Origin: Alterileibacterium massiliense
Lineage (GTDB): Bacteria > Bacillota > Clostridia > Peptostreptococcales > Anaerovoracaceae
Length of the DNA: 64,000 nucleotides
Direction: 5' to 3'
Assembly: GCF_900104645.1 (NCBI RefSeq)
Contig: NZ_FNWE01000002.1
Span: 697,289 to 761,288 of the forward strand
Below, one piece after another: positions 1-64,000 of the stretch. Within the stretch, counting starts at the first letter, position 1; every line of letters begins with the position of its first letter. The notes under the pieces are model-generated. The model saw nothing but the letters and a program-made list of their open reading frames with translations. It did no database searches and was not told the DNA's origin. Both the position numbers and the translations under genes were made by a program.

Positions 1-2839
1 AGTAATAGGGCTTAGCGGACGTTTCTCCGGAGCGGAGAATAAAAGAGAATTTCGAAAGATTTTGAACGATAAAAAGGTACAAATATCTGATCCGCCGAAA
101 CATAGGCTGGAATTGGTAAAATTAAACGCTGAAGCAGAATATATGAAATGTGCCTATATAGAGGACATAGAAAGATTCGATAACGACTTCTTTGGAGTAC
201 CTGCAAGAGAGGCAAGGCTCATGAGCCCAGAACATAGAATGAGTTTGGAACTTGTTGCAGAAGCTATTCTTGATGCAGGATATTCGCTTTCTGAATTCCG
301 AGGGTCACTTTGTGGAGTATATATTGCCTGCATAAACAGCGAATACAATCAAATGATTAAGAAACAAAGCTCAACATCAATTATAGGTAGCGAAGCCTAT
401 ATGCTGAGTGGAAGAATCGGATACCAATTTGATTTGAGGGGTTCGAACTACACAATTAACAGTGCTTGTTCATCTTCAATGACAGCACTTAATATGGCGT
501 GTGAGAAATTGACCCTTGGAGAGATTGAAAGCGCAGTAGTAGGAGGAATTACATTATTCATAAATGTTCCAAGAGCTAAAGAAAATATTTACGATGCTAT
601 GGGGATAATATCTGATGACTATACGCTCAATTCCTTCGATCAAAGATCAGACGGAACAGTGATGGGAGAAGGTGGAGCATATGTTTTACTAAAGCCTCTA
701 GATGAAGCAATAAAGGCAAATGATCATATCTATGGGGTAATTGTAAGTGGAGCAGTTAACGGTGACGGAGGACGGTGTTCCAATGTTTCTATGCCTAGTA
801 TGGAAGCTCAAAGAGATGTTGTTATAGATGCTTGGAAAGATGCAGAAATCGAAAATCTAACAGAAGTAGAGACACACGGAATAGGCGCTATGGTTGGCGA
901 TGCCGTAGAAGCAGAGAGCCTTAACAGGGCTGTGAAAAAATATGGACTATCAGATAAGAGACTTCTGATGAGCACTTTAAAACCGAATATAGGCCATCTC
1001 TTTGTTGCATCAGGTATTTCTTCTTTTATAAAGATACTAATAGGATATGAAAACGATGAAACCTATCCGATCGCAAACTTTGAATGCCTCAACGATATGG
1101 TCAACTTTGACGAAAGTGGATTAGAACTTGTACACAAAACATATAAATGGCCAAAAGATTCCAAGAGGATGACGGGCGTGAGCTGCTTTGGGCTTTCCGG
1201 ATGCAATACACATCTTGTCGTTGAGAATTATTTAGAAGAAAGAGATGAAGAGGTAAAGAGTAAAGCAAAGGTTCCTGTAAAGATATCTGCCAGGACAAAG
1301 GAAGCCTTTAAAGCTCAAGCTAAATCAATTACCGATTATATCAGAGAAGAAAACCCTAGATTTGATGATATTACACTTACAATGAACGTGGGAAGAGATG
1401 ATTATGAATATAGAGCTTTGATAGAAGCAGGTTCATGCGAAGAGCTTTCGGATAAATTAGCAAGTGTAGAGCCGTATGAGTTGATTGACGGTGGAGAAAA
1501 AATCCTTACAGTGTGTGCAATCAAGACAACAACGGATGATGTTAATTCGATTTTGAATGCTTGTAGAAAATATGAGGAATTAAAAAAATCAGGCATAAGA
1601 ATAGATTTACTTCTTATAGATAAGGGAATTAAGTCAGCTCTCGAATATATGAAGGGTAAAAAGAGCAAGGATGTCTTCTTAAATGAAATGTCATCAATGA
1701 CACCTGATCTTAATTCTGAAGGGTTTGAAAAGCAGATTGCAAGCCGGCAAAAGAGCGGTGTTAAGACGTTAGTGTTTGATCTTTCGCCAGACAGGCTATC
1801 TTGGAAAAACTCTAGCGATGAATCTATAAAGATAGTATTTTCATCTAAAGATGAGAGCAATATAGAGGTTTTGAATGAATGCTATAAGGCAGGTATGGAC
1901 ATTAAATGGAATAACCTCGTAATTGAGGGTGGGAGGAGAATTTCAATCCCATCATATCCATTTTCAAAAAAGAAGATATGGCTTAAGGATACGGACCTCG
2001 CAATTGAGGATAAAGAAGATTATTCCCTCTCGCTTGTTGAATCAAGGCTTCTTAACACAGTAAAACTACGCGTTGTTTTTGCCTCGTTTGGTGAGAATGT
2101 AGAGAGTGTCAACTTACACAAGGCACCTTACAACAACAGATTGTTCAGGGAAGGGTTTTACCCAGTAACAGGAGCGATAGATGCTGACTACAAATTGGCA
2201 ATGCTCAGGTATATAGAAAAACACAATATTAGACCGGATGTATTTATATCGGACAGGCTAGGACTTGCTATTTATAAGTACTGGAGAGGGTGGATAAATG
2301 ACGAATCACTCAGAGACGCTATATTAAATATGGATTCAGATAGAGAGAGTGAAGTTCATAATGCTAAGGAAAAAATCTTAGACATGTCAAAAGAAGGCCC
2401 TATATTAGTGCTCGATTTTTCCAAAAGCGGATTATTCAAAGAACTCGATACAGGTGAAAACATAATAGTTCTAAATCTTTTTGAAGAAAGGGAAAGACGC
2501 GCTGCAATAGAGGATAGAGGCACCCATGCATTGGGCATTTCAGGGATTGATGAAAACATAGATGTGGATTCATTGAATGAAAAGAGGGATGCTGTAATTG
2601 AAAAAAACGAAGAACAGTTAAAGGCTGAAGAGTTTCTGATGAACCTTTGGTCATCGGCATTAAACATAAATGAGGAGATAAAAAAAGAAGATGATTTCTT
2701 CGCACTTGGAGGTAATTCACTTGTGATGCAGTCAATGTCAGACAAGATAAACGAGCATTTCTCAAAAAAATTCGACATATTTGAAATCTATGATAATGAA
2801 ACGATTGAAAAGCTTGCAGCGACAATACTTGCAGCATAA
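1..2839 (+). CDS. Ketosynthase-carrier protein, AT-less polyketide synthase module (5' end outside window)
   Basis: Catalyses decarboxylative condensation on carrier-bound acyl chains. The reading frame is open at base 2 and the text before the first possible start (TTG at 62) already matches the start of a ketosynthase (IGLSGRF), so the gene begins upstream. Active-site Cys lies in SACSSS (codon 467-469); the two catalytic His are in ETHGIGA and NIGHLF. After the ketosynthase there is a linker (VPVKISARTKEAF), then about 150 residues where an acyltransferase would be but no GHSxG is seen, then the usual post-AT linker ending SYPFSKKKIWL. About 190 residues (roughly 2000-2560) match nothing I know. 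A carrier domain ends the protein, with the phosphopantetheine Ser in GGNSL (codon 2717-2719). The missing AT suggests a trans-acting acyltransferase or direct loading by a partner ligase. First visible gene of a tight operon. Confidence 0.85.
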   Translation, partial: VIGLSGRFSGAENKREFRKILNDKKVQISDPPKHRLELVKLNAEAEYMKCAYIEDIERFDNDFFGVPAREARLMSPEHRMSLELVAEAILDAGYSLSEFRGSLCGVYIACINSEYNQMIKKQSSTSIIGSEAYMLSGRIGYQFDLRGSNYTINSACSSSMTALNMACEKLTLGEIESAVVGGITLFINVPRAKENIYDAMGIISDDYTLNSFDQRSDGTVMGEGGAYVLLKPLDEAIKANDHIYGVIVSGAVNGDGGRCSNVSMPSMEAQRDVVIDAWKDAEIENLTEVETHGIGAMVGDAVEAESLNRAVKKYGLSDKRLLMSTLKPNIGHLFVASGISSFIKILIGYENDETYPIANFECLNDMVNFDESGLELVHKTYKWPKDSKRMTGVSCFGLSGCNTHLVVENYLEERDEEVKSKAKVPVKISARTKEAFKAQAKSITDYIREENPRFDDITLTMNVGRDDYEYRALIEAGSCEELSDKLASVEPYELIDGGEKILTVCAIKTTTDDVNSILNACRKYEELKKSGIRIDLLLIDKGIKSALEYMKGKKSKDVFLNEMSSMTPDLNSEGFEKQIASRQKSGVKTLVFDLSPDRLSWKNSSDESIKIVFSSKDESNIEVLNECYKAGMDIKWNNLVIEGGRRISIPSYPFSKKKIWLKDTDLAIEDKEDYSLSLVESRLLNTVKLRVVFASFGENVESVNLHKAPYNNRLFREGFYPVTGAIDADYKLAMLRYIEKHNIRPDVFISDRLGLAIYKYWRGWINDESLRDAILNMDSDRESEVHNAKEKILDMSKEGPILVLDFSKSGLFKELDTGENIIVLNLFEERERRAAIEDRGTHALGISGIDENIDVDSLNEKRDAVIEKNEEQLKAEEFLMNLWSSALNINEEIKKEDDFFALGGNSLVMQSMSDKINEHFSKKFDIFEIYDNETIEKLAATILAA

Positions 2840-2848
2840 GGAGGATTT

Positions 2849-4372
2849 ATGAAGACCAGTTCTATTTTACGAGATTCTTTATGCGAGAGCATAATCGATA
2901 TGGTAAAAATTCAGGCAGAAGAAAATGGGGACGAAATTGCAGTATATACGAAAAAAGACTCTATTAATTACAGAGAACTGATTGAAAGAGCTTCGATTAT
3001 TGCCGGATATATGAAAACCATTGGAATAAAGAAAGGTGACTTCGTGATACTTGAAGCAGTATCTGATATTTCATATGTGCTCACATACCTTGCAATTCAG
3101 ATAGTAGGGGCTATAAGCTCACCTGTTGAACGCGGAGTCCAGCTTGAAAAGCTCGAATATGAGATAAGTCTTGTCGGTGCCGTATATTATTTTTCAAGAA
3201 ATGACAACAGAATAAAATCTGCACCTACTATGCACTATGATGAGCTTTTAGCTGAGGCAAATGACTGGAATTTGCCACTTGAGTATGAGAGACCACTTCT
3301 TAGCGATATAAGAGAAGTGATTTTTACAACGGGAACAACGGGAAAATCAAAAGCTACACTTCATTCAACTCTAAATATTGAGACAAATACTGTAAACACG
3401 GTAAAGGGAATAGGAATAAACAGTTCTGATATAGTTCTAATTCCTCTTCCACTAAACCACTCATTTGGTATGAGAGTCCTTAGAGCTGTGTTCTCAGTGG
3501 GAGGGGCGGTAGTCCTTCAGAGTGGAGCTGTTTTCTCTAGTGCAATTATAGAAAATATCAGAAAATTTAACTGTACTGCTATGGCTTCAGTTTCTGCGAC
3601 AATGGAGTCTGTAATAAGGGAGATTGGAGAGGAAATGGTAAGTAAAGAATTCTCCTCACTAAGATACATAGAGTTCAGTGCAGGTGCTGTTTCCGTTCCT
3701 CTTAGAAAAAAATTGCTAAAGCTTCTTCCAAATACAAGACTCTTTAATACTTGGGGTTCATCGGAGAGCGGAGGTTGCGTCTTTATGGAGTTCAGCAAGA
3801 GATCTGATAAGATAAATGCCTTAGGTGTGCCGATAAATGGTATTAGACTAGGCATTTGGTCGGACGAAAAAAACGATTTTCTGAAGGGATGCGGGAAAGA
3901 GAAAATTGGTAGACTTGCCATAAAGGGTAATATGATCTTCAGCGGCTATCTGCACGAGGACAATAAGTATAAGGAATCCGTTGACAAGGGTTGGATGAAA
4001 ACTGCAGATCTCGTGTGGCGAGATGATGAGAACTTTTACTACATCCTAGGTCGTGCTGATGACATTATAAATGTAGGTGGAGAAAAGGTTGCTCAGAGGG
4101 AGCTGGAAGATATTGCATCGCTCATCCCTGGAATTGAAGACTGTGCATGCATAGGAATTGAAGATAAAAGCGGGCTTCTAGGACATATTCCTGTTCTCTA
4201 CTATACAGGTAGCGTGGAAATCGATGAAGAGGCGGCAAAGGGAGTTTTTGTCAAGAAAATTGGAAACATGCTTATGCCCAGAGAATACATTCGAATAGAG
4301 GAAATACCTAGAAATTATATGAAGAAAAAAGATTATAAGGCATTGAAAAAGATATACGATGGAAACAATTGA
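2849..4372 (+). CDS. AMP-forming acyl/amino acid ligase
   Basis: Stand-alone class I adenylate-forming enzyme of 507 residues that activates a carboxylic acid as acyl-AMP and passes it to a carrier protein or CoA. Visible core motifs: the phosphate loop FTTGTTGKSKATLHS, WGSSESGG, KTADLV, the hinge GRADDIINVGGEKV, and a terminal lysine motif near NYMKKKDYKAL. AAGGAGGA sits just before the ATG, 9 bases after the preceding stop. It ends without a carrier domain, so it probably loads the carrier of the ketosynthase protein or of the ligase-carrier protein further on. The substrate cannot be read from the sequence. Confidence 0.85.
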   Translation: MKTSSILRDSLCESIIDMVKIQAEENGDEIAVYTKKDSINYRELIERASIIAGYMKTIGIKKGDFVILEAVSDISYVLTYLAIQIVGAISSPVERGVQLEKLEYEISLVGAVYYFSRNDNRIKSAPTMHYDELLAEANDWNLPLEYERPLLSDIREVIFTTGTTGKSKATLHSTLNIETNTVNTVKGIGINSSDIVLIPLPLNHSFGMRVLRAVFSVGGAVVLQSGAVFSSAIIENIRKFNCTAMASVSATMESVIREIGEEMVSKEFSSLRYIEFSAGAVSVPLRKKLLKLLPNTRLFNTWGSSESGGCVFMEFSKRSDKINALGVPINGIRLGIWSDEKNDFLKGCGKEKIGRLAIKGNMIFSGYLHEDNKYKESVDKGWMKTADLVWRDDENFYYILGRADDIINVGGEKVAQRELEDIASLIPGIEDCACIGIEDKSGLLGHIPVLYYTGSVEIDEEAAKGVFVKKIGNMLMPREYIRIEEIPRNYMKKKDYKALKKIYDGNN

Positions 4373-4374
4373 TA

Positions 4375-5133
4375 ATGAATATGATTGACAGCAAATGGAT
4401 ATATGGAGCTGATAACAAACCGTTATCAAAGGTTAGATTGTTCTGCCTTCCTTATGCAGGGTGCGGCTCATCCATGTATATATCGTGGAAAAAATACTTT
4501 CCTGAGGAGGTTGAGCTTTGCCCAATTCAATTACCAGGAAGGGAGAACAGGAGAAAAGAAGACTTATGTTGCAATCTAAGACTTTTGGTCGACGAAATGG
4601 CTGAAGGAATTGCAAGCTTTCTAGACAAACCTTTTGGAATATTCGGATACAGCATGGGAGGAGTAATAGCGTATGAGTTAGCTCTAAAGATAAAGGAGAA
4701 ATATAAGAGGTCTCCGTTCGTGATCTTTATGGGAGCATCGACGGTTTTTATGGACTTAGATAATGTAAGCGGGATGAAGGAAAATGAACTAAAGAAATAC
4801 TTGAACTTTATAGGCGGAGCTGAACTATCGGAACTGAACAATCCCAGCTTTCAGGAAGAATTTTTTCCTGTGATAAGGAATGACTACAGGATGATTGAGA
4901 GCTATCACTTTAATTTCACACCTGCACCATGTAGAATATGCAGTTTTGCATCAAAAGAAGACTGCGCTGTACCTTTTCAAAATATAAGTCTATTAAAGTT
5001 TTTAACAGATGAATTCAGCCTAATAACAATGCGCGGTTCGCATTTCTTCATTCGTGATGACGAAAGGGAGATCACCAAAACAGTTTTGATGCATTTAAGG
5101 AAAGGAGCATTCTTGGATGGAATTTCAATATAA
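4375..5133 (+). CDS. Type II thioesterase
   Basis: Alpha/beta hydrolase of about 250 residues like the editing thioesterases of PKS and NRPS clusters (GrsT/SrfD type), which clear stalled or wrong acyl groups from carrier domains. The start region (LFCLPYAGCGSS) and LPGRENR are typical of the family. The nucleophile is the Ser of GYSMGG (codon 4651-4653) and the catalytic His is in RGSHFF (codon 5041-5043). Three starts are possible: TTG 4369, ATG 4375 and ATG 4381. ATG 4375 is chosen because TTG 4369 overlaps the previous stop and none has a strong ribosome site. It overlaps the next gene by 17 bases. Confidence 0.85.
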   Translation: MNMIDSKWIYGADNKPLSKVRLFCLPYAGCGSSMYISWKKYFPEEVELCPIQLPGRENRRKEDLCCNLRLLVDEMAEGIASFLDKPFGIFGYSMGGVIAYELALKIKEKYKRSPFVIFMGASTVFMDLDNVSGMKENELKKYLNFIGGAELSELNNPSFQEEFFPVIRNDYRMIESYHFNFTPAPCRICSFASKEDCAVPFQNISLLKFLTDEFSLITMRGSHFFIRDDEREITKTVLMHLRKGAFLDGISI

Positions 5134-7087
5134 TACAATATGTGAATCATTTATGGCGAAAGAATCGGATGAGAAAGAAAAAAATCAATTGAAGTTTCTT
5201 GGACATAATGGTGAAGTTATTGGGATGAGTTATGAGGAGTTAAGACATAAGGCTGTTTCTATAGCTAAGGAGATTTCAAGCTTTATAGATCCACATGACA
5301 GGGTTATCCTATCAGTAACAGAGCCATCATTATATATACCTTTCTTCTGGGCAATACTTATTTCGGGTGGAACTGTAGTTCCGTTTTTTTGTTCAGTTGA
5401 AAGCCTATCGATGAAAAACGATGCAGATGCAAATAAACTAAAGATAATAACGAGGATAAGCAAGGCGAATAGCATAATTGTAACGGAAGATAAGATAGAC
5501 ACAATTGAAGAGATAATTCCAAATATAGAAATAAAAAGCACTGATGAGATTTTATCATCTGTAAACAGGGACGATGCTGATTATGAAAAAGAGCCGAGAT
5601 ATATTCCAAAGGTCAGCGATCTTGCCATGATACTATTTACGTCAGGCAGCACAGGTGATCCCAAGGGAGTTCCTTTTACACATGGCAAACTGCTTAAGGG
5701 AATACTGATAGACCAGAGTGCTTTAGAATATACAGATAAAACGAGATTTTTCAACTGGTTTCCAATGGAACATGTTGCACCTCTCAATTTATTTCATATC
5801 TTGCCACTTCTTCTTCGTGCTGAACAGGTTCATATAAAATCGGAGGAGGTCCTACAAGATCCGAAAGCTTGGCTTAAATTCCTTGATAAATTTAAACCCT
5901 CTGTTACATGGGCACCCGATTCGATATTCTCTGTACTTATAAGGCAGAGAGAAGAGATAGATAATATGGACATTGATCTTTCATCGCTAAGGGAAATAAT
6001 AAATGCCGGTGAAATGATAAATTACAGAAATTGCAAGGAGTTCCTAGAAATTATTAAAAACAAGGGCTGTAAAGAGGTTCTTATGCTGCCTTTTTGGGGA
6101 ATGACTGAAGCGGTAGCGGGTATTACAATAACCAGGGCAATGGGAAAGATAAGCAAGGGGAATATAATATCTGTCGGTAAAGCAATAGATGGATTCCAGC
6201 TTCGTATAGTGGATGATCAAGGGGAGGTCATAAACGAAGAGGGTGTGGAAGGAGAAGTTCAGGTAAAGGGAGAACCTATATTCGATGACTATATCAACGA
6301 TGATATCAACGGGGAATTTCAGGACGGATGGTTTATAACAGGAGATATAGGGTCATGGATTTCAGGAGAGCTTGTGTTAACGGGTCGTAGCTTTGACCGC
6401 CTTATTGTAAACGGTGTAAACTATTCAGTTCCAGCAATTAATCAGAAGATTGAAGAATACTGCAATGAACGAGGTTACAGCAATACTATATGTGCAATAG
6501 CTTCAATTAACGAGGACTCAAGGCGAGACGAACTTATAATTTTCATAGAAGTAGAAAATGAAAATAAAGAGATAAAAAAAGATCTTTATGGATTAATAAG
6601 AGAGGGATTTAAATCCTTTTCAAATATTATGTGTAAAGAAATAGTATTTGTTCCAAATGGAGAAATTCCAAGAACATCAATAGGGAAGATAAAGAAGAAG
6701 GATTTACATAGAAGGTTTAGAGAAGGATTCTACGAAGAAAATTCAAAAGATATAGAATCAAAAGCAGATAAACATAGAGAGCCTGGAGAGATTTCAGAGG
6801 AGGAAAGACTGCTTGGACTGATCTTTTCAGAAGTGTTAAATATAAAAGAGGAAGGGCTTAACCATAGTGCAAATTTTTTTGAAATTGGGGGGACCTCCGT
6901 TCTGGTTCCGATGCTCTTGAAACACGTTTTAAATATGTTCAAGGTCAAGATAAGTCCTATGGAATTTGTAGAAAACGCCGATGTAAAAAGCCTCATGAGC
7001 TTTATAAATTATAAGAAGGCTGATATGGAAGATATGGCAGACATATCAGACATAGAGGAAGACCTGTGCGAAGTAGTAGTTATCTAG
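5117..7087 (+). CDS. AMP-forming ligase fused to C-terminal carrier domain (FAAL-like loading module)
   Basis: A 656-residue loading protein that adenylates an acid and transfers it to its own carrier arm. Motifs: phosphate loop FTSGSTGDPKGVPFTHG, FWGMTEAVAGI, ITGDIG, hinge GRSFDRLIVNGVNY, and TSIGKIKKKDL near the end of the ligase. The carrier domain follows at roughly residues 560-640, with the phosphopantetheine Ser in IGGTSVL. The spacing resembles ligases that start fatty-acyl-primed or hybrid PKS/NRPS lines (FAAL type), but the FAAL insertion was not verified. An acidic tail closes the protein. AAGGAAAGGAG precedes the ATG inside the thioesterase gene. With the ketosynthase protein this gives two carrier domains in the visible operon. 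Confidence 0.82.
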   Translation: MEFQYNTICESFMAKESDEKEKNQLKFLGHNGEVIGMSYEELRHKAVSIAKEISSFIDPHDRVILSVTEPSLYIPFFWAILISGGTVVPFFCSVESLSMKNDADANKLKIITRISKANSIIVTEDKIDTIEEIIPNIEIKSTDEILSSVNRDDADYEKEPRYIPKVSDLAMILFTSGSTGDPKGVPFTHGKLLKGILIDQSALEYTDKTRFFNWFPMEHVAPLNLFHILPLLLRAEQVHIKSEEVLQDPKAWLKFLDKFKPSVTWAPDSIFSVLIRQREEIDNMDIDLSSLREIINAGEMINYRNCKEFLEIIKNKGCKEVLMLPFWGMTEAVAGITITRAMGKISKGNIISVGKAIDGFQLRIVDDQGEVINEEGVEGEVQVKGEPIFDDYINDDINGEFQDGWFITGDIGSWISGELVLTGRSFDRLIVNGVNYSVPAINQKIEEYCNERGYSNTICAIASINEDSRRDELIIFIEVENENKEIKKDLYGLIREGFKSFSNIMCKEIVFVPNGEIPRTSIGKIKKKDLHRRFREGFYEENSKDIESKADKHREPGEISEEERLLGLIFSEVLNIKEEGLNHSANFFEIGGTSVLVPMLLKHVLNMFKVKISPMEFVENADVKSLMSFINYKKADMEDMADISDIEEDLCEVVVI

Positions 7088-7776
7088 ATACATTGGATGT
7101 ATACGTGTTTAAAGATTTCGATGGCATATCGATAGAAGTTCTAATGGATAGGTTCTCAAAACTTCCAAGCTCCTGGAGTGGAAACGTCAAAAGGCTCAGG
7201 TATGAAAAGGATCAGAAGACAGCTATAATCGCAAGACTTCTACTGGCTTATGCATTAATAAACAGTGATTACAAAATAAGCATAGATTCATTACCTGATT
7301 ATTCATTTGGAGAGTTTCGAAAGCCTAAGTTTGATAAGGAATCATTATCATTCAATTATTCTCATTGCAAGGCGGCAAGCATCTGTGCCATAAGTAAAAA
7401 AAATGTTGGAGCTGATATTGAAGGACTTGATATAGATATCGAAACACTTAGCTTGGCTGTAAAATCTGTAGCAACATCGGAAGAATGGGAAGCATTAAAT
7501 GATGAAAACGGTTCTAAGGTGGACCTTCTCAGATTATGGACAGCAAAAGAGGCATATGGAAAGTGGCTAGGAGTCGGTCTCAGATACGATTACAAAAACA
7601 AGCCTTTTATAGATGTATTAAAAAAAGATTGCAATAAAAATCTAAGAATAATTAAGTTAGAGGACGAAAAAAATCTATACTCAGTACATAATCAAGGGAT
7701 TGTCTTCAGCATATACGGAGAGGGAAGCCTTAACATAGAGGAAATAAGCTGGGATGAGCTCATTAAAAAAATATAA
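7066..7776 (+). CDS. Sfp-type 4'-phosphopantetheinyl transferase
   Basis: Transfers the phosphopantetheine arm of CoA to the Ser of carrier domains, turning on the two carriers encoded upstream. At 236 residues it has the two-lobed Sfp size. The magnesium/CoA motif is GADIEGLD (usual GxDIE) and the second motif is WTAKEAYGKWLG (usual WxxKEAxxK). The start is GTG at 7066, inside the previous gene (22-base overlap), pointing to translational coupling. It is the last gene of the operon; the next gene has its own promoter. Confidence 0.85.
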   Translation: MRSSSYLDTLDVYVFKDFDGISIEVLMDRFSKLPSSWSGNVKRLRYEKDQKTAIIARLLLAYALINSDYKISIDSLPDYSFGEFRKPKFDKESLSFNYSHCKAASICAISKKNVGADIEGLDIDIETLSLAVKSVATSEEWEALNDENGSKVDLLRLWTAKEAYGKWLGVGLRYDYKNKPFIDVLKKDCNKNLRIIKLEDEKNLYSVHNQGIVFSIYGEGSLNIEEISWDELIKKI

Positions 7777-7781
7777 AAAGC

Positions 7782-7810
7782 TTGATATTAACAACTTAAT
7801 TATATATAAT
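7782..7810 (+). promoter_or_regulatory. Sigma-A type promoter of rpsB-tsf
   Basis: TTGATA at 7782-7787 and TATAAT at 7805-7810 are separated by exactly 17 bases, a near-consensus vegetative promoter. It lies just after the biosynthetic operon and 130 bases before rpsB, so transcription would start near 7817. Confidence 0.85.
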
Positions 7811-7816
7811 ACTTAA

Positions 7817-7941
7817 GCTTGTATTTAAGTAGATAAATACAGGGAAATTAGCACATCAAAGCTTATGCTACGGTGCCCGAGCGAAAATGAGGGTTTAAAG
7901 CATTTACGTTTTGGTGGAAGAGAGAAACCGGAGGTTAAATT
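7817..7941 (+). promoter_or_regulatory. rpsB 5' leader, possibly structured
   Basis: About 125 bases of untranslated leader lie between the promoter and rpsB. A perfect 7-bp inverted repeat (GTATTTA/TAAATAC, 7821-7840) sits at the very 5' end. Further on, ATGCT near 7868 pairs with AGCAT near 7899, enclosing a CCC/GGG pairing. Ribosomal protein operons are often controlled by leader RNA that binds the protein, so S2 autoregulation is possible. I see no T-run terminator and no T-box motif. Confidence 0.4.
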
Positions 7942-8688
7942 ATGTCAGTAGTTTCGATGAAACAATTATTAGAAGCAGGTGTTCATTTTGGTCATCAGAC
8001 AAGGAGATGGAACCCTAAGATGGCACCATACATTTTTACAGAGAGAAATGGAATCTACATCATAGATCTTCAGAAGACAATAAGAATGGTCAATGATGCG
8101 TATAATTTCGTTAAAGAAGTTGCAGCAGAAGGGCGTCCAATTCTTTTTGTAGGAACGAAGAAGCAGGCTCAGAATGCAATCGTAGACGAAGCAAAGCGTT
8201 GCGGAGAATTTTATGTAAATGAGAGATGGCTTGGAGGAATGCTAACAAATTACAAGACCATCAGTGCAAGAATTGATCGCCTTAATCAGATTAATGAAAT
8301 GGAAGAAGATGGAACTTTCCAGAAATTAGTTAAAAAGGAAGTAATAAAGCTTAAGGCAGAGAGAGATAAGCTTGAAAAATCTCTTGGTGGTATCAAGGAT
8401 ATGAAGGGTATGCCTGGAGCAGTATTTGTAGTAGACCCTAAGAAGGAAAAGATTGCGGTAAAGGAAGCTAGAATTTTAGGAATACCAGTAGTCGGAATGA
8501 TAGATACAAACTGTGATCCTGACGATGTAGATTATGCGATCCCAGCTAATGACGATGCGATTAGAGCGGTTAAGCTTATAACCTCGCTAATGTCAGATGC
8601 TATTATTGAAGCTAAGGAAGGCGAATCTCAGGATGTTAGCGAAGAAACAGAGACAGTAGATTTAGAAGAAGAAAAGGTAGAAGAATAG
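7942..8688 (+). CDS. rpsB: 30S ribosomal protein S2
   Basis: Ribosomal protein S2 of the small subunit. The start [22 protein letters not shown] and the internal [11 protein letters not shown] and DTNCDPD are diagnostic. Length 248 residues, with an acidic C-terminal tail common in clostridia. GGAGG precedes the ATG. It is co-transcribed with tsf, 36 bases downstream, the standard rpsB-tsf order. Confidence 0.98.
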
Positions 8689-8724
8689 ACCTATCATATT
8701 AATGATAATGAGGAGGATAGAGAT

Positions 8725-9636
8725 ATGGCTGTAACAGCAGCATTGGTTAAAGAACTGCGTGAGCGTACAGGTGCTGGAATGATGGACTGCAAGAAAGCAC
8801 TTGTAGAGACTGATGGAAATATTGATAAGGCTATCGAAGTTCTTAGAGAAAAAGGACTTTCTAAGGCAGCTAAGAAGTCAGGAAGAATTGCAGCAGAAGG
8901 ACTTGTTAGAATTGCATATAACGATGATAATTCAGAATCTGCAATTGTAGAAATTAACTCTGAGACAGATTTTGTAGCAAAGAATGATGAATTTATTACA
9001 TTCGTTGAAGACATCGCAAACATGGCTCTTTTACATGGAGAAAAGGATATGGACGAATTTATGTCCGTTGACTTTAATGGTAAGCCTATATCTGGTGTTC
9101 TCACAGATAAGATTGCAAAGATTGGTGAGAATATGAATATCAGAAGATATAAGAAGCTTGCAACTGATGGCGTTGTTTATACAGGATATACTCACGGCGG
9201 CGGAAGAATTGGTGTTATTGTAGGAATAAAGACAGATGCATCCGCTGATGAGATTTCAAGAGTCGGAAAAGATGTAGCCATGCAGATTGCTTCCATGGAT
9301 CCTAAGTTCATAAGCGATAAAGATGTAGATCCTGAATATCTTGAGAATGAAAAGAGAATTTTGACACAGGAAGTTCTCAATGAAGGTAAGAAGCCTGAGA
9401 TAGTTGACAAAATTGTTGCAGGTAAGATTAAGAAAGAGTTAAAGGAAGTATGTCTACTAGATCAGCCATTTGTTAAAGATGGAGATATGAGCGTTGGACA
9501 GTATATAGCAGGTGCAGCAAAGGAAATAGGAAAGAGCATGGAAGTTGTTGAAATGCTCAGATATGAGGTAGGAGAAGGAATCGAAAAGAAGAATGAGGAT
9601 TTTGCTGCCGAAGTAGCTGCTCAAATTAACGAATAA
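8725..9636 (+). CDS. tsf: Elongation factor Ts
   Basis: Nucleotide exchange factor that recycles EF-Tu from the GDP to the GTP form. The N-terminal helix motif (LRERTGAGMMDCKKAL) and SETDFVAKN are diagnostic. At 303 residues it is full length, with a complete C-terminal core. GAGGAGG lies 8 bases before the ATG. A terminator follows, so it ends the operon. Confidence 0.98.
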   Translation: MAVTAALVKELRERTGAGMMDCKKALVETDGNIDKAIEVLREKGLSKAAKKSGRIAAEGLVRIAYNDDNSESAIVEINSETDFVAKNDEFITFVEDIANMALLHGEKDMDEFMSVDFNGKPISGVLTDKIAKIGENMNIRRYKKLATDGVVYTGYTHGGGRIGVIVGIKTDASADEISRVGKDVAMQIASMDPKFISDKDVDPEYLENEKRILTQEVLNEGKKPEIVDKIVAGKIKKELKEVCLLDQPFVKDGDMSVGQYIAGAAKEIGKSMEVVEMLRYEVGEGIEKKNEDFAAEVAAQINE

Positions 9637-9661
9637 TTTTAAGATACAAATTTAGTAACAT

Positions 9662-9710
9662 GGGGCTGACGCTTATCCTTATATAATGGATCGTCAGCTC
9701 TTGCTTTTTT
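9662..9710 (+). terminator. Rho-independent terminator of rpsB-tsf
   Basis: GGGCTGACG pairs with CGTCAGCTC (with G-U at the base), an inner ATCC/GGAT extends the stem, and CTTTTTT follows at 9704-9710. Confidence 0.9.
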
Positions 9711-9727
9711 AAAAAATAGGCAAAAGT

Positions 9728-10927
9728 ATGAATAGACAAGCATGGATTGAAATTAATTTAAATAATTTGAAATATAATTATCAAGAGATAAAAAAACTTG
9801 TTACAAAGGGAAGTAAAGAAAATAAATATAATTCAAATAAGCTTTATAATATCCCTAAAATCGCTAGTATCATAAAAGCAAATGCCTATGGCTGTGGAGC
9901 TATCAAATGTGCAAAAACACTTGAGAAGCTAGGCTGTGAAATGTTCGCTGTTGCAACAGTTAAAGAGGCGATTGAACTTAGACAAGGTGGAATTAAGGGA
10001 GATATTATTTTGCTTGGAATAATCCCCGAAAATACGCTAGAGGATATATTAGAATACAATCTTTGCCCTATTATCAGCTCAAAAAAAGAAGCCCTTGCAC
10101 TTAATTTTGTCGCGGAGAAAAAAGGAAAGATAATAAAATGTGTAATTGCGATAGATACTGGAATGGGCAGAATAGGTTGGAGAGCTTTTGATGGCTCGGA
10201 TTTTAAAAGAGCAGACAGATTAAAAGCGATAAATGAAATTAAGGAAATAGATGATTTGAAATCTATAGAAATAACAGGATTCTTGTCACATTTTTCATCT
10301 GTAGACGGCGCATCGATGGAATATACAAATTGGCAGCTCAAGAATTTTCTTAAAATATGTGAAGAAATCGAAGAAGCAGGAGTAAAAAACAAGTGGAAGA
10401 GTATTGCGAACTCAGGTGCCATTTTAGAATATCCTGAGAGTTTTCTTGATGTAGTAAGACCGGGAATAATAATGTATGGATGTTATCCATCTAGCGAGGT
10501 AGATAGGGAGAAGCTCAATTTAAAGCCTGTGATGTCAGTTAAGGCAGAAATCGTACACATAAAGACAATTGAAATTGGTGATTTTGTGGGTTATGGCAGG
10601 TTATTTAAGGCAAAAAGAAATACAAAGATTGCTACAATTCCTATTGGATATGCGGATGGCTATTCTAGACTATTGACAGGAAAAGCTGAGGTTCTTGTAA
10701 AAGGGAAGCGTGCGAAGGTCGTCGGTGCTATTTGCATGGATCAATGTATGATTGATGTAACCGACATTTATGGCGTTGAAATAGGTGATGAAGTTATAAT
10801 AATGGGTGAAGATGTGTCAGGAAATAGGATAACATCTTGTGAAATTGCAAATCTTGAAGGAACGATAAATTATGAGGTCTTATGTAGTTTTGGAATTAGA
10901 TTACCACATAAGTACATAGGTGAATAA
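9728..10927 (+). CDS. alr: Alanine racemase
   Basis: PLP enzyme that interconverts L- and D-alanine for peptidoglycan. The PLP lysine is Lys50 in IIKANAYGCG and the second catalytic residue is Tyr308 in GYADGYSR; CMDQCMIDVTD is the usual C-terminal substrate motif. At 399 residues it is slightly long because of a Lys/Asn-rich insertion near residues 22-42. The ribosome site is weak. The last 8 bases overlap the next gene, which makes an alr-surface protein pair. Confidence 0.95.
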   Translation: MNRQAWIEINLNNLKYNYQEIKKLVTKGSKENKYNSNKLYNIPKIASIIKANAYGCGAIKCAKTLEKLGCEMFAVATVKEAIELRQGGIKGDIILLGIIPENTLEDILEYNLCPIISSKKEALALNFVAEKKGKIIKCVIAIDTGMGRIGWRAFDGSDFKRADRLKAINEIKEIDDLKSIEITGFLSHFSSVDGASMEYTNWQLKNFLKICEEIEEAGVKNKWKSIANSGAILEYPESFLDVVRPGIIMYGCYPSSEVDREKLNLKPVMSVKAEIVHIKTIEIGDFVGYGRLFKAKRNTKIATIPIGYADGYSRLLTGKAEVLVKGKRAKVVGAICMDQCMIDVTDIYGVEIGDEVIIMGEDVSGNRITSCEIANLEGTINYEVLCSFGIRLPHKYIGE

Positions 10928-12023
10928 AAAACTAAGAATAAGCATTTTGATTTCGCTTGTATCAATCTTTATGCTAGTTATGCCAATGGGCATATTTGCT
11001 GACAATCCTAATTTCCTAACTGATGAAGTAACTGTAAAAAAGATTGTAAAGCAGAATGGACAAGAGGCACCTGGAAAAGAAGAATTTAAATTCGGGCTTT
11101 TCCCTCAAGATGGTCAAAAATCACCATCTGAAGCGGGAGTGTTTTTAGATACGAACACAATCGAGACAAATGGAGCTAATGAATTTGAAACAAATCTTAA
11201 AGTATCTGTAGATCCTGATAAGATTAAGGAAGAAAATGGATGGAAGCCAAATCAGCGACGCACGACTTTTATTATCGCTTATAGGATAAAAGAAGTTAAA
11301 GAAACAAAGCTCGGGTGGCAATATGGAAATGATGAGTATGACCTAGTTATTTCTTACGATCCGCAGAATAAAACGATTTGGCCAAGATTATACGAGGTAG
11401 GAAATGATACATTTGGAAACACATTCACTAATACCTTCAATGGTACAATGATTTCTGATTCATTTAAAATTAAGAAAATTGTTAAGCAGGGCGGAGATAT
11501 TGCACCTGGTAAGGAAACTTTTGAATTTGATATTATTCCTTTAAATAAATTAGCTATGCAAAATGACACAGGAATAAAAGTAACGAGTAATAAGGTTCAG
11601 ACTAATGGAGCTGGAGAGTTTGAGAGTGAATTTACTTTTACATTAGATGGAAATAAGGCGGGAGAGGCAAATGGCTGGACTGCTTTCGGTAAAAATAAAC
11701 AAAATTACTTGATAGCATATAGGCTTCAAGAAAAGAATAATATGAAAAAGGGCTGGGAGTATAGCAACGAACAATATGATTTAGTTATCTCTTACTATCC
11801 TGAAGAAAATTCAACATTTACAAGGATATATGAAGTTGGTACAGATGCATCGGCTAATGCGACATTTGAAAACACATATAAGATGATGAAAGAGCCTGTA
11901 AAACCTGTAGTAAAAGAAAATCCTAAGACAGGAGATACTAATTCCTTTATAGATTTAATTTCGCTATCAATCATAGGAATTGCAGGGCTATTTATGGCAA
12001 GAAATCTTAGAAAAGATTCATAA
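10920..12023 (+). CDS. Sortase-anchored surface protein with two pilin-like domains
   Basis: Secreted wall protein of 367 residues. It has an N-terminal signal peptide (charged MNKKLR, a hydrophobic stretch, cleavage near IFADN) and a C-terminal sorting signal NPKTGD followed by a hydrophobic segment and a basic tail (RNLRKDS). Two homologous domains lie between: each starts with KKIVKQ...APGKExFxF and ends near NTFTNTFNG or ATFENTYK, the pattern of Spy0128/FctA-type domains that form internal Lys-Asn isopeptide bonds (bond formation is inferred). Start is GTG 10920 inside alr. No sortase gene is visible in the window. Confidence 0.8.
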   Translation: MNKKLRISILISLVSIFMLVMPMGIFADNPNFLTDEVTVKKIVKQNGQEAPGKEEFKFGLFPQDGQKSPSEAGVFLDTNTIETNGANEFETNLKVSVDPDKIKEENGWKPNQRRTTFIIAYRIKEVKETKLGWQYGNDEYDLVISYDPQNKTIWPRLYEVGNDTFGNTFTNTFNGTMISDSFKIKKIVKQGGDIAPGKETFEFDIIPLNKLAMQNDTGIKVTSNKVQTNGAGEFESEFTFTLDGNKAGEANGWTAFGKNKQNYLIAYRLQEKNNMKKGWEYSNEQYDLVISYYPEENSTFTRIYEVGTDASANATFENTYKMMKEPVKPVVKENPKTGDTNSFIDLISLSIIGIAGLFMARNLRKDS

Positions 12024-12048
12024 TTAGAATATAAAATTAATTAATTAT

Positions 12049-12080
12049 AAAAGGCAGATTTTATATCTGCCTTTTATCTT
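12049..12080 (+). terminator. Terminator after the surface protein gene
   Basis: AAAAGGCAGAT (12049-12059) pairs with ATCTGCCTTTT (12065-12075), a perfect 11-bp stem ending in T residues. The A-rich left arm makes it usable in both directions. Confidence 0.85.
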
Positions 12081-12098
12081 TATTTGAACGATTTATTG

Positions 12099-12131
12099 TG
12101 TTATACTCGATTTAATTTAAATTAAATCGAG
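12099..12131 (+). promoter_or_regulatory. guaB promoter with 26-bp perfect palindrome
   Basis: An extended -10 element (TG at 12099-12100, TATACT at 12102-12107) has no good -35. A perfect 26-bp palindrome (12106-12131; arms CTCGATTTAATTT and its complement) begins inside the -10 and covers the expected transcription start. It could be an operator for a dimeric repressor or a 5' RNA hairpin. It does not match the Bacillus PurR box that I know. Confidence 0.65.
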
Positions 12132-12160
12132 ACTTTTATATATATAGAAAGAGGTGTGTG

Positions 12161-13675
12161 ATGGCAAGAATACTTACAGAACCTTCAAGAACATTTGCAG
12201 AATATTTGTTAATACCAGGATATACGAGCGTAGATACAATACCTGAAAATGTATCACTTAGAACGCCAGTAACAAAATTCAAAAAAGGTGAAAAACCTGA
12301 AATCAGCATGAATATTCCCCTTGCTTCTGCAGTAATGCAGGCTGTATCTGATGATAATATGGCTGTTGCCCTAGCAAAAGAAGGAGGAATTTCTTTTATA
12401 TTTGGTTCACAGTCAATTGAAAGTCAAGCGGCAATGGTAAAGCGTGTAAAGGATTATAAGGCAGGTTTTGTAAAAAGCGATTCAAACTTAAGACCGGATC
12501 AGACACTTAAAGATATACTTGATAAGAAGAGAGAAACAGGCCACTCAACTGTAGCAGTAACAGAGGACGGAACTTCAGAGGGAAAACTTGTCGGCATAGT
12601 AACGAGCAAAGATTACCGCGTTAGCCGTATGGATCTAGATACGCCAATATCAGAATTTATGACACCTTTTGATAAGTTAGTATATGGAAAAAGTGGAATA
12701 ACGCTTTCAGAAGCAAATGATTTGATATGGGATAATAAGGTAAATCAACTTCCGGTAATAGATGAAAATCGCAGGCTTACAGCCTTTGTATTTAGAAAAG
12801 ATTATAATAGTCATAAAGAATTTCCTAACGAGCTTCTTGATGATAATAAAAGCTATATCGTTGGTGCAGGAATCAACTCAAGAGACTTTAAAGAAAGAGT
12901 TCCAGCACTTATAGATGCGGGAGTAGATGTCCTAACAATTGATTCATCAGAAGGTTATTCAGAATGGCAAGCGATTACTTTGAAGTGGATAAGGGACAAC
13001 TATGGTGATAGAGTTAAGGTTGGAGCAGGTAATGTAGTAGACAAGGAGGGTTTTGATTTCCTCGTTAAGTCAGGAGCCGATTTTGTAAAAGTTGGAATTG
13101 GAGGAGGCTCTATCTGCATTACAAGAGAGCAAAAAGGAATAGGCAGAGGTCAGGCATCTTCAATAATTGATGTTGCAAAGGCTAGAAATGAATATTTTGA
13201 AAAAACAGGAATCTATGTACCTATTTGTTCTGATGGTGGAATAGTATATGACTATCATATGACACTTGCATTAGCAATGGGAGCAGACTTTATAATGCTG
13301 GGAAGATATTTTGCTAGATTTGATGAGTCACCATCTGCAAGAGTTATGGTAAATGGAAGTTATATGAAAGAATATTGGGGAGAAGGCTCAACCAGAGCAA
13401 GGAATTGGCAGAGATACGACCTTGGCGGTGAAGGCGGGAAGATGAAATTTGAGGAAGGCGTTGACTCATATGTGCCTTACGCAGGGCCACTCCACGACAA
13501 TGTTTTACTTTCCCTAAATAAGATTAAATCAACAATGTGTAATTGCGGTGTTTTGACGATAAAACAGCTACAAGATGAGGGAAAATTAACTCTTGTATCA
13601 TCTACAAGCATTGTAGAGGGCGGTGCCCACGATGTCGTATTAAAGGATAATAGCCAGCCACAGGTCAGAAGGTAA
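12161..13675 (+). CDS. guaB: IMP dehydrogenase
   Basis: NAD-dependent oxidation of IMP to XMP, the first committed step to GMP. The catalytic Cys is Cys319 in [19 protein letters not shown], a variant of the usual GPGSICTTR loop. A pair of CBS domains is inserted at roughly residues 105-225 ([17 protein letters not shown]). The ATG at 12161 is preferred over the GTG 3 bases earlier because of its spacing from GAGGTG. guaA, the next enzyme of the pathway, follows after 191 bases. Confidence 0.95.
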
Positions 13676-13866
13676 GTGATAATAAAATATATAAAAACAT
13701 ATATAAAAGCATATAATTATATAAAAGAATATAAAGAATATAATGAGGAAATTATTTACAAATATTGAATTAATAAATATGCATTTAAAAACATTGATAA
13801 CTTGATAACTGATAAAGATTATATTTTGCTAAATAAAAAATATTAAAAGAGCAATAGAGGTAATTT
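13676..13866 (+). other. AT-rich intergenic region between guaB and guaA
   Basis: Contains repeated ATATAAAA-like words (13680-13745) and a tandem 8-bp repeat TTGATAAC (13794-13801, 13802-13809) followed by a partial third copy. TATATT near 13821 could be a -10 but no well-spaced -35 was found. No terminator hairpin and no riboswitch were recognised. Confidence 0.5.
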
Positions 13867-15423
13867 ATGAATAATTCTAATATCAAAGAAAAAATTCTCA
13901 TAATAGATTTTGGAGGGCAATATAACCAGCTTATTGCTAGAAGAGTCCGTGAACTCAATGTGTATAGTGAGGTAAAAGGTTTTGAAAATATAAGCCTAAA
14001 GGAAGTCCTTGAATTTGAGCCAACAGGAATCATATTTACGGGAGGACCGCAAAGTGCATATGGAAAAGATGCTCCAAGTATAGATGAGAAGATTTTTGAG
14101 ATTGGAGTTCCAATACTCGGAATATGCTATGGAGCACAATTAATGGCTCATATACTTGGTGGTAAAATTGATACAGCACCAACTAGCGAATATGGACATA
14201 CAAAGACATTTATAAAGGACAAAAATTCTATTCTAAATGGACTTGATGATAATACAGTAGTATGGATGAGTCATACCGATTGTATAAGCAAAGTTCCACA
14301 GGGCTTTGAAATTACAGCATGTACAGAAAACTGCCCTGTTGCAGCCATGGAAAATCGAAATAAGAAGCTTTATGCTGTTCAATTTCATCCCGAGGTAAAT
14401 CATACCATTCAAGGAAGAAAGATATTAGAGAATTTTGTCATTGATATTTGTGGCTGCAGTGGTAGCTGGCAAATGGGGATTTATGCAGATGACCAAATCA
14501 AAATCCTTAGGGAGAAAATTGGAAGTGGCAAGGTGCTATGTGCATTATCAGGCGGTGTAGACTCAAGTGTTGCAGCAACGCTACTCTCAAAAGCAGTGGG
14601 TAAACAGCTTACCTGCGTATTTGTTGATCATGGACTTCTTCGCAAAAATGAAGCAGAAGAGGTATCTCAGGTCTTTGGACCTAATGGTAAATATGAGCTT
14701 AACTTTATAATGGTTGATGCCAAGGATAGATATTATGAAAAACTCAAAGGGGTTACTGAGCCGGAAGAAAAGAGAAAAATAATAGGCGAGGAATTTATAA
14801 GAATATTTGAAGAAGAGGCTAAGAAGATAGGAGCGGTGGATTATCTTGTTCAAGGAACAATTTATCCAGATGTTATAGAGAGCGGACTTGGAAAATCTGC
14901 AGTTATAAAGTCACATCACAATGTGGGCGGTCTACCAGATTATGTAGATTTTAAAGAGATTGTTGAACCGCTTAGAATGCTTTTTAAAGATGAGGTTAGA
15001 AATCTAGGTAGAGAGCTAGATTTACCGGAATACATCGTAAGCAGGCAGCCGTTCCCAGGCCCTGGACTTGCAATAAGAATTATAGGAGAGGTGAATGCTG
15101 ACAAGGTAAAGATTGTTCAGGACGCAGATGCAATTTATAGAGAAGAAATAGGAAAAGCAGGACTTGATAAAGAAATCAGCCAATACTTTGCAGCACTTAC
15201 TAACATGAGATCTGTCGGAGTAATGGGAGATTTTAGAACATACGACTATGCCATTGCCTTGAGAGCTGTAAAGACCTCAGACTTTATGACGGCAGAAGCA
15301 TATGACATCCCATGGGAAGTGCTCCAGAGGATAATGAATAGAATAGTGAATGAAGTTGACCATGTGAATAGGGTAGTCTATGATATAACTTCAAAGCCAC
15401 CAGGGACGATAGAGTTTGAATAA
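13867..15423 (+). CDS. guaA: GMP synthase (glutamine-hydrolysing)
   Basis: Amidates XMP to GMP. The N-terminal class I glutamine amidotransferase has its nucleophile at Cys87 (GICYGAQ) and FHPEV near residue 175. The ATP pyrophosphatase P-loop is ALSGGVDSS near residue 225, and the conserved C-terminal dimerisation domain ends KPPGTIEFE. Full length at 518 residues, with GAGG before the ATG. The intact 3' end abuts foreign DNA; the guaA 3' end is a known integration site for Tn5801-like and other islands, whose attachment core usually restores the last codons. Confidence 0.97.
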
Positions 15424-15446
15424 CAGAATCAAATATGTTACTGTTA

Positions 15447-15481
15447 CAAAACGCTTGGGAATACAGTATTTCAGCGTTTTG
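15447..15481. repeat. Imperfect dyad just behind guaA
   Basis: CAAAACGCT (15447-15455) is repeated inverted as AGCGTTTTG (15473-15481) around an 11-bp palindrome AATACAGTATT (15460-15470). No T-run follows, so it is a poor terminator. Its position 24 bases after the guaA stop suggests a recombinase arm or core site, or a remnant of one. Confidence 0.4.
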
Positions 15482-15577
15482 CAGGAGCAAAAATCTCCTC
15501 AGTGATACTGTTTTGATACTAAAAATAGGAAAAAATAGGTCTGAAAGGGAGTTGTTGAATTTAGGTGAATTATTTAT

Positions 15578-15614
15578 AAAGCCTTCTATCATTTTGTGTG
15601 GTGGGAGGCTTTTG
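15578..15614 (+). terminator. Hairpin with T-run before the PIN-domain gene
   Basis: AAAGCCTTC (15578-15586) pairs with GGAGGCTTT (15604-15612), one G-U pair, followed by TTTTG. It either ends read-through from guaA or attenuates the next gene. Confidence 0.6.
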
Positions 15615-15670
15615 TCTATATAGTGATTTATGTAGAAAAATTACTTTATTAATTTTTGTAGGAGGTAAAA

Positions 15671-16903
15671 TTGGAAAATAATAGAATGGAATTTCCTATT
15701 GATGTTTTTGTAGATACACAAATTTATGAAAATCAAAGTTTTGATTTTAGTGAAAGAGGCAGATTAGAGCTTTTAAAAAAACAAGTAAAAAGAGGAGTGA
15801 TAAACTTACTAACAAGTGCAATTGTTGTGCAAGAAGTTAGAAAACACATAAAGGATAATGTTGAAAAGAAAGTAGATGAAATAAATAAAAAATATAATAG
15901 TCGGGAATTAGCTATTTTTAGAAATAGTAGATATGAAAACTACTTTAAGGAACTTGATAGCCAAGAATTAGTTAAAGAAGCGTTGGATAGATTTGAAGGT
16001 TATCTATCGGACACTAAAGCTGTTTCTCTTGACATTAATACCGTTGCAATAAGCGAGGTATTGGATGACTATTTTAGTGGTAGTAAGCCATTCGGGAGCA
16101 AAAATAAAAAAAGTGAGTTTCCAGATGCTTTTAATATTTCAATGGTAAAAGAATATAAACAAGGTGATACTCCAATATATGTTTTAAGCGGTGATAGTGA
16201 TTTTCAAGATATAGAAGGAATTTATGTCTTTAAGACTATTGATGAGTTATTGAATATTATTAACATAGAAAAAGTTATTGCTCAGCAAGCATTAAAGTAT
16301 ATTGCTGAGAAATATGAACATGGATTCGAAGAAGATATTAAAGAAGCATTTTTTAATAATGAAGATAGTATAGAGATAGACGGTTATGAGTACGATCGTA
16401 AGGGAATTGAGGGGGGATATGAATATGAAGAATTTTATCTTAAAAGTGTTACTCCAATAAGCTATACAAAACCTGAAGTAATAGATTATGATTCTAAAGA
16501 TCAAAATGTTATTATTACTATGCAATATATAGTGGAATTTATTTTTGATTGTAAATTTTTTGATGAAAATAATTCTACATGGGATTCTGAGAATAAAGAA
16601 TATTGCTATAAAGAATATGGAAATATAAGGGAAAATCACACTAAGGAAATTGAGGTAAAAGTGAGTTTGTTCTATGAATATGATACTGATGATTCAGATA
16701 GCTATCCAGAGTTTACAGTTGATAGTGTTGAAATAGATACTTATCAAAAATTTACACAAAGAACATTAAATGAAAAAGGTAAAGAAATTTTAAATTTGCC
16801 ACAATTAGTTTGGGAGAATTACTGCCCAGATTGTGGATGTGGATTAACTATTTCTAATGATGCTGGAAATGGATTTTGTATTAATTGTTCGCATAATCAT
16901 TAA
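15671..16903 (+). CDS. PIN-like domain protein with C-terminal zinc ribbon (DUF4935-like), accessory cargo
   Basis: Probable RNA-cleaving PIN-fold protein of 410 residues. The start FPIDVFVDTQIYENQ and the later EFPDAF and VLSGDSDF give the spaced acidic residues of a PIN nuclease site. Residues about 200-380 are acidic and unassigned, and the end carries CPDCGCG...CINC, a four-Cys zinc ribbon. Start TTG 15671 follows AGGAGGT; ATG 15686 is a weaker choice. It stands alone with no antitoxin gene beside it. Such proteins occur among toxins and phage-defence effectors, but that role here is inference. Confidence 0.6.
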   Translation: MENNRMEFPIDVFVDTQIYENQSFDFSERGRLELLKKQVKRGVINLLTSAIVVQEVRKHIKDNVEKKVDEINKKYNSRELAIFRNSRYENYFKELDSQELVKEALDRFEGYLSDTKAVSLDINTVAISEVLDDYFSGSKPFGSKNKKSEFPDAFNISMVKEYKQGDTPIYVLSGDSDFQDIEGIYVFKTIDELLNIINIEKVIAQQALKYIAEKYEHGFEEDIKEAFFNNEDSIEIDGYEYDRKGIEGGYEYEEFYLKSVTPISYTKPEVIDYDSKDQNVIITMQYIVEFIFDCKFFDENNSTWDSENKEYCYKEYGNIRENHTKEIEVKVSLFYEYDTDDSDSYPEFTVDSVEIDTYQKFTQRTLNEKGKEILNLPQLVWENYCPDCGCGLTISNDAGNGFCINCSHNH

Positions 16904-16978
16904 AACTAATACTCATAAATTATTAAAAAGCACATAATTTTAAGACCTAAAAATCTTTCAGCTATGTTTTTTTTGTGC

Positions 16979-17340
16979 CTATTTTATATTTGGTGGAATT
17001 TTGGCTCCAATGCCACCTTTATAGAACTTTGCATTGCTTTCCTCAAAAGGAACATAATCTTTTTTCAGGCTGTCTGGATAGTTTGCCTCCAATCCTGCAA
17101 GGCTTCTTTGGTAATTTCGTTATTTTCATATTTATCTTTCATTTTCTGCCACTGTTCAAGCATATTACGGATTCTAAGAATAGCTTCACTGCCGAAATAT
17201 ATACCTGTGGTAGTGTATTAAGGATCTTCATCATTTAGGATAACAGGTCGTATATTTACTTCAATACTATCATCCAGCTTAAATAAAAATCGCATTAAAT
17301 CATGTCCTGTATATGGATAATCAGGTTCTTTCAAATACTC
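16979..17340 (-). pseudogene. Decayed gene remnant, function unknown
   Basis: Read on the reverse strand, this stretch gives protein-like text (GHDLMRFLFKLDDSIEVN, then YFGSEAILRIRNMLEQWQ, then FYKGGIGAKIPPNIK and a TAG at 16979-16981), broken by at least one in-frame stop near 17219 and a frameshift near 17090. Only the C-terminal part is present. I do not recognise the family. Confidence 0.45.
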
Positions 17341-17349
17341 TTTGTTTAC

Positions 17350-17890
17350 ATGCAGTACAGCAGAAATTTACCAGAGCAAAGACCATTGGAGCGAATTATA
17401 CTGAAGAAAAAACCCAAAATAGAATCCGAAATAAAGACAAAGAAATTGGAAATATCATTGATATTAAGAAAAGCGAAAAAGCAAGATCAAGCAAAGGCTA
17501 CGAGCAGTGGGCAACAAGACACAATCTTAAAACAGCAGCATCTACCCTTGTTTAAATCAGAAACAAAGGATTTAATTCAATGAAAGAATTGGAGCGTGGT
17601 ATTAATCGAATATCAATCGGAAAGAATGAGTTGAAGCGATAGTTTGATAGGCTGTCATGGGAGCAAAAAAGGATAAAGGAAGTGGTAAAGCAAATTCAAA
17701 TCTGTATGAGCAAAAGAGAACATTATGAAGGATATCGTAAAAATCCGAACGATAAAATTTATATGATGATGAATCGAGAAGATGTAGAAGCTTATAAGAA
17801 GTCTTATGTAGAAATAGATATTTTTCTTAAGAAATTTCCACATTTGAGACATGTGGAGTGCATAGCGTTGATACAAAGAGTGAAATCGTG
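17350..17890 (+). pseudogene. Relaxase C-terminal remnant
   Basis: The text KFTRAKTIGANYTEE and SSKGYEQWATRHNL closely parallels RFTRAKTIGEDYTEE and ESKGYEYWATKHNL of the intact relaxase at 61907-63238. Further pieces such as MKELERGINR and HYEGYRKNPNDK follow the same protein but are broken by a stop at 17553, a frameshift and a stop at 17639. The N-terminal nuclease half is absent. It lies directly before the CD1845-type gene, where Tn1549-type elements normally carry the relaxase, so this is the original copy, now dead. Confidence 0.75.
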
Positions 17891-18049
17891 AAAATCCTGC
17901 ATTTTAAGCAGTTTTACAAGCATTATGTCTTTAATGGAGATGGCGATGGAGGAAGAAAAAAAGTCCTAAAAAATTATATTGATGTTTATGTTTGCATTGA
18001 TATGGTGTGTGGAGATACAAAGGGTGAATTGGGAAGTGAGGAATAAGAA

Positions 18050-18334
18050 ATGATGAGATGGATAATAAAAATAATCTTTTTCCCAATCAGCTTCCTGCTT
18101 AGTATTCTCACTGCGTTTCTGACATTCTTACTCGGAATAGGAACGGCACTGCTATATTTGCTGATGATGTTTTGCATATTTGGAGCAATTGCATCTTTTC
18201 TGCAAAAAGAAGTTACCATCGGAATAGAAGCATTGATTATTGGATTCTTAGTTAGTCCATACGGAATACCGATGGTTGGTGCAACTGTTATAGCTTTTTT
18301 ACAAGGTATCAATGAAGCAATAAAATCAATCTAA
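18050..18334 (+). CDS. CD1845-family small membrane protein
   Basis: A 94-residue, very hydrophobic protein with two to three membrane segments (IIFFPISFLLSILTAFL, ALLYLLMMFCIFGAIASF and a third near IIGFLVSPYGIPMVG). It matches the small membrane protein that follows the relaxase in Tn1549-type elements of Clostridioides. Function is unknown; it may belong to the transfer channel. ATG 18050 and ATG 18053 are both possible. Confidence 0.7.
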   Translation: MMRWIIKIIFFPISFLLSILTAFLTFLLGIGTALLYLLMMFCIFGAIASFLQKEVTIGIEALIIGFLVSPYGIPMVGATVIAFLQGINEAIKSI

Positions 18335-18360
18335 AAAATTTAATACAAATGGTTACCAAA

Positions 18361-18393
18361 GGCGATAGAAGAAAAAACTATCGTCTTTTTCTT
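18361..18393 (+). terminator. Terminator-like hairpin before repA
   Basis: GGCGATAG (18361-18368) pairs with CTATCGTC (18378-18385), one G-U pair, A-rich loop, followed by TTTTTCTTT. It lies only 18 bases before the AGGAGGGAGG ribosome site of repA, suggesting attenuation rather than a simple gene end. Confidence 0.75.
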
Positions 18394-18424
18394 TGTAAAT
18401 TTTTAAGGAGGGAGGTGATCCTGC

Positions 18425-19195
18425 ATGGACTTTGACTATTTCTATAACAGAGAAGCAGAGCGATTTAACTTTTTGAAAGTGCCTGAAATATTAGTAGATG
18501 GAGAAGAATTTAAGGGGTTGTCAGCAGAGGCAATTATCCTTTATTCCATGCTTCTAAAACGAACGGGAATATCTTTTAAGAATAACTGGATAGACAAAGA
18601 AAATAGAGTATTTATCTATTTTACCGTTGAAGAAATTATGAGAAGAAGAAATATCTCAAAGCCGACAGCCATAAAAACATTGGATGAGTTAGACAGTAAA
18701 AAAGGAATCGGACTGATTGAAAGAGTAAGGCTTGGACTTGGAAAACCTAATATCATTTATGTAAAAGATTTTATGAGTGTATTTCAAGGAAAGGGAAATG
18801 ACTTTCAGAAGTCAAAAAACTTTACTTCAGAAGTAAAAGATGTTGACCTCAGAAGTAAAGAAAATGAACTTCAGGAAGTTAAAAATGTTGACTCTAACTA
18901 TATAGAGAATAATAAGAGTAAGTATAGTAAGAGAGAATATAGTTTTTGCGAAAACGGACTTGGAACATTTCAAAATGTTTTTTTAAAGAATGAGGATATA
19001 GGCGAATTACAAATAAAAATGGCAGGAGAGCTTGATAACTACATTGAGAGATTATCAACCTATCTTCAAAGTACTGGAAAGACATATAAAGACCATAAAG
19101 CAACAATTCTTTCTTGGTTTTATAAAGATCAGGGAAGTAAGAAAAAAACCAATATCCCTACATGGGAGGAATATAACAAGGGAGTACATTTATGA
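18425..19195 (+). CDS. RepA_N-type replication initiator of the conjugative element
   Basis: Initiator of 256 residues. The N-terminal winged-helix domain (FNFLKVPEILVDGEEFKGLSAEA, FTVEEIMRRRNISKPTAIKTLDEL) is typical of RepA_N plasmid and element initiators. A low-conservation middle carries four DNA iterons. The C-terminal domain (YIERLSTYLQSTGKTYKDH) is shared with the initiator of the nested transposon at 33465-34229 (EKLSTYMQSTGRNYKDH). Such proteins allow the excised circle to replicate. The stop overlaps the start of the DnaC-like gene (ATGA). Confidence 0.85.
   Translation: MDFDYFYNREAERFNFLKVPEILVDGEEFKGLSAEAIILYSMLLKRTGISFKNNWIDKENRVFIYFTVEEIMRRRNISKPTAIKTLDELDSKKGIGLIERVRLGLGKPNIIYVKDFMSVFQGKGNDFQKSKNFTSEVKDVDLRSKENELQEVKNVDSNYIENNKSKYSKREYSFCENGLGTFQNVFLKNEDIGELQIKMAGELDNYIERLSTYLQSTGKTYKDHKATILSWFYKDQGSKKKTNIPTWEEYNKGVHL
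18804..18892 (+). repeat. Four 22-bp iterons inside repA (probable origin)
   Basis: TTCAGAAGT or a one-base variant starts at 18804, 18826, 18848 and 18870, exactly 22 bases apart (about two helical turns). Each is followed by an A-rich stretch, in several copies ending TTGAC or TGAAC. Iterons in the middle of the rep gene are the known origin layout of RepA_N replicons. Confidence 0.8.
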
Positions 19196-20043
19196 TTAAA
19201 GAATTAGAGAAAGTGATGATAGAAGATGTGGAATACAGCTTCAATCCTGAAAAAGAATACATCAAAGACGGACACGCCTACTGTAAAGTGTGCCATGAAA
19301 GAAAAGATGGAAAAGCATTAGACTTTTTCGGAAAGCAGATGATATTTAAGACAGCTTGTAAATGCGATAGAGATAGAGAAGCAAAAGAAAAAGAAAGACA
19401 AAAGCAGCTTGAAATCGAGAGATTAAAAAGTATCTGCTTCACATCCATGATTCAATGGGCATATACATTTGAAAACTATCAGGGAAAAGAAAATCAGAGT
19501 CTTATCATCGCAAAGAATTTTGTAAAAGATTACGAACTGATGAAAAAAGAAAACATCGGACTCTTGTTTTATGGTTCGGTGGGTAGCGGAAAGACCTATC
19601 TTGCCTGCTCTATTGCCAATGCACTGATTGAACAGTATCAGATAAGCGTTAAGATTAGAAACTTTTCACAGATAATCAACGAACTGCAAAAAGGCGGATT
19701 TGACCTTGATAAAAACGCATATATCGAATCCCTTGTAAACACTTCCGTTCTCATCTTAGATGATTTAGGAATTGAAAGAGATACAAGCTATGCCAAAGAG
19801 CAGGTATATAACATTGTGAATAACAGATACCTAAAGCACAAGCCAACAATCTTTACCACAAATCTTTCATACAGCCAAATTGAAAACTGTACGGAGAGTG
19901 TGGAATACCAAAGAATTTACTCAAGAATTATCGAGATGTGTATTCCTGTGATGGTACTTGGAGAAGATTACAGAAAAGTTATTCAGGAAGAAAAATTAAA
20001 GAGGAATAAAGAAAGATTACTGACTGGAGGTGAGAGAACTTGA
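19192..20043 (+). CDS. DnaC/IstB-like helicase loader ATPase
   Basis: AAA+ ATPase of 283 residues that likely loads the host DnaB helicase at the element origin. Walker A is GSVGSGKTYLA near residue 127 and Walker B is VLILDDLGIE near residue 187. An N-terminal Cys cluster (CKVCHERK...CKCD) probably binds zinc. It overlaps repA by 4 bases and pcfB by 4 bases, so the replication and transfer genes form one operon. Confidence 0.88.
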   Translation: MIKELEKVMIEDVEYSFNPEKEYIKDGHAYCKVCHERKDGKALDFFGKQMIFKTACKCDRDREAKEKERQKQLEIERLKSICFTSMIQWAYTFENYQGKENQSLIIAKNFVKDYELMKKENIGLLFYGSVGSGKTYLACSIANALIEQYQISVKIRNFSQIINELQKGGFDLDKNAYIESLVNTSVLILDDLGIERDTSYAKEQVYNIVNNRYLKHKPTIFTTNLSYSQIENCTESVEYQRIYSRIIEMCIPVMVLGEDYRKVIQEEKLKRNKERLLTGGERT

Positions 20044-20525
20044 TCAATGAAGAAATCGCAAGAAAAACGCTTAACATGGAAGTGAAAGCTGCTAAAGTAA
20101 CAGGAAAGCTAATTCTGAACTTATTAAAGAAACTGATGAAAGAGGCTGAAAAACTTGGAGGACTGGAAAAGCTGGTTAATGCTAACGGAAATGAAGTAAA
20201 GCTCAAAGATATGGTTAAAAAGGGACAGCTTGAAGAAATTCCGGTAGAAGAAGCAGAGCTGAAGGAACTGAAAAAGGAACTTAATCGGTATGGGGTAAAG
20301 TTTTCGGTGATGAAAGATAAAGAAAGCGGTAAATACTCCGTATTCTTTCAGGCAAAAGACATGAAAGTCATGGATAAAGCCTTCAAACACGCTCTTGCAG
20401 AATCAGAAAAGAAAACGGAAAGAAAAGAATCTATCCACAAGAATATTGAGAAGTTCAAGGAGATGGCAAAGAACACTGTTTCTAAAGATAAAGTTAAGAA
20501 TAAACAAAAGGAGCAGAGCCTATGA
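20040..20525 (+). CDS. PcfB-family (DUF3801) accessory protein
   Basis: A 161-residue Lys/Glu-rich protein that matches the DUF3801/PcfB family found directly before the VirD4 coupling protein in Gram-positive conjugation operons; in pCF10 PcfB is needed for transfer, probably at the coupling protein. Start TTG 20040 is supported by GGAGGTGAG 8 bases upstream. Four-base overlaps on both sides show tight coupling. Confidence 0.75.
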   Translation: MINEEIARKTLNMEVKAAKVTGKLILNLLKKLMKEAEKLGGLEKLVNANGNEVKLKDMVKKGQLEEIPVEEAELKELKKELNRYGVKFSVMKDKESGKYSVFFQAKDMKVMDKAFKHALAESEKKTERKESIHKNIEKFKEMAKNTVSKDKVKNKQKEQSL

Positions 20526-21507
20526 TAGATAAGATACTAAAAGACATCAAAGGCTTATTTAAGGTGCAAGATAAGGCAAAGTTGCTAAAGCAGAATATTC
20601 CCTATCTTGCATTTTTCTATGTTGGCAATATCTTTTCTCATCATGTAAGAGCCTATACTGGTGGAGATGTGATAGACAAAATCTTTCAAGGAATATTAGA
20701 ACTTAATACCATGAGCTTTATTCCAAGTATTCATCCTTCTGACATTTTAATGGGCGTGGGAGTGGCAGCTCTAATTAAATTTATTGTCTATACCAAAGGG
20801 AAAAATGCAAAAAAGTTTAGGCAGGGGAAAGAGTATGGTTCAGCAAGATGGGGAACGAGAAAAGATATAGAGCCGTATGTGGATGAAAAGTTCCAAAACA
20901 ATATCTTGCTTACTCAAACAGAGCGATTAACCATGAATGGCAGACCGGCAAATCCAAAGTATGCAAGAAATAAGAATGTACTTGTTATTGGTGGTTCTGG
21001 CTCCGGAAAGACGAGATTTTATGTAAAGCCAAACCTAATGCAAATGCACTCGTCATATTGCGTAACAGATCCAAAAGGAACAATAGTCATTGAGTGTGGC
21101 AAGATGCTTGAAGATAATGGCTATGAGATAAAAATCTTAAATACCATCAACTTCAAAAAGAGCATGAAGTACAATCCATTCGCTTACATCAGAAGTGAAA
21201 AAGACATACTGAAACTGGTGCAGACAATTATTGCGAACACTAAGGGAGAGGGAGAAAAAGCAGGAGAAGATTTTTGGGTGAAAGCCGAAAAGCTCTATTA
21301 TACAGCTCTTATCGGATATATCTTCTATGAAGCTCCAAGAGAAGAAAAGAACTTTGCGACACTACTGGATATGATAGACGCTTCAGAAGTCAGAGAAGAT
21401 GATGAAACCTATATGAATCCCATTGATAGACTGTTTGAAGCATTGGAAAAGAAAGAGCCTACGCACTTTGCAGTCAAGCAATATAAGAAATATAAGCTTG
21501 CAGCAGG
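20522..21507 (+). pseudogene. VirD4-type coupling protein, N-terminal part (interrupted)
   Basis: Type IV coupling ATPase that brings the relaxosome to the channel. This part has N-terminal membrane segments, Walker A (GGSGSGKTRFY near residue 162) and the first part of the ATPase domain, up to KLAAG. A mobilisable transposon then enters; the frame runs on in transposon DNA to a stop at 21563-21565. The missing part (Walker B LLDEFAN) resumes at 36078. Joined at the shared CAGG, the two parts give one frame of about 594 codons, the normal family length. Confidence 0.88.
21504..21507 (+). repeat. Left copy of the 4-bp CAGG core of the nested transposon
   Basis: CAGG here and at 36074-36077 are the only aligned identity between the two virD4 breakpoints. 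Joining at either copy restores the virD4 frame. Confidence 0.7.
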
Positions 21508-21604
21508 AGTAATAGAATTAAGGAGAACACTTAATCACTGTTTTAGTGAAACATGTACTTCTTAATTCTTTTTTATTTAAGAAATTAAGAGAAAGGAGGA
21601 AAAA

Positions 21605-23431
21605 GTGAGGAATTTTGAAAAGATAACAGCACTCTATGAGAGATTAAGTCGAGATGATGAACTTGAAGGAGAAAGTAACTCAATCGTTAATCAAAAGAAA
21701 ATCCTTGAAGAATATGCAAGTAAGAATAATTTAACCAACATCATCCATTTTACAGATGACGGAATAAGCGGGACACAGTTTGATAGACCAGGCTTTATGG
21801 AAATGATGAATGGAGTAAATACTGGAAATATCGGTTGTATCATCGTAAAGGATATGAGTAGACTCGGCAGAGATTATCTCAAAGTCGGTCAATGTATGGA
21901 GATACTAAGACAAAATGGCGTAAGACTAATCGCTATCAATGACAATGTAGATAGTTTTTACAGAGAAGATGATTTTACCCCTTTTAGAAATATCATGAAC
22001 GAATGGTATGCAAGAGATACATCAAGAAAAATCCAATCGACTTTCAGGTCAAAAGGCGAAAGTGGGAAACATACTGCAAGTACACCGCCTTATGGCTATA
22101 TCAAAGATGAAAAAGATAAAAACAAGTGGATAGTAGATGAAAAAGCAGCAGAGATAGTAAGGCGAATATTTAACCTGACCATGCAAGGAAATGGTCCGTA
22201 TCGAATAGCAAAGATATTGGAGAGTGAAAAAGTAGATATACCAGCCTATCATCAACAGAAATTAGGCTATGGACTATATCAAAGCAAAAACTTTGAACAT
22301 CCCTATCGTTGGTGCAGCTCAACCATAGCAAGCATTTTAAAGAAACAGGAATACTTGGGACATACAGTCAATTTCAAAACAAGAAAACACTTCAAGGACA
22401 AGAAAAGCAAATATGTATCCGAGGATAACTGGCTTATTTTTGAAAATACACACGAGCCAATTATAGATCAAGAAACCTTTGACAATGTGCAAAGGATAAG
22501 AGGAAATGTAAAAAGGTATCCTGACGGTTGGGGAGAATATCACCCACTCACAGGACTGATGTATTGTGCAGATTGTGGAAGTAAAATGTATGTTCATAGA
22601 ACAAGCAATTACAAAAATATACCCTATTACACTTGCAGTGCCTATACTAAAACACCTTGTGGCATGCTTTGTCCATCAGCACACAGAATAAAAGCGGAAG
22701 TAGTCTTAAATTTAATACAAGACACACTAAAAGATATTAAAAAATACCTTGATGAAGATAATGAAGCCTTTATCTGTTCCATTCAAAATGAAATGGAAGA
22801 AAAAGAAAAAATAGAGATAGAAAAGAAAAAGGTAAGATTAACGGAAAGCCAAAACAGACTTAGGGAACTCGAACGACTTATGTGCAGAATTTACGAAGAT
22901 ATGATCCTTAACAAAATACCAAATAGCAGATATGAGATACTAAACAATCAATATGAAACAGAGCAGATAACTTTAAGCAAAGAGATCAAAGATTTAGAGC
23001 AGCAGGTATCAAGATATGAAAAAGAAACAGACAGAGCAAGAAAATTTATATCTCTTATCAGTCGTTATGAAAACTTTGATGAACTTACAACTACAATGAT
23101 AAATGAGTTTGTAGAAAAGATTATCGTACATGAAAGAGATAGAAAAGGAAGTCAGACATCAAAGCAAAAGATAGAAATTTACTTTAATTTCATAGGTAAT
23201 TACGAACTACCACAGGCGGAGTTAAGTGATGAAGAAAAACAAAAACTTGAGGAAGAAGAAAGAAAAATCGAAGAAAGAAAAGACAAGCTACATCAAAATT
23301 ACCTGAAACGAAAAGCAAGCGGAAAACAGAAAGAGTATGAGGATAAATATAAGGCAAGAAGGGAGCAGAAGAAACAAGAGAAATTAAAGGTTTTGAAAAG
23401 AGAGGGGATACCGGCAAGAGATTTTCAGTAA
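21605..23431 (+). CDS. Large serine recombinase (TnpX/TndX-like)
   Basis: Excises and inserts the nested transposon through a circular intermediate. The N-terminal resolvase domain has its nucleophile at Ser15 in YERLSRDDE, followed by IIVKDMSRLGRDYL. A recombinase domain follows, then a zinc ribbon (CADCGSKM...YYTCSAY...CGMLC near residues 322-358), a long coiled coil, and a DUF4368-like end (KIEIYFNFIGNYELPQ). Length 608 residues is normal. Start GTG 21605 follows AGGAGG. It sits 97 bases from the left end, as expected for a self-encoded recombinase. Confidence 0.92.
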   Translation: MRNFEKITALYERLSRDDELEGESNSIVNQKKILEEYASKNNLTNIIHFTDDGISGTQFDRPGFMEMMNGVNTGNIGCIIVKDMSRLGRDYLKVGQCMEILRQNGVRLIAINDNVDSFYREDDFTPFRNIMNEWYARDTSRKIQSTFRSKGESGKHTASTPPYGYIKDEKDKNKWIVDEKAAEIVRRIFNLTMQGNGPYRIAKILESEKVDIPAYHQQKLGYGLYQSKNFEHPYRWCSSTIASILKKQEYLGHTVNFKTRKHFKDKKSKYVSEDNWLIFENTHEPIIDQETFDNVQRIRGNVKRYPDGWGEYHPLTGLMYCADCGSKMYVHRTSNYKNIPYYTCSAYTKTPCGMLCPSAHRIKAEVVLNLIQDTLKDIKKYLDEDNEAFICSIQNEMEEKEKIEIEKKKVRLTESQNRLRELERLMCRIYEDMILNKIPNSRYEILNNQYETEQITLSKEIKDLEQQVSRYEKETDRARKFISLISRYENFDELTTTMINEFVEKIIVHERDRKGSQTSKQKIEIYFNFIGNYELPQAELSDEEKQKLEEEERKIEERKDKLHQNYLKRKASGKQKEYEDKYKARREQKKQEKLKVLKREGIPARDFQ

Positions 23432-23450
23432 AGGCAAGAGATTTTCAGTA
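23413..23450 (+). repeat. Tandem duplication at the recombinase stop codon
   Basis: An 18-base word (GGCAAGAGATTTTCAGTA) occurs at 23413-23430 and again at 23433-23450. The second copy lies just past the stop codon, probably a replication slip. Confidence 0.8.
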
Positions 23451-23462
23451 GAATATTGTGGA

Positions 23463-23491
23463 TTGACTTTGAGGTTAGATTATGCTAAAAT
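23463..23491 (+). promoter_or_regulatory. Promoter of the TetR gene
   Basis: TTGACT (23463-23468) and TAAAAT (23486-23491) with a 17-base spacer. It lies between the recombinase and the regulator, so the cargo has its own transcription start. Confidence 0.75.
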
Positions 23492-23531
23492 AAAGTAAAC
23501 GGTGTTATCTTAATTTGGGAGGTGAAACTTA

Positions 23532-24143
23532 CTGAGAGACAAAGATGTTACAATAAAGAAAATATTAAAAAGTGCAAAAAGCGAGTTTACAGAGCATGGA
23601 TTCGAAGAGGCTTCTATTCGCACTATTGCTAAAAATGCAGGAATTACACCTGGTGCAATATATAAGCATTTTAAATCTAAAGAAGATATTTTTAAGGTAC
23701 TTGTAAGTCCTATACTTAATCACTTATACAGAAGAAGTAAAGAATTGACAAATCAAGCGATTGAAGAAATTAAAGTAAATGGTTTACAAGCTTTTGGAGA
23801 AAAATCTGATGATAGTAATAGGGAATTATTGGAATTTATTTACCAAAACGATCCTATAGTTAATCTTTTGTTTAACTGTTCTCAGGGTACGGAATTTGAA
23901 TCAATTCGTCATGATTTAGTGAATCTTGAAGTGCAGGGTGCTAAGAAATTGATCGAGGTTCTTAAAGAAAAAAAGATTGAAGTAAATGATTTGAATGATG
24001 ATGAACTTCATGTTCTTTATACAATGGCATGTACACCTTTATTTGAGGTAATCACACATAGGTATTCATATAATGAAGCCTTGAATTTTATCGATATGAT
24101 GGAGGCAGCAATGAATTTTGGTTGGAGGAGGATTATTAAATGA
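23532..24143 (+). CDS. TetR-family transcriptional regulator
   Basis: Likely controls the transporter cassette. The N-terminal helix-turn-helix reads ASIRTIAKNAGITPGAIYKHFKSKEDIF, standard TetR text, followed by an all-helical ligand domain; total about 203 residues, the usual size. The first in-frame ATG/GTG/TTG is TTG 23745, past the DNA-binding domain. The frame is open back to CTG 23532, placed 7 bases after GGGAGGTG, with a TGA just upstream. A CUG start, rare in bacteria, is the simplest reading; a mutated ATG is the alternative. A terminator follows. Confidence 0.8.
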   Translation: MRDKDVTIKKILKSAKSEFTEHGFEEASIRTIAKNAGITPGAIYKHFKSKEDIFKVLVSPILNHLYRRSKELTNQAIEEIKVNGLQAFGEKSDDSNRELLEFIYQNDPIVNLLFNCSQGTEFESIRHDLVNLEVQGAKKLIEVLKEKKIEVNDLNDDELHVLYTMACTPLFEVITHRYSYNEALNFIDMMEAAMNFGWRRIIK

Positions 24144-24177
24144 AAACATAATATAAAATTAAAAATAATAAATTTTG

Positions 24178-24208
24178 AAATCGGGTTAATCCCGATTTTC
24201 TGCGTTTT
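24178..24208 (+). terminator. Terminator after the TetR gene
   Basis: AAATCGGG (24178-24185) pairs perfectly with CCCGATTT (24191-24198), 5-base loop, then TTCTGCGTTTT. It separates the regulator from the transporter genes. Confidence 0.8.
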
Positions 24209-24313
24209 ATGGAAAGTAAACAAAAATAAGAAAAATTTACCAGTAAAGATTATTTTGAATCAATCATATTGCAACTGGTGAATAAATATAAAAATTTAAA
24301 TGGAGGTATTCAA

Positions 24314-24907
24314 ATGAATGAATCAAAATTAAAAACAAAAGATTTAGTTAACATCGGCATTTTTTCAGTGATTTATATGGCGTTATCCATGGCGGTAATG
24401 TTTATTCCTGTGTTTTCTCCGATACTTTGGTTATTATGGCCAGCAATGACAGGCATAATATGTAATTTTATTTACATGTTGTTGGTCTCTAAGGTGCCAA
24501 AACCAGGAACGGCTTTACTTTTGATAGCAATTACAGGGATTATATATTTTGCTATAGGAGAATGCACTTTTACAATTGTCATAACTTGCGTTATTGCAGG
24601 GGTTTTAGCAGAAATTACTAGAAAAATTTTGGGATATAAAAGTCAAAAAAGCGTAATAGTATCTTCAGGATTGATTTGCATTGGGTTGATTGGCTCACCA
24701 TTGCCTATGTGGTTGTTCCAAGAATCTTATATGAAGTCTATTATTAAAATGGGAATGAGTCCAGAATATGTAAATAAATTACAAACTTTAATTTCAATTC
24801 CAACACTTATCGGGATGATCATTACTGCATTTATTGGAGGAGTCATTGGTGCATATATAGGTAAAGCAATGTTCAAAAAACGTTTTGAGAAAGCTGGAAT
24901 TATGTAA
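24314..24907 (+). CDS. ECF transporter S component (MptD-like)
   Basis: Substrate-binding membrane subunit of an energy-coupling factor importer, 197 residues with about six hydrophobic segments (FSVIYMALSMAVMFIPVF, ALLLIAITGIIYFAIG, LIGMIITAFIGGVIGAYIG). It resembles the MptD family of predicted S components; the ligand is not known. ATG 24314 is chosen because GGAGGT precedes it. The stop is immediately followed by the start of the T component. Confidence 0.75.
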   Translation: MNESKLKTKDLVNIGIFSVIYMALSMAVMFIPVFSPILWLLWPAMTGIICNFIYMLLVSKVPKPGTALLLIAITGIIYFAIGECTFTIVITCVIAGVLAEITRKILGYKSQKSVIVSSGLICIGLIGSPLPMWLFQESYMKSIIKMGMSPEYVNKLQTLISIPTLIGMIITAFIGGVIGAYIGKAMFKKRFEKAGIM

Positions 24908-25594
24908 ATGGAGGGTATTGTAAGAGGCATTATAAAGCTAAATCCACTAACTGAAATCATTTTTTTGATTTCAGTTAGTATTATTAGCTTTGCAAATAAT
25001 AGCTTAAAATTAGATTTTTTTATTCTTTTAATTGTTGCTATTATAGCGTTATTTATGGGACTTGTTAAAATATCTTTAAAGGCATTATCTATGTTTGTAT
25101 TATTACAGGGATTGAAATATTTTGTTTTGCCGATTCTACCAGATGTCATATCAGCACATTTTGGATTATTGGTGATTCATGCTCCTAAGTTAATACCGAT
25201 TTTTTTAGTTGGTCAAATTCTTGTAAAAACTAATCCTATACGAAATATTATGTATGCCTTAAAAATGATGCATTTTCCAAAAAGCCTAATTATTTCTCTA
25301 GCAATAGGCATCAGATATTTTCCATCTTTAAGAGAAGAAAAAATATTAATCTCAGATGCAATAAAAATAAGAGGCGTGACTGGATTTAAAAAGATACAAT
25401 TAGGACTAATATCATTAATAGTTACAGCTTCTAATACCGCAGATGAATTAGCTCAGGCTATTACAGTAAGAGGAATAGAAAATCCTGCAAGAAAGACTTT
25501 TATGGATGATGCAGGATTTAACATTTGGGATCTAATAATTATTCTATTATGCATTCTGATGTTCTTTAATTTAAAGTTCAAGTTATTTTTATAA
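24908..25594 (+). CDS. ECF transporter T component (EcfT)
   Basis: Scaffold membrane subunit that links the S component to the ATPases. Hydrophobic, 228 residues, with the coupling-helix style motifs IKIRGVTG and ITVRGIENPARKT (the ARG-like motifs of EcfT). It begins directly after the S-component stop and ends 12 bases before the ATPase gene. Confidence 0.8.
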   Translation: MEGIVRGIIKLNPLTEIIFLISVSIISFANNSLKLDFFILLIVAIIALFMGLVKISLKALSMFVLLQGLKYFVLPILPDVISAHFGLLVIHAPKLIPIFLVGQILVKTNPIRNIMYALKMMHFPKSLIISLAIGIRYFPSLREEKILISDAIKIRGVTGFKKIQLGLISLIVTASNTADELAQAITVRGIENPARKTFMDDAGFNIWDLIIILLCILMFFNLKFKLFL

Positions 25595-25606
25595 GAGGTA
25601 CGAAAC

Positions 25607-27022
25607 ATGATTAATATAAATGAAGCTTCATATTCCTATAAGAGAAGCTTAGAAGAACAGTTAAAGAAAATTTCAATAAAGATTAATCAAGGAGAAGTTA
25701 TCTTATTATGCGGAAAATCTGGTTCTGGGAAAACAACTATAACAAAATTAATCAATGGATTGATTCCTCATTTTTTAGAGGGAAATTTATTAGGAAATAT
25801 TTTTATAAATGGGATAAACACAAAACAAATGAAGATATATGAAATTTCTGAAAAAGTGGGAACAATTTTTCAAAACCCCAAAACACAGTTTTTTAATTTA
25901 GATTCAGATAGTGAACTAACATTTGGATTAGAAAATTTAGGTGAAAACCCTGATAAAATAAAAAGACAAGTTTTTAAAGTGGTACGTGATTTGGGAATTG
26001 AAAGATTAAAAAACAGAAATGTTTTTATGATGTCAGGTGGAGAAAAGCAATTACTTGCTATTGCATCTATTTATGCTACCAATCCAGATGTATATGTGTT
26101 TGATGAACCTTCTGCAAATATTGATGAGTATGGCATTGAAAGAATAAGAGAGATGCTTATAAATCTTAAAACTCAGGGCAAGACAATTATTATTTCTGAA
26201 CATAGACTCTATTATTTAATGGATTTAATTGATAGAGCTATTTATTTACAAGACGGAAAAATAAAATATGTTTTTTCAAATGTGGAATTTTCTTCAATTA
26301 GTGATGACTCACGAAAGAAACTAGGACTTAGAACTTTTGTAAGAAAGAAAAATGATGATTTTGCAAATCCTGTCACATTTTGTGAATCTGATGACTTTGT
26401 AGTTTCAAATTTAGAATATGAAAATAAGAAACAAAAAATTTTAGATAAGATAAATATTTCCGGAAACAAGGGAGATATTATTGCAATAACAGGTAAAAAT
26501 GGTCAAGGAAAAACAACATTAATGAGAATTTTGTGTGGACTGTTGAAAGAAAACGAAGGAAAAATAAGCTATAAAGGAAGTCCCATAAAATATAAAAAAC
26601 GAAGAAAACTTTGTTATATGGTTATGCAAGATGTAATTCATCAGTTTTTTTCGGAATCTGTAAGAGATGAATTTAGTTTATTTGATTCTAAAATAGATGA
26701 AAAGCAAATAGATAATATTCTAGAAAAATTAGATCTTAAAAAATTAGATCATCGTCATCCTATGTGCTTATCAGGAGGTCAAATGCAGAGACTTTCTGTA
26801 GCATTGGGGATGTTAATGAATAGAGAAATTATTATTTTGGACGAACCAACGAGTGGACTTGATTATACAAATATGCTCGAAATAAGCAAAGTCATTAAAG
26901 AATTTTCAAATAATAAAATTATATTTATTGTTACGCATGATAATGAATTGATTGATAGTACATGTAATAAATTATTGGAAATTTGCGATGGCAGAATAAA
27001 AAGATTTTATGAAAGAAGGTAA
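25607..27022 (+). CDS. ECF transporter double ATPase (EcfA-EcfA' fusion)
   Basis: Energises the ECF importer. Two nucleotide-binding domains are fused in 471 residues: Walker A CGKSGSGKTTI with signature MSGGEKQL and Walker B VYVFDEPSA in the first; Walker A TGKNGQGKTTL with signature LSGGQMQRLS and Walker B IILDEPTSG in the second. Fused pairs occur in YkoD/CbiO-like systems. The next ABC gene starts 3 bases later. Confidence 0.88.
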   Translation: MININEASYSYKRSLEEQLKKISIKINQGEVILLCGKSGSGKTTITKLINGLIPHFLEGNLLGNIFINGINTKQMKIYEISEKVGTIFQNPKTQFFNLDSDSELTFGLENLGENPDKIKRQVFKVVRDLGIERLKNRNVFMMSGGEKQLLAIASIYATNPDVYVFDEPSANIDEYGIERIREMLINLKTQGKTIIISEHRLYYLMDLIDRAIYLQDGKIKYVFSNVEFSSISDDSRKKLGLRTFVRKKNDDFANPVTFCESDDFVVSNLEYENKKQKILDKINISGNKGDIIAITGKNGQGKTTLMRILCGLLKENEGKISYKGSPIKYKKRRKLCYMVMQDVIHQFFSESVRDEFSLFDSKIDEKQIDNILEKLDLKKLDHRHPMCLSGGQMQRLSVALGMLMNREIIILDEPTSGLDYTNMLEISKVIKEFSNNKIIFIVTHDNELIDSTCNKLLEICDGRIKRFYERR

Positions 27023-27025
27023 AAG

Positions 27026-28738
27026 ATGGATATCTTAAAGGGACATAAAAGCAAGATTTTCGCAGCTGTATTCATTGCGATAATAGGAGTAGGATTTGGT
27101 GTAATACCTTATTTTTCTGTAGCAGCCATTATTAATAACTTGGTTGCAAAAAATACAAATTTAAATAATTATTATCCATATATTTTTGCTGTATTTTTGG
27201 GATTTTTAGCAAGTATATTATTTCATGAAATATCTACTATTATTTCTCATAATCTTGCCTACAGGATTATTGAAGATAAAAGAAAGTTATTAGCTGACAA
27301 ATTAAGTAAAATTTCTATGGGAGAAGTTGAAAGAAAAAGCAGCGGACAGTGGTCTCAATTTATGGTGGAAACACTTGATAAAATGGAAAAACCGATTGCT
27401 CATGTGATTCCAGAAGTTATTGCTAATATATTTATTCCTATAGTATTGATCATAACAATTTTTATAATGGACTGGAGAATAGGAATTGCAAATTTACTTA
27501 CAATTCCATTGGGATTATTGTTCTCAATGTTAATGATGCGAGGTTATGAAGAAAAATCTAAAAGATACCAAGAAGCAGCTAAAGCTATGAATACGACAAT
27601 GGTTGAATATGTAAATGGTATTAAAGTTATAAAAGCATTTAATAAATCAGCATCATCATTTGGGAAATTTAGAAAGACTGTTGAAGAAAATAAGAACGCA
27701 ATGCTTGATTGGTACTTGAGTGTTTGTTTTTCAATGACAGCAACTATGGAAACTATCCCGTCAACTATGGTATTCGTTTTACCAGCTTCCTTGTATTTCT
27801 TTATGAAGGGTAGTGTTGAAGTAGGGACTCTTATCATGTGTATATTGCTATCATATGCTTCATATAAACCATTAATAAAAGCTATGAGTCATATGGAAAC
27901 AATAGCAAATATAAAAGTTGTATTTGAAGAAATAAAAAAGATAATGGAAATTCCTAACTTAAAAAGAGGAGAAGAAGTAAGAGACATAAAATCTTATGAT
28001 GTAGAGTTTAAAGATGTTACATTTGCATATGAAGAGTCAAAGAATGTATTAAATAATATTTCGTTTAGAGCAAATGAAAATGAGTTAACTGCAATCGTTG
28101 GAAATTCAGGTAGTGGAAAGTCTACTATTACAAAACTAATCGCAGGATTTTGGAATGTTTCTAATGGAGAAATTTTAATTGGAAAAACAAATTTGAACGA
28201 ATTGCCTTTAAAACAGAATATGGAGCTTGTTAGCTATGTGTCACAAGAAAACTTTCTTTTTAATAAAACAATATTAGAAAATTTAAAGATGGCGAAGGAA
28301 GATGCGAGTATGGATGAAATTAAAGAGGCTTGTGAAAAAGCGAGTTGCTATAATTTTATAAAGAGCCTACCAAATGGATATGAAACTATTGTAGGAAAGG
28401 GAGGAGCAAATCTTTCTGGAGGAGAAAAGCAAAGAATTGCAATAGCTAGGTGTTTTTTAAAGAATAGTCCTATTGTACTACTTGATGAAGCAACAGCATA
28501 TTCTGATCCTGACAATGAATCAGTTATTCAACAGTCTATTGATAAGTTAATTAAAGATAAAACAGTGATTATGGTAGCTCACAGGTTATCTACAATTGTA
28601 AATGCAAATAAAATAATTGTGGTGGATAATGGAGAAGTAATTGAAGAAGGCACTCATAAACAATTACTAGAGTTAAATGGGAGATACAAAAAAATGTGGG
28701 ATGTATATACAGAATCTAAAGAAATCGAGGTGATATAA
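27026..28738 (+). CDS. ABC transporter, membrane plus ATPase (half 1 of a pair)
   Basis: A 570-residue half transporter. A six-helix membrane domain (about residues 10-300) is followed by an ATPase with Walker A GNSGSGKSTI, signature LSGGEKQRIAIAR, Walker B IVLLDEATA and a His loop VAHRLST. With the next gene it forms a heterodimer. Exporter-fold pairs beside an ECF module resemble siderophore uptake sets such as YbtP/YbtQ and the equibactin EqbHIJKL locus on ICESe2; import of a metallophore is therefore possible but unproven. Confidence 0.85.
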   Translation: MDILKGHKSKIFAAVFIAIIGVGFGVIPYFSVAAIINNLVAKNTNLNNYYPYIFAVFLGFLASILFHEISTIISHNLAYRIIEDKRKLLADKLSKISMGEVERKSSGQWSQFMVETLDKMEKPIAHVIPEVIANIFIPIVLIITIFIMDWRIGIANLLTIPLGLLFSMLMMRGYEEKSKRYQEAAKAMNTTMVEYVNGIKVIKAFNKSASSFGKFRKTVEENKNAMLDWYLSVCFSMTATMETIPSTMVFVLPASLYFFMKGSVEVGTLIMCILLSYASYKPLIKAMSHMETIANIKVVFEEIKKIMEIPNLKRGEEVRDIKSYDVEFKDVTFAYEESKNVLNNISFRANENELTAIVGNSGSGKSTITKLIAGFWNVSNGEILIGKTNLNELPLKQNMELVSYVSQENFLFNKTILENLKMAKEDASMDEIKEACEKASCYNFIKSLPNGYETIVGKGGANLSGGEKQRIAIARCFLKNSPIVLLDEATAYSDPDNESVIQQSIDKLIKDKTVIMVAHRLSTIVNANKIIVVDNGEVIEEGTHKQLLELNGRYKKMWDVYTESKEIEVI

Positions 28739-28739
28739 A

Positions 28740-30482
28740 GTGAGAGAATTGATAAAAACTTTATATGAGGTGTCAGGGTCATATTCAAATAAAATAACAA
28801 AAATGCTTATTTTTGATATATTTAAGGGAGTATTTGAAGGAGTTTCTTTAGGTGCAATTCTATTATGTTTGACCAAAATTTGTGAAAATATATTCACGAA
28901 CCAAAGCATTTTAATGAAAGATGTGTATATTGTTTTTATTATTGCAGCTATAAGTGTGGTGGGAAAAATTATATTTGGATATCTGGCTGATAAAAACAAA
29001 TATATTGCTTCGTACAATTTAGGAGCAGAAAATAGATTATATATTGGTGATCGTTTAAAAAATGTAAACATGGGATATTTCAGCACAAATTCTTTAGGGA
29101 ATATAGCAGGAGCATTGTCAACTGTTATAGGTGAACTTGAAACAATAGGAGTTTTTATTATTGAGCAAATGCTTGTAGGTACAATACAGACATTAATTAT
29201 GGTTATTTTCATACTACCTTATGATTTTGCAACAGCTATAATTATATTGTTGACTTTGATTGTTGGAACCTTAGTAAACTTATTTACACAAAAAAGCACA
29301 GATCAACTAACAGAGAGATTGTTAGGACTTAAATTGGATTTAAGTGAAAAAATGCTTGAGTATGTAAATGGGATAGGAATAACTAAAGCATTTGGAAAAG
29401 ATCAAAATACAGTTAAGGAACTAAACGAAAGTATTACAAAAAGTCGCAAAGGCTTCCTTGCTGTAGAAAAAATTTTAGTTCCAACACAGTTTTTATTCTT
29501 GTTAGTATTTAAACTTGGTATTTGTGTGATAATTTTTAGTTCTATCATAAGATATTTATCAGGGGATATTGAAGTTACTAAAGCTATTATATTAATTGTT
29601 ATGAGTTTTGTTGTTTTTTCTGGATTTGAATTAGCAGGAAGTATGCAGAGTATTAAGGGTGTTGCTGTACGAAATCTTAATACTGTTATAAATTTAAGAA
29701 ATTTACCTGTAATTGAAGAAGGTGAAATGACAGAAGTAGATAAAGCAGAAATATCAATGAACAATATTTCATTTTCTTATGGAAAAGAAAATCTTTTCAA
29801 TAATCTAAGTATGCTTGTTCCAGATGGAAAAACAACTGCTCTTGTTGGATTTTCAGGAAGTGGTAAAACAACACTTTGCAATTTAATGGCGAGGTTTTGG
29901 GATGTAAATTCTGGCGAAGTAAAAGTTGGAAATCTAAATATTAAACAGTACAAGTATGATGAATTGCTTTCAAATTTTAGCTTTGTTTTTCAAGACGTGT
30001 ATCTTTTTGATGATACCATAAAAAACAATATTAAGTTTGGTAATCCAAATGCAACAGATGAAGAAATGATAGATATTGCCAAAAAAGCTCAGTGCCATGA
30101 TTTTATTATGAAATTGCCAAAAGCTTATGATACTGTTTTGCAAGAAGGGGGTTCAAACCTATCGGGAGGTGAACGCCAGAGAATATCTATTGCGAGAGCT
30201 ATGTTAAAGCCAAGTAAATTTGTAATTCTTGATGAGGCAACTTCAAGCGTAGATCCAGAAAATGAAAAACAATTATTGATTGCTTTGAAAAACTTATTAA
30301 AAGGCAAAACTGTTATTGTAATTGCACACAAGCTTTCTACTGTAAAAAATGCAGATCAGATAGTTGTTTTAAAAGACGGTGTTATAAAACAAGTAGGAAC
30401 ACATAGTGAACTTGTATCTAAACATGGAATATATAAGGATTTTATTGAAATCAGAAAACAATCTGAAGAATGGGTAGTTTAG
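28740..30482 (+). CDS. ABC transporter, membrane plus ATPase (half 2 of a pair)
   Basis: Partner half transporter of 580 residues, starting at GTG one base after the stop of half 1. The membrane domain comes first; the ATPase has Walker A GFSGSGKTTL, signature LSGGERQRISIARAM, Walker B VILDEATSS and His loop IAHKLST. Both halves keep a normal Walker B glutamate, so both sites look competent. It ends the five-gene cassette. Confidence 0.85.
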   Translation: MRELIKTLYEVSGSYSNKITKMLIFDIFKGVFEGVSLGAILLCLTKICENIFTNQSILMKDVYIVFIIAAISVVGKIIFGYLADKNKYIASYNLGAENRLYIGDRLKNVNMGYFSTNSLGNIAGALSTVIGELETIGVFIIEQMLVGTIQTLIMVIFILPYDFATAIIILLTLIVGTLVNLFTQKSTDQLTERLLGLKLDLSEKMLEYVNGIGITKAFGKDQNTVKELNESITKSRKGFLAVEKILVPTQFLFLLVFKLGICVIIFSSIIRYLSGDIEVTKAIILIVMSFVVFSGFELAGSMQSIKGVAVRNLNTVINLRNLPVIEEGEMTEVDKAEISMNNISFSYGKENLFNNLSMLVPDGKTTALVGFSGSGKTTLCNLMARFWDVNSGEVKVGNLNIKQYKYDELLSNFSFVFQDVYLFDDTIKNNIKFGNPNATDEEMIDIAKKAQCHDFIMKLPKAYDTVLQEGGSNLSGGERQRISIARAMLKPSKFVILDEATSSVDPENEKQLLIALKNLLKGKTVIVIAHKLSTVKNADQIVVLKDGVIKQVGTHSELVSKHGIYKDFIEIRKQSEEWVV

Positions 30483-30532
30483 AAAGGTTTGATATATGAA
30501 TATTAGATAGATGTAAGAAACGGGGGAGTAAG

Positions 30533-30625
30533 ATGAAAAAGACTTTTCATATAGAAGAAAGAAATAACAAAAAATTCTTCTTGCCTTATAGTTTCTTATT
30601 ATCTCAAGCAACTAAATATATCTAA
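30533..30625 (+). CDS. Small peptide of 30 residues, possible leader
   Basis: ATG preceded by GGGGGAG; the peptide is basic then hydrophobic (MKKTFHIEERNNKKFF, ending ATKYI). A strong terminator hairpin begins 25 bases after its stop and the sigma-like gene follows, so it may be a leader peptide. I do not recognise it. Confidence 0.45.
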   Translation: MKKTFHIEERNNKKFFLPYSFLLSQATKYI

Positions 30626-30650
30626 AGAAAAGATAGATTCATTTCTTTTC

Positions 30651-30692
30651 GGAGGACTATTTACACCAAAGTGTAGAAGTCCTCCTTTTTTT
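30651..30692 (+). terminator. Strong terminator hairpin before the sigma-like gene
   Basis: GGAGGACT (30651-30658) pairs with AGTCCTCC (30678-30685), inner TACAC/GTGTA, CAAA loop, then seven T. It is 30 bases before the next ribosome site. Confidence 0.88.
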
Positions 30693-30736
30693 ATTCTCAA
30701 AACCAAAACAGAGAACTTAAAAAGGAGGATGACTAA

Positions 30737-31153
30737 GTGGCAAAGAAAGAATATTACCTTTATGTAAAAGGCAAAGCCGTACCTGTAAGTGAAGAAGTCT
30801 ACAAAGCCTATTGGAAGATAACAGAGCATGAAAAGTATCTCCAAAGAAAAGATTGGAAGCATAATGTAATACCATTTTCGGCACTGGATCATGATGGACA
30901 CTTTGTAGATAACATCATAGATGAAAAGATAGACTTAGAAAAAATTGTAGAAGTAAAAATGCGAATTGAAGAACTTCATAGAGCATTAAATACTCTTACA
31001 AAAGAAGAACGAGAACTAATGGAAGCCATCTTCTACAAAGAAGAAAGTCTAAGGTCAATCAGCAGAAGAGAGAAAGTTACACATCAAGCAATCAGTGGGA
31101 GGAGGGATAGGATTTTAGAAAAACTGAGAAAGATTTTAGAAGATAAAATCTAA
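30737..31153 (+). CDS. Sigma-70-like helix-turn-helix regulator
   Basis: A 138-residue protein ending in a sigma region 4-type helix-turn-helix (LTKEERELMEAIFYKEESLRSI...VTHQAISGRRDRILEKLRKIL). Proteins of this size are common regulators in Firmicutes mobile elements. Region 2 is not evident, so it may be an activator or antiterminator-like factor and not a true sigma factor. Start GTG 30737 follows AAAGGAGG. Confidence 0.7.
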   Translation: MAKKEYYLYVKGKAVPVSEEVYKAYWKITEHEKYLQRKDWKHNVIPFSALDHDGHFVDNIIDEKIDLEKIVEVKMRIEELHRALNTLTKEERELMEAIFYKEESLRSISRREKVTHQAISGRRDRILEKLRKILEDKI

Positions 31154-31160
31154 AAACTTG

Positions 31161-31200
31161 GAAAGGTTAAGTGTCAAAAAAGGTGCTTAACCTTTCTTTA
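31161..31200 (+). terminator. Hairpin before the DUF3847 gene
   Basis: GAAAGGTTAAG (31161-31171) pairs perfectly with CTTAACCTTTC (31186-31196), followed by TTTAT. The T-run is short. It stands between the sigma-like gene and GGAGG of the next gene. Confidence 0.7.
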
Positions 31201-31236
31201 TGGAAACAAGCAGATACCAAAACGGAGGAATTAAAA

Positions 31237-31566
31237 ATGAAGAAAGAAAAAACATTACAGGAAGTACAGGAACAAATTTCTGAACTTCAGGAAGAAAGAG
31301 AAAAGTGCGATGTAAAGCTGAAACAATTACAAAATCAAGGCAAAAAATTAGAAAAACTGGCAAATGAAAAGGAACGAAAAAGAAGAAATCACAGGCTCAT
31401 ACAAAGGGGATTGATAGTAGAAAGGGTCATTAAAAATCCTCTAATATTTACCAATGAGGAGATAGAAAAACTGTTAAATATCTCTACTCACACAGAAGAA
31501 TACAGACAAGCCTATGAAGAAATGATAAATGGGAAAGATATGGAAGATGAAACGGACATAGAGTAG
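31237..31566 (+). CDS. DUF3847-family small protein
   Basis: A 109-residue, highly charged, coiled-coil protein (EEREKCDVKLKQLQNQGKKLEKL, then RKRRNHRLIQRGLIVE). DUF3847 proteins usually sit just before MobA-type relaxases in Gram-positive elements and may act as relaxosome accessories; that role is inferred. ATG 31237 has GGAGG 8 bases upstream and is preferred to the in-frame ATG at 31171. Confidence 0.65.
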   Translation: MKKEKTLQEVQEQISELQEEREKCDVKLKQLQNQGKKLEKLANEKERKRRNHRLIQRGLIVERVIKNPLIFTNEEIEKLLNISTHTEEYRQAYEEMINGKDMEDETDIE

Positions 31567-31634
31567 ATAAAATAAAAGACCTTAGTTTTTTCAGAAGCTC
31601 CCTGCAAGGGCAAAAAGCTCCGCAGGACGCAAAG

Positions 31635-31680
31635 CACCCTTTAGGGTGTATAATTGCGCCCTTAGTAAACTAAGGGATTT
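31635..31680 (+). other. Origin of transfer (oriT) of the nested transposon, MOBQ type
   Basis: An inverted repeat CACCCTTTAGGGTG (31635-31648) is followed by TTGCGCCCTTA (31654-31664), which matches the nick region of pIP501/pGO1-like origins (AAGTGCGCCCTTA) as I know it, and then GGGATTT. CCCTTAG and CTAAGGG around it also form a hairpin (31659-31676). It lies 130 bases before the relaxase gene. Confidence 0.7.
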
Positions 31681-31809
31681 TGGCAAGTCTTTGAAAATCC
31701 AAAACTTAATAAAAACATACGGATAAAGCAGATAGGAAAAGATACAAAAAATAACCTGTCTGCTTTTTCCTTTACCTGAAAACAAACAAAAAATGAAAGG
31801 AGCTTAAAA

Positions 31810-33462
31810 GTGGCAGAAACATTTCACTTTAATATTTCTATGATAAGCAGAGGAAAAAGTAAATCGGCAGTTGCAAGTGCAGCATATATCTCTTGTGAGA
31901 AAATCAAAAATGAATGGGACGGAGAAGTTCATGACTATCATAATAAAAAAGGACTTTTACATTCAGAAATCTTCTTGCCGGAGAATGTCCCTATAGCATT
32001 AAAAGATAGAACTACATTATGGAACAGCGTTGAACTAAATGAGAAAGCAAGCAATGCACAGCTTGCAAGAAATTTTATCATTGCTCTACCAAAAGAATTA
32101 TCCTTTGAAGAAAACAAGAAACTCATTACCGACTTCATACAAGAAAATTTTGTATCAAAAGGAATGATAGCAGACCTTGCAATTCATGATGAAAGTGCTG
32201 AAGAAAATAACAATATCCACGCTCATATTATGACTACTCTTAGACCGATCAATGAAAAAGGAGAGTGGCTGGCAAAAAGCAAAAAAGAATATGTTCTTGA
32301 TGAAAAGGGAGAAAAGATAAAACTAAAAAGTGGTAATTACAAAACAAGAAAAGTAGAGCTGACAGATTGGAACGATAAAGGCAATGCAGAGAAATGGAGA
32401 GAGAATTTTGCAAGTCTTTGTAATCAGTATTTAGAAAAAAATCATCAGGAAAAGAGAGTAGATCATCGTTCCTACAAAAGACAAGGGATAGAAGAAATCC
32501 CAACCATTCACATGGGAGCAAGTGCAAGTGCCTTAGAGAAAAAAGGAATCGAAACCGACAAAGGAAACATCAATAGAGAAATCAAAAAGCATAATTTCTT
32601 AGTAAAAGCCATCAAGAACAAGATAAAAGAAATTACCTCTTGGATAGATGAGTTACTTGGAAACCTGCAAGCAAAATACGATGAGTATAAACAGACTAAA
32701 AAAGATGAACTGGAGAATAAAGCAGAACTCTTTAACCTCTATGAATATATTTCTATCTATAACGAGATACAGGGAGAAAAAACAAAAAATCTATCCTACT
32801 ATGGACAGATAAAAAAGGGAAATGCAGACCTAAAGAGATTTGTAAAAGCAATCTACTATCTAAAAGATAATCATCTTCAAACCATAGCAGACCTACAAGA
32901 AAAAGTCTTTGAACTGGCAAAGCAAAGTAAAAAGATAAGTGAAGATATTCAAAGCAAAACCCAAAGAATAAAGGAGTTAAATCGTTGCTTTATTTGTGCA
33001 GACATCATCAAAGAAAATAAGGCGGTATATCAGGAATATAAAGATAAAACTTTTCTTAAAGATAAATTTTACAATTCACATAAAGATGAAATTGAAAACT
33101 ACAAAAAAGCAAGAAAGACTATAGAAAAATTTACTGGAACATCAGCTATAAAGTCGAGTGATTGGCAGAAAGAAATATCAAGCCTTGAAAAAGAGATACA
33201 AGACTTAACTGAAGATAAAGCTAAAGTTCAAGACGAATTTAAGCAGATAGATCATATCAAATATGCAGTAAAGATTGTCAATGATGAGTATGGAATAGAT
33301 TTATCTATAGAGATAGACAAGGCAATTAAGAGGGGAGATAAACCAAGTGTAATTGCACAACTGAAAAAATTTCAAGAGCAAGAGGAAAGAAAGGGTCAGT
33401 ACAAACAAAAAGCAAAAGAAAAGGCTAAAGAAAATTATAAAAATAAAGGGGAGGAAAGATAA
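31810..33462 (+). CDS. MobA/MobL relaxase of the nested transposon
   Basis: Nicks the oriT strand and pilots the transposon during mobilisation. The N-terminal nuclease domain shows FHFNISMISRGKSKSAVASAAYIS and the metal-binding His motif NIHAHIMTT, typical of MOBQ. The C-terminal half is a long coiled coil. Length 550 residues. Start GTG 31810 follows AAAGGAG. The functional counterpart in Tn4451 is TnpZ, though the sequence family differs. Confidence 0.88.
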   Translation: MAETFHFNISMISRGKSKSAVASAAYISCEKIKNEWDGEVHDYHNKKGLLHSEIFLPENVPIALKDRTTLWNSVELNEKASNAQLARNFIIALPKELSFEENKKLITDFIQENFVSKGMIADLAIHDESAEENNNIHAHIMTTLRPINEKGEWLAKSKKEYVLDEKGEKIKLKSGNYKTRKVELTDWNDKGNAEKWRENFASLCNQYLEKNHQEKRVDHRSYKRQGIEEIPTIHMGASASALEKKGIETDKGNINREIKKHNFLVKAIKNKIKEITSWIDELLGNLQAKYDEYKQTKKDELENKAELFNLYEYISIYNEIQGEKTKNLSYYGQIKKGNADLKRFVKAIYYLKDNHLQTIADLQEKVFELAKQSKKISEDIQSKTQRIKELNRCFICADIIKENKAVYQEYKDKTFLKDKFYNSHKDEIENYKKARKTIEKFTGTSAIKSSDWQKEISSLEKEIQDLTEDKAKVQDEFKQIDHIKYAVKIVNDEYGIDLSIEIDKAIKRGDKPSVIAQLKKFQEQEERKGQYKQKAKEKAKENYKNKGEER

Positions 33463-33464
33463 AA

Positions 33465-34229
33465 ATGGCAGACAACAGAAGATACTATTGGTTAAAATTG
33501 AAAGAAGATTTTTTTACAGGTAAGAGAATCAAAAGGCTAAGAAAAATATCAGGAGGAGATACCTATACAATCATCTATCTTAAATTGCTTTTACTTAGCT
33601 TAAAAGATAGTGGGAAGCTGTATTATGACGGAGTAGAAACAGACTTTATCAAGGAGCTTGCATTAACGATTGATGAAACGGAAGATGATGTAATGGTTAC
33701 AGTAAATTATCTTGTAGGACAAGGATTGATGGAGATAATCACAGAAAATGACGAGTATTTTTTAACAGAAATCCCAAGTCTTATAGGTTCAGAAACAGCG
33801 TCTACAAGGCGTTCGAGGAAATCAAGAGGACAAAAAGCGTTGCAATGCAACACTGGTGCAACATCTTGCAACCTTTTGCAACAAAACTGCAACGGAGAGA
33901 TAGAGAAAGAGAAAGAGATAGATATAGATATAGATATAGAGTTAGAAAAAGAGGGGGAGAAAGAAAAAATATCCCCCTCCCTTTATGGAGAATATAAAAA
34001 TGTTTCCTTAACTGATGAAGAATATGGAAAATTAAAGGATAAAATGCAAGGTCATAGGGATAAAATGATAGAGAAGCTGTCAACCTATATGCAAAGCACA
34101 GGAAGAAACTACAAAGACCATTATGCGACCTTAGTTCATTGGTATGAACAAGACAAAGGGAAATTAAAGGAAAACAGTAAATCAAAAGTATATACCTTTG
34201 AAGATTATGACAAGGGGGAACACCTGTAG
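33465..34229 (+). CDS. Replisome organiser / RepA_N-like initiator of the nested transposon
   Basis: A 254-residue initiator. The N-terminal winged helix (YYWLKLKEDFFTGKRIKRLRKISGGDTY) is of the phage replisome-organiser type. The middle is a low-complexity linker whose DNA holds five phased TGCAAC words and a GATATA microsatellite. The C-terminal domain (EKLSTYMQSTGRNYKDHYATLVHWY...FEDYDKGEHL) parallels that of repA in the host element. It starts 2 bases after the relaxase stop, so mobilisation and replication are coupled. Confidence 0.75.
   Translation: MADNRRYYWLKLKEDFFTGKRIKRLRKISGGDTYTIIYLKLLLLSLKDSGKLYYDGVETDFIKELALTIDETEDDVMVTVNYLVGQGLMEIITENDEYFLTEIPSLIGSETASTRRSRKSRGQKALQCNTGATSCNLLQQNCNGEIEKEKEIDIDIDIELEKEGEKEKISPSLYGEYKNVSLTDEEYGKLKDKMQGHRDKMIEKLSTYMQSTGRNYKDHYATLVHWYEQDKGKLKENSKSKVYTFEDYDKGEHL
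33841..33893 (+). repeat. Five helically phased TGCAAC repeats in the initiator gene
   Basis: TGCAAC starts at 33846, 33857, 33867, 33877 and 33888 (steps 11, 10, 10, 11), with a near copy TGCAAT at 33841. Spacing of one DNA turn puts all copies on one face, as in initiator iterons. They lie in the unconserved linker of the rep gene. Confidence 0.7.
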
Positions 34230-34260
34230 ACCTCGTATAAGACGGTGGAAAGGTGTTTTT
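34219..34260 (+). terminator. Terminator at the end of the initiator gene
   Basis: AACACCT (34219-34225) pairs with AGGTGTT (34251-34257) across a 25-base loop, then TTTTT. The rest of the gap to 34402 is AT-rich with no gene seen. Confidence 0.6.
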
Positions 34261-34402
34261 AGAGCGTTAATGATAAAATAGGTATCAGACTATAGCTAAG
34301 TGTAAAATAGGGCTTAAAATTGCAGTATGGAAAAAATATCGTATTTATGATAAAATGATAATGATATGGTAATAAACTCAGTTATAAGGAGAGGATATAT
34401 AA

Positions 34403-34726
34403 ATGCGAATTCAATTTACTGTAACCGATGAAGAACTTGAAATTTTAACTAAAAAAGCAATAGAGGGAGGTTTCCCAAGCGTTACTGAATATTGTAAGTG
34501 TAGCAGTTTACAAGAAAATACAAGCTATGCTGACCTATATACTACCTTATTAAACAAAATTAGCTCTTTACCGAAAGGCAAAGAATTTGTTTTGAGAGAG
34601 TTAATCGCAACACCGCCGGCATTGATTGGCAGATGGTTTTATGAAAATGTAAATAAGAGACTTGTAAAAAATGTGGAACACATCGGAAAAGCTGAAGGCG
34701 GAGTAGAAAAATATAAAAGAATTTAG
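34403..34726 (+). CDS. Conserved mobile-element protein of unknown function
   Basis: A 107-residue protein starting IQFTVTDEELEILTKKA, like a ribbon-helix-helix DNA binder, with a C-terminal part (LVLRELIATPPALIGRWFYENV style) resembling small proteins often found in Firmicutes mobile elements. AAGGAGAGG precedes ATG 34403. It is directly upstream of the ORF6N gene and probably co-transcribed. No function can be assigned. Confidence 0.55.
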   Translation: MRIQFTVTDEELEILTKKAIEGGFPSVTEYCKCSSLQENTSYADLYTTLLNKISSLPKGKEFVLRELIATPPALIGRWFYENVNKRLVKNVEHIGKAEGGVEKYKRI

Positions 34727-34747
34727 ATAATGTTGGAGGTGCATTTC

Positions 34748-35755
34748 ATGGCAGAAGAAAATAAAGAGATAGTTATTGTAGATGATAAAACTATACAAGA
34801 AAAAATATATCTTATTCGTGGGCAAAAAGTAATGCTTGATGCAGATTTAGCTGAAATATATGGTTATGAAACAAAAAACTTTAATAGACAGGTGAAAAAC
34901 AACGCAGAAAAATTTGAAGGTGAAGACTTCATGTTCCAATTAACGGACGAAGAAATGGTAGAACTTTCAAGGTGCAAAAATTTCACCTTGAACAGAGGGA
35001 CTGGTAGAGGAAGTAATATTAAATACAATCCTTATGCCTTTACAGAACAAGGAATCTATATGCTTATGACTGTACTAAGAGGTGAACTTGCTGTTAGGCA
35101 AAGTAGAGCTTTAGTTAGAACATTTAAGCAAATGAAAGATTTTATCATAGAAAACCAAGATTTTATCGGTTCAAAAGAATTAGTTCAAATAGCAGTACAG
35201 ACAAATCAAAATACAAAGGATATAGCTGAAATAAAGTCGCAAATGGCTACAAAAGAAGATTTGAAAAAGGTTATGGATAATTTTATAGATCCGGACACAT
35301 ACAAGCATTTCCTTTTAATGAACGGAGATAAGATTGAAGCAGATGTTGCCTATACAAAAATATATAAGTCTGCAAAGAAAAGTATTTATGTGATAGACAA
35401 CTATATAGGCTTGAAAACCTTAGAATTATTAAGGGCTGCAAAAGACAATGTTGAAATTATAGTCTTTAGCGACAATGTGAAAAACAAGGATATGCTGACA
35501 AAAAATATCCTAAACGATTTTAGAAAAGATTACCCTAATATCAATCTGAAGATGAAAATTGCAGGTAAAAAGTATCACGATAGATATATTGCCATTGACT
35601 ACGGAACAGACAGTGAAGCCTTTTATCTTTGCGGAGCGTCATCAAAGGACGCAGGAAATAAAATATCAAGTATTACAAAGATAGAGGAATCTTCCAAGGA
35701 TATGTATCATACGATGTTTGGCGGAATGCTGAACAATAAGGATTTGAAAATTTAA
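34748..35755 (+). CDS. ORF6N-domain protein with C-terminal phospholipase D-like domain
   Basis: A 335-residue two-domain protein. The N-terminus is the phage-type ORF6N DNA-binding domain (IRGQKVMLDADLAEIYGYETKNFNRQVKNN) and helical partner (AFTEQGIYMLMTVLRGE). The C-terminal half (KKSIYVIDNYIGLKTLELL, then HDRYIAIDYGTDSEAFYLCGASSKDAG) looks like a phospholipase D/nuclease fold with an HxxY-type motif in place of HxK. It may sense or cut DNA or RNA as a regulator or defence factor; this is inference. ATG 34748 follows GGAGGTG. Confidence 0.7.
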   Translation: MAEENKEIVIVDDKTIQEKIYLIRGQKVMLDADLAEIYGYETKNFNRQVKNNAEKFEGEDFMFQLTDEEMVELSRCKNFTLNRGTGRGSNIKYNPYAFTEQGIYMLMTVLRGELAVRQSRALVRTFKQMKDFIIENQDFIGSKELVQIAVQTNQNTKDIAEIKSQMATKEDLKKVMDNFIDPDTYKHFLLMNGDKIEADVAYTKIYKSAKKSIYVIDNYIGLKTLELLRAAKDNVEIIVFSDNVKNKDMLTKNILNDFRKDYPNINLKMKIAGKKYHDRYIAIDYGTDSEAFYLCGASSKDAGNKISSITKIEESSKDMYHTMFGGMLNNKDLKI

Positions 35756-35805
35756 TATGTAAATGGTAAAGCGTTATTAAATGAATAGCTATAAGACTTG
35801 TGAAA

Positions 35806-35838
35806 GGCGGTAGAAATAAAACTCTATCGTCTTTTTTT
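35806..35838 (+). terminator. Terminator-like hairpin before tnpW
   Basis: GGCGGTAGA (35806-35814) pairs with TCTATCGTC (35823-35831), two G-U pairs, then seven T (35832-35838). The AGGAGGG of the next gene starts 14 bases later. Very similar to the hairpin before repA at 18361. Confidence 0.8.
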
Positions 35839-35866
35839 GATTGCAACTAACAGGAGGGAAAATAAT

Positions 35867-36052
35867 ATGCACGAAAATAAAAATGAACATAATACAGGAA
35901 CAAAGACTATAAAAAAGATTGGAAAAGCAACTTATGAGGTTATTGTCCATTTTAATGAAAATGCGACTGAAACTATGCAAGATAAATTGAAAAGGATAAT
36001 GCTTAGAGAAATGGAGCGAGAAAAAGATAAAAAACCTCATAAAAATGATTAG
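35867..36052 (+). CDS. TnpW-family small protein
   Basis: A 61-residue charged protein (KKIGKATYEVIVHFNENATETMQDKLKRIML) of the TnpW type known from Tn4451-like transposons, where its role is unknown. It is the last gene before the right end of the nested element, 25 bases from the CAGG core. Confidence 0.7.
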   Translation: MHENKNEHNTGTKTIKKIGKATYEVIVHFNENATETMQDKLKRIMLREMEREKDKKPHKND

Positions 36053-36073
36053 AAAGTCCTTGACAAGTTGTTA

Positions 36074-36077
36074 CAGG
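36074..36077 (+). repeat. Right copy of the CAGG core
   Basis: Pairs with 21504-21507. The virD4 frame resumes with the codon GGG at 36076-36078 (GKTAKSILISCGARL). Confidence 0.7.
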
Positions 36078-36876
36078 GAAAACTGCCAAGTCTATTCTAA
36101 TATCTTGTGGAGCAAGACTTGCTCCTTTTGACATAAGAGAGCTTAGAGAACTAATGAGTGAAGATGAACTTGAGCTTGATACACTGGGAGATAGAAAGAC
36201 AGCACTCTTTGTCATTATCTCCGATACAGATGATACTTTTAACTTTGTGGTATCTATTATGTATTCTCAGCTATTTAACTTGCTATGTGATAAGGCAGAT
36301 GATGTGTATGGAGGAAGATTACCTGTTCATGTAAGATGCCTACTTGATGAGTTTGCAAACATCGGCTTAATTCCAAAGTTTGAAAAACTGATAGCGACAA
36401 TCCGTTCCAGAGAAATATCAGCGAGTATAATTCTTCAAGCACAATCTCAGTTAAAGGCAATCTATAAAGATAATGCGGACACAATTGTGGGCAACTGTGA
36501 TAGTACCTTGTTTCTTGGTGGCAAGGAAAAGACCACATTAAAGGAACTTTCCGAAACACTGGGAAAAGAAACGATAGATTTATATAATACATCGGAAACA
36601 AGATCAAATGCTAATAGTTATGGACTCAATTACCAAAAGACAGGAAAAGAGCTTATGAGTCAAGATGAGATAACGGTTATGGATGGCAGTAAATGTATCT
36701 TTCAGCTTAGAGGTGTAAGACCGTTTTTATCAGATAAATTTGATATTACAAAGCATAAGAATTACAAGTTACTTGAAGATTTTAATAAGAAAAATGCCTT
36801 TGATATTGAGGAATATATCAAGAGAAAAGGGAAAGCAAAATTAAATAGAGAAACGGTTATTACAAGAGTGCAGTAA
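36078..36876 (+). pseudogene. VirD4-type coupling protein, C-terminal part (interrupted)
   Basis: Continues the coupling protein: KTAKSILISCGARLAPFDI, then Walker B RCLLDEFANIG, the arginine region ATIRSREISASIILQAQSQ, and the C-terminal SDKFDITKHKNYKLL. It has no start codon of its own near the breakpoint; ATG 36154 would drop part of the domain. Without exact removal of the transposon neither part has both Walker motifs. Confidence 0.88.
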
Positions 36877-36929
36877 GTCTAAAGAACATAGATTTGCTGC
36901 TTTTTTATTACTCAAAATCAGGAGGAAAG

Positions 36930-36965
36930 ATGGTAAGGATAAGAAGTCCCACTAAGGAAAACTAA
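36930..36965 (+). CDS. Eleven-residue leader peptide candidate
   Basis: ATG preceded by AGGAGGAAAG encodes MVRIRSPTKEN and stops 14 bases before a terminator hairpin that guards ssb. This is the layout of a translated attenuation leader. Confidence 0.4.
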   Translation: MVRIRSPTKEN

Positions 36966-36979
36966 ATAGCAAGAGTATC

Positions 36980-37015
36980 AGCGATTGGAAAAGAAAAACT
37001 CCGATCGCTTTTTTT
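36980..37015 (+). terminator. Terminator hairpin before ssb
   Basis: AGCGATTGGA (36980-36989) pairs with TCCGATCGCT (37000-37009), one G-U pair, A-rich loop, followed by seven T. It is only 18 bases from the AAGGAG of ssb. Confidence 0.85.
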
Positions 37016-37041
37016 ATTTAAACGAAAAGGAGAAATTTTTA

Positions 37042-37353
37042 ATGAAGCAAGAAATGATTAACATCAATGCCAATTTATTGGCGGAACCAACTTTTTCAAG
37101 TTTTGACAAAGAGGGAGAAACTGTTGAGGTTGCAAACTTCACGCTTGTAAAAAAGTACGGGAAAGGCAAGGAGTATATCAACTGTGCAGCCTATGGAGAA
37201 AAATCGGAGAAAGCAAAGGACTTTGAAAAAGGCGATTTGATTCATATCTTTGGTTACTTTAAGAAGCGTGAAAAAGAGGGAAAGACTTACAAAAACTTTG
37301 TAGTGAAGTCATATAACAAGATTGAAAAGAAAGAAGAAAGCGAGGAGGAATAA
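37042..37353 (+). CDS. Single-stranded DNA-binding protein (element-encoded, short)
   Basis: A 103-residue OB-fold protein: ININANLLAEPTFSSFDKEGETVEVANFTLV, YINCAAYGEKSEKAKDFEKGDLIHIFGYF. It lacks the usual acidic DDDIPF tip and ends in a Glu run. Likely covers ssDNA during transfer or element replication. ATG 37042 with AAAAGGAG is preferred over the longer frame from 36985, which would include the terminator. A related OB protein lies at 61178-61837. Confidence 0.75.
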   Translation: MKQEMININANLLAEPTFSSFDKEGETVEVANFTLVKKYGKGKEYINCAAYGEKSEKAKDFEKGDLIHIFGYFKKREKEGKTYKNFVVKSYNKIEKKEESEEE

Positions 37354-37356
37354 ATT

Positions 37357-37471
37357 ATGGAATTTTTTACACAGGCAGTTAATGTATTAAAGATTTTGGT
37401 AATGGCAGTAGGTGCAGGACTTGGAGCATGGGGTGTTATCAACCTGATGGAAGGATATGGTAATGACAATC
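37357..37471 (+). CDS. Maff2-type small membrane protein, exon 1
   Basis: The first 38 codons plus one base of a 72-residue hydrophobic protein (MEFFTQAVNVLKILVMAVG, GAWGVINLMEGYGNDN) like the Maff2 family found next to TrbL in Tn1549-type elements. It is cut by a group II intron beginning GTGCG at 37472. Ligation to 40225 gives codon CTA (Leu) and the frame SGAKSQGIKQLMAGGG, the normal family continuation. Without splicing, translation stops three codons past the junction. Confidence 0.85.
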
Positions 37472-37953
37472 GTGCGACACGTTCATAAGTGAAAAGCTTA
37501 TGCACTAAGTCGAAGGACTGAAAGTTCAAAACTTAGGAGAACTGGCAATCTGATAGGTAGAATGACGGGGTAACGCCCTGAAATGCCTACACTGATACTC
37601 CGATTGGCAATGAATATTAGACTATTTCATTGTCAAAAGCTCGGTGAAGTCGGCAGAGAGTAGCCGTAAGACTGATATTAACATCAGACACGAAAGCTGT
37701 TCAGAGGTGGACGGTGCTACCTATATGTCGGGTGTCGAATACGCATGGTGAGAATGTGTATACCAAAGCACTGACGTACTTCCGAATGTAAGGGTCTAAA
37801 CGTTTGAATTTGCCTAACGGCAATTCCCATCAAAGATGGGGTGTTTGTGGATGAGTAAGAATGGTTGTTATGAAAATCCATATATCGTTACAGGCGATAT
37901 GGTGAAAACTAAACACAGGCTTAGAGGAAGAACCTAAACGTATTCAAAGATAA

Positions 37954-37960
37954 GATTGTC
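37954..37960 (+). other. EBS1 of the group II intron
   Basis: GATTGTC is fully complementary to the last seven bases of the 5' exon (GACAATC), which sets the insertion site specificity. A nearby hairpin (CCATATATCG...CGATATGG) has TTAC in its loop that could pair with GTAA of the exon (37460-37463) as EBS2. Confidence 0.8.
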
Positions 37961-38209
37961 GGAACGTGGTAAGCCAAGAGCATGGAAGCAGTCTAATGCT
38001 AATGAAGTGTTGAATGGGAAAATGACTGAAAAAAAAAAAAAAACAGCATATAACCATTCTTTATCTCGGTGAAAGTGGTGGCACAGTACCTATGAAGCGA
38101 AAATAATAAGTTCGTGGAGGGATAGCCACCAGTCACATGAAAGTACAAGAACTGAAATTAAGACAAACACAGCTTCGAGTATGACAAAGAAAATCAAATC
38201 CGAAAGGAG

Positions 38210-40078
38210 ATGGTGACTGTGTCCACTTCGAAACAAACACTGAAACAAAGCAAAATCCGTTATACGGAATACTATGACTTGCAAAAAGTCCTTGATGATT
38301 TATATGAAGATAGCGGTAATAATAAAGTATTTTCAAATTTAATGGAGTTGATAACTTCAAGAGAAAATATTAAACTTGCCTATCGTAGTATAAAAGGGAA
38401 CAAAGGAAGTCATACGGCTGGGGTAGATGGCAGAACAATAAAACATCTATCAAGGCTAAATGAAGAAGAATACATTTCTCTCATACAAAAACAGTTTCAT
38501 TGGTATAAGCCACGCCCTGTAAAGAGAGTGGAAATGCGAAAGCCTAATGGGAAAATTAGACCTTTAGGAATACCAACTATTGTAGATAGAATTGTACAAC
38601 AATGTATCTTGCAAATATTAGAGCCGATATGTGAAGCCAAGTTTCATGACAGTTCCTATGGGTTTCGACCTAACAGGAGTACGGAACACGCTATTGCAGA
38701 ATGTGCAAGACTAATGCAGATACAGCACTTACACTATGTAGTCGATATTGATATACAAGGATTTTTCGATAACGTATATCATGCAAAGCTCATAAGGCAG
38801 CTTTGGAATTTAGGAATCCAAGACAAAAAGTTACTTTGTATCATTAAGGAAATGCTTAAAGCAGACATAGTTATGCCCGATAAAAAGGTAATTACACCAA
38901 CAAAGGGAACACCACAAGGCGGAATATTATCACCGCTACTATCTAATGTAGTCTTGAACGAATTAGATTGGTGGGTTTCATCTCAATGGCTGACAATGCC
39001 TACGCATTATCCATATAAACAGAGAACGAACAGTCAAGGAACAGAGATAAAAAGCCATACTTACAGAGCTTTAAGAACAAGCAACCTAAAAGAAATATAC
39101 ATTGTAAGGTATGCTGATGATTTTAAGATATTTTGCCGTAATTACTACGATGCAAAAAGAACCTATCAGGCAGTTACAAAATGGTTGCAAGACCGATTAA
39201 AACTAAATGTGAGTGAAGAAAAATCTAAAATAACAAATCTAAAACAAAGGTATTCGGAGTTCTTAGGATTTAAGCTTAAGGTTAAACCAAAAGGCAAAAA
39301 GTTTGTTGTACAGTCGCATATAAGTGATAAGGCACTGAAAAATGCAAAAGAAAATATTTCTAAATGTGTTGCGGATATAAAAAGACCTGCAAACGAAAAG
39401 GAACAGTACAAAGCAATAGCCAAGTATAATGCCACTGTTTCAGGCTTGCATAATTACTACCAAATAGCAACAAATGTAAGTTTGGACTTTGCTAAAATAG
39501 CCTTTCACATTAAAAAGCAGATGAACAACAGACTTGATATTAAAACCAGTGGAACGCTAAACAAAGGATTTATCAAAGAAAAATATGGAAAAAGTAAACA
39601 GCTTCGCTTCCTTAATGGACATCCGCTAATTCCAGTTGGATATATTAGGACAAAGGACGCAAAACACAAGAAAAAGGTTGTAAATAAATACACTGTAAAG
39701 GGCAGAGCTTTTATTCATAAAAATCTGCAAATTGATGTAGATACACTTGTTTGGTTGATGAGACATCCTGTACTTGATAAGAGTATAGAGTTTGCAGACA
39801 ACAGAATCTCGCTCTTTGCAGCTCAATATGGCAGATGTGGGGTAACAGGTGTAAAACTTACACCAAACGATATACATTGCCATCACAAGATACCGTTTGA
39901 ACAAGGCGGTACAGACAGTTATAGCAACTTAATTCTTGTTACAGAAGCAGTTCATATACTTATCCATGCAACAAAAGAAGATACAATCCAAAAGTATATA
40001 AAAGAGCTTGGCTTAACGGTCAAGCAGATCGAGAAATGTAATAAGCTTAGAAAAATGGCAGGATTGCCACTAATTTAG
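38210..40078 (+). CDS. ltrA: Group II intron reverse transcriptase/maturase with HNH endonuclease (LtrA-like)
   Basis: Multi-function protein that helps the intron fold, nicks the target and copies the intron into DNA. The RT domain has KPNGKIRPLGIPTI, GFRPNRS, TPQGGILSPLLSN and the active site YADD near residue 303. The X/maturase domain follows, then an HNH nuclease at the C-terminus (CGVTGVKL...HCHHKIPFEQGGTDSYSNLI). Full length at about 620 residues. AAAGGAG lies directly before ATG 38210; GTG 38219 has better spacing and may be the real start. Confidence 0.92.
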   Translation: MVTVSTSKQTLKQSKIRYTEYYDLQKVLDDLYEDSGNNKVFSNLMELITSRENIKLAYRSIKGNKGSHTAGVDGRTIKHLSRLNEEEYISLIQKQFHWYKPRPVKRVEMRKPNGKIRPLGIPTIVDRIVQQCILQILEPICEAKFHDSSYGFRPNRSTEHAIAECARLMQIQHLHYVVDIDIQGFFDNVYHAKLIRQLWNLGIQDKKLLCIIKEMLKADIVMPDKKVITPTKGTPQGGILSPLLSNVVLNELDWWVSSQWLTMPTHYPYKQRTNSQGTEIKSHTYRALRTSNLKEIYIVRYADDFKIFCRNYYDAKRTYQAVTKWLQDRLKLNVSEEKSKITNLKQRYSEFLGFKLKVKPKGKKFVVQSHISDKALKNAKENISKCVADIKRPANEKEQYKAIAKYNATVSGLHNYYQIATNVSLDFAKIAFHIKKQMNNRLDIKTSGTLNKGFIKEKYGKSKQLRFLNGHPLIPVGYIRTKDAKHKKKVVNKYTVKGRAFIHKNLQIDVDTLVWLMRHPVLDKSIEFADNRISLFAAQYGRCGVTGVKLTPNDIHCHHKIPFEQGGTDSYSNLILVTEAVHILIHATKEDTIQKYIKELGLTVKQIEKCNKLRKMAGLPLI

Positions 40079-40145
40079 AAAAAAATAATTTGTTACGAAG
40101 TGTGTAAGTCTTAGTTAAAACGTGAAAATCTTTCTTGTGATGGAA

Positions 40146-40178
40146 CGCCGTGTGCGGTGAAAGTCGCATGCACGGTGT
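40146..40178 (+). ncRNA. Group II intron domain V (catalytic hairpin)
   Basis: A 33-base hairpin with stem CCGTGTGCGG/TCGCATGCACGG, internal GAAA tetraloop and the CGC catalytic triad variant, the most conserved group II element. Domain VI with the branch region follows up to 40224. Confidence 0.85.
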
Positions 40179-40224
40179 GAAGTGGGGGAAAATCCGGAGA
40201 TAACATCAAAGGATTACCTATCAC

Positions 40225-40328
40225 TATCGGGTGCAAAATCTCAGGGCATTAAGCAGCTTATGGCAGGAGGCGGCATTGTCCTTATCGGATTAAAGCTGAT
40301 TCCGCTTCTTGCAAATGTACTCAAGTAA
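40225..40328 (+). CDS. Maff2-type small membrane protein, exon 2
   Basis: Completes the split protein: SGAKSQGIKQLMAGGGIVLIGLKLIPLLANVLK and a stop at 40326-40328. The second membrane segment is here, so exon 1 alone would make half a protein. TrbL follows after 19 bases. Confidence 0.85.
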
Positions 40329-40347
40329 GAAGAAAAGGAGAAATTAA

Positions 40348-41211
40348 ATGTTTGGGATATTCGACAAGATAGAGGAGTTTTTCAAAGATCTTCTACTGGG
40401 CGGTATCCAAGCAAACTTAGAGTCCATGTTTCTTGACATCAACGATAAAGTTGGTGCGATTGCAACGGATGTGGGAAAGACACCGATGGGGTGGAACGGA
40501 CAGGTTTTTAGTTTTATCAAAAGCATTAACGATTCCGTCATTATTCCCATAGCGGGACTAATCATCACAGCAGTCCTTTGTATTGAGCTTATCAATATGG
40601 TAATGCAAAAGAACAATATGCATGATACGGACACCTTTGAATTTTTTAAGTACATCATTAAGATGTGGATTGCCGTATGGTTAGTGTCTCACGCTTTTCA
40701 GTTTTCTATGGCAGTCTTTGATGTGGCACAGCACATGGTAAATAAAGCGGCAGGGGTAATTAACACCTCTGCCGTTATCTCCGGAGATCAGATTGTAACG
40801 ATGGTAGAAGGCTTAAAAGATAAAGGTCTTGGAGAGCTTGTCATGATACTCTTTGAAACCTCGCTCATAAAGGTGGCAATACAGGTCATTTCCATTGTGA
40901 TTATGCTTGTGGTATACGGCAGAATGTTTGAGATTTATGTTTACTCATCCGTTTCAGCCATTCCTTTTGCCACAATGGGAAACAAAGAGTGGGGACAAAT
41001 CGGAACAAACTATATCAAAGGCTTATTTGCACTTGGGCTACAAGGACTCTTTTTAATGGTTTGTCTTGGAATATACGCAGTATTAGTTAAGACAATACAG
41101 ATAACAGATATACACACAAGTACCTTTACGATACTTGGATATGCGGTTTTGCTGGGGTTAATGATGCTAAAGAGCGGAACACTGGCCAAAAGCGTATTAA
41201 ATGCACACTAA
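40348..41211 (+). CDS. TrbL/VirB6-type conjugation channel protein
   Basis: Polytopic inner-membrane component of the mating channel, 287 residues with about five to six membrane segments (SVIIPIAGLIITAVLCIELI, WIAVWLVSHAFQF, LVMILFETSLIKVAIQVISIVIMLV, TFTILGYAVLLGLMML). The N-terminal DKIEEFFKDLLLGGIQANLE is typical of the Tn1549-type TrbL. AAAAGGAG precedes the ATG. It follows the Maff2-type gene and precedes PrgI/VirB4, the normal order. Confidence 0.82.
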   Translation: MFGIFDKIEEFFKDLLLGGIQANLESMFLDINDKVGAIATDVGKTPMGWNGQVFSFIKSINDSVIIPIAGLIITAVLCIELINMVMQKNNMHDTDTFEFFKYIIKMWIAVWLVSHAFQFSMAVFDVAQHMVNKAAGVINTSAVISGDQIVTMVEGLKDKGLGELVMILFETSLIKVAIQVISIVIMLVVYGRMFEIYVYSSVSAIPFATMGNKEWGQIGTNYIKGLFALGLQGLFLMVCLGIYAVLVKTIQITDIHTSTFTILGYAVLLGLMMLKSGTLAKSVLNAH

Positions 41212-41225
41212 AAGAAAGGAAATAT

Positions 41226-41492
41226 ATGATGAATAAAAGAAAAACAGTATTGATAGCAGTAGCAGTTGGAACAAGTATTATGGCAGTTATGGATAGAATC
41301 AGGCTTCATAGCAAGGTGAATGACTTGGAAGCAAGAACAAAGGATATCGGTCGCTGCCATAATGATTTTTGTCTAATTCAGGAAAGATATAACAGAAGCA
41401 CAGATGAACAGATTGCAAGTATTCAGGAAGAAATCGGCTCCGTATATGAACATATAGAGGAGCTTTCAAAGGGTAAAGAAGATGGGAGGTAA
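41226..41492 (+). CDS. Small transfer-operon protein of unknown function
   Basis: An 88-residue protein with a short hydrophobic N-terminus (TVLIAVAVGTSIMAVMD) and a helical, coiled-coil remainder (DEQIASIQEEIGSVYEHIEEL). Probably an anchored accessory of the channel. It sits 14 bases after trbL and 3 bases before prgI. I do not recognise a named family. Confidence 0.55.
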   Translation: MMNKRKTVLIAVAVGTSIMAVMDRIRLHSKVNDLEARTKDIGRCHNDFCLIQERYNRSTDEQIASIQEEIGSVYEHIEELSKGKEDGR

Positions 41493-41495
41493 GTT

Positions 41496-41885
41496 ATGGC
41501 GTATGTACCTATCCCAAAAGACTTAAAGAAGGTAAAAACAAAGGTTGCATTTAACCTGACGAAAAGACAGCTTATCGGTTTTACGATTGCAGGACTGATT
41601 GGAATACCAATCTATTTATTTATGCGAAAGGTCGTTCCAAATGATATAGCAGTTATCTTTCTCATTGTGTCCACTCTTCCAATATTTTTCATCACTCTTT
41701 TTGAAAAGGACGGACTTAGCTTTGAGAAATACTTTAAGTGTATTTACCTTCACAAATTTTATCAGCCACAAAAAAGAGTGAGAAAGGAGGTTTATCTTGA
41801 AAGACAAAAGAAAGATTCAGCAGCTAAAGTTAGAACAAAACCAAAAGAAATTAAGAAGTCAAAAGCAGGACTTAAAGCAAAATAA
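41496..41885 (+). CDS. PrgI-family membrane protein
   Basis: A 129-residue protein of the PrgI family, a VirB3-like partner of the VirB4 ATPase in Gram-positive systems. MAYVPIPKDLKKVKTKVAFNLTKRQLIGF is typical, followed by two membrane segments (TIAGLIGIPIYLFM, IAVIFLIVSTLPIFFITLF) and a basic tail. Its 3' end overlaps virB4 by 89 bases in another frame. Confidence 0.85.
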   Translation: MAYVPIPKDLKKVKTKVAFNLTKRQLIGFTIAGLIGIPIYLFMRKVVPNDIAVIFLIVSTLPIFFITLFEKDGLSFEKYFKCIYLHKFYQPQKRVRKEVYLERQKKDSAAKVRTKPKEIKKSKAGLKAK

Positions 41886-44226
41886 GGGGAAGTCTAAAAA
41901 AGATAGGGGCGGATTACTTGACCTTATCTTTAGGAAAGAACCGAAAAGATACACAGTTGAAGATACCATTCCCTATCTTAGATTATTAAAAAGCGGGATA
42001 TGTCAGATTGATGAAAAGCATTTTAATAAGAGTATCGCTTTTGAGGATATAAACTATCAGCTTGCTTTAGAAGAAGATAGGGATTTGATTTTTAATCAGT
42101 TTGCAAACTTTCTTAATTCCTTTGATCCAAGTGTCAGCATAGAGTTTTCATATATCAATCAGCTTGGTAGAAACGAAGAAATGAAATCAGCCATTCAAAT
42201 ACCGGATAAAAAGGACGGGTTTGACGATATACGCCTTGAGTTTCGAGAAATGCTGAAAAGTCAGATTGTAAAGGGAAATAACGGACTGAAAAAATCAAAG
42301 TATGTAACCTTTACGGTGGAAGCGGATAATTTAGAGCAGGCTACTTCAAAACTGGAAAGACTGGAGATAGATATATTATCAAGTCTTAAAAGTATGGGAG
42401 TAAGAGCGGAAAGCCTGAACGGAGAGGAAAGGCTAAAGATACTTCATGATGTTTTAAATCCCAATAAGACCTTTGAATTTTCATATAAGGACTTAATGAA
42501 GAAAGAAAGCACAAAGACATACATTGCTCCTGATGAATTTAACTTTACACCGTCAAGGTATTTTAAGTTTGGAAAATTTATCGGAGCGGCAAGTCATTTT
42601 CAAATCCTTGCAAGTGAGCTTTCAGACCGTATGCTTGCAGAGTTTTTGGATATAGACGATAACATCAATATCTCTTTTCATATCAAGGCAATCGAACAGT
42701 CGGAAGCCATCAAGATGGTAAAAAGAAAAAATACCGATATTGACAAGATGAAGATTGAGGAAAACAAAAAGGCTGTAAGGTCGGGATATGATATGGACAT
42801 TCTTCCAAGTGATTTAATTACCTATGGAGAAGATGTAAAAAGTCTTTTAAAAGACCTCCAGACAAGAGATGAGCGTATGTTTGTCGTAACCATTATCTTT
42901 ATGAACTTTGCAAAGACGATTCAAAAGCTGGATAATACCATTTCTCAAATCAGCTCCATTGCCAATAAGCATAATTGCAAGTTAAAAAGACTTGATCACT
43001 CACAGGAACAGGGCTTAATCAGTGTACTTCCACTTGGGGTAAATAAGATTGAAATTGACAGAGGACTAACCTCATCATCTACGGCTGTATTTATGCCATT
43101 TACCACAGAGGAGCTTTTTATAAATTCGGCAAACAGTTTGTACTATGGACTAAATGCCCTAAGTCATAACCTGATTATGGCAGACAGAAAGAAACTGAAA
43201 AATCCAAACGGTCTAATTCTCGGAACTCCGGGAAGCGGTAAATCCTTTAGTGCAAAAAGAGAAATGGCAAATGCCATTCTTACAACCGATGACGATGTAA
43301 TTATCTGCGATCCGGAAGGCGAGTACGGAAACCTTGTGCGTCAGTTTAAAGGAGAAGTCATAAAGGTTAGCAGTAAGTCAAAAGACTATCTAAATCCCCT
43401 TGACATCAATATGAACTATGGCGATGGGGACGCACCACTGAAAGATAAGGCAAACTTCATTATGTCTATGCTTGAGCTTGTAGTTGGTGGTAGTGGACTT
43501 ACGGCAGAAGAAAAGTCGGTTATAGATAGATGCCTACCTAAGATTTACGAAAAGTATTTTGAAAATCCAGAACCTTGTAATATGCCTATACTTCAAGACC
43601 TATACGATATGTTAAAAGGACAGGAAGAAAAAGTTGGTAAAAAGCTGGCAACGGAAATGGAGATTTATGTAACAGGCTCTCTTAATGTATTTAACCATCA
43701 GTCCAATGTGGACTTAAATAAGCAGCTACTTTGTTTTGACATTAAGGAGTTAGGCTCGCAGCTTAAAAAAATCGGAATGCTTGTTATTCAGGATCAGGTG
43801 TGGAACAAGGTATCGCAAAACAGAGGGAATAAGGCTACAAGGTACTATATCGACGAGTTTCACTTATTGTTAAAAGACGAGCAGACAGCTTCCTATTCCG
43901 TCGAGATTTGGAAAAGATTTCGTAAGTGGGGAGGAATCCCGACAGGCATTACACAGAATGTCAAAGACCTACTGATGAGTAAGGAGATAGAAAATATCTT
44001 TGATAATACGGACTTTGTCTTAATGCTTAATCAGGCTTCAGGCGATAGAGAAATTTTAGCAAGGAAACTTAAAATCTCACAGCCACAGCTAAGATATGTA
44101 ACCAATTCCAATGCAGGAGAAGGACTTTTGTTTTTTGGAAATACCATTGTTCCTTTCCTTGATAAGTTCCCGAAAGACACAATCCTTTATCAGAAGATGA
44201 CAACTAAGCCTGAAGAAGTGAGGTAG
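41797..44226 (+). CDS. VirB4-type conjugation ATPase
   Basis: Motor ATPase of the mating channel, 809 residues. Walker A GTPGSGKSFSAKREM starts near residue 475 and Walker B is YYIDEFHLLL near residue 685. The N-terminal part (about 50-450) is the usual TraE/CagE-like region. The start is TTG 41797, directed by AAAGGAGG 9 bases upstream and lying inside prgI; the first 35 codons are very basic. The next gene starts 4 bases after its stop. Confidence 0.9.
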   Translation: MKDKRKIQQLKLEQNQKKLRSQKQDLKQNKGKSKKDRGGLLDLIFRKEPKRYTVEDTIPYLRLLKSGICQIDEKHFNKSIAFEDINYQLALEEDRDLIFNQFANFLNSFDPSVSIEFSYINQLGRNEEMKSAIQIPDKKDGFDDIRLEFREMLKSQIVKGNNGLKKSKYVTFTVEADNLEQATSKLERLEIDILSSLKSMGVRAESLNGEERLKILHDVLNPNKTFEFSYKDLMKKESTKTYIAPDEFNFTPSRYFKFGKFIGAASHFQILASELSDRMLAEFLDIDDNINISFHIKAIEQSEAIKMVKRKNTDIDKMKIEENKKAVRSGYDMDILPSDLITYGEDVKSLLKDLQTRDERMFVVTIIFMNFAKTIQKLDNTISQISSIANKHNCKLKRLDHSQEQGLISVLPLGVNKIEIDRGLTSSSTAVFMPFTTEELFINSANSLYYGLNALSHNLIMADRKKLKNPNGLILGTPGSGKSFSAKREMANAILTTDDDVIICDPEGEYGNLVRQFKGEVIKVSSKSKDYLNPLDINMNYGDGDAPLKDKANFIMSMLELVVGGSGLTAEEKSVIDRCLPKIYEKYFENPEPCNMPILQDLYDMLKGQEEKVGKKLATEMEIYVTGSLNVFNHQSNVDLNKQLLCFDIKELGSQLKKIGMLVIQDQVWNKVSQNRGNKATRYYIDEFHLLLKDEQTASYSVEIWKRFRKWGGIPTGITQNVKDLLMSKEIENIFDNTDFVLMLNQASGDREILARKLKISQPQLRYVTNSNAGEGLLFFGNTIVPFLDKFPKDTILYQKMTTKPEEVR

Positions 44227-44230
44227 GCTT

Positions 44231-46363
44231 ATGGGAAAGAAACTGAAAAAGGACTTTAAGGAAAGGCAAAGGGCAAGGATTGAAAAGGAAAGGCTGCAAA
44301 GTAATGGCAGCATAGAGCCTGAAGAAAATAAACTAAAGCATAATGATGATTACAGAGGGAAAATCGTCCATGACAAAGACAGATTTCAAGATAAGGTTCA
44401 TGAAAAGGTCAGTAAGAGAAGTGCAGAAACTGAATTAAACGGAAAAACTTCTAAAAGAAATGCAAGGTATAGAAGTCCTGAAACAGGAAGCATAAGTCAG
44501 GAAGAAATCGGGAAAGCGGATTATGATACTGAGGTTAAGGATGGAAAAATCTATGATCCTTTAGGAAAAGATCTCGACAATGACGGGATTATAGACAGAT
44601 ATGACAATGACTTTAGGGACAGCGACTATTTTGAGTCAACCTATGATGTAGAGGACAACCTTCATCATAAAGTAGAAGATACAAAAGGCTTTTCAAAAAG
44701 CCAAAAGGCTCAAAAGAAAAATTATAAGAGAAAAAACTATTCCGATAAGCTCTATACCAGAAAAAAGGACAAAGAAGCCAAAGAGGAAAAGGCTGACAAT
44801 AAAAAAAGCAGAAAAGAAGCCATTCTTGATAGAGAAAAGAAAAACAGGCTTTCTAAAGAACAGGAAAGAACTTTTAGGGATAAGGCTTCTAAGGTGTCCG
44901 CTTTATCAGGACTTGCTAAAGGAAGTGAAACCGTAAGAGATTACCTATCTCATGGAAGCGATGAAAATCAAGGGGTAGAGGCAGGAGAAAAAACAGCCGA
45001 TACAAGCTCAAAACTCATTCATGGAATTAAAAACTATTCAGATAAGAAAAGAGCCAAAAAAGGATATGACCTTACGAATAAGGACTATAAAATCAGAAAG
45101 CGAAAATCCAAATTGGAGTTTCGAGATGCCAAAGAGGAGCTAAAAAAGACACAGGAGTATCAAAAAGCAAATAACTTTAAGCGATTTCAAAAGCGAAAGC
45201 AGATGAAAGATTCCATTAAAAGGCAGAATAAGTCAAGGCTTAGAGATCGCATTAAGGAAGGGCTTATAGGAAGTCTTAAAAGTTCAAAGGAAGTCATATT
45301 AAGAAAAGCAAAGAGACTTATGGTTATTTTCATAGGTCTTATTATTTTGGGAACTTTCTTTATCAACTTTGCAGGAACGGGAATGACAGGCTTTATGAAC
45401 TCCACAAGTTCTGTTCTTACAACAAGCTATTTGTCAAAGCCAAATGTCCTAAATGAAATCAATCAGAACTTTTCCGCTATGGAAAGTGAGCTTCAAAGTG
45501 AGGTTGACAATGTCGAAGAAAATTATCCCGGATATGACGAGTACATCCTAAATAATACAGAGTACATCGGTCATAATGTCCATGAGCTTTTATCCTACAT
45601 TACATCAAGGTGCGGAGAAGTAAAGAATGTATCGGAAGTAAGCTCCGTATTAAATGAGCTTTTTAAGTCCATGTATGACCTTGAGTATAAGGAAGAAGTA
45701 GAAATCAGATACAGGACAGTTACAGAAACCTATACCGATGAAGATGGAAATGAATATACCGAAAGCCATGAAGAACCTTACGAGTACAAGAAACTGATTG
45801 TAACCCTTCATAAAAGGGAAATGGACAGCATCATAAAGGAAGTCTTTGCAAACTATCCTGACAATCTAAAACACTATGAAGCCTTATTCCTTGCTCAAGG
45901 CAATATGGGAGAAGCCTTTGGCAATAGCGATCTGATTGCTTCAAATGGAGGTATCGGAGGTGGAAAAGAGTATGAGGCATCTACGGAAGTTCAAAAGAAG
46001 ATTGTAAATGCTGCATACATTACGCCATCTCCGGGTGCAGGCTGGTGTGCTATGTGGGTATCGCAGGTCTATCAAAATGCAGGACTTGGATATATCGGAG
46101 GAAATGCCTGTGATATGTACCGAAACTATACCTTTACATCAGATAAATCAAAACTCAAGGTAGGAATGCTTGTTGCAGTTGAAAGTAGTAGTAGCGGAAG
46201 TACAGCAGGACTTACCTATGGTCATGTAGGAATTTATATAGGCGATGGCAAGGTGATAGATAATATCGGGAGAATCAGAGTAACTACCTTAGATGATTGG
46301 ATAGCATCTTTTTGTCAGCATCATCCCGTAGGCTTCGGCTTTCCGCCAAATGTAAACAGATAA
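44231..46363 (+). CDS. Membrane-anchored CHAP-domain peptidoglycan hydrolase (CD1108-like)
   Basis: Opens the wall for the mating channel. The long Lys/Glu-rich cytoplasmic N-terminus (residues 1-355) is followed by one membrane segment (LMVIFIGLIILGTFFINF near 365) and an outer C-terminal CHAP domain with catalytic Cys in GWCAMWVSQ near residue 605 and His in YGHVGIYIG. A calcium-loop-like segment (DLDNDGIIDRYDNDF, coded at 44555-44666) is nearly repeated in the giant helicase at 60901-61012. Length 710 residues. Confidence 0.82.
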   Translation: MGKKLKKDFKERQRARIEKERLQSNGSIEPEENKLKHNDDYRGKIVHDKDRFQDKVHEKVSKRSAETELNGKTSKRNARYRSPETGSISQEEIGKADYDTEVKDGKIYDPLGKDLDNDGIIDRYDNDFRDSDYFESTYDVEDNLHHKVEDTKGFSKSQKAQKKNYKRKNYSDKLYTRKKDKEAKEEKADNKKSRKEAILDREKKNRLSKEQERTFRDKASKVSALSGLAKGSETVRDYLSHGSDENQGVEAGEKTADTSSKLIHGIKNYSDKKRAKKGYDLTNKDYKIRKRKSKLEFRDAKEELKKTQEYQKANNFKRFQKRKQMKDSIKRQNKSRLRDRIKEGLIGSLKSSKEVILRKAKRLMVIFIGLIILGTFFINFAGTGMTGFMNSTSSVLTTSYLSKPNVLNEINQNFSAMESELQSEVDNVEENYPGYDEYILNNTEYIGHNVHELLSYITSRCGEVKNVSEVSSVLNELFKSMYDLEYKEEVEIRYRTVTETYTDEDGNEYTESHEEPYEYKKLIVTLHKREMDSIIKEVFANYPDNLKHYEALFLAQGNMGEAFGNSDLIASNGGIGGGKEYEASTEVQKKIVNAAYITPSPGAGWCAMWVSQVYQNAGLGYIGGNACDMYRNYTFTSDKSKLKVGMLVAVESSSSGSTAGLTYGHVGIYIGDGKVIDNIGRIRVTTLDDWIASFCQHHPVGFGFPPNVNR

Positions 46364-46375
46364 GGAGGACACAAT

Positions 46376-46612
46376 TTGAAAAAAGAACTGACAGCAGTAA
46401 AAAATAGAATAAAGAAGTTAAAGGATAAAAAGGCTCTAATTGATGAAGAATTGGAGCCTTTGTTCATTCGTGAGGAAGAACTTGAAAACGAAGAAATTAT
46501 TGCCATTTGCAGAAAGAACAACATTGCAATCAGTGATTTAATGGCAAAAGTAAACAGAGAAAAAGCAGAAGTGAAAAAGGAGAAAACAAATGAAAACCAG
46601 TTTGAAAAATAA
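46376..46612 (+). CDS. DUF4315-family small coiled-coil protein
   Basis: A 78-residue helical protein (AVKNRIKKLKDKKALIDEEL, NEEIIAICRKNNIAISDL) typical of DUF4315, found between the CHAP hydrolase and DUF4366 genes in Tn1549-type elements. Start TTG 46376 follows AAGGAGGAC. The 3' end overlaps the next gene by 23 bases. Confidence 0.75.
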   Translation: MKKELTAVKNRIKKLKDKKALIDEELEPLFIREEELENEEIIAICRKNNIAISDLMAKVNREKAEVKKEKTNENQFEK

Positions 46613-48779
46613 AAGAATTACAGCCATTGTTGTAGCTTTTACCCTGTTAATGGGTGGAGTTTTAGGGGTGTTAAAAGTTGGTGCAAAGACAGTGTTTGCG
46701 TCAAATGAACCGCCTGAAAAATATGAAACATATTATGAACTGAAATTTGAGGATCATACTTCAGATGACACCTTTAGAGGATTTTATTATGTCGGAAAAG
46801 AAAATAAAGAAGGTCAGCCATTGAACTTTAAATTTTCCTTATCAAAATCCTTTGAAGAAAAGGGCGGTGTGGTTGTCGATAAGTATAATGAAACCTTTAC
46901 CAATGAGAACATGGACAAGGAAAATGAGTTAGATGATCTAAGATACATGACAAAGAAACCCTATCCATATTATCGAATTCATAATGTAGGGACAGGTGCT
47001 TTTACAAGTATCGTTTCTCCAAGAGATAAAGATAATTACTATATTGGAGATATTACAGAAAAAGCAGAAGAACGAACCATAAAAGGAAAGAAAGCAAATG
47101 TCATTGTCTATACCTGCCCTGTTCTACAGTTAAATAGAAATATTGAGAAAGTAACAGTTGACTATGAGGGAGAGCTTAAAGAGGAAACAAAGAACGCTAT
47201 TATTGACAGAGTAAAAGAAGTAAATCCCAATATCAACAATGTAAAAGAAATTAAGATTGTTAAGAACAAGCTGATTATTGAAACATGGAACAGATTTCAT
47301 ACAGGTGTCCCATACCTTGAATTACCTTTAGAGGATTTATATAAGAGAGTAGCGAATGCGTCAGCTCAAACAGACAATAAGGATACAAAGGATCAGGAAA
47401 GTCAGACAAAAAGTGAAGTAAAGGTCAAATATCAATATCAGGATGGAAAGGTATATAAGGAGTATTCAGCTTATTTTGATAAAAATCAGGTGATTGACGC
47501 TTCTGATCTTGAAATGCTTCCTGATAACATGAGCTTTAATGACAATTTTGTAAGCTACAAAGTAAAATGTGATGGAAGCGATAGTATTATCCGAATTGTA
47601 AAAAAGTTAGAAAGTAATGCTCAGACGCAGACGGAAAAGCAAAAAACAGAAGATAAGGGAACTCAAACAGAGCTTAGCAAAGATGATATTTCCAAAATGG
47701 AAAAGGAATCTAAGGAACTTCAGGAAAAACTTGATAAGCTAAATCAAGAGATTAAGGACAAGGATAAATTAAGCGACAAGCAAAAGGAGAAAATCAAAGA
47801 CCTTGAGGAAAAAATAGATAAGCTGAAGGAAAAACTTGAAAAGGGCAAAGACGATAAGGACTTATCGGCGGATATGAAAAAGGAGATTGAGAAGCTAACT
47901 GAGAAAATTAAGGAGCTTGAGAAAAAGACGAATGAGGTTGGCAAGGCTACAGTTACGCATAATCCTACTGTAACACCAATCAGCCCTATCTCCGGAATGA
48001 AAACAGGAACAGGAAACTTCCCTCAAACATCGGTAAGTGATATGGGAAAAGGCTCATCATCACAGGATAATACAGGAAAGATTACAAAGGACACAAATGT
48101 TGACAAGACCGATGGAAAAGAAAAAGAAGTTCGTTATCCCAATAAGCTGACACCGAAACAGCCTGCCAATAACAGCAGTCAGGATTTCTCTATGGATGGT
48201 TCAAGTAAGACAGTAAATACCAATAAAGGAGTTGCGTCAGCACCATCAAAGGCAAGAGGAACTGTTACGGAAAATAAGGATAATGCGAACAATGATTATC
48301 CAATTCATCATGGAGATAGCAGTGATAAGGGAGAAACGGATATGTATTCAGCGGATGCAAGACAGTTTGTTACCTTTACTACTAAGAATGGCAAGACTTT
48401 CCATCTAATCATCAATCACGATGAGGATAGCGAGAATGTTATGCTCCTAACAGAAGTATCCGAAGACGATCTTCTTAATATGGTTGAGAAAAAAGAAGCT
48501 CCGAAACAGGAAATTACAAAGGAAGAACCACAAAAAGAAGAACCTAAACCTGTGAAAAAAGAAGAAAGCAGTAATACAGGAACCTATTTAATTCTAATTC
48601 TTGTAGTAGCAGGAGCATTAGGTGCAGGATATTATTTCAAGGTCGTTAAGAAAAAGGAAGATAAGGAGCTTGAAAGCTTTGAGGAGGAAGATGATGATTT
48701 CTTTTCAGAAGCGGAAGAAAGTGAAAATGAAGTAGATGAAGCAGAAACAGAAGATAAGGAAGATGATGATTTGGAATAA
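46590..48779 (+). CDS. DUF4366-type surface protein, enlarged
   Basis: A 729-residue exported protein. The signal peptide (TAIVVAFTLLMGGVLGVLKVGA) is near residues 10-32. A long extracellular region contains TQTE/AQTD repeats and a strong coiled coil (about 350-455). Next comes the conserved DUF4366 core (FVTFTTKNGKTFHLIINHDED near 590), a membrane segment (YLILILVVAGALGAGYYF near 667) and a very acidic tail. DUF4366 homologues are usually much shorter, so the N-terminal several hundred residues look like an added surface or adhesion part. Likely presents a mating or attachment function. Confidence 0.72.
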   Translation: MKTSLKNKRITAIVVAFTLLMGGVLGVLKVGAKTVFASNEPPEKYETYYELKFEDHTSDDTFRGFYYVGKENKEGQPLNFKFSLSKSFEEKGGVVVDKYNETFTNENMDKENELDDLRYMTKKPYPYYRIHNVGTGAFTSIVSPRDKDNYYIGDITEKAEERTIKGKKANVIVYTCPVLQLNRNIEKVTVDYEGELKEETKNAIIDRVKEVNPNINNVKEIKIVKNKLIIETWNRFHTGVPYLELPLEDLYKRVANASAQTDNKDTKDQESQTKSEVKVKYQYQDGKVYKEYSAYFDKNQVIDASDLEMLPDNMSFNDNFVSYKVKCDGSDSIIRIVKKLESNAQTQTEKQKTEDKGTQTELSKDDISKMEKESKELQEKLDKLNQEIKDKDKLSDKQKEKIKDLEEKIDKLKEKLEKGKDDKDLSADMKKEIEKLTEKIKELEKKTNEVGKATVTHNPTVTPISPISGMKTGTGNFPQTSVSDMGKGSSSQDNTGKITKDTNVDKTDGKEKEVRYPNKLTPKQPANNSSQDFSMDGSSKTVNTNKGVASAPSKARGTVTENKDNANNDYPIHHGDSSDKGETDMYSADARQFVTFTTKNGKTFHLIINHDEDSENVMLLTEVSEDDLLNMVEKKEAPKQEITKEEPQKEEPKPVKKEESSNTGTYLILILVVAGALGAGYYFKVVKKKEDKELESFEEEDDDFFSEAEESENEVDEAETEDKEDDDLE

Positions 48780-48818
48780 ATTTGCACCCAAAACTATCTC
48801 ATATTTGGTGCAAAAGAC

Positions 48819-48856
48819 AGGGCGGGAGAGTAAAATCTTTCGCCCTCTTATTTTGA
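48819..48856 (+). terminator. Terminator-like hairpin before topB
   Basis: AGGGCGGGAGA (48819-48829) pairs with TCTTTCGCCCT (48836-48846), two G-U pairs, then CTTATTTT. A second perfect hairpin without T-run (TTTGCACC/GGTGCAAA, 48781-48814) lies just upstream. AGGAGG of topB is 15 bases downstream. Confidence 0.7.
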
Positions 48857-48877
48857 AAAACAGGAGGAAAAATATAG

Positions 48878-50584
48878 ATGAAACTTGTAATTGCCGAAAA
48901 GCCAAGTGTTGCAATCTCTATTGCAAAAGTAATTGGAGCAACAAAAAAGAAAGACGGATACTATGAGGGAAACGGATACAAGGTGAGCTGGTGTGTCGGA
49001 CATTTAATTCAGATGGCAAATCCAGAAAGCTATGATGAAAGGTATGCAAAGTGGAATATGGCGGATTTACCGATTATCCCAAGAGAATATAAGTATGAGA
49101 TTACAAAGTCCACAAAGAAACAATTTACCATTCTTAAAAAGCTGATGAATGATAAGGACATAGACATCGTGATAAATGCTTGCGATGCAGGGCGTGAGGG
49201 AGAAGCAATCTTCAGGCTTGTATACAATCAGGCAAATTGCAAAAAGCAGATGAAACGCCTTTGGATTTCATCAATGGAAGATAGTGCCATAAAGGAGGGC
49301 TTTGATAACCTGAAAGACGGAAGTTTTTACGATAATCTATTTGAATCATCACAAGCAAGGGCGATTGCAGATTGGCTTGTGGGAATGAATTTAAGCAGAC
49401 TGTATTCGTGTCTATACAAGCAAAATTACAGTGTGGGCAGAGTTCAAACACCTACCCTTGCCATGATTGTAAATAGAGATAATGAGATAGCAAATTTTAA
49501 GAAAGAAAAATATTTTACAGTCGAACTTTCTATGAATGGCTTTACACTATCAACAGATAGAATTGATGATGAAATAACAGCGGAACAGCTCTTAAATTTA
49601 GTAGGCGATAAGATAGAAATTACCGATGTTATTCAAAAGGAAAAGATAACAAAGCCTGAGCTGCCATTTGATCTGACAACGCTTCAAAGAGAGTGCAATA
49701 AATATTTTGGATACTCAGCTAAGCAGACACTTGATTATGCTCAAAGTCTTTACGAAAAGAAACTGATTACCTATCCAAGAACAGACAGCAGATGCCTTAC
49801 TGAAGATATGATTGTAAGTACGGTTAATAACATTTTAGGAAAGAATGATTTTGACACAGAGCGTATCAAGACGGTATTTAATTCTAAAAAGGTTACAGAC
49901 CATCATGCGATTATACCGACAGCAAGCAGTATGAATGAGAACTTAACTTCTCTTCCGGAAAGTGAATTGAAGGTATATGAACTTATTTTAAATAAGCTAC
50001 ATGCAAGTGTAGGCTATCCTTTAATTGAGAATACAACGAAGATTGTGGCTGAATTTGATGGATTTGAATTTACAAGTAGTGGAAAGGTGATTGTAGATGA
50101 GGGCTTTACCAAATACCTAAACGAATATGCGAAAAAGAAAAATGAAGATACAGTGCTTCCGGATGTAAAGATTGGTTATAGTCTTGATATTAAAGATAAA
50201 GAGATAAAAGAAAAATATACTCAACCAGCTAAACATTTTACGGAAGATCTTCTCCTAAAGGCGATGGAGCTTGCAGGAAATGACGCATTGGAAAAAGGTG
50301 TAGAAGTTGAGCGAAAAGGACTTGGAACACCTGCAACAAGAGCAGGAATCATTGAAAATTTAATCTTTAAAGGTTTTATTGAAAGAGATAAAAAGAACCT
50401 TATTGCTACACATAAAGGAATCAGCCTTGTAACTATTGTAGCCGATACATTTAAATCGGCAGAAACAACAGCAAAGTGGGAAATGGAGTTATCGGATATT
50501 GCACAGGGAAAATCTTCAAAGAAAGAATTTTTAGAGGCGATTGAAAATGAGATAAAAGAAGTGGTTTCAACTTATATCAAGTAA
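48878..50584 (+). CDS. topB: DNA topoisomerase III
   Basis: Type IA topoisomerase of 568 residues that passes single strands, probably for element replication or transfer intermediates. The Toprim domain reads MKLVIAEKPSVAISIAKVIGA and CDAGREGEAIFR; the catalytic Tyr is Tyr299 in TYPRTDSR. It is shorter than E. coli TopB and has no C-terminal zinc fingers, as is common for element-borne copies. AGGAGG precedes the ATG. Confidence 0.92.
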   Translation: MKLVIAEKPSVAISIAKVIGATKKKDGYYEGNGYKVSWCVGHLIQMANPESYDERYAKWNMADLPIIPREYKYEITKSTKKQFTILKKLMNDKDIDIVINACDAGREGEAIFRLVYNQANCKKQMKRLWISSMEDSAIKEGFDNLKDGSFYDNLFESSQARAIADWLVGMNLSRLYSCLYKQNYSVGRVQTPTLAMIVNRDNEIANFKKEKYFTVELSMNGFTLSTDRIDDEITAEQLLNLVGDKIEITDVIQKEKITKPELPFDLTTLQRECNKYFGYSAKQTLDYAQSLYEKKLITYPRTDSRCLTEDMIVSTVNNILGKNDFDTERIKTVFNSKKVTDHHAIIPTASSMNENLTSLPESELKVYELILNKLHASVGYPLIENTTKIVAEFDGFEFTSSGKVIVDEGFTKYLNEYAKKKNEDTVLPDVKIGYSLDIKDKEIKEKYTQPAKHFTEDLLLKAMELAGNDALEKGVEVERKGLGTPATRAGIIENLIFKGFIERDKKNLIATHKGISLVTIVADTFKSAETTAKWEMELSDIAQGKSSKKEFLEAIENEIKEVVSTYIK

Positions 50585-50667
50585 GATGGCACTAATTTCA
50601 AGGTGGAAAAAATGCCTTAAAAATGATATAATCTTTTGTAGGAAAAGTAGGGCGAAAGGAAACGGGT

Positions 50668-50847
50668 ATGAAAGATACATTTATAGATACTGCAAAAGTT
50701 ATGTCAAAAGGGCAGGTTACTATTCCGAAAAGGATAAGAGAGCTTTTGGACTTACAAAATGGAGATTATGTTACTTTTGTAGTTCATAAAGATAAGGTGC
50801 AAATTCAAAACTCCAAGACTTTTATTGAAGAAAACATTGATAAATAA
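50668..50847 (+). CDS. AbrB/MazE-type DNA-binding protein
   Basis: A 59-residue SpoVT/AbrB-fold protein: VMSKGQVTIPKRIRELLDLQNGDYVTF is the classic swapped-hairpin motif. Such proteins act as transition-state regulators or antitoxins. No toxin follows; the downstream gene is an AlbA-type regulator, now broken. CGAAAGGAAACGGGT precedes ATG 50668. Confidence 0.8.
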   Translation: MKDTFIDTAKVMSKGQVTIPKRIRELLDLQNGDYVTFVVHKDKVQIQNSKTFIEENIDK

Positions 50848-50866
50848 AGGTGGTGAAATAACACAG

Positions 50867-52294
50867 ATGACAATAGATGAAATAAAAAAGTTAATTCAAA
50901 ATGGAGAAAAAATAGATGTTGAATTTAAAGAATCGAGGAATGCTTTAACCAAAGATGTCTTTGATACAGTATGCTCTTTTAACAATAGAAATGGAGGACA
51001 CATCTTACTTGGTGTAGATGATAATAGAGAAATTATTGGTGTCAACGAAGATAAAGTTAATAAGATTATTAAAGAATTTACAACATCTATTAACAATTCG
51101 TAGAAGATGTACCCACCACTTTACTTATTGCCGGAAGTATTTGAGATTGACGGTAAAAAAGTGATTTATATCCAAGTACCTGAAGGTTATCAGGTATGCA
51201 GGCATAATGGAAGAATATGGGACAGGTCTTATGAAGGAGACATCAATATTACAGACCATGCAGAACTTGTCTATAAGCTATATTCGAGGAAACAGGGAAG
51301 CTATTTTGTGAATAAGGTGTATCCAAACCTCGATATAGAATTTCTTGATACTGATGTTATTGATAAAGCCAAGAGAATGGCAGTAGCAAGAAATAAAAAT
51401 CATGTCTGGGAAAATATGAGTTATGAGGAACTGCTCCGAAGTGCAAATCTCATTCTGACAGATCCTGAAACAAAGCATGAGGGCATTACATTAGCGGCAA
51501 TTTTGTTATTTGGAAAAGACAACTCTATTATGTCTGTTCTTCCACAGCATAAAACTGATGCAATATTTAGAGTTGAAAACAAGGATAGATATGACGATAG
51601 AGATGTAGTCATAACAAATCTGATTGATAGCTACGATAGGCTTATTGCGTTTGGACAGAAGCATTTGAATGACTTATTTGTCTTAGACGGAATTGTAAAT
51701 GTCAATGCAAGGGATAGAATACTTAGAGAAATTGTTTCTAATACATTGGCTCACAGAGATTATTCAAGTGGTTTCCCTGCAAAAATGATTATTGACGATG
51801 AGAAGATTATGATTGAAAACAGTAACTTAGCTCATGGCATGGGAGCATTGGATTTACAAAAGTTTGAACCTTTTCCTAAAAATCCGGCTATTTCAAAAGT
51901 ATTTAGAGAAATAGGACTTGCTGATGAGCTTGGTTCAGGTATGAGAAACACCTATAAATATACAAGGCTATATTCAGGTGTTGATCCTCTGTTTGAGGAG
52001 GGAGATATATTTAGAACGATTATTCCTTTGAAGAAAATAGCGACTCAAAAAGTTGGAGGAAGCGGTGTCGCTCAGGATGTCGCTCACAGTGTCGCTCAGG
52101 ATGTCGCTCACGATAAGATAGCTCTTGCAGAGTTTATAAAAGAAAAAATAAGAGGAAACAACAAGATTACAAGAAAAGCAATTGCAGATGAAGCTGGAGT
52201 TAGTGTAAAGACTATAGAAAGAACCATTAAAGAAATGGATAATCTACAATATGTAGGAAGTGGAAATAATGGTCATTGGGAACTGAATGAATAG
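50867..52294 (+). pseudogene. AlbA_2/Schlafen-type putative transcriptional regulator, broken by one amber codon
   Basis: Encodes an AlbA_2 domain (DVEFKESRNALTKDVFDTVCSFNNRNGGHILLGVDD), a RecG-like C-terminal ATP-binding-type region (NTLAHRDYSSGFPAKMII) and a terminal helix-turn-helix (RKAIADEAGVSVKTIERTIKEM). A TAG at 51101-51103 interrupts the frame after INNS; the frame continues unbroken with KMYPPLYLLPEVFEIDG to 52294, so a single CAG-to-TAG type change is the simplest cause. Part two could restart at ATG 51107. It is a cargo insert between topB and the helicase gene. Confidence 0.78.
52067..52111 (+). repeat. 24-bp tandem repeat (VAQDVAHS) in the broken regulator
   Basis: Two copies of a 24-base unit made of GTCGCTCAGGAT and GTCGCTCACAGT half-units encode VAQDVAHSVAQDVAH. 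It links the ATP-binding-like part to the helix-turn-helix and probably varies in copy number. Confidence 0.8.
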
Positions 52295-52320
52295 CAGTAA
52301 GTTGCAGCACATAGAATTGA

Positions 52321-52354
52321 AAGGTGATTAGAGTAAAATCTAATCGCCTTTTTT
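52321..52354 (+). terminator. Terminator hairpin before the giant helicase gene
   Basis: AAGGTGATTAG (52321-52331) pairs with CTAATCGCCTT (52340-52350), one G-U pair, then TTTTTTG. The GGAGG of the helicase gene lies about 17 bases on. Confidence 0.85.
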
Positions 52355-52380
52355 GTTTGTAAAAAAAGAAGGAGGTAAAT

Positions 52381-55300
52381 ATGCGAATAAATGATTTTCA
52401 TAACATTTTGGAGCTAATAAAACAAGATGTTCTGCAGAGTGAAGCAGAGTATCTGAAGCTCTTAAAGGTTGTCGGGAACAATCAGAAATACGATTTTAGA
52501 AGTCAGTTAAGTATTTATAATAAAAATACTGAAGCGACAGCTTGTGCCAAGTTTGACTACTGGAGAGAACACTTTAACCGAACCGTTATGCGAGGTCAAA
52601 AGGGTATTCCCATTTTAGAGGACTACGGCACATACAAAAAGGTGGACTATATCTTTGATATTAGTCAGACAGTTTCCAAAAACAGAGATGTCAATGAGGT
52701 AAATCTTTGGAGATTTGATAAAGAAGCTCATAGAGATGTATTAAAAGAAATGATAAAAGCTGAAGGCTATGAAGAAAGTGAAAACACCATAGAAAATATC
52801 TTTTCTTTAAGTAGGCTCTACGGAGATGAAAAAATAGATAGCTTGATGAATGAACTTAGAATATCTGATGAGGACAGAATATCTTTTACTAAATTTGTTA
52901 GGGATTCAGTAAGCTATGCAGTAGCTTCAAGATTTAAGTTAGACTATCCTATGGATAAGGATCTGTTAAAGGAAAACTTTGCAATGTTTGACAGCATTTC
53001 TCTTATGAGCCTTGGAGAAACGGTATCGGACATTAGCGGAACAGTCATTGATGCAACCATTCAAAAAAGCAAAGAGTTAGAGCTTCAAAAGGAAGTTTTA
53101 AGAGGCAAAGAAGCAGGATATAATAAAATAAAAGAAGAATTAGAGGAGGTAGAAGAAAATGTACTTCGACGAGATGATCAGGAAAGAATTAGTGAAAACG
53201 AGCGAATTTTCCGAAATGGAGAGTACGGACGAGATAATAGAGAAAATCAAAGAGAATACACTGAATCAGTTGGAGGAAGAGATGGACTTTATGAGGGAAT
53301 ATCCGAATCCGACATACGCAGTGATGAGGTTGGATTATCTTTCAAACAGCGAGGATCAGAGCCACTTCGAGATGTTAGTGGATCTATACAAGGAAAAGAA
53401 GCTGATAGGACACCTGATGGATACTCAGAAACAGGCGATAGAATTTATGAGAGCGGAGAAGCCGAAACTGATGATAGCTTGGAAGATAGAGGACGAGAGC
53501 CATCCGCAGTACCAAGCGATGATTTCAGCCCTCAAAGAAATGACAATCAAGGAAGTAGTGGAAATCTAAAAGAAAATACGGATAAAGAGATAAAAGAAGC
53601 TGACAAGGCTTCTTTTTCTTTACCCGAAAAAAACTCAGGACAGATTAAACTTACAATACCTCTTACTCAAAATGATATTGACAGTATTCTTGTAAACGGT
53701 GGAAATCATGAGGGTGGTAGACTTCCTATTATTGCTGAATTTTCCAAAGGAAAAACAGTAGAAGAATTAGGAGAATACCTTAAAGATACCTTTAGAGGCG
53801 GAAACGGTTTATTTCTTAATGGAGCAGAAGTATCTTCCTGGTATTCGGATAAAGGCATTCATTTAGCTTATGGAACTTCGGCAAGAGAAGATAGCACGCA
53901 AATTTTAAGCTGGAGTGATGCTGCAAGAAGAATCAGTGAGCTTTTAGAAACAGGAGAGTTTGCTACAAATGTAGAGCTTTTAGAAGCACAGGACTATGAA
54001 AGAGATAGAGTTTCAGAATCCTTATGGTATCTATACCACGATTTAAGTGAAGAAGGGAAAGCACAGGGATATTTTGACTTTATAGAAAGAGGTGGCGGCT
54101 TTCCGAAAGAAACAAGACAGTTATCGGAAGCTCTTAAAAATCCTGACTATCTAAAAAATGTTATTTCCGAGTACAGCCGTTTTTTAGCAGGATACAAAGA
54201 AAATAGAGATGTACTAAGATTTCATTATCACAAGGTAGATAGCCTTTATCAAAAATTGCAGGAGCTTGAACTTCCGAGAAAGGAATATACCTCTAATCTT
54301 ACCGAACTTCCAAAGGTACAAGGATTTATTACAGAAGATGAAGTCCTTGCTACGATTTCAAGAGGAAGTGGAGTAGATAGAGGGAAAGAAAGAATTACAA
54401 AGTATTTTAAAGAAAACCATACGCTTCAGGAAAAAGCAAATTTCTTAAAAGACGAGTATGGAATTGGCGGAGGCTCTCATGCTGTTTCAGGCGAAAGAGG
54501 AAGTGGAGAATGGCACGATGCAAAGGGACTTAAATTACAGAAGAATCATTGTAACGATGTATTTCTTACATGGTCAAATGTAGCAAAGTATATAGATGAG
54601 CTGCTTTCTAAAAATCTTTATCTTGAAGAGAATAAAATTGAAAGCAAGACAGCGATAGAAGAACAAAAAGAGCCAAGTTATTACTCTAAAGACGATCCAT
54701 ACAATCTGATGACTGATGAAATGCTTGAGAAAGTTCCTGAGCTTTATGCACAAGAGGATGTCGCTTTAGCGGATAAACAGGTTCATGCAGCATATATTAT
54801 TCCTTTCCGTTCTAATTGGACTTGGTATATGACGGAGTACGATAGAGAAAGCAAAGACGCTTTTGGACTTGTTTTAGGTATAGAACCGGAATGGGGATAT
54901 TTTAATCTTGATGAGCTAAAGGAATTAAATGCCCAAAGACTTGTTTTAGAGGATTTTCCAAAGACCTTTAGAGAACTTAAAGACAGTGAACTTAAAAAGC
55001 AGATGGATGAGCAGGAGCTTTACCATGTCTTTAATGGAGAACTTAGCTTTGAGGAGAATAATACAGAGCTTGAAGCACCTGAAGAAGTAGAAGAAAGCAT
55101 ACAGGCAGAACCTCTTCAGGCTACCTTATTTGATTATCTAAAGGAAAAAGAAGAAGTAGAGCTTAACGAAAAAGAGGACAGCCCTTCAGATGAGTTTGTA
55201 GTTAAAGAAGGCGATACCGTCTATTTTAATCATGAGGAGTACAAAGTAAGGGAGATCTCTAAAAATCAAATCACAGGAAGAAATGATTTGTGGCTTGATC

Positions 55301-58300
55301 CTACAAGACAAGGTAATCATCAAATACCGATTATATCCTTTACAGATGATGAGGATTTATTAAGACAAGTAAATCTTGAAAGACCTGAATTTATCATCGG
55401 TGATGAAGTGAAGTACAAGGGAAAAGACTATACCATCACAAGATTTGATGATATGGGAAATAACCTAAAGACAGTAACGGTCAAGGATAATACAGAGTAT
55501 CTTGGAGGTATGATTACAGGCTCCGATGTAATTCCTTATTACAAAGAAAGTGAGCTTGATAAAATCTTTGAAAATCTCACCAATGCAAAGCCCGAAAAGA
55601 CTTTTAAGGAAGTAGAAATAAAGAAAAATGAGGCACATAATTTCAAGATTACAGAAGAAACTCTTCCTCAAAAGTTATCTCCAAGTGAGAGATTAAACAA
55701 TAACCTTGAAGCAATCTCTATGCTTAACAGGGTGGAAAGCGGAGAACGAGAGCTTGATATTATAGCTCAGGAAGTTTTAGCAAAATATGTAGGTTGGGGC
55801 GGACTATCTGATGTCTTTGATGAAAGTAAAGAAGTACAGTGGAAAGAGGCAAGAGCTTTCTTAAAGGAAAATCTATCGTCATCAGAATATGAAGCTGCAA
55901 GAGAATCAACCTTAACGAGCTTTTACACACCGAAAACCGTTATTGATGGCGTATATAAGACGCTTTCAGGTATGGGATTTAAACAGGGAAATATCCTTGA
56001 GCCGTCAATGGGGATCGGGAACTTTATCGGTAATCTACCTGATGAAATGAATAAGTCCAAGTTTTATGGTGTAGAGCTTGATTCGGTAAGTGGTCGTATT
56101 GGAAAACTCTTATACCCTGAAAGTGAAGTACAGGTAAAGGGACTGGAAGAAACGGGATTTTCCAACAACTTCTTTGATGTTGCAATCGGAAATGTTCCCT
56201 TTGGAGAGTACAAGGTAAATGACAGAGAATATAACCGCAATAACTTTCTTATTCACGATTATTTCTTTGCCAAGTCCATTGATAAGGTAAGAAACGGCGG
56301 GGTTATCGCCTTTATTACATCTTCAGGGACAATGGATAAAAAAGACGAAAGTGTAAGACGCTATCTTGCAGCAAGATCCGAATTTTTAGGGGCAATCAGA
56401 CTTCCAAACGATACCTTTAAGGGTGTTGCAGGAACTGAGGTAACAAGCGATATTATTTTCCTAAAGAAAAGAGATAGCGTACTTGAGCGAGATGAAGATT
56501 GGATACACCTTGCGGAAGATGAAAATGGACTTGTATATAACAAATACTTTGTCGAACATCCGGAGCAGGTGCTTGGTTCTATGCGTGAGGTAAGTGGTCG
56601 ATTTGGAAAAACTCTAACTTGTGAGCCGATAGCCTTTTTAGGGCAAGAGAACAATATGGCTTCGTTAAAGGATCGTATCGAGATTGCGGGAGAAAGAATT
56701 TCAAAAGATGCAAAGTATGAAGAAATAGAGCTACTTGATGATGAAATAACATCAATTCCTGCAACCGATGATGTAAAGAACTTCTCATACACCTTAATTG
56801 ATGATGAAGTTTATTATAGAGAAAACTCACTCTTTATCAAAAAGGAAGTATCAGACAAGAAAAAAGAAAAAATCAAGGATTACCTTGAGCTGAATGCTGC
56901 CTTAAAAGATGTGATTTACAAGCAGAAAGAAGATTTTAATGAAGAAGAAATTAAGGCTTCACAGGAAAAACTAAATGAAGTATATGACAATTTTTCAAAG
57001 AAACATGGCTTTGTAAATAACCTAAGTAATACCAGAGCCTTGAAAGAGGATAGCAACTTCCCGCTTGTTTCATCCATTGAAATCCTTGATGAAGAAGAAA
57101 ATTTCAAGGCAAAGGGAGATATTTTCTCCAAAAGAACCATTACAAAAGCCAAAGTCATAGACCATGTGGATACCTCTTTAGAAGCTCTTGTTTTATCGGT
57201 ATCTGAAAAAGGCTATGTGGATTTTGACTATATGGGAAGTCTTACCGGAAAAGACAGACCAACTTTAATTGAGGAGCTTCGAGGGGAAATCTACCTAAAT
57301 ATTAGAGAAGAACAAAACTTTTACAGACCGCTTTCCTTTAACTTAGAAGATGGTGATTTACCTTTTGCCTGTGCCAATGGCAGTAATTCCTATAAATATG
57401 GCTATGTAACAAAGGATGAATATTTAAGTGGAAATATCAGGGATAAGATTGCCATAGTAGACAGTTACTTATCAAAGCTCAGACAAACGGAAAGAGAACT
57501 TCCTCATCTTGGCTATGAAGAAAATGGAAAAGAAAAAGAGCTGATAAGCTATGAGATGAACCGTTTGGAATATCAAAAAGCAGAGCTTACAAAAGTTCTT
57601 CCAAAGGAGCTTGAAGCAAGTGAAATCAATGTGCGTCTTGGGGCAACTTGGATACCGATTAAAGATATTGAGAAATTCATCTTTGAAACGCTGAAAACTC
57701 CGGGATATGCAAGATGGGATATTAAGGTTAAGTTTTCAAACCTGACAAGTGAATGGAATGTAGAAGGAAAAAGCAGGGACAGAGGAAATGACCTTGCGGA
57801 GATGACTTACGGTACATCAAGGGTAAATGCCTATAAGCTGATTGAAGATGCCTTAAACCTGAAAGAAACAAAGGTATTTGACCAGATTGTAAATCCGGAC
57901 GGTTCTAAAACTTCTGTCCTAAATAAAAAAGAAACCATGCTTGCAGGACAAAAGCAGGAGTTATTAAAAGAAGAATTTAAGAACTGGATATTTAACGATC
58001 AGGAAAGAAGAAGTCGTCTTGTAAAGCTGTATAATGAGCGTTTTAACTCTATCCGTAACAGAGAATATGACGGAAGCAATCTTTCCTTTGAGGGAATGAA
58101 TACGGAGATTGACTTAAGACCTCATCAAAGAAATGCCATAGCAAGAAGTCTTTATGGAGGAAACACCTTGCTTGCCCATGTAGTAGGCAGTGGAAAGACC
58201 TTTGAAATGGTAGCTTCTGCAATGGAGAGTAAAAGGCTTGGTATGTGCAGTAAGTCCTTGTTTGTTGTACCAAATCACTTAACAGGACAAATCGGTCGTG

Positions 58301-61137
58301 AGTTTATGCAGCTATATCCGTCGGCTAACATTATGGTGGCAGATAAGAAAGATTTTGAGCCGAAAAACAGAAAGAGATTTATAGGCAAGATTGCTACAGG
58401 GGAATACGATGCGGTTGTTATCGGACATACGCAGTTTGAAAAAATTCCTATGAGTAAGGAATATCAGGAAAAGCATATTCAAGATCAGATTGATGAAATC
58501 GTAAACTATGTAGAAGAATACAAGCATGACAGAAATCAGAACTTTACTGTGAAACAGCTCGAAAAGACAAAGAAAAAACTGGAAACAAGGCTTGAAAAAT
58601 TAAATGATGATTTTAAGAAAGACGATGTGATTACCTTTGAGGAATTAGGAGTTGATAAGCTCTTTGTTGACGAGGCACATGGCTTTAAGAACCTTTATCT
58701 CTATACCAAAATGCGTAATGTTGCAGGTATCGGGCAGTCAGAAGCCTTTAAGTCCTCCGATATGTTTATGAAATGCAGATATATGGACGAAATGACAGGC
58801 GGCAAAGGCGTGGTCTTTGCCACAGGAACGCCTGTAAGTAACTCTATGACAGAGCTTTATACCATGCAAAGGTATCTTCAGTATGAGAGCCTTAAAAAGA
58901 ATGGACTGGAGCATTTTGATTCTTGGGCTTCCACTTTTGGAGAAACGCAAAGCTCCTTTGAACTATCTCCTGAAGGTACAGGGTATAGGGTAAAGACGAG
59001 ATTTTCAAAGTTCTATAACTTACCTGAACTAATGAGTATGTTTAAGGAAGTTGCAGATATTCAGACTGCGGATATGCTTAACCTTCCTACACCTGAAGCT
59101 AACTATGAGGTTATTAAAACAGAGCCTTCTGAAGAACAAAAAGAAATTCTAAAGAGCCTTTCTGAAAGAGCAGATGATGTTAGAAATAGAGTTGTAGAGC
59201 CAGAGGTTGATAATATGCTTAAGATTACCAATGACGGTAAGAAACTTGCCTTAGATCAGCGTTTAATCAATCCTCTGCTTCCTGATAATCCTGATAGCAA
59301 GGTCAATGTATGCGTAAAGAATGTCTTTGCCATTTGGGATAAGACAAAAGAAAACAGGTCAACACAGCTACTTTTTTCTGATATGTCCACTCCAAAAGGA
59401 GATGGAGAATTTAACATCTATGATGATATTAGAGAAAAACTCGTAGCTATGGGAATACCAAAAGAAGAAATCGCCTTTATCCATGAAGCAAACTCAGACA
59501 AACAGAAAGATGAACTCTTTGCGAAAGTAAGAAAAGGCGAAGTTCGTATCTTAATGGGTTCAACGCAGAAGATGGGAGCAGGAACGAATGTGCAAAATAA
59601 GTTGATTGCTTTGCATGACCTCGATGTGCCTTGGCGTCCCGCTGACTTAGAGCAAAGAGCAGGGAGAATTGTAAGACAGGGGAACGAAAATGAGAAAGTA
59701 AATATCTATCGTTATGTTACAGAGAATACATTTGACAGCTACTTATGGCAGACGATAGAGAATAAGCAGAAATTCATTTCTCAGATTATGACTTCAAAGA
59801 CTCCTGTTCGTGTTGCGGAAGATGTGGACGAAAGCTCTCTTAACTATGCAGAGATTAAAGCTCTTGCAACGGGTGATCCAAAGATTAAAGAGAAGATGGA
59901 TTTGGACAACGAGGTTACAAAACTTAAAATGCTTGAAGCAAACTATAAGTCCAACCGTTACAGATTAGAGGATAAGGTGGTGAAAAACTATCCTGAAGAA
60001 ATCGCAAGAACGGAAAAACTCATTGAAGCTGTCAGAAAAGATATATCCGATGTAGAGCCTAAAGCGGAAGGCGAGGAAAAGTTTACTTCCATTACCATTG
60101 CAGGAGAAAAAATTACCGATAAGAAATTAGCCGGAGAAAGACTTCTTGAAGCTATTTCAAAGGTTAAAATCAATGAAAGCAAGGTTATAGGAAAGTATAG
60201 AAATATGGATTTAGAAGTAAGTTATAACTTCTTTACCAATGAACATAACTTTAGCCTAAATGGTGCTGCAAAGCATTCAGGAGAGCTTGGAACAAGTGCG
60301 GACGGTAACCTTACAAGACTGGATAATGCTCTTGAGAAAATGCCTGAGAAATTAAACAGGCTTGAAGAAAAACTTATCAGTACAAAAGAACAACTGGAAA
60401 ATGCCAAAGAGGAATTAAAAAAGCCTTTTGAAAAAGCTGATGAGCTGAAAACTAAGGTATTAAGACTTGCAGAATTGAATAAGCTACTCGATATGGGAGA
60501 AGTGGAAGAAAAGAGAAATGATAATCCGCTTATAGAAGATGTAAAAAGGGCAATCATTGATTTCTGTAACAGGGAATATGAAGAAAATCATAGCTATGAT
60601 GAATTTAATACCCTGTATCCTGATTTAAAACATATCGGTATCGCCTATACCAATACGCCGGATGAAAGACATGGTATTCAGTATGAGCTTGATTTAGAGG
60701 AAAAAACTTGGACACAGTATATTGATGATATGCCTATCAAAACAGAGAGCTTTGATTATGAGAATAAAGGAGAAAATGAAGCTCTAAGAAACATCAAAAA
60801 TGAAATAGAAATGTCCTCTTTTAGCGATTTGGTTTATGTTGATTCAGAAGATTTAAGAGCAGCAACGGGTCTTGATATTGACGATGAGGGCAACTTCTAT
60901 GATCCACTTTCTAAAGACCTCGATAATGACGGTATTCCTGATAGATATGACAATGACTTTAAGGACAGTGATTATTTTGAGTCAACTTATGATGTGGAGG
61001 ATAATCTTCATAGCAAAGAAGAAACCACACAAAAATCAGATGATAAGCCATCTATTTTAGGGCAGATAAGAGCATATCAAAATGAAAGTAAAACAGAAGA
61101 AAAGCAAAAAACAAAAGAACAGGAATTTTTAAGATAG
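52381..61137 (+). CDS. Giant multidomain protein: ArdC-like domain, N6-adenine methylase and SNF2-type helicase
   Basis: A 2918-residue protein typical of Tn1549-type elements. Order: ArdC-like ssDNA-binding N-terminus (residues 1-110); disordered Arg/Glu/Ser segment (about 255-400) that overlaps a second gene; a DUF2958-like domain near 790-880 ([22 protein letters not shown]); methylase with SAM loop EPSMGIGNF near 1204 and catalytic NVPF near 1271 (usual NPPF, so activity is uncertain); helicase with Walker A VVGSGKT near 1934, DEAHGFKN near 2097 and motif [13 protein letters not shown] near 2425; coiled coil; C-terminal [15 protein letters not shown]. Proposed to protect incoming DNA from restriction and remodel it. 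Confidence 0.88.
53159..53569 (+). CDS. Overlapping gene nested in the giant helicase gene, TnpV-like
   Basis: A 136-residue frame, in a different phase inside the giant gene, begins at ATG 53159 with GAGGAGGT 8 bases upstream. Its product looks like a folded helical protein ([61 protein letters not shown]) with a weak TnpV-like pattern (MR..YL...L...GKL..HL). The giant protein over the same bases is disordered and repetitive. That asymmetry suggests both frames are real and that the helicase frame is the overprinted one. TnpV identity is tentative. Confidence 0.6.
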
Positions 61138-61156
61138 GGAGGGTAACCTCCCTTTT
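61136..61156 (+). terminator. Short hairpin before the second SSB-like gene
   Basis: AGGGAGG (61136-61142) pairs perfectly with CCTCCCT (61147-61153), GTAA loop, then TTTTG. It overlaps the helicase stop codon and ends 6 bases before AAAGGAG. Confidence 0.65.
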
Positions 61157-61177
61157 GCCATGAAAGGAGATAAAAAC

Positions 61178-61837
61178 ATGGATTACAAAACAATGAGAAA
61201 TCAAATAGAAGATATGGTAAATGATAACCACAAGGACTTTGTAAAAGCGATTATAAGCATGGAAAAAGGTATCAATGATGAAAGTGCTTTAGATAAGCTC
61301 TATGACGCTTATATGGACAATGACAGCCTTAATTTGCTACATGAAGAATTTGACTATATGATTGAGGATTTAAGAGAACAGGGACAGATAAAAGACCTGC
61401 CTTATGCTCAGGAAGAAAAGGATAATCTTATCAATATTGTTGGAAATATCGTTGGAGAGGTTGATGTAGTAGAAAGGGAAAATAAGAACGGAGAAGCTTT
61501 TAAGGTAGCGAACTTTTCCGTTGTATCCAAAGACGATGAGGGTAACAAAGTATATCATAATTGCTCCGCTTATGGAGAAAAGAGTGATATTCCAAAGGAC
61601 TTTAAGCAGGGAGATTTTGTTAAGCTCTTTGGACAAATCAGAACCTCCATTGATGATAACGGTAAAGAGCATAGCAATATCAGGATACTTTCTTCCAAAC
61701 TACTAAAGGCAAAGGAGCAGATGAGAGGTCGAGATGAAAAGAAAGAATCTGTACTTGGAGCTATAAAGAAATATCAAGCTGAAGATAAGGAAAAGCCGAA
61801 AGAAAAGAAAGAAGCAAGCAAAGAAACTGAGAGATAA
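61178..61837 (+). CDS. SSB-like OB-fold protein with N-terminal helical extension
   Basis: A 219-residue protein. Residues 1-80 are helical and acidic and unassigned; residues about 84-185 form an OB fold (NIVGNIVGEVDVVERENKNGEAFKVANFSVV, VYHNCSAYGEKSDIPKDFKQGDFVKLFGQ) clearly related to the SSB at 37042. The tail SVLGAIKKYQAEDKEKPKEKK resembles the tail [20 protein letters not shown] of the giant helicase. Start ATG 61178 is chosen because AAAGGAG lies between it and the earlier ATG 61160. Last gene of the transfer operon. Confidence 0.75.
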   Translation: MDYKTMRNQIEDMVNDNHKDFVKAIISMEKGINDESALDKLYDAYMDNDSLNLLHEEFDYMIEDLREQGQIKDLPYAQEEKDNLINIVGNIVGEVDVVERENKNGEAFKVANFSVVSKDDEGNKVYHNCSAYGEKSDIPKDFKQGDFVKLFGQIRTSIDDNGKEHSNIRILSSKLLKAKEQMRGRDEKKESVLGAIKKYQAEDKEKPKEKKEASKETER

Positions 61838-61843
61838 ATTTAC

Positions 61844-61880
61844 GGTCGGTGTGGTCTTAGGACTGCACCGGCTATTTTTT
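61844..61880 (+). terminator. Terminator of the transfer operon
   Basis: GTCGGTGTGGTC pairs with GACTGCACCGGC with several G-U pairs, followed by TATTTTTT (61873-61880). It separates the operon from the convergent relaxase gene. Confidence 0.75.
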
Positions 61881-61906
61881 ATTGGTAGAAAAAAGAGGAG
61901 AGAACA

Positions 61907-63238
61907 CTATCTCTCCATCTCCTTACTCATGTAAATTCCATAGTTCTTTCGTATTTGATAAAGCTCGTCCATAGTAGATTTTGTAGAAGAATACTCTTGC
62001 ATTAGGGTATTCTTTTTTTCTTGCAATTTATCAAGTTTATCTAAAATATCCTTAGAATCAGGTAGCTTTGAATAGGACTTTTTGAGTTTTGCAAGATCTG
62101 TTTCGTAGCGTGTGATTTCAGACTTATGCTCCTCAAAAAATGCCTTATCAGAAGGATTTGCTTTATATTCCTTGTAGTAGGCTCGATATTTTTTAACAGT
62201 ATGAATTTGTTCCATCGTATTAGAAAGTAGCTGCATATCCTTGTCAATTTCTTTGATTTTATCTTGTAAGCTCAGTCTTTCTTCAGCACTTTTCTTGATG
62301 TATTCATCAAGCTGTTTAACGGATTTAATGCCATGTTCTCTGATAAAAATAACTGACTCAGCCATTGTATTTAAGTTATGTTTTGTTGCCCAGTATTCAT
62401 AGCCTTTGCTCTCTTTTACTTTGGCATTGGTATTCATATTGATAACATTTCCGATTCGTTTTTTTACAAATGGGGATTTAATAGATTGATTTTCTGTAAT
62501 ACGATCTTTTAATCTTTCTTCGGTATAATCCTCACCAATCGTCTTAGCCCTTGTAAATCTCTGCTTATCTTTTGGCTTAAAGGATATATGTTTTCCATGC
62601 TTTATTTCATAACCAAGTCCCGCCATTTTCTTTAGAAATTCTTCCCAATCTTTAGACTGTTTTATCAAACGATCAATGTCAAATTGAAGCCTGCTTTTCC
62701 AAGAAGTACCTTTTTTAGATTGCTCATTCTCATACCATGACTTACCATTTGTTTTGTACTTTCTCTTATAGATCTCGTAGAACTCATCAATCACAGATAG
62801 GTTGTTTTCTTTGCATAGCTTATCGCTTTGATACCTGATTTGGTGGTAGCTTTTCTTGTTGGATTGATAGCACTTGCCCGTTACCATATTTACATTATTA
62901 AAAATAATATGGTTATGGATATGTCCTTTATCTATGTGGGTAGATAAGACAAATTCGTACTCATCCTTTAATATCTTTTTACATAGTTCAAGACCGATTT
63001 GATGTGCAATTTCAGGACTTGCTTCTCCGGGTAAAAAGGATTGGATAAGGTGTCTTGCAAGGACAGTTCCGTTTGTTCCGGCATCATTTCGTGTCTTTAA
63101 AAACTGGGTATGAGCAGTTTCTTGATGACATTTATGAGTGCTTACTAAGATTTGTTCATCTGTTTTTTCTCCATTAACAATATATGAAATGGCAAGATTA
63201 AGGGTTGATTTTATAGGATGTATTTTTGTAATAGCCAT
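61907..63238 (-). CDS. Relaxase of the conjugative element (Tn1549-type)
   Basis: Nicks oriT and stays bound to the transferred strand. Residues 1-180 are the nuclease: AISYIVNGEKTDEQ near the start, then LSTHIDKGHIHNHIIFNNVN with the metal-binding His cluster. A conserved block near 225-290 (RFTRAKTIGEDYTEE, ESKGYEYWATKHNL) and a coiled-coil C-terminus follow. Length 443 residues, intact. It follows mobC by 5 bases, with GGAGGTG before the ATG. It is inverted relative to the transfer operon, and a dead second copy of its C-terminus remains at 17350-17890. Confidence 0.9.
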   Translation of the reverse strand: MAITKIHPIKSTLNLAISYIVNGEKTDEQILVSTHKCHQETAHTQFLKTRNDAGTNGTVLARHLIQSFLPGEASPEIAHQIGLELCKKILKDEYEFVLSTHIDKGHIHNHIIFNNVNMVTGKCYQSNKKSYHQIRYQSDKLCKENNLSVIDEFYEIYKRKYKTNGKSWYENEQSKKGTSWKSRLQFDIDRLIKQSKDWEEFLKKMAGLGYEIKHGKHISFKPKDKQRFTRAKTIGEDYTEERLKDRITENQSIKSPFVKKRIGNVINMNTNAKVKESKGYEYWATKHNLNTMAESVIFIREHGIKSVKQLDEYIKKSAEERLSLQDKIKEIDKDMQLLSNTMEQIHTVKKYRAYYKEYKANPSDKAFFEEHKSEITRYETDLAKLKKSYSKLPDSKDILDKLDKLQEKKNTLMQEYSSTKSTMDELYQIRKNYGIYMSKEMER

Positions 63239-63243
63239 AAAAT

Positions 63244-63594
63244 TTAATCACCTCCAGAAGTTCTGTTAAGAAGCAGTGAATGTATTTGCCACAACTCTTT
63301 TGAGAAATGTTCAATCTGCTTTTTCATATCGTTTATATCATCTTTGTAGATTATGCCGGTCGAATTTACACGCTTTGCAATCTGATTTATGTTGTTTGTA
63401 GCGTTGGAAAGTAAGCCTTGTAAATCTCTAAATGGCTCTAAATCCACTTGATATATTTCCTTTTCTAAAACGCACTTGCGAATGAAAAGGCTCATATTTC
63501 TACACTTAGCAAGTTTTCTTTTCTCTTCAAAAAGAGCCTTTTCTTCTTCGGTTAATTTAATTTCAAGTCTTTCATTTCGTATTCTATTTGCCAT
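63244..63594 (-). CDS. mobC: MobC-type relaxosome protein
   Basis: A 116-residue relaxosome accessory that binds near oriT and helps the relaxase. The N-terminal ribbon-helix-helix (NERLEIKLTEEEKALFEEKRKLAKCRNMSLFIRKCVL) and the later [20 protein letters not shown] are typical of MobC. AAAGGAGG lies before the ATG. A hairpin terminator lies between its promoter region and the gene. Confidence 0.88.
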   Translation of the reverse strand: MANRIRNERLEIKLTEEEKALFEEKRKLAKCRNMSLFIRKCVLEKEIYQVDLEPFRDLQGLLSNATNNINQIAKRVNSTGIIYKDDINDMKKQIEHFSKELWQIHSLLLNRTSGGD

Positions 63595-63627
63595 AGGTAA
63601 ATCCTCCTTTGAATGTATTTCGGGGTC

Positions 63628-63643
63628 TTAGGGTACACCCTAA
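63628..63643 (-). repeat. Inverted repeat before mobC, candidate oriT part
   Basis: TTAGGGT/ACCCTAA with a 2-base centre lies 34 bases before the mobC start. Inverted repeats next to mobC-relaxase genes often mark oriT; the nick base cannot be read from sequence. Confidence 0.4.
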
Positions 63644-63658
63644 CAAGTTAAAAATTGA

Positions 63659-63691
63659 TAAAAAAAGAAGCAGATCCCAGAGGGCTGCTTC
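63659..63691 (-). terminator. Attenuator-like terminator before mobC
   Basis: On the reverse strand GAAGCAG pairs with CTGCTTC (63667-63691), inner CCC/GGG with a 3-base loop, followed by seven T (63660-63666). The other strand also ends in TTTTTT (63697-63702), so it works both ways. A 17-codon reading frame starting MKQPSGICFFF overlaps the hairpin on the reverse strand but lacks a clear ribosome site. Confidence 0.7.
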
Positions 63692-63703
63692 ATCAATTTT
63701 TTC

Positions 63704-63723
63704 GTAAGTGTCCGTACACTTAC
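63704..63723. repeat. Perfect 8-bp inverted repeat upstream of mobC
   Basis: GTAAGTGT and ACACTTAC flank a 4-base loop. It is a candidate relaxase or MobC binding hairpin of the oriT, or an operator. Confidence 0.5.
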
Positions 63724-63735
63724 TGTGCTTGCTCA

Positions 63736-63750
63736 TATACTAATAGTATA
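63736..63750. promoter_or_regulatory. 15-bp palindrome over the probable mobC promoter
   Basis: TATACTAATAGTATA is symmetric about its central base. On the reverse strand it contains TATACT, a plausible -10 for mobC; the -35 17 bases upstream is poor. It may be the operator through which MobC or another regulator represses the genes. Confidence 0.4.
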
Positions 63751-63777
63751 AGAACAGCTTTAAGCATAGTTCTTAAA

Positions 63778-63931
63778 AATGAACCTAATCATCTATGATA
63801 AAATTATAGATATTAGGGATGAAATGGGATTGTTTTATGTGCTTGCTGGGTTTCCAACTTAGGAATTACTCATTTGGTAGACTCCACCCTCATTCCATTG
63901 CCTTTCATCTTTTCGGTTGGTTAGGTTCATT
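63778..63931. repeat. 11-bp inverted repeat pair at the right edge
   Basis: AATGAACCTAA (63778-63788) recurs inverted as TTAGGTTCATT (63921-63931). No protein-coding frame or transposase is seen between them or in the remaining bases to 64000, which hold only a short CCTGTT/AACAGG dyad. The enclosed 130 bases could fold as a long stem or be a non-coding RNA or attachment region. Confidence 0.35.
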
Positions 63932-64000
63932 CATTGATTACCTGTATAACTCGTGAGCCTGTTGTGGTTTTGGATTAACAGGGCATCCCAAATTATAGGA

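Follow-up and report, generated by a model that had tools for sequence, protein, structure and literature searches.

How can a ketosynthase (KS) module that has lost its acyltransferase (AT) be supplied with an extender unit in a cell that shows neither the usual transferase nor the usual source of malonyl-CoA? This question is raised by an operon at the beginning of the 64,000-nucleotide stretch of Alterileibacterium massiliense DNA analysed here (the window), in which all of the features described below lie on the + strand. A preliminary description of positions 1-7776 had presented it as a minimal, lipopeptide-like polyketide operon that lacks an AT and encodes two AMP ligases as well as a phosphopantetheinyl transferase (PPTase) of its own. 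All of the parts that it listed were found by Pfam within 1-7776: the KS, the thioesterase, the PPTase, a pair of AMP-binding proteins (E 2e-48 and 4.4e-42) and a pair of carrier domains (E 8.5e-11 and 4.5e-7). Reductive domains were indeed lacking, no match to a KR, DH or ER model reaching E <= 0.01 in 1-7776. However, the operon is less minimal than this description suggested, as genes for an ABC ATPase, a permease and a stand-alone C domain were found upstream of base 1, together with 20 bases of the KS gene. The KS start and these three co-directional genes, which precede base 1, add about 4.5 kb to the span 1-7776. It comprises eight co-directional and tightly packed genes, the 5' part being cut off by the window start, in the order ABC ATPase, FtsX-type permease, stand-alone C domain, KS-ACP, AMP ligase, type II thioesterase, A-T protein and PPTase. 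The upstream genes, which might have marked it as the end of a known characterised cluster, were inspected and belonged to no recognised cluster. Downstream of the PPTase gene, rpsB starts at 7942, and the operon probably ends before a promoter-like site at 7782..7810 (11/12 positions), which is itself weak because such sites number 8 against 5.7 expected. A foreign origin was not apparent from base composition, the G+C content of its in-window part being 37.7% against a mean of 34.7 (sd 2.7) across the remaining window, which was divided into 28 pieces of 2 kb.

The KS-ACP protein (P0001; 952 aa, 1..2839 with the first 20 bases upstream of the window, from Pfam and alignment) has its KS domain at residues 4-367, where PF00109 (E 5.8e-56) and PF02801 both matched. 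The catalytic residues Cys163, His299 and His339 are present and were invariant in an alignment of four family members; the domain carries HGIG where HGTG is usual. RhiE/CurL-like linker models placed a KS-to-AT linker at residues 435-495 (1283..1465), a post-AT linker ending in YPFSKKKIW was delimited at 1883..1981 by alignment with relatives and by profile, and Pfam identified the acyl carrier domain at residues 885-949 (2633..2827, LGGNSL). As had been noted before, these linkers are kept around a shrunken stretch; Pfam gave no match in it. PF00698 was not matched in the protein, making this a KS module without an integrated AT, as in trans-AT polyketide synthases (PKSs). The stand-alone C domain keeps SHxxxD, and the carrier serines are intact. 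The locus is thus very likely a hybrid NRPS-PKS operon whose AT has been lost.

The KS-ACP proteins of Ruminococcus flavefaciens (L051), [Clostridium] polysaccharolyticum (L052) and R. albus 8 (L064), which belong to longer NRPS/PKS loci, are 34-37% identical to P0001 in alignment and, like it, have an enlarged region at the corresponding place between their AT linkers. Alignment with these three relatives placed the corresponding shrunken region of P0001, the first copy of a presumed AT remnant, at 1478..1882. A segment of about 190 residues that follows had been left unassigned, and for residues ~690-880 Pfam again offered nothing credible as a known domain (best E 0.12), but the segment does resemble the AT-remnant region of the relatives. 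It is probably, judging by profile and alignment, a second and decayed copy of the shrunken region (2048..2617, profile match 2171-2485), and P0001 would then have two copies where each relative has one. A profile of the relatives' regions gave 30.1 bits for copy 1 (residues 531-667, post-AT linker included) and 16.5 bits for copy 2 (E 1.6e-4), where the highest score among 500 shuffles was 4.6 bits. When the linkers were excluded from the profile, copy 2 scored 16.7 bits (residues 731-835) and copy 1 only 4.4 bits; the placement of copy 1 comes from the alignment with relatives. A direct BLAST of the segment against residues 1-690 of the same protein did not match copy 1, its hits lying in the KS part with E 0.26 or worse, and against four sequences it matched directly only the L052 relative (E 5e-7), with none for L051 and L064. 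Because the direct BLAST failed and the linker-free score of copy 1 was low, the link between the two copies goes via the relatives.

Sequence alone does not show that this region was once an AT. A profile built from 59 motif-picked AT regions, with duplicates kept, gave 0.8 bits for L051, 4.1 for L052, -2.2 for L064, -0.5 for copy 1 and -2.0 for copy 2, and from -2.0 to -0.7 bits for three unrelated control segments. The real score was equalled by 4, 2, 226, 11 and 44 shuffles per 400, respectively, 250-330 of each 400 having received a score. Likewise, hhalign against at most 22 cis-ATs returned probabilities of 6-9% (P 0.004-0.006), and copy 2 alone gave 1.4% (P 0.036). In a search of 985 ORFs, overlapping loci included, the next-best match of the linker-free profile after the family itself fell on the AT active-site block of L047 (whole-protein E 0.018, best domain 0.17), and L062 was matched on the same block (whole-protein E 0.031, best domain 0.079). 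Its matches in the PDB included a KSQ-AT chimera (E 0.14) and a type I modular PKS chain (E 0.22); designed PPR repeats at the top of that list (E 2e-10) were discarded, as they summed about ten tiny repeat scores with an i-Evalue each >100, and a profile of residues 486-952 matched carriers, post-AT linkers and PPR proteins again. The AT identity is therefore presumed, from where the region lies, flanked by the pre- and post-AT linkers, and from this one block.

Type I PKSs are taken to require an acyltransferase as well as malonyl-CoA drawn from primary metabolism. In the 1.45 Mb genome, PF00109 matched only the KS of P0001 and no other FabF-type KS (controls 14/14 positive), PF00698 (FabD/AT) gave 0 matches at E 0.1 (controls 10/14 positive), and neither the carboxyltransferase of acetyl-CoA carboxylase (PF01039; controls 12/14) nor FabH (PF08541; controls 13/14) was found. 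The stand-alone acyltransferase of trans-AT systems was hence not found, by PF00698, in either operon or genome. With neither FabD/AT nor the carboxyltransferase found, a KS in need of malonyl-ACP would lack both its customary transferase and its customary supply of malonyl-CoA. It is quite unlikely that loading is of the ordinary trans-AT kind, with malonyl-CoA made or loaded by enzymes that escaped the family searches or that fall in an assembly gap. The stated completeness of 89.5% leaves room for a gap and, as FASII and acc genes often form one cluster, a single gap, for example between neighbouring rRNA operons, could hide all of them. However, all four contig ends (4/4) sit in rRNA operons, which makes assembly gaps a less likely cause of the absences; four families are absent, this KS aside, with positive controls; and the sole AcpP-like gene seen in the genome lies, by eye, isolated with no fab cluster around it. 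Moreover, of the 61 genomes in the relatives set (own genome counted), 49 have PF00698 and 12, own included, lack it, among them G004 with 100% completeness.

The same absences, together with the HGIG motif, would be consistent with a KS that does not elongate but moves the acyl chain from the carrier of the A-T protein to its own ACP, the C domain then forming an amide or ester so that malonyl is unneeded. Non-elongating KSs usually lack the first His, whereas here Cys163, His299 and His339 are intact and conserved across the family, and HGIG is common to two relatives that lie in longer NRPS/PKS loci; we consider such a KS unlikely. We prefer a KS that condenses, with its extender provided by the free-standing AMP ligase.

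This ligase (P0003, 2849..4372) has no carrier and is of the acyl/aryl-ligase type according to Pfam, NCBIfam and comparisons. It could not be identified as MatB, since the PRK07514 'malonyl-CoA synthase' model gave only 134.8 bits (cut-off 558) and both a long-chain-ligase model (217.5 bits) and a MenE model (170.6 bits) scored above it, nor was assignment to the alpha-amino-acid A domains supported. In our own mapping, Ser205 falls where Asp235 would be and pocket residue 239 corresponds to an Arg, a combination that would fit a substrate without an amino group, perhaps an anionic one. Arg at position 239 occurred in 4/49 acyl-type motifs in a crude count, and it is no malonate signature, because a G004 ligase beside MBOAT/DltD-like genes has the same Arg. 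A P0003-type ligase lies directly 3' of the KS-ACP gene in R. flavefaciens (40% identity) and [C.] polysaccharolyticum (35%), in both cases fused to a nitroreductase domain that is found in none of the eight genes here; in the R. albus 8 stretch no such ligase was seen (best 87 bits).

The second AMP-binding protein (P0004, 5117..7087) is an A-T protein of the McyG or keto-acid type, without KR or C domain, as judged from Pfam and structure-sequence comparison, and has a carrier domain at residues 569-629 (6821..7003, IGGTSV; Pfam). It was closest to the McyG loading A-T didomain (PDB 4r0m; 283 bits over residues 25-631, the full didomain), whereas FAAL structures gave 109 bits or less. Its best NCBIfam models, however, are for fatty-acyl ligases, although the scores of 181 and 178 bits were under the respective cut-offs (572 and 600). 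Val220, which takes the Asp235 position, aligned with Val227 of McyG and Ile306 of StsA, and Met329 with Met415 of StsA, where amino-acid enzymes have Pro (roles of the aligned pocket residues as given in the part of PMC11253843 consulted). From these residues the substrate is probably an acid without an alpha-amino group, although Val220 leaves an amino acid possible, as McyG, which also has Val, is listed as an L-Phe enzyme in that part of PMC11253843. The description of the operon as lipopeptide-like is not supported: no A domain bearing alpha-amino-acid marks was seen among the eight genes, and the carrier-bearing ligase is nearest to the McyG didomain. An A domain of the same type is encoded in the gene before KS-ACP in all three relatives, but there within a C-A-KR-T protein rather than as a free A-T protein.

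The remaining genes encode a type II (editing) thioesterase (4369..5133, GYSMGG; Pfam E 2.3e-29) and a PPTase (7066..7776; Pfam E 6.1e-12), the latter of the Sfp type by its GADIE (GxDIE) and WTAKEA (WxxKEA) motifs and a score of 46 bits (cut-off 25) for PF01648 of the ACPS superfamily. Taken as a dissociated hybrid NRPS-PKS system, the operon would make and export a small acyl-ketide. The PPTase would prime both carriers, and P0004 would charge its own with a hydrophobic acid lacking an alpha-amino group, for which alpha-hydroxy, alpha-keto, aryl or acyl acids are candidates. Neither an acyltransferase nor an acetyl-CoA carboxylase being visible, we propose that P0003 loads the ACP of the KS protein with its extender, which would be malonate, or an acid resembling it, that the cell takes up. 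The KS would then accept the acyl group from P0004 and condense it with this extender, the C domain would join the beta-ketoacyl chain to an acceptor, either an amine or an alcohol, the thioesterase would remove mis-loaded groups from the carriers, and the FtsX-type ABC exporter would carry the product out. With the extender step as stated, this scheme is tentative and falls somewhat short of probable. Its boldest form, in which a type I PKS module works in a cell without fatty acid synthesis, malonyl-CoA:ACP acyltransferase or acetyl-CoA carboxylase, a dedicated AMP ligase charges the ACP and the doubled AT remnant serves as the docking surface for the ligase, we regard as somewhat unlikely.

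The same enzymes could also act in the order of reutericyclin and mutanocyclin synthesis. P0003 would supply an acyl-CoA or acyl-AMP, the C domain would couple the acyl group to an acid of the alpha-hydroxy or a similar kind on the carrier of P0004, and KS-ACP would add one malonyl unit from a source that is not seen, with release by the thioesterase or by spontaneous cyclisation. The set of C, A-T, KS-ACP, thioesterase and PPTase matches MucD (C-A-PCP) and MucE (KS-ACP-TE), and the part of PMC10161427 used here assigns the mutanocyclin C domain to the starter clade, with decenoyl-CoA as proposed substrate, and reports a separate transacylase that loaded malonyl in vitro. The relatives, too, have C-A-KR-T followed by KS-ACP. 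However, the alpha-amino Asp is missing from the A domain, the thioesterase is separate, type II and unfused, and the malonyl supply would still be missing. In addition, the [C.] polysaccharolyticum ligase gene sits 3' of an NRPS that starts with an A domain, and R. flavefaciens has a carrier domain upstream of its C domain; in neither locus, given these orders, does the ligase look like a chain starter. This order is, in our view, fairly unlikely, and loading of the extender by P0003 is the reading retained below.

No full-length relative of the KS protein turned up among the genomes sampled from the order (393) and the class (391), in the plasmid collection or in a single-protein scan of genome contigs with P0001; PKS-rich genomes may hide one, as two candidates per genome were scored in the order and class samples. 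Counting the own genome each time, P0001 matched in 6 of 99 relatives at 1e-20 and in 9 of the order genomes at 1e-60 (KS part only; two candidates per genome), P0002 in 2 of the order genomes at 1e-15, profile A3 in 16 of the class genomes at 1e-100 (two candidates per genome; none but the own match extended beyond profile position 545 of 811), and ligase profile A2 in 2 of 398 phylum genomes at 1e-80 (<=3 candidates per genome). For plasmids, 80% coverage was reached in none of 700 records for P0001, none of 84 for P0002 and 11 of 16 for P0004, identity being <60% throughout. A literature search found no paper joining acyl-CoA ligase, nitroreductase, ketosynthase and ketoreductase in anaerobes. 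The operon, kept in a genome of this size that shows neither, would serve as an experiment of nature on whether an AMP ligase can stand in for the malonyl-CoA source as well as the acyltransferase. If so, polyketides could be fed straight from free acids, which would be useful in extender engineering, and fatty-acid auxotrophs could build acyl natural products from scavenged acids; if the ligase reading is false, an apparently competent KS may be retained solely for transfer.

Among known systems, the ketosynthases of PDB 7zma, PksL (5erf) and RhiE likewise have no AT but keep the pre- and post-AT linkers alongside the KS. We take these three to be trans-AT PKSs, and several of the best-matching solved KSs to be of trans-AT origin. 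Between the linkers there are ~140 residues here against ~40 in 7zm9 by our own count, and the second copy is additional here. McyG forms the start of a PKS protein in microcystin synthetase (PMC11209926, in the part consulted), whereas P0004 is free-standing. The mutanocyclin/reutericyclin line, as far as described in the part of PMC10161427 used here, shares with this operon one C domain, one A-carrier unit, one AT-less KS-ACP, a thioesterase and a PPTase. No counterparts of its mucA-C acetylation genes were found by Pfam among the eight genes. Here, the C, A-T, KS-ACP and thioesterase domains are spread over four genes and the thioesterase is type II, whereas mutanocyclin and reutericyclin have a leucine-activating A domain and a fused thioesterase, and a free AMP ligase is present only here (PMC10161427, same part).

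The preliminary description had taken bases 1-7776 for a minimal operon, but this span proved to be only the operon's end (+ strand), holding its last five genes; upstream sequence adds an ABC ATPase (L002:10763-11470), a 778-aa FtsX-type permease (L002:11467-13803) and a stand-alone condensation domain (L002:13804-15240), all in the same direction, together with the first 20 bases of the ketosynthase (KS) gene. Pfam searches confirmed the domain content of all eight operon proteins. Adjacent genes either overlap or are no more than 30 bases apart, a packing that points to a single transcript. The operon is followed by rpsB (start 7942). A promoter-like site lies before rpsB at 7782-7810, such sites being found at near chance level (8 against 5.7 expected), and the site scan found no terminator-like site. 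Upstream of the operon, L002:2613-3953 appears by eye to carry a helix-turn-helix-regulator-like gene and then a 295-aa HipA-like gene.

The KS of the KS-ACP protein (P0001) has its complete catalytic set, Cys163 (SACSS), His299 (THGIGA) and His339 (NIGHL), and this Cys-His-His triad was invariant when aligned with three relatives, from Ruminococcus flavefaciens (L051), [Clostridium] polysaccharolyticum (L052) and R. albus 8 (L064). HGIG replaces the usual HGTG; Ile occupied the Thr position in 7 of 110 motif matches in the fetched loci, namely P0001 itself, which five overlapping loci contain, and its relatives in R. flavefaciens and [C.] polysaccharolyticum.

Past the KS, P0001 continues with a KS-AT linker, a shrunken region, a post-AT motif, an unassigned segment and the ACP. 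Of this segment, described earlier as about 190 unassigned residues before the carrier, most can now be aligned with the region that follows the KS in the relatives. A profile built only from the linker-to-linker regions of the three relatives, each of which has one copy, matched it with 16.5 bits (E 1.6e-4), compared with a best score of 4.6 bits in 500 shuffles of the segment. A tighter, linker-free profile matched residues 731-835 (16.7 bits) and, among 985 ORFs, gave no match outside the family at E ≤0.01. Given these profile matches and the alignment through most of its length, the best reading of the segment is that it is a decayed second copy of the region after the KS. The two copies in P0001 gave no direct match to each other, and the tighter profile gave the first just 4.4 bits; it is therefore the relatives that connect them. 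The identity of the region as an acyltransferase remnant follows from its place between pre- and post-AT linkers and is only hinted at by sequence: the block IKPDLLLAD / IRPDVFISDRLG occupies the position of the acyltransferase GIKPDVVMGHSxGE, and the acyltransferase likeness did not reach significance against shuffles.

The foremost new point, and one that is directly testable, is that a search for four protein families made no malonyl supply visible in this genome (1.45 Mb, two contigs), in which the window occupies C1:697289-761288. The operon KS was its only PF00109 match, and no match was found in it for PF00698 (FabD or any AT), PF01039 (the carboxyltransferase of acetyl-CoA carboxylase and relatives) or PF08541 (FabH); in the positive controls these four families were detected in 14, 10, 12 and 13 of 14 genomes, respectively. 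The stated completeness is 89.5%, but each of the four contig ends falls within an rRNA operon, the pattern of a chromosome broken only at its repeats; sequence may still be hidden between two rRNA operons. Loss of PF00698 is not unique to this genome, since in the relatives set the family was present in 49 of 61 genomes and absent from 12, among them this one and a related genome (G004) of 100% completeness. A lysine riboswitch was seen close to a contig end (L151:8912-9080, 101 bits).

The family search found six carrier proteins or domains in the genome: two in the operon, one lone gene and three in cassettes of AMP-ligase and membrane-protein genes, the lone gene being AcpP-like and the cassettes Dlt/MBOAT-like by eye. 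The three separate cassettes (L042:5052-9475, L044:4094-8502 and L045:8018-13323) each combine an AMP ligase and a small carrier protein with genes resembling Dlt/MBOAT/DltD acylation membrane proteins, only the carriers coming from the family search. L044:8545-12408 holds several genes whose repeated W/Y/G motifs resemble, by eye, choline-binding cell-wall repeats. The only PF01648 matches were the operon PPTase (P0006) and a second, 186-aa PPTase (L046:8568-9125), Sfp-like by eye; a separate AcpS was thus not seen.

The free AMP ligase P0003 is of the acyl/aryl-ligase type and has no carrier; by our own mapping, Ser205 stands at the Asp position of amino-acid enzymes. The nearest relatives found, with 41% and 36% identity in the alignment, are encoded in R. 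flavefaciens and [C.] polysaccharolyticum directly 3' of the gene for the KS-ACP protein. Both are fused there to a nitroreductase domain (L051:7883-9901 and L052:15761-17806), an arrangement for which one literature search found no paper. A 398-genome phylum sample, in which at most three candidates were scored per genome, gave a single further P0003-like ligase at E 1e-80, that of G004 (L150:9167-10696), which by eye adjoins MBOAT/DltD-like genes in a genome likewise without PF00698. Curated models do not identify P0003 as MatB.

The sequence shows the parts, the intact catalytic motifs and no match for the supply genes; the order of steps and the substrates are inferred. P0003 would charge the ACP of the KS protein with the extender, as suggested by a gene order that two other genera share, by the genome offering no visible alternative and by a pocket without the amino-binding Asp. 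This is the weakest step of the proposed mechanism, and it draws on no malonate signature in P0003. One main rival is that the KS, its catalytic residues in place, has no elongation activity.

The A-T protein P0004 scored 283 bits with the McyG A-T didomain, 186 bits with the keto-acid module StsA and at most 109 bits with FAAL structures. Its Val220 aligns with McyG Val227 and StsA Ile306, residues that take the place of the Asp binding the alpha-amino group (PMC11253843). Its Met329 aligns with StsA Met415, at a position where, according to the same paper, A domains for amino acids have a conserved Pro. McyG is also listed there as an L-Phe enzyme, so the Val alone is compatible with an amino-acid substrate. 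In the relatives the homologous A domains lie within C-A-KR-T proteins, arranged like depsipeptide modules in which a keto acid is loaded and then reduced; unlike these, P0004 lacks C and KR, and a gene of its own encodes the C domain here.

Each part of the operon is of a known kind; besides the missing malonyl supply, the new points are the probable second AT remnant and the presence of a free ligase next to a KS-ACP protein without AT. By sequence the operon belongs with the small group of L051, L052 and L064, which was found by scanning genome contigs with P0004 aligned to two McyG-like proteins (378 stretches, 352 confirmed). Among the 79 loci from the best 80 of these 352, three held P0001 relatives that scored at least 388 bits, followed by a next-best score of 319 bits; since the group was drawn from those 80, it may have further members. 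The other main rival is a reutericyclin-like order of steps. The AT-less NRPS-PKS line of mutanocyclin and reutericyclin (PMC10161427) resembles the operon by function but differs in its A domain and thioesterase. As the operon lacks one defining feature of trans-AT PKS, a stand-alone AT, it is filed with them only with reservation.
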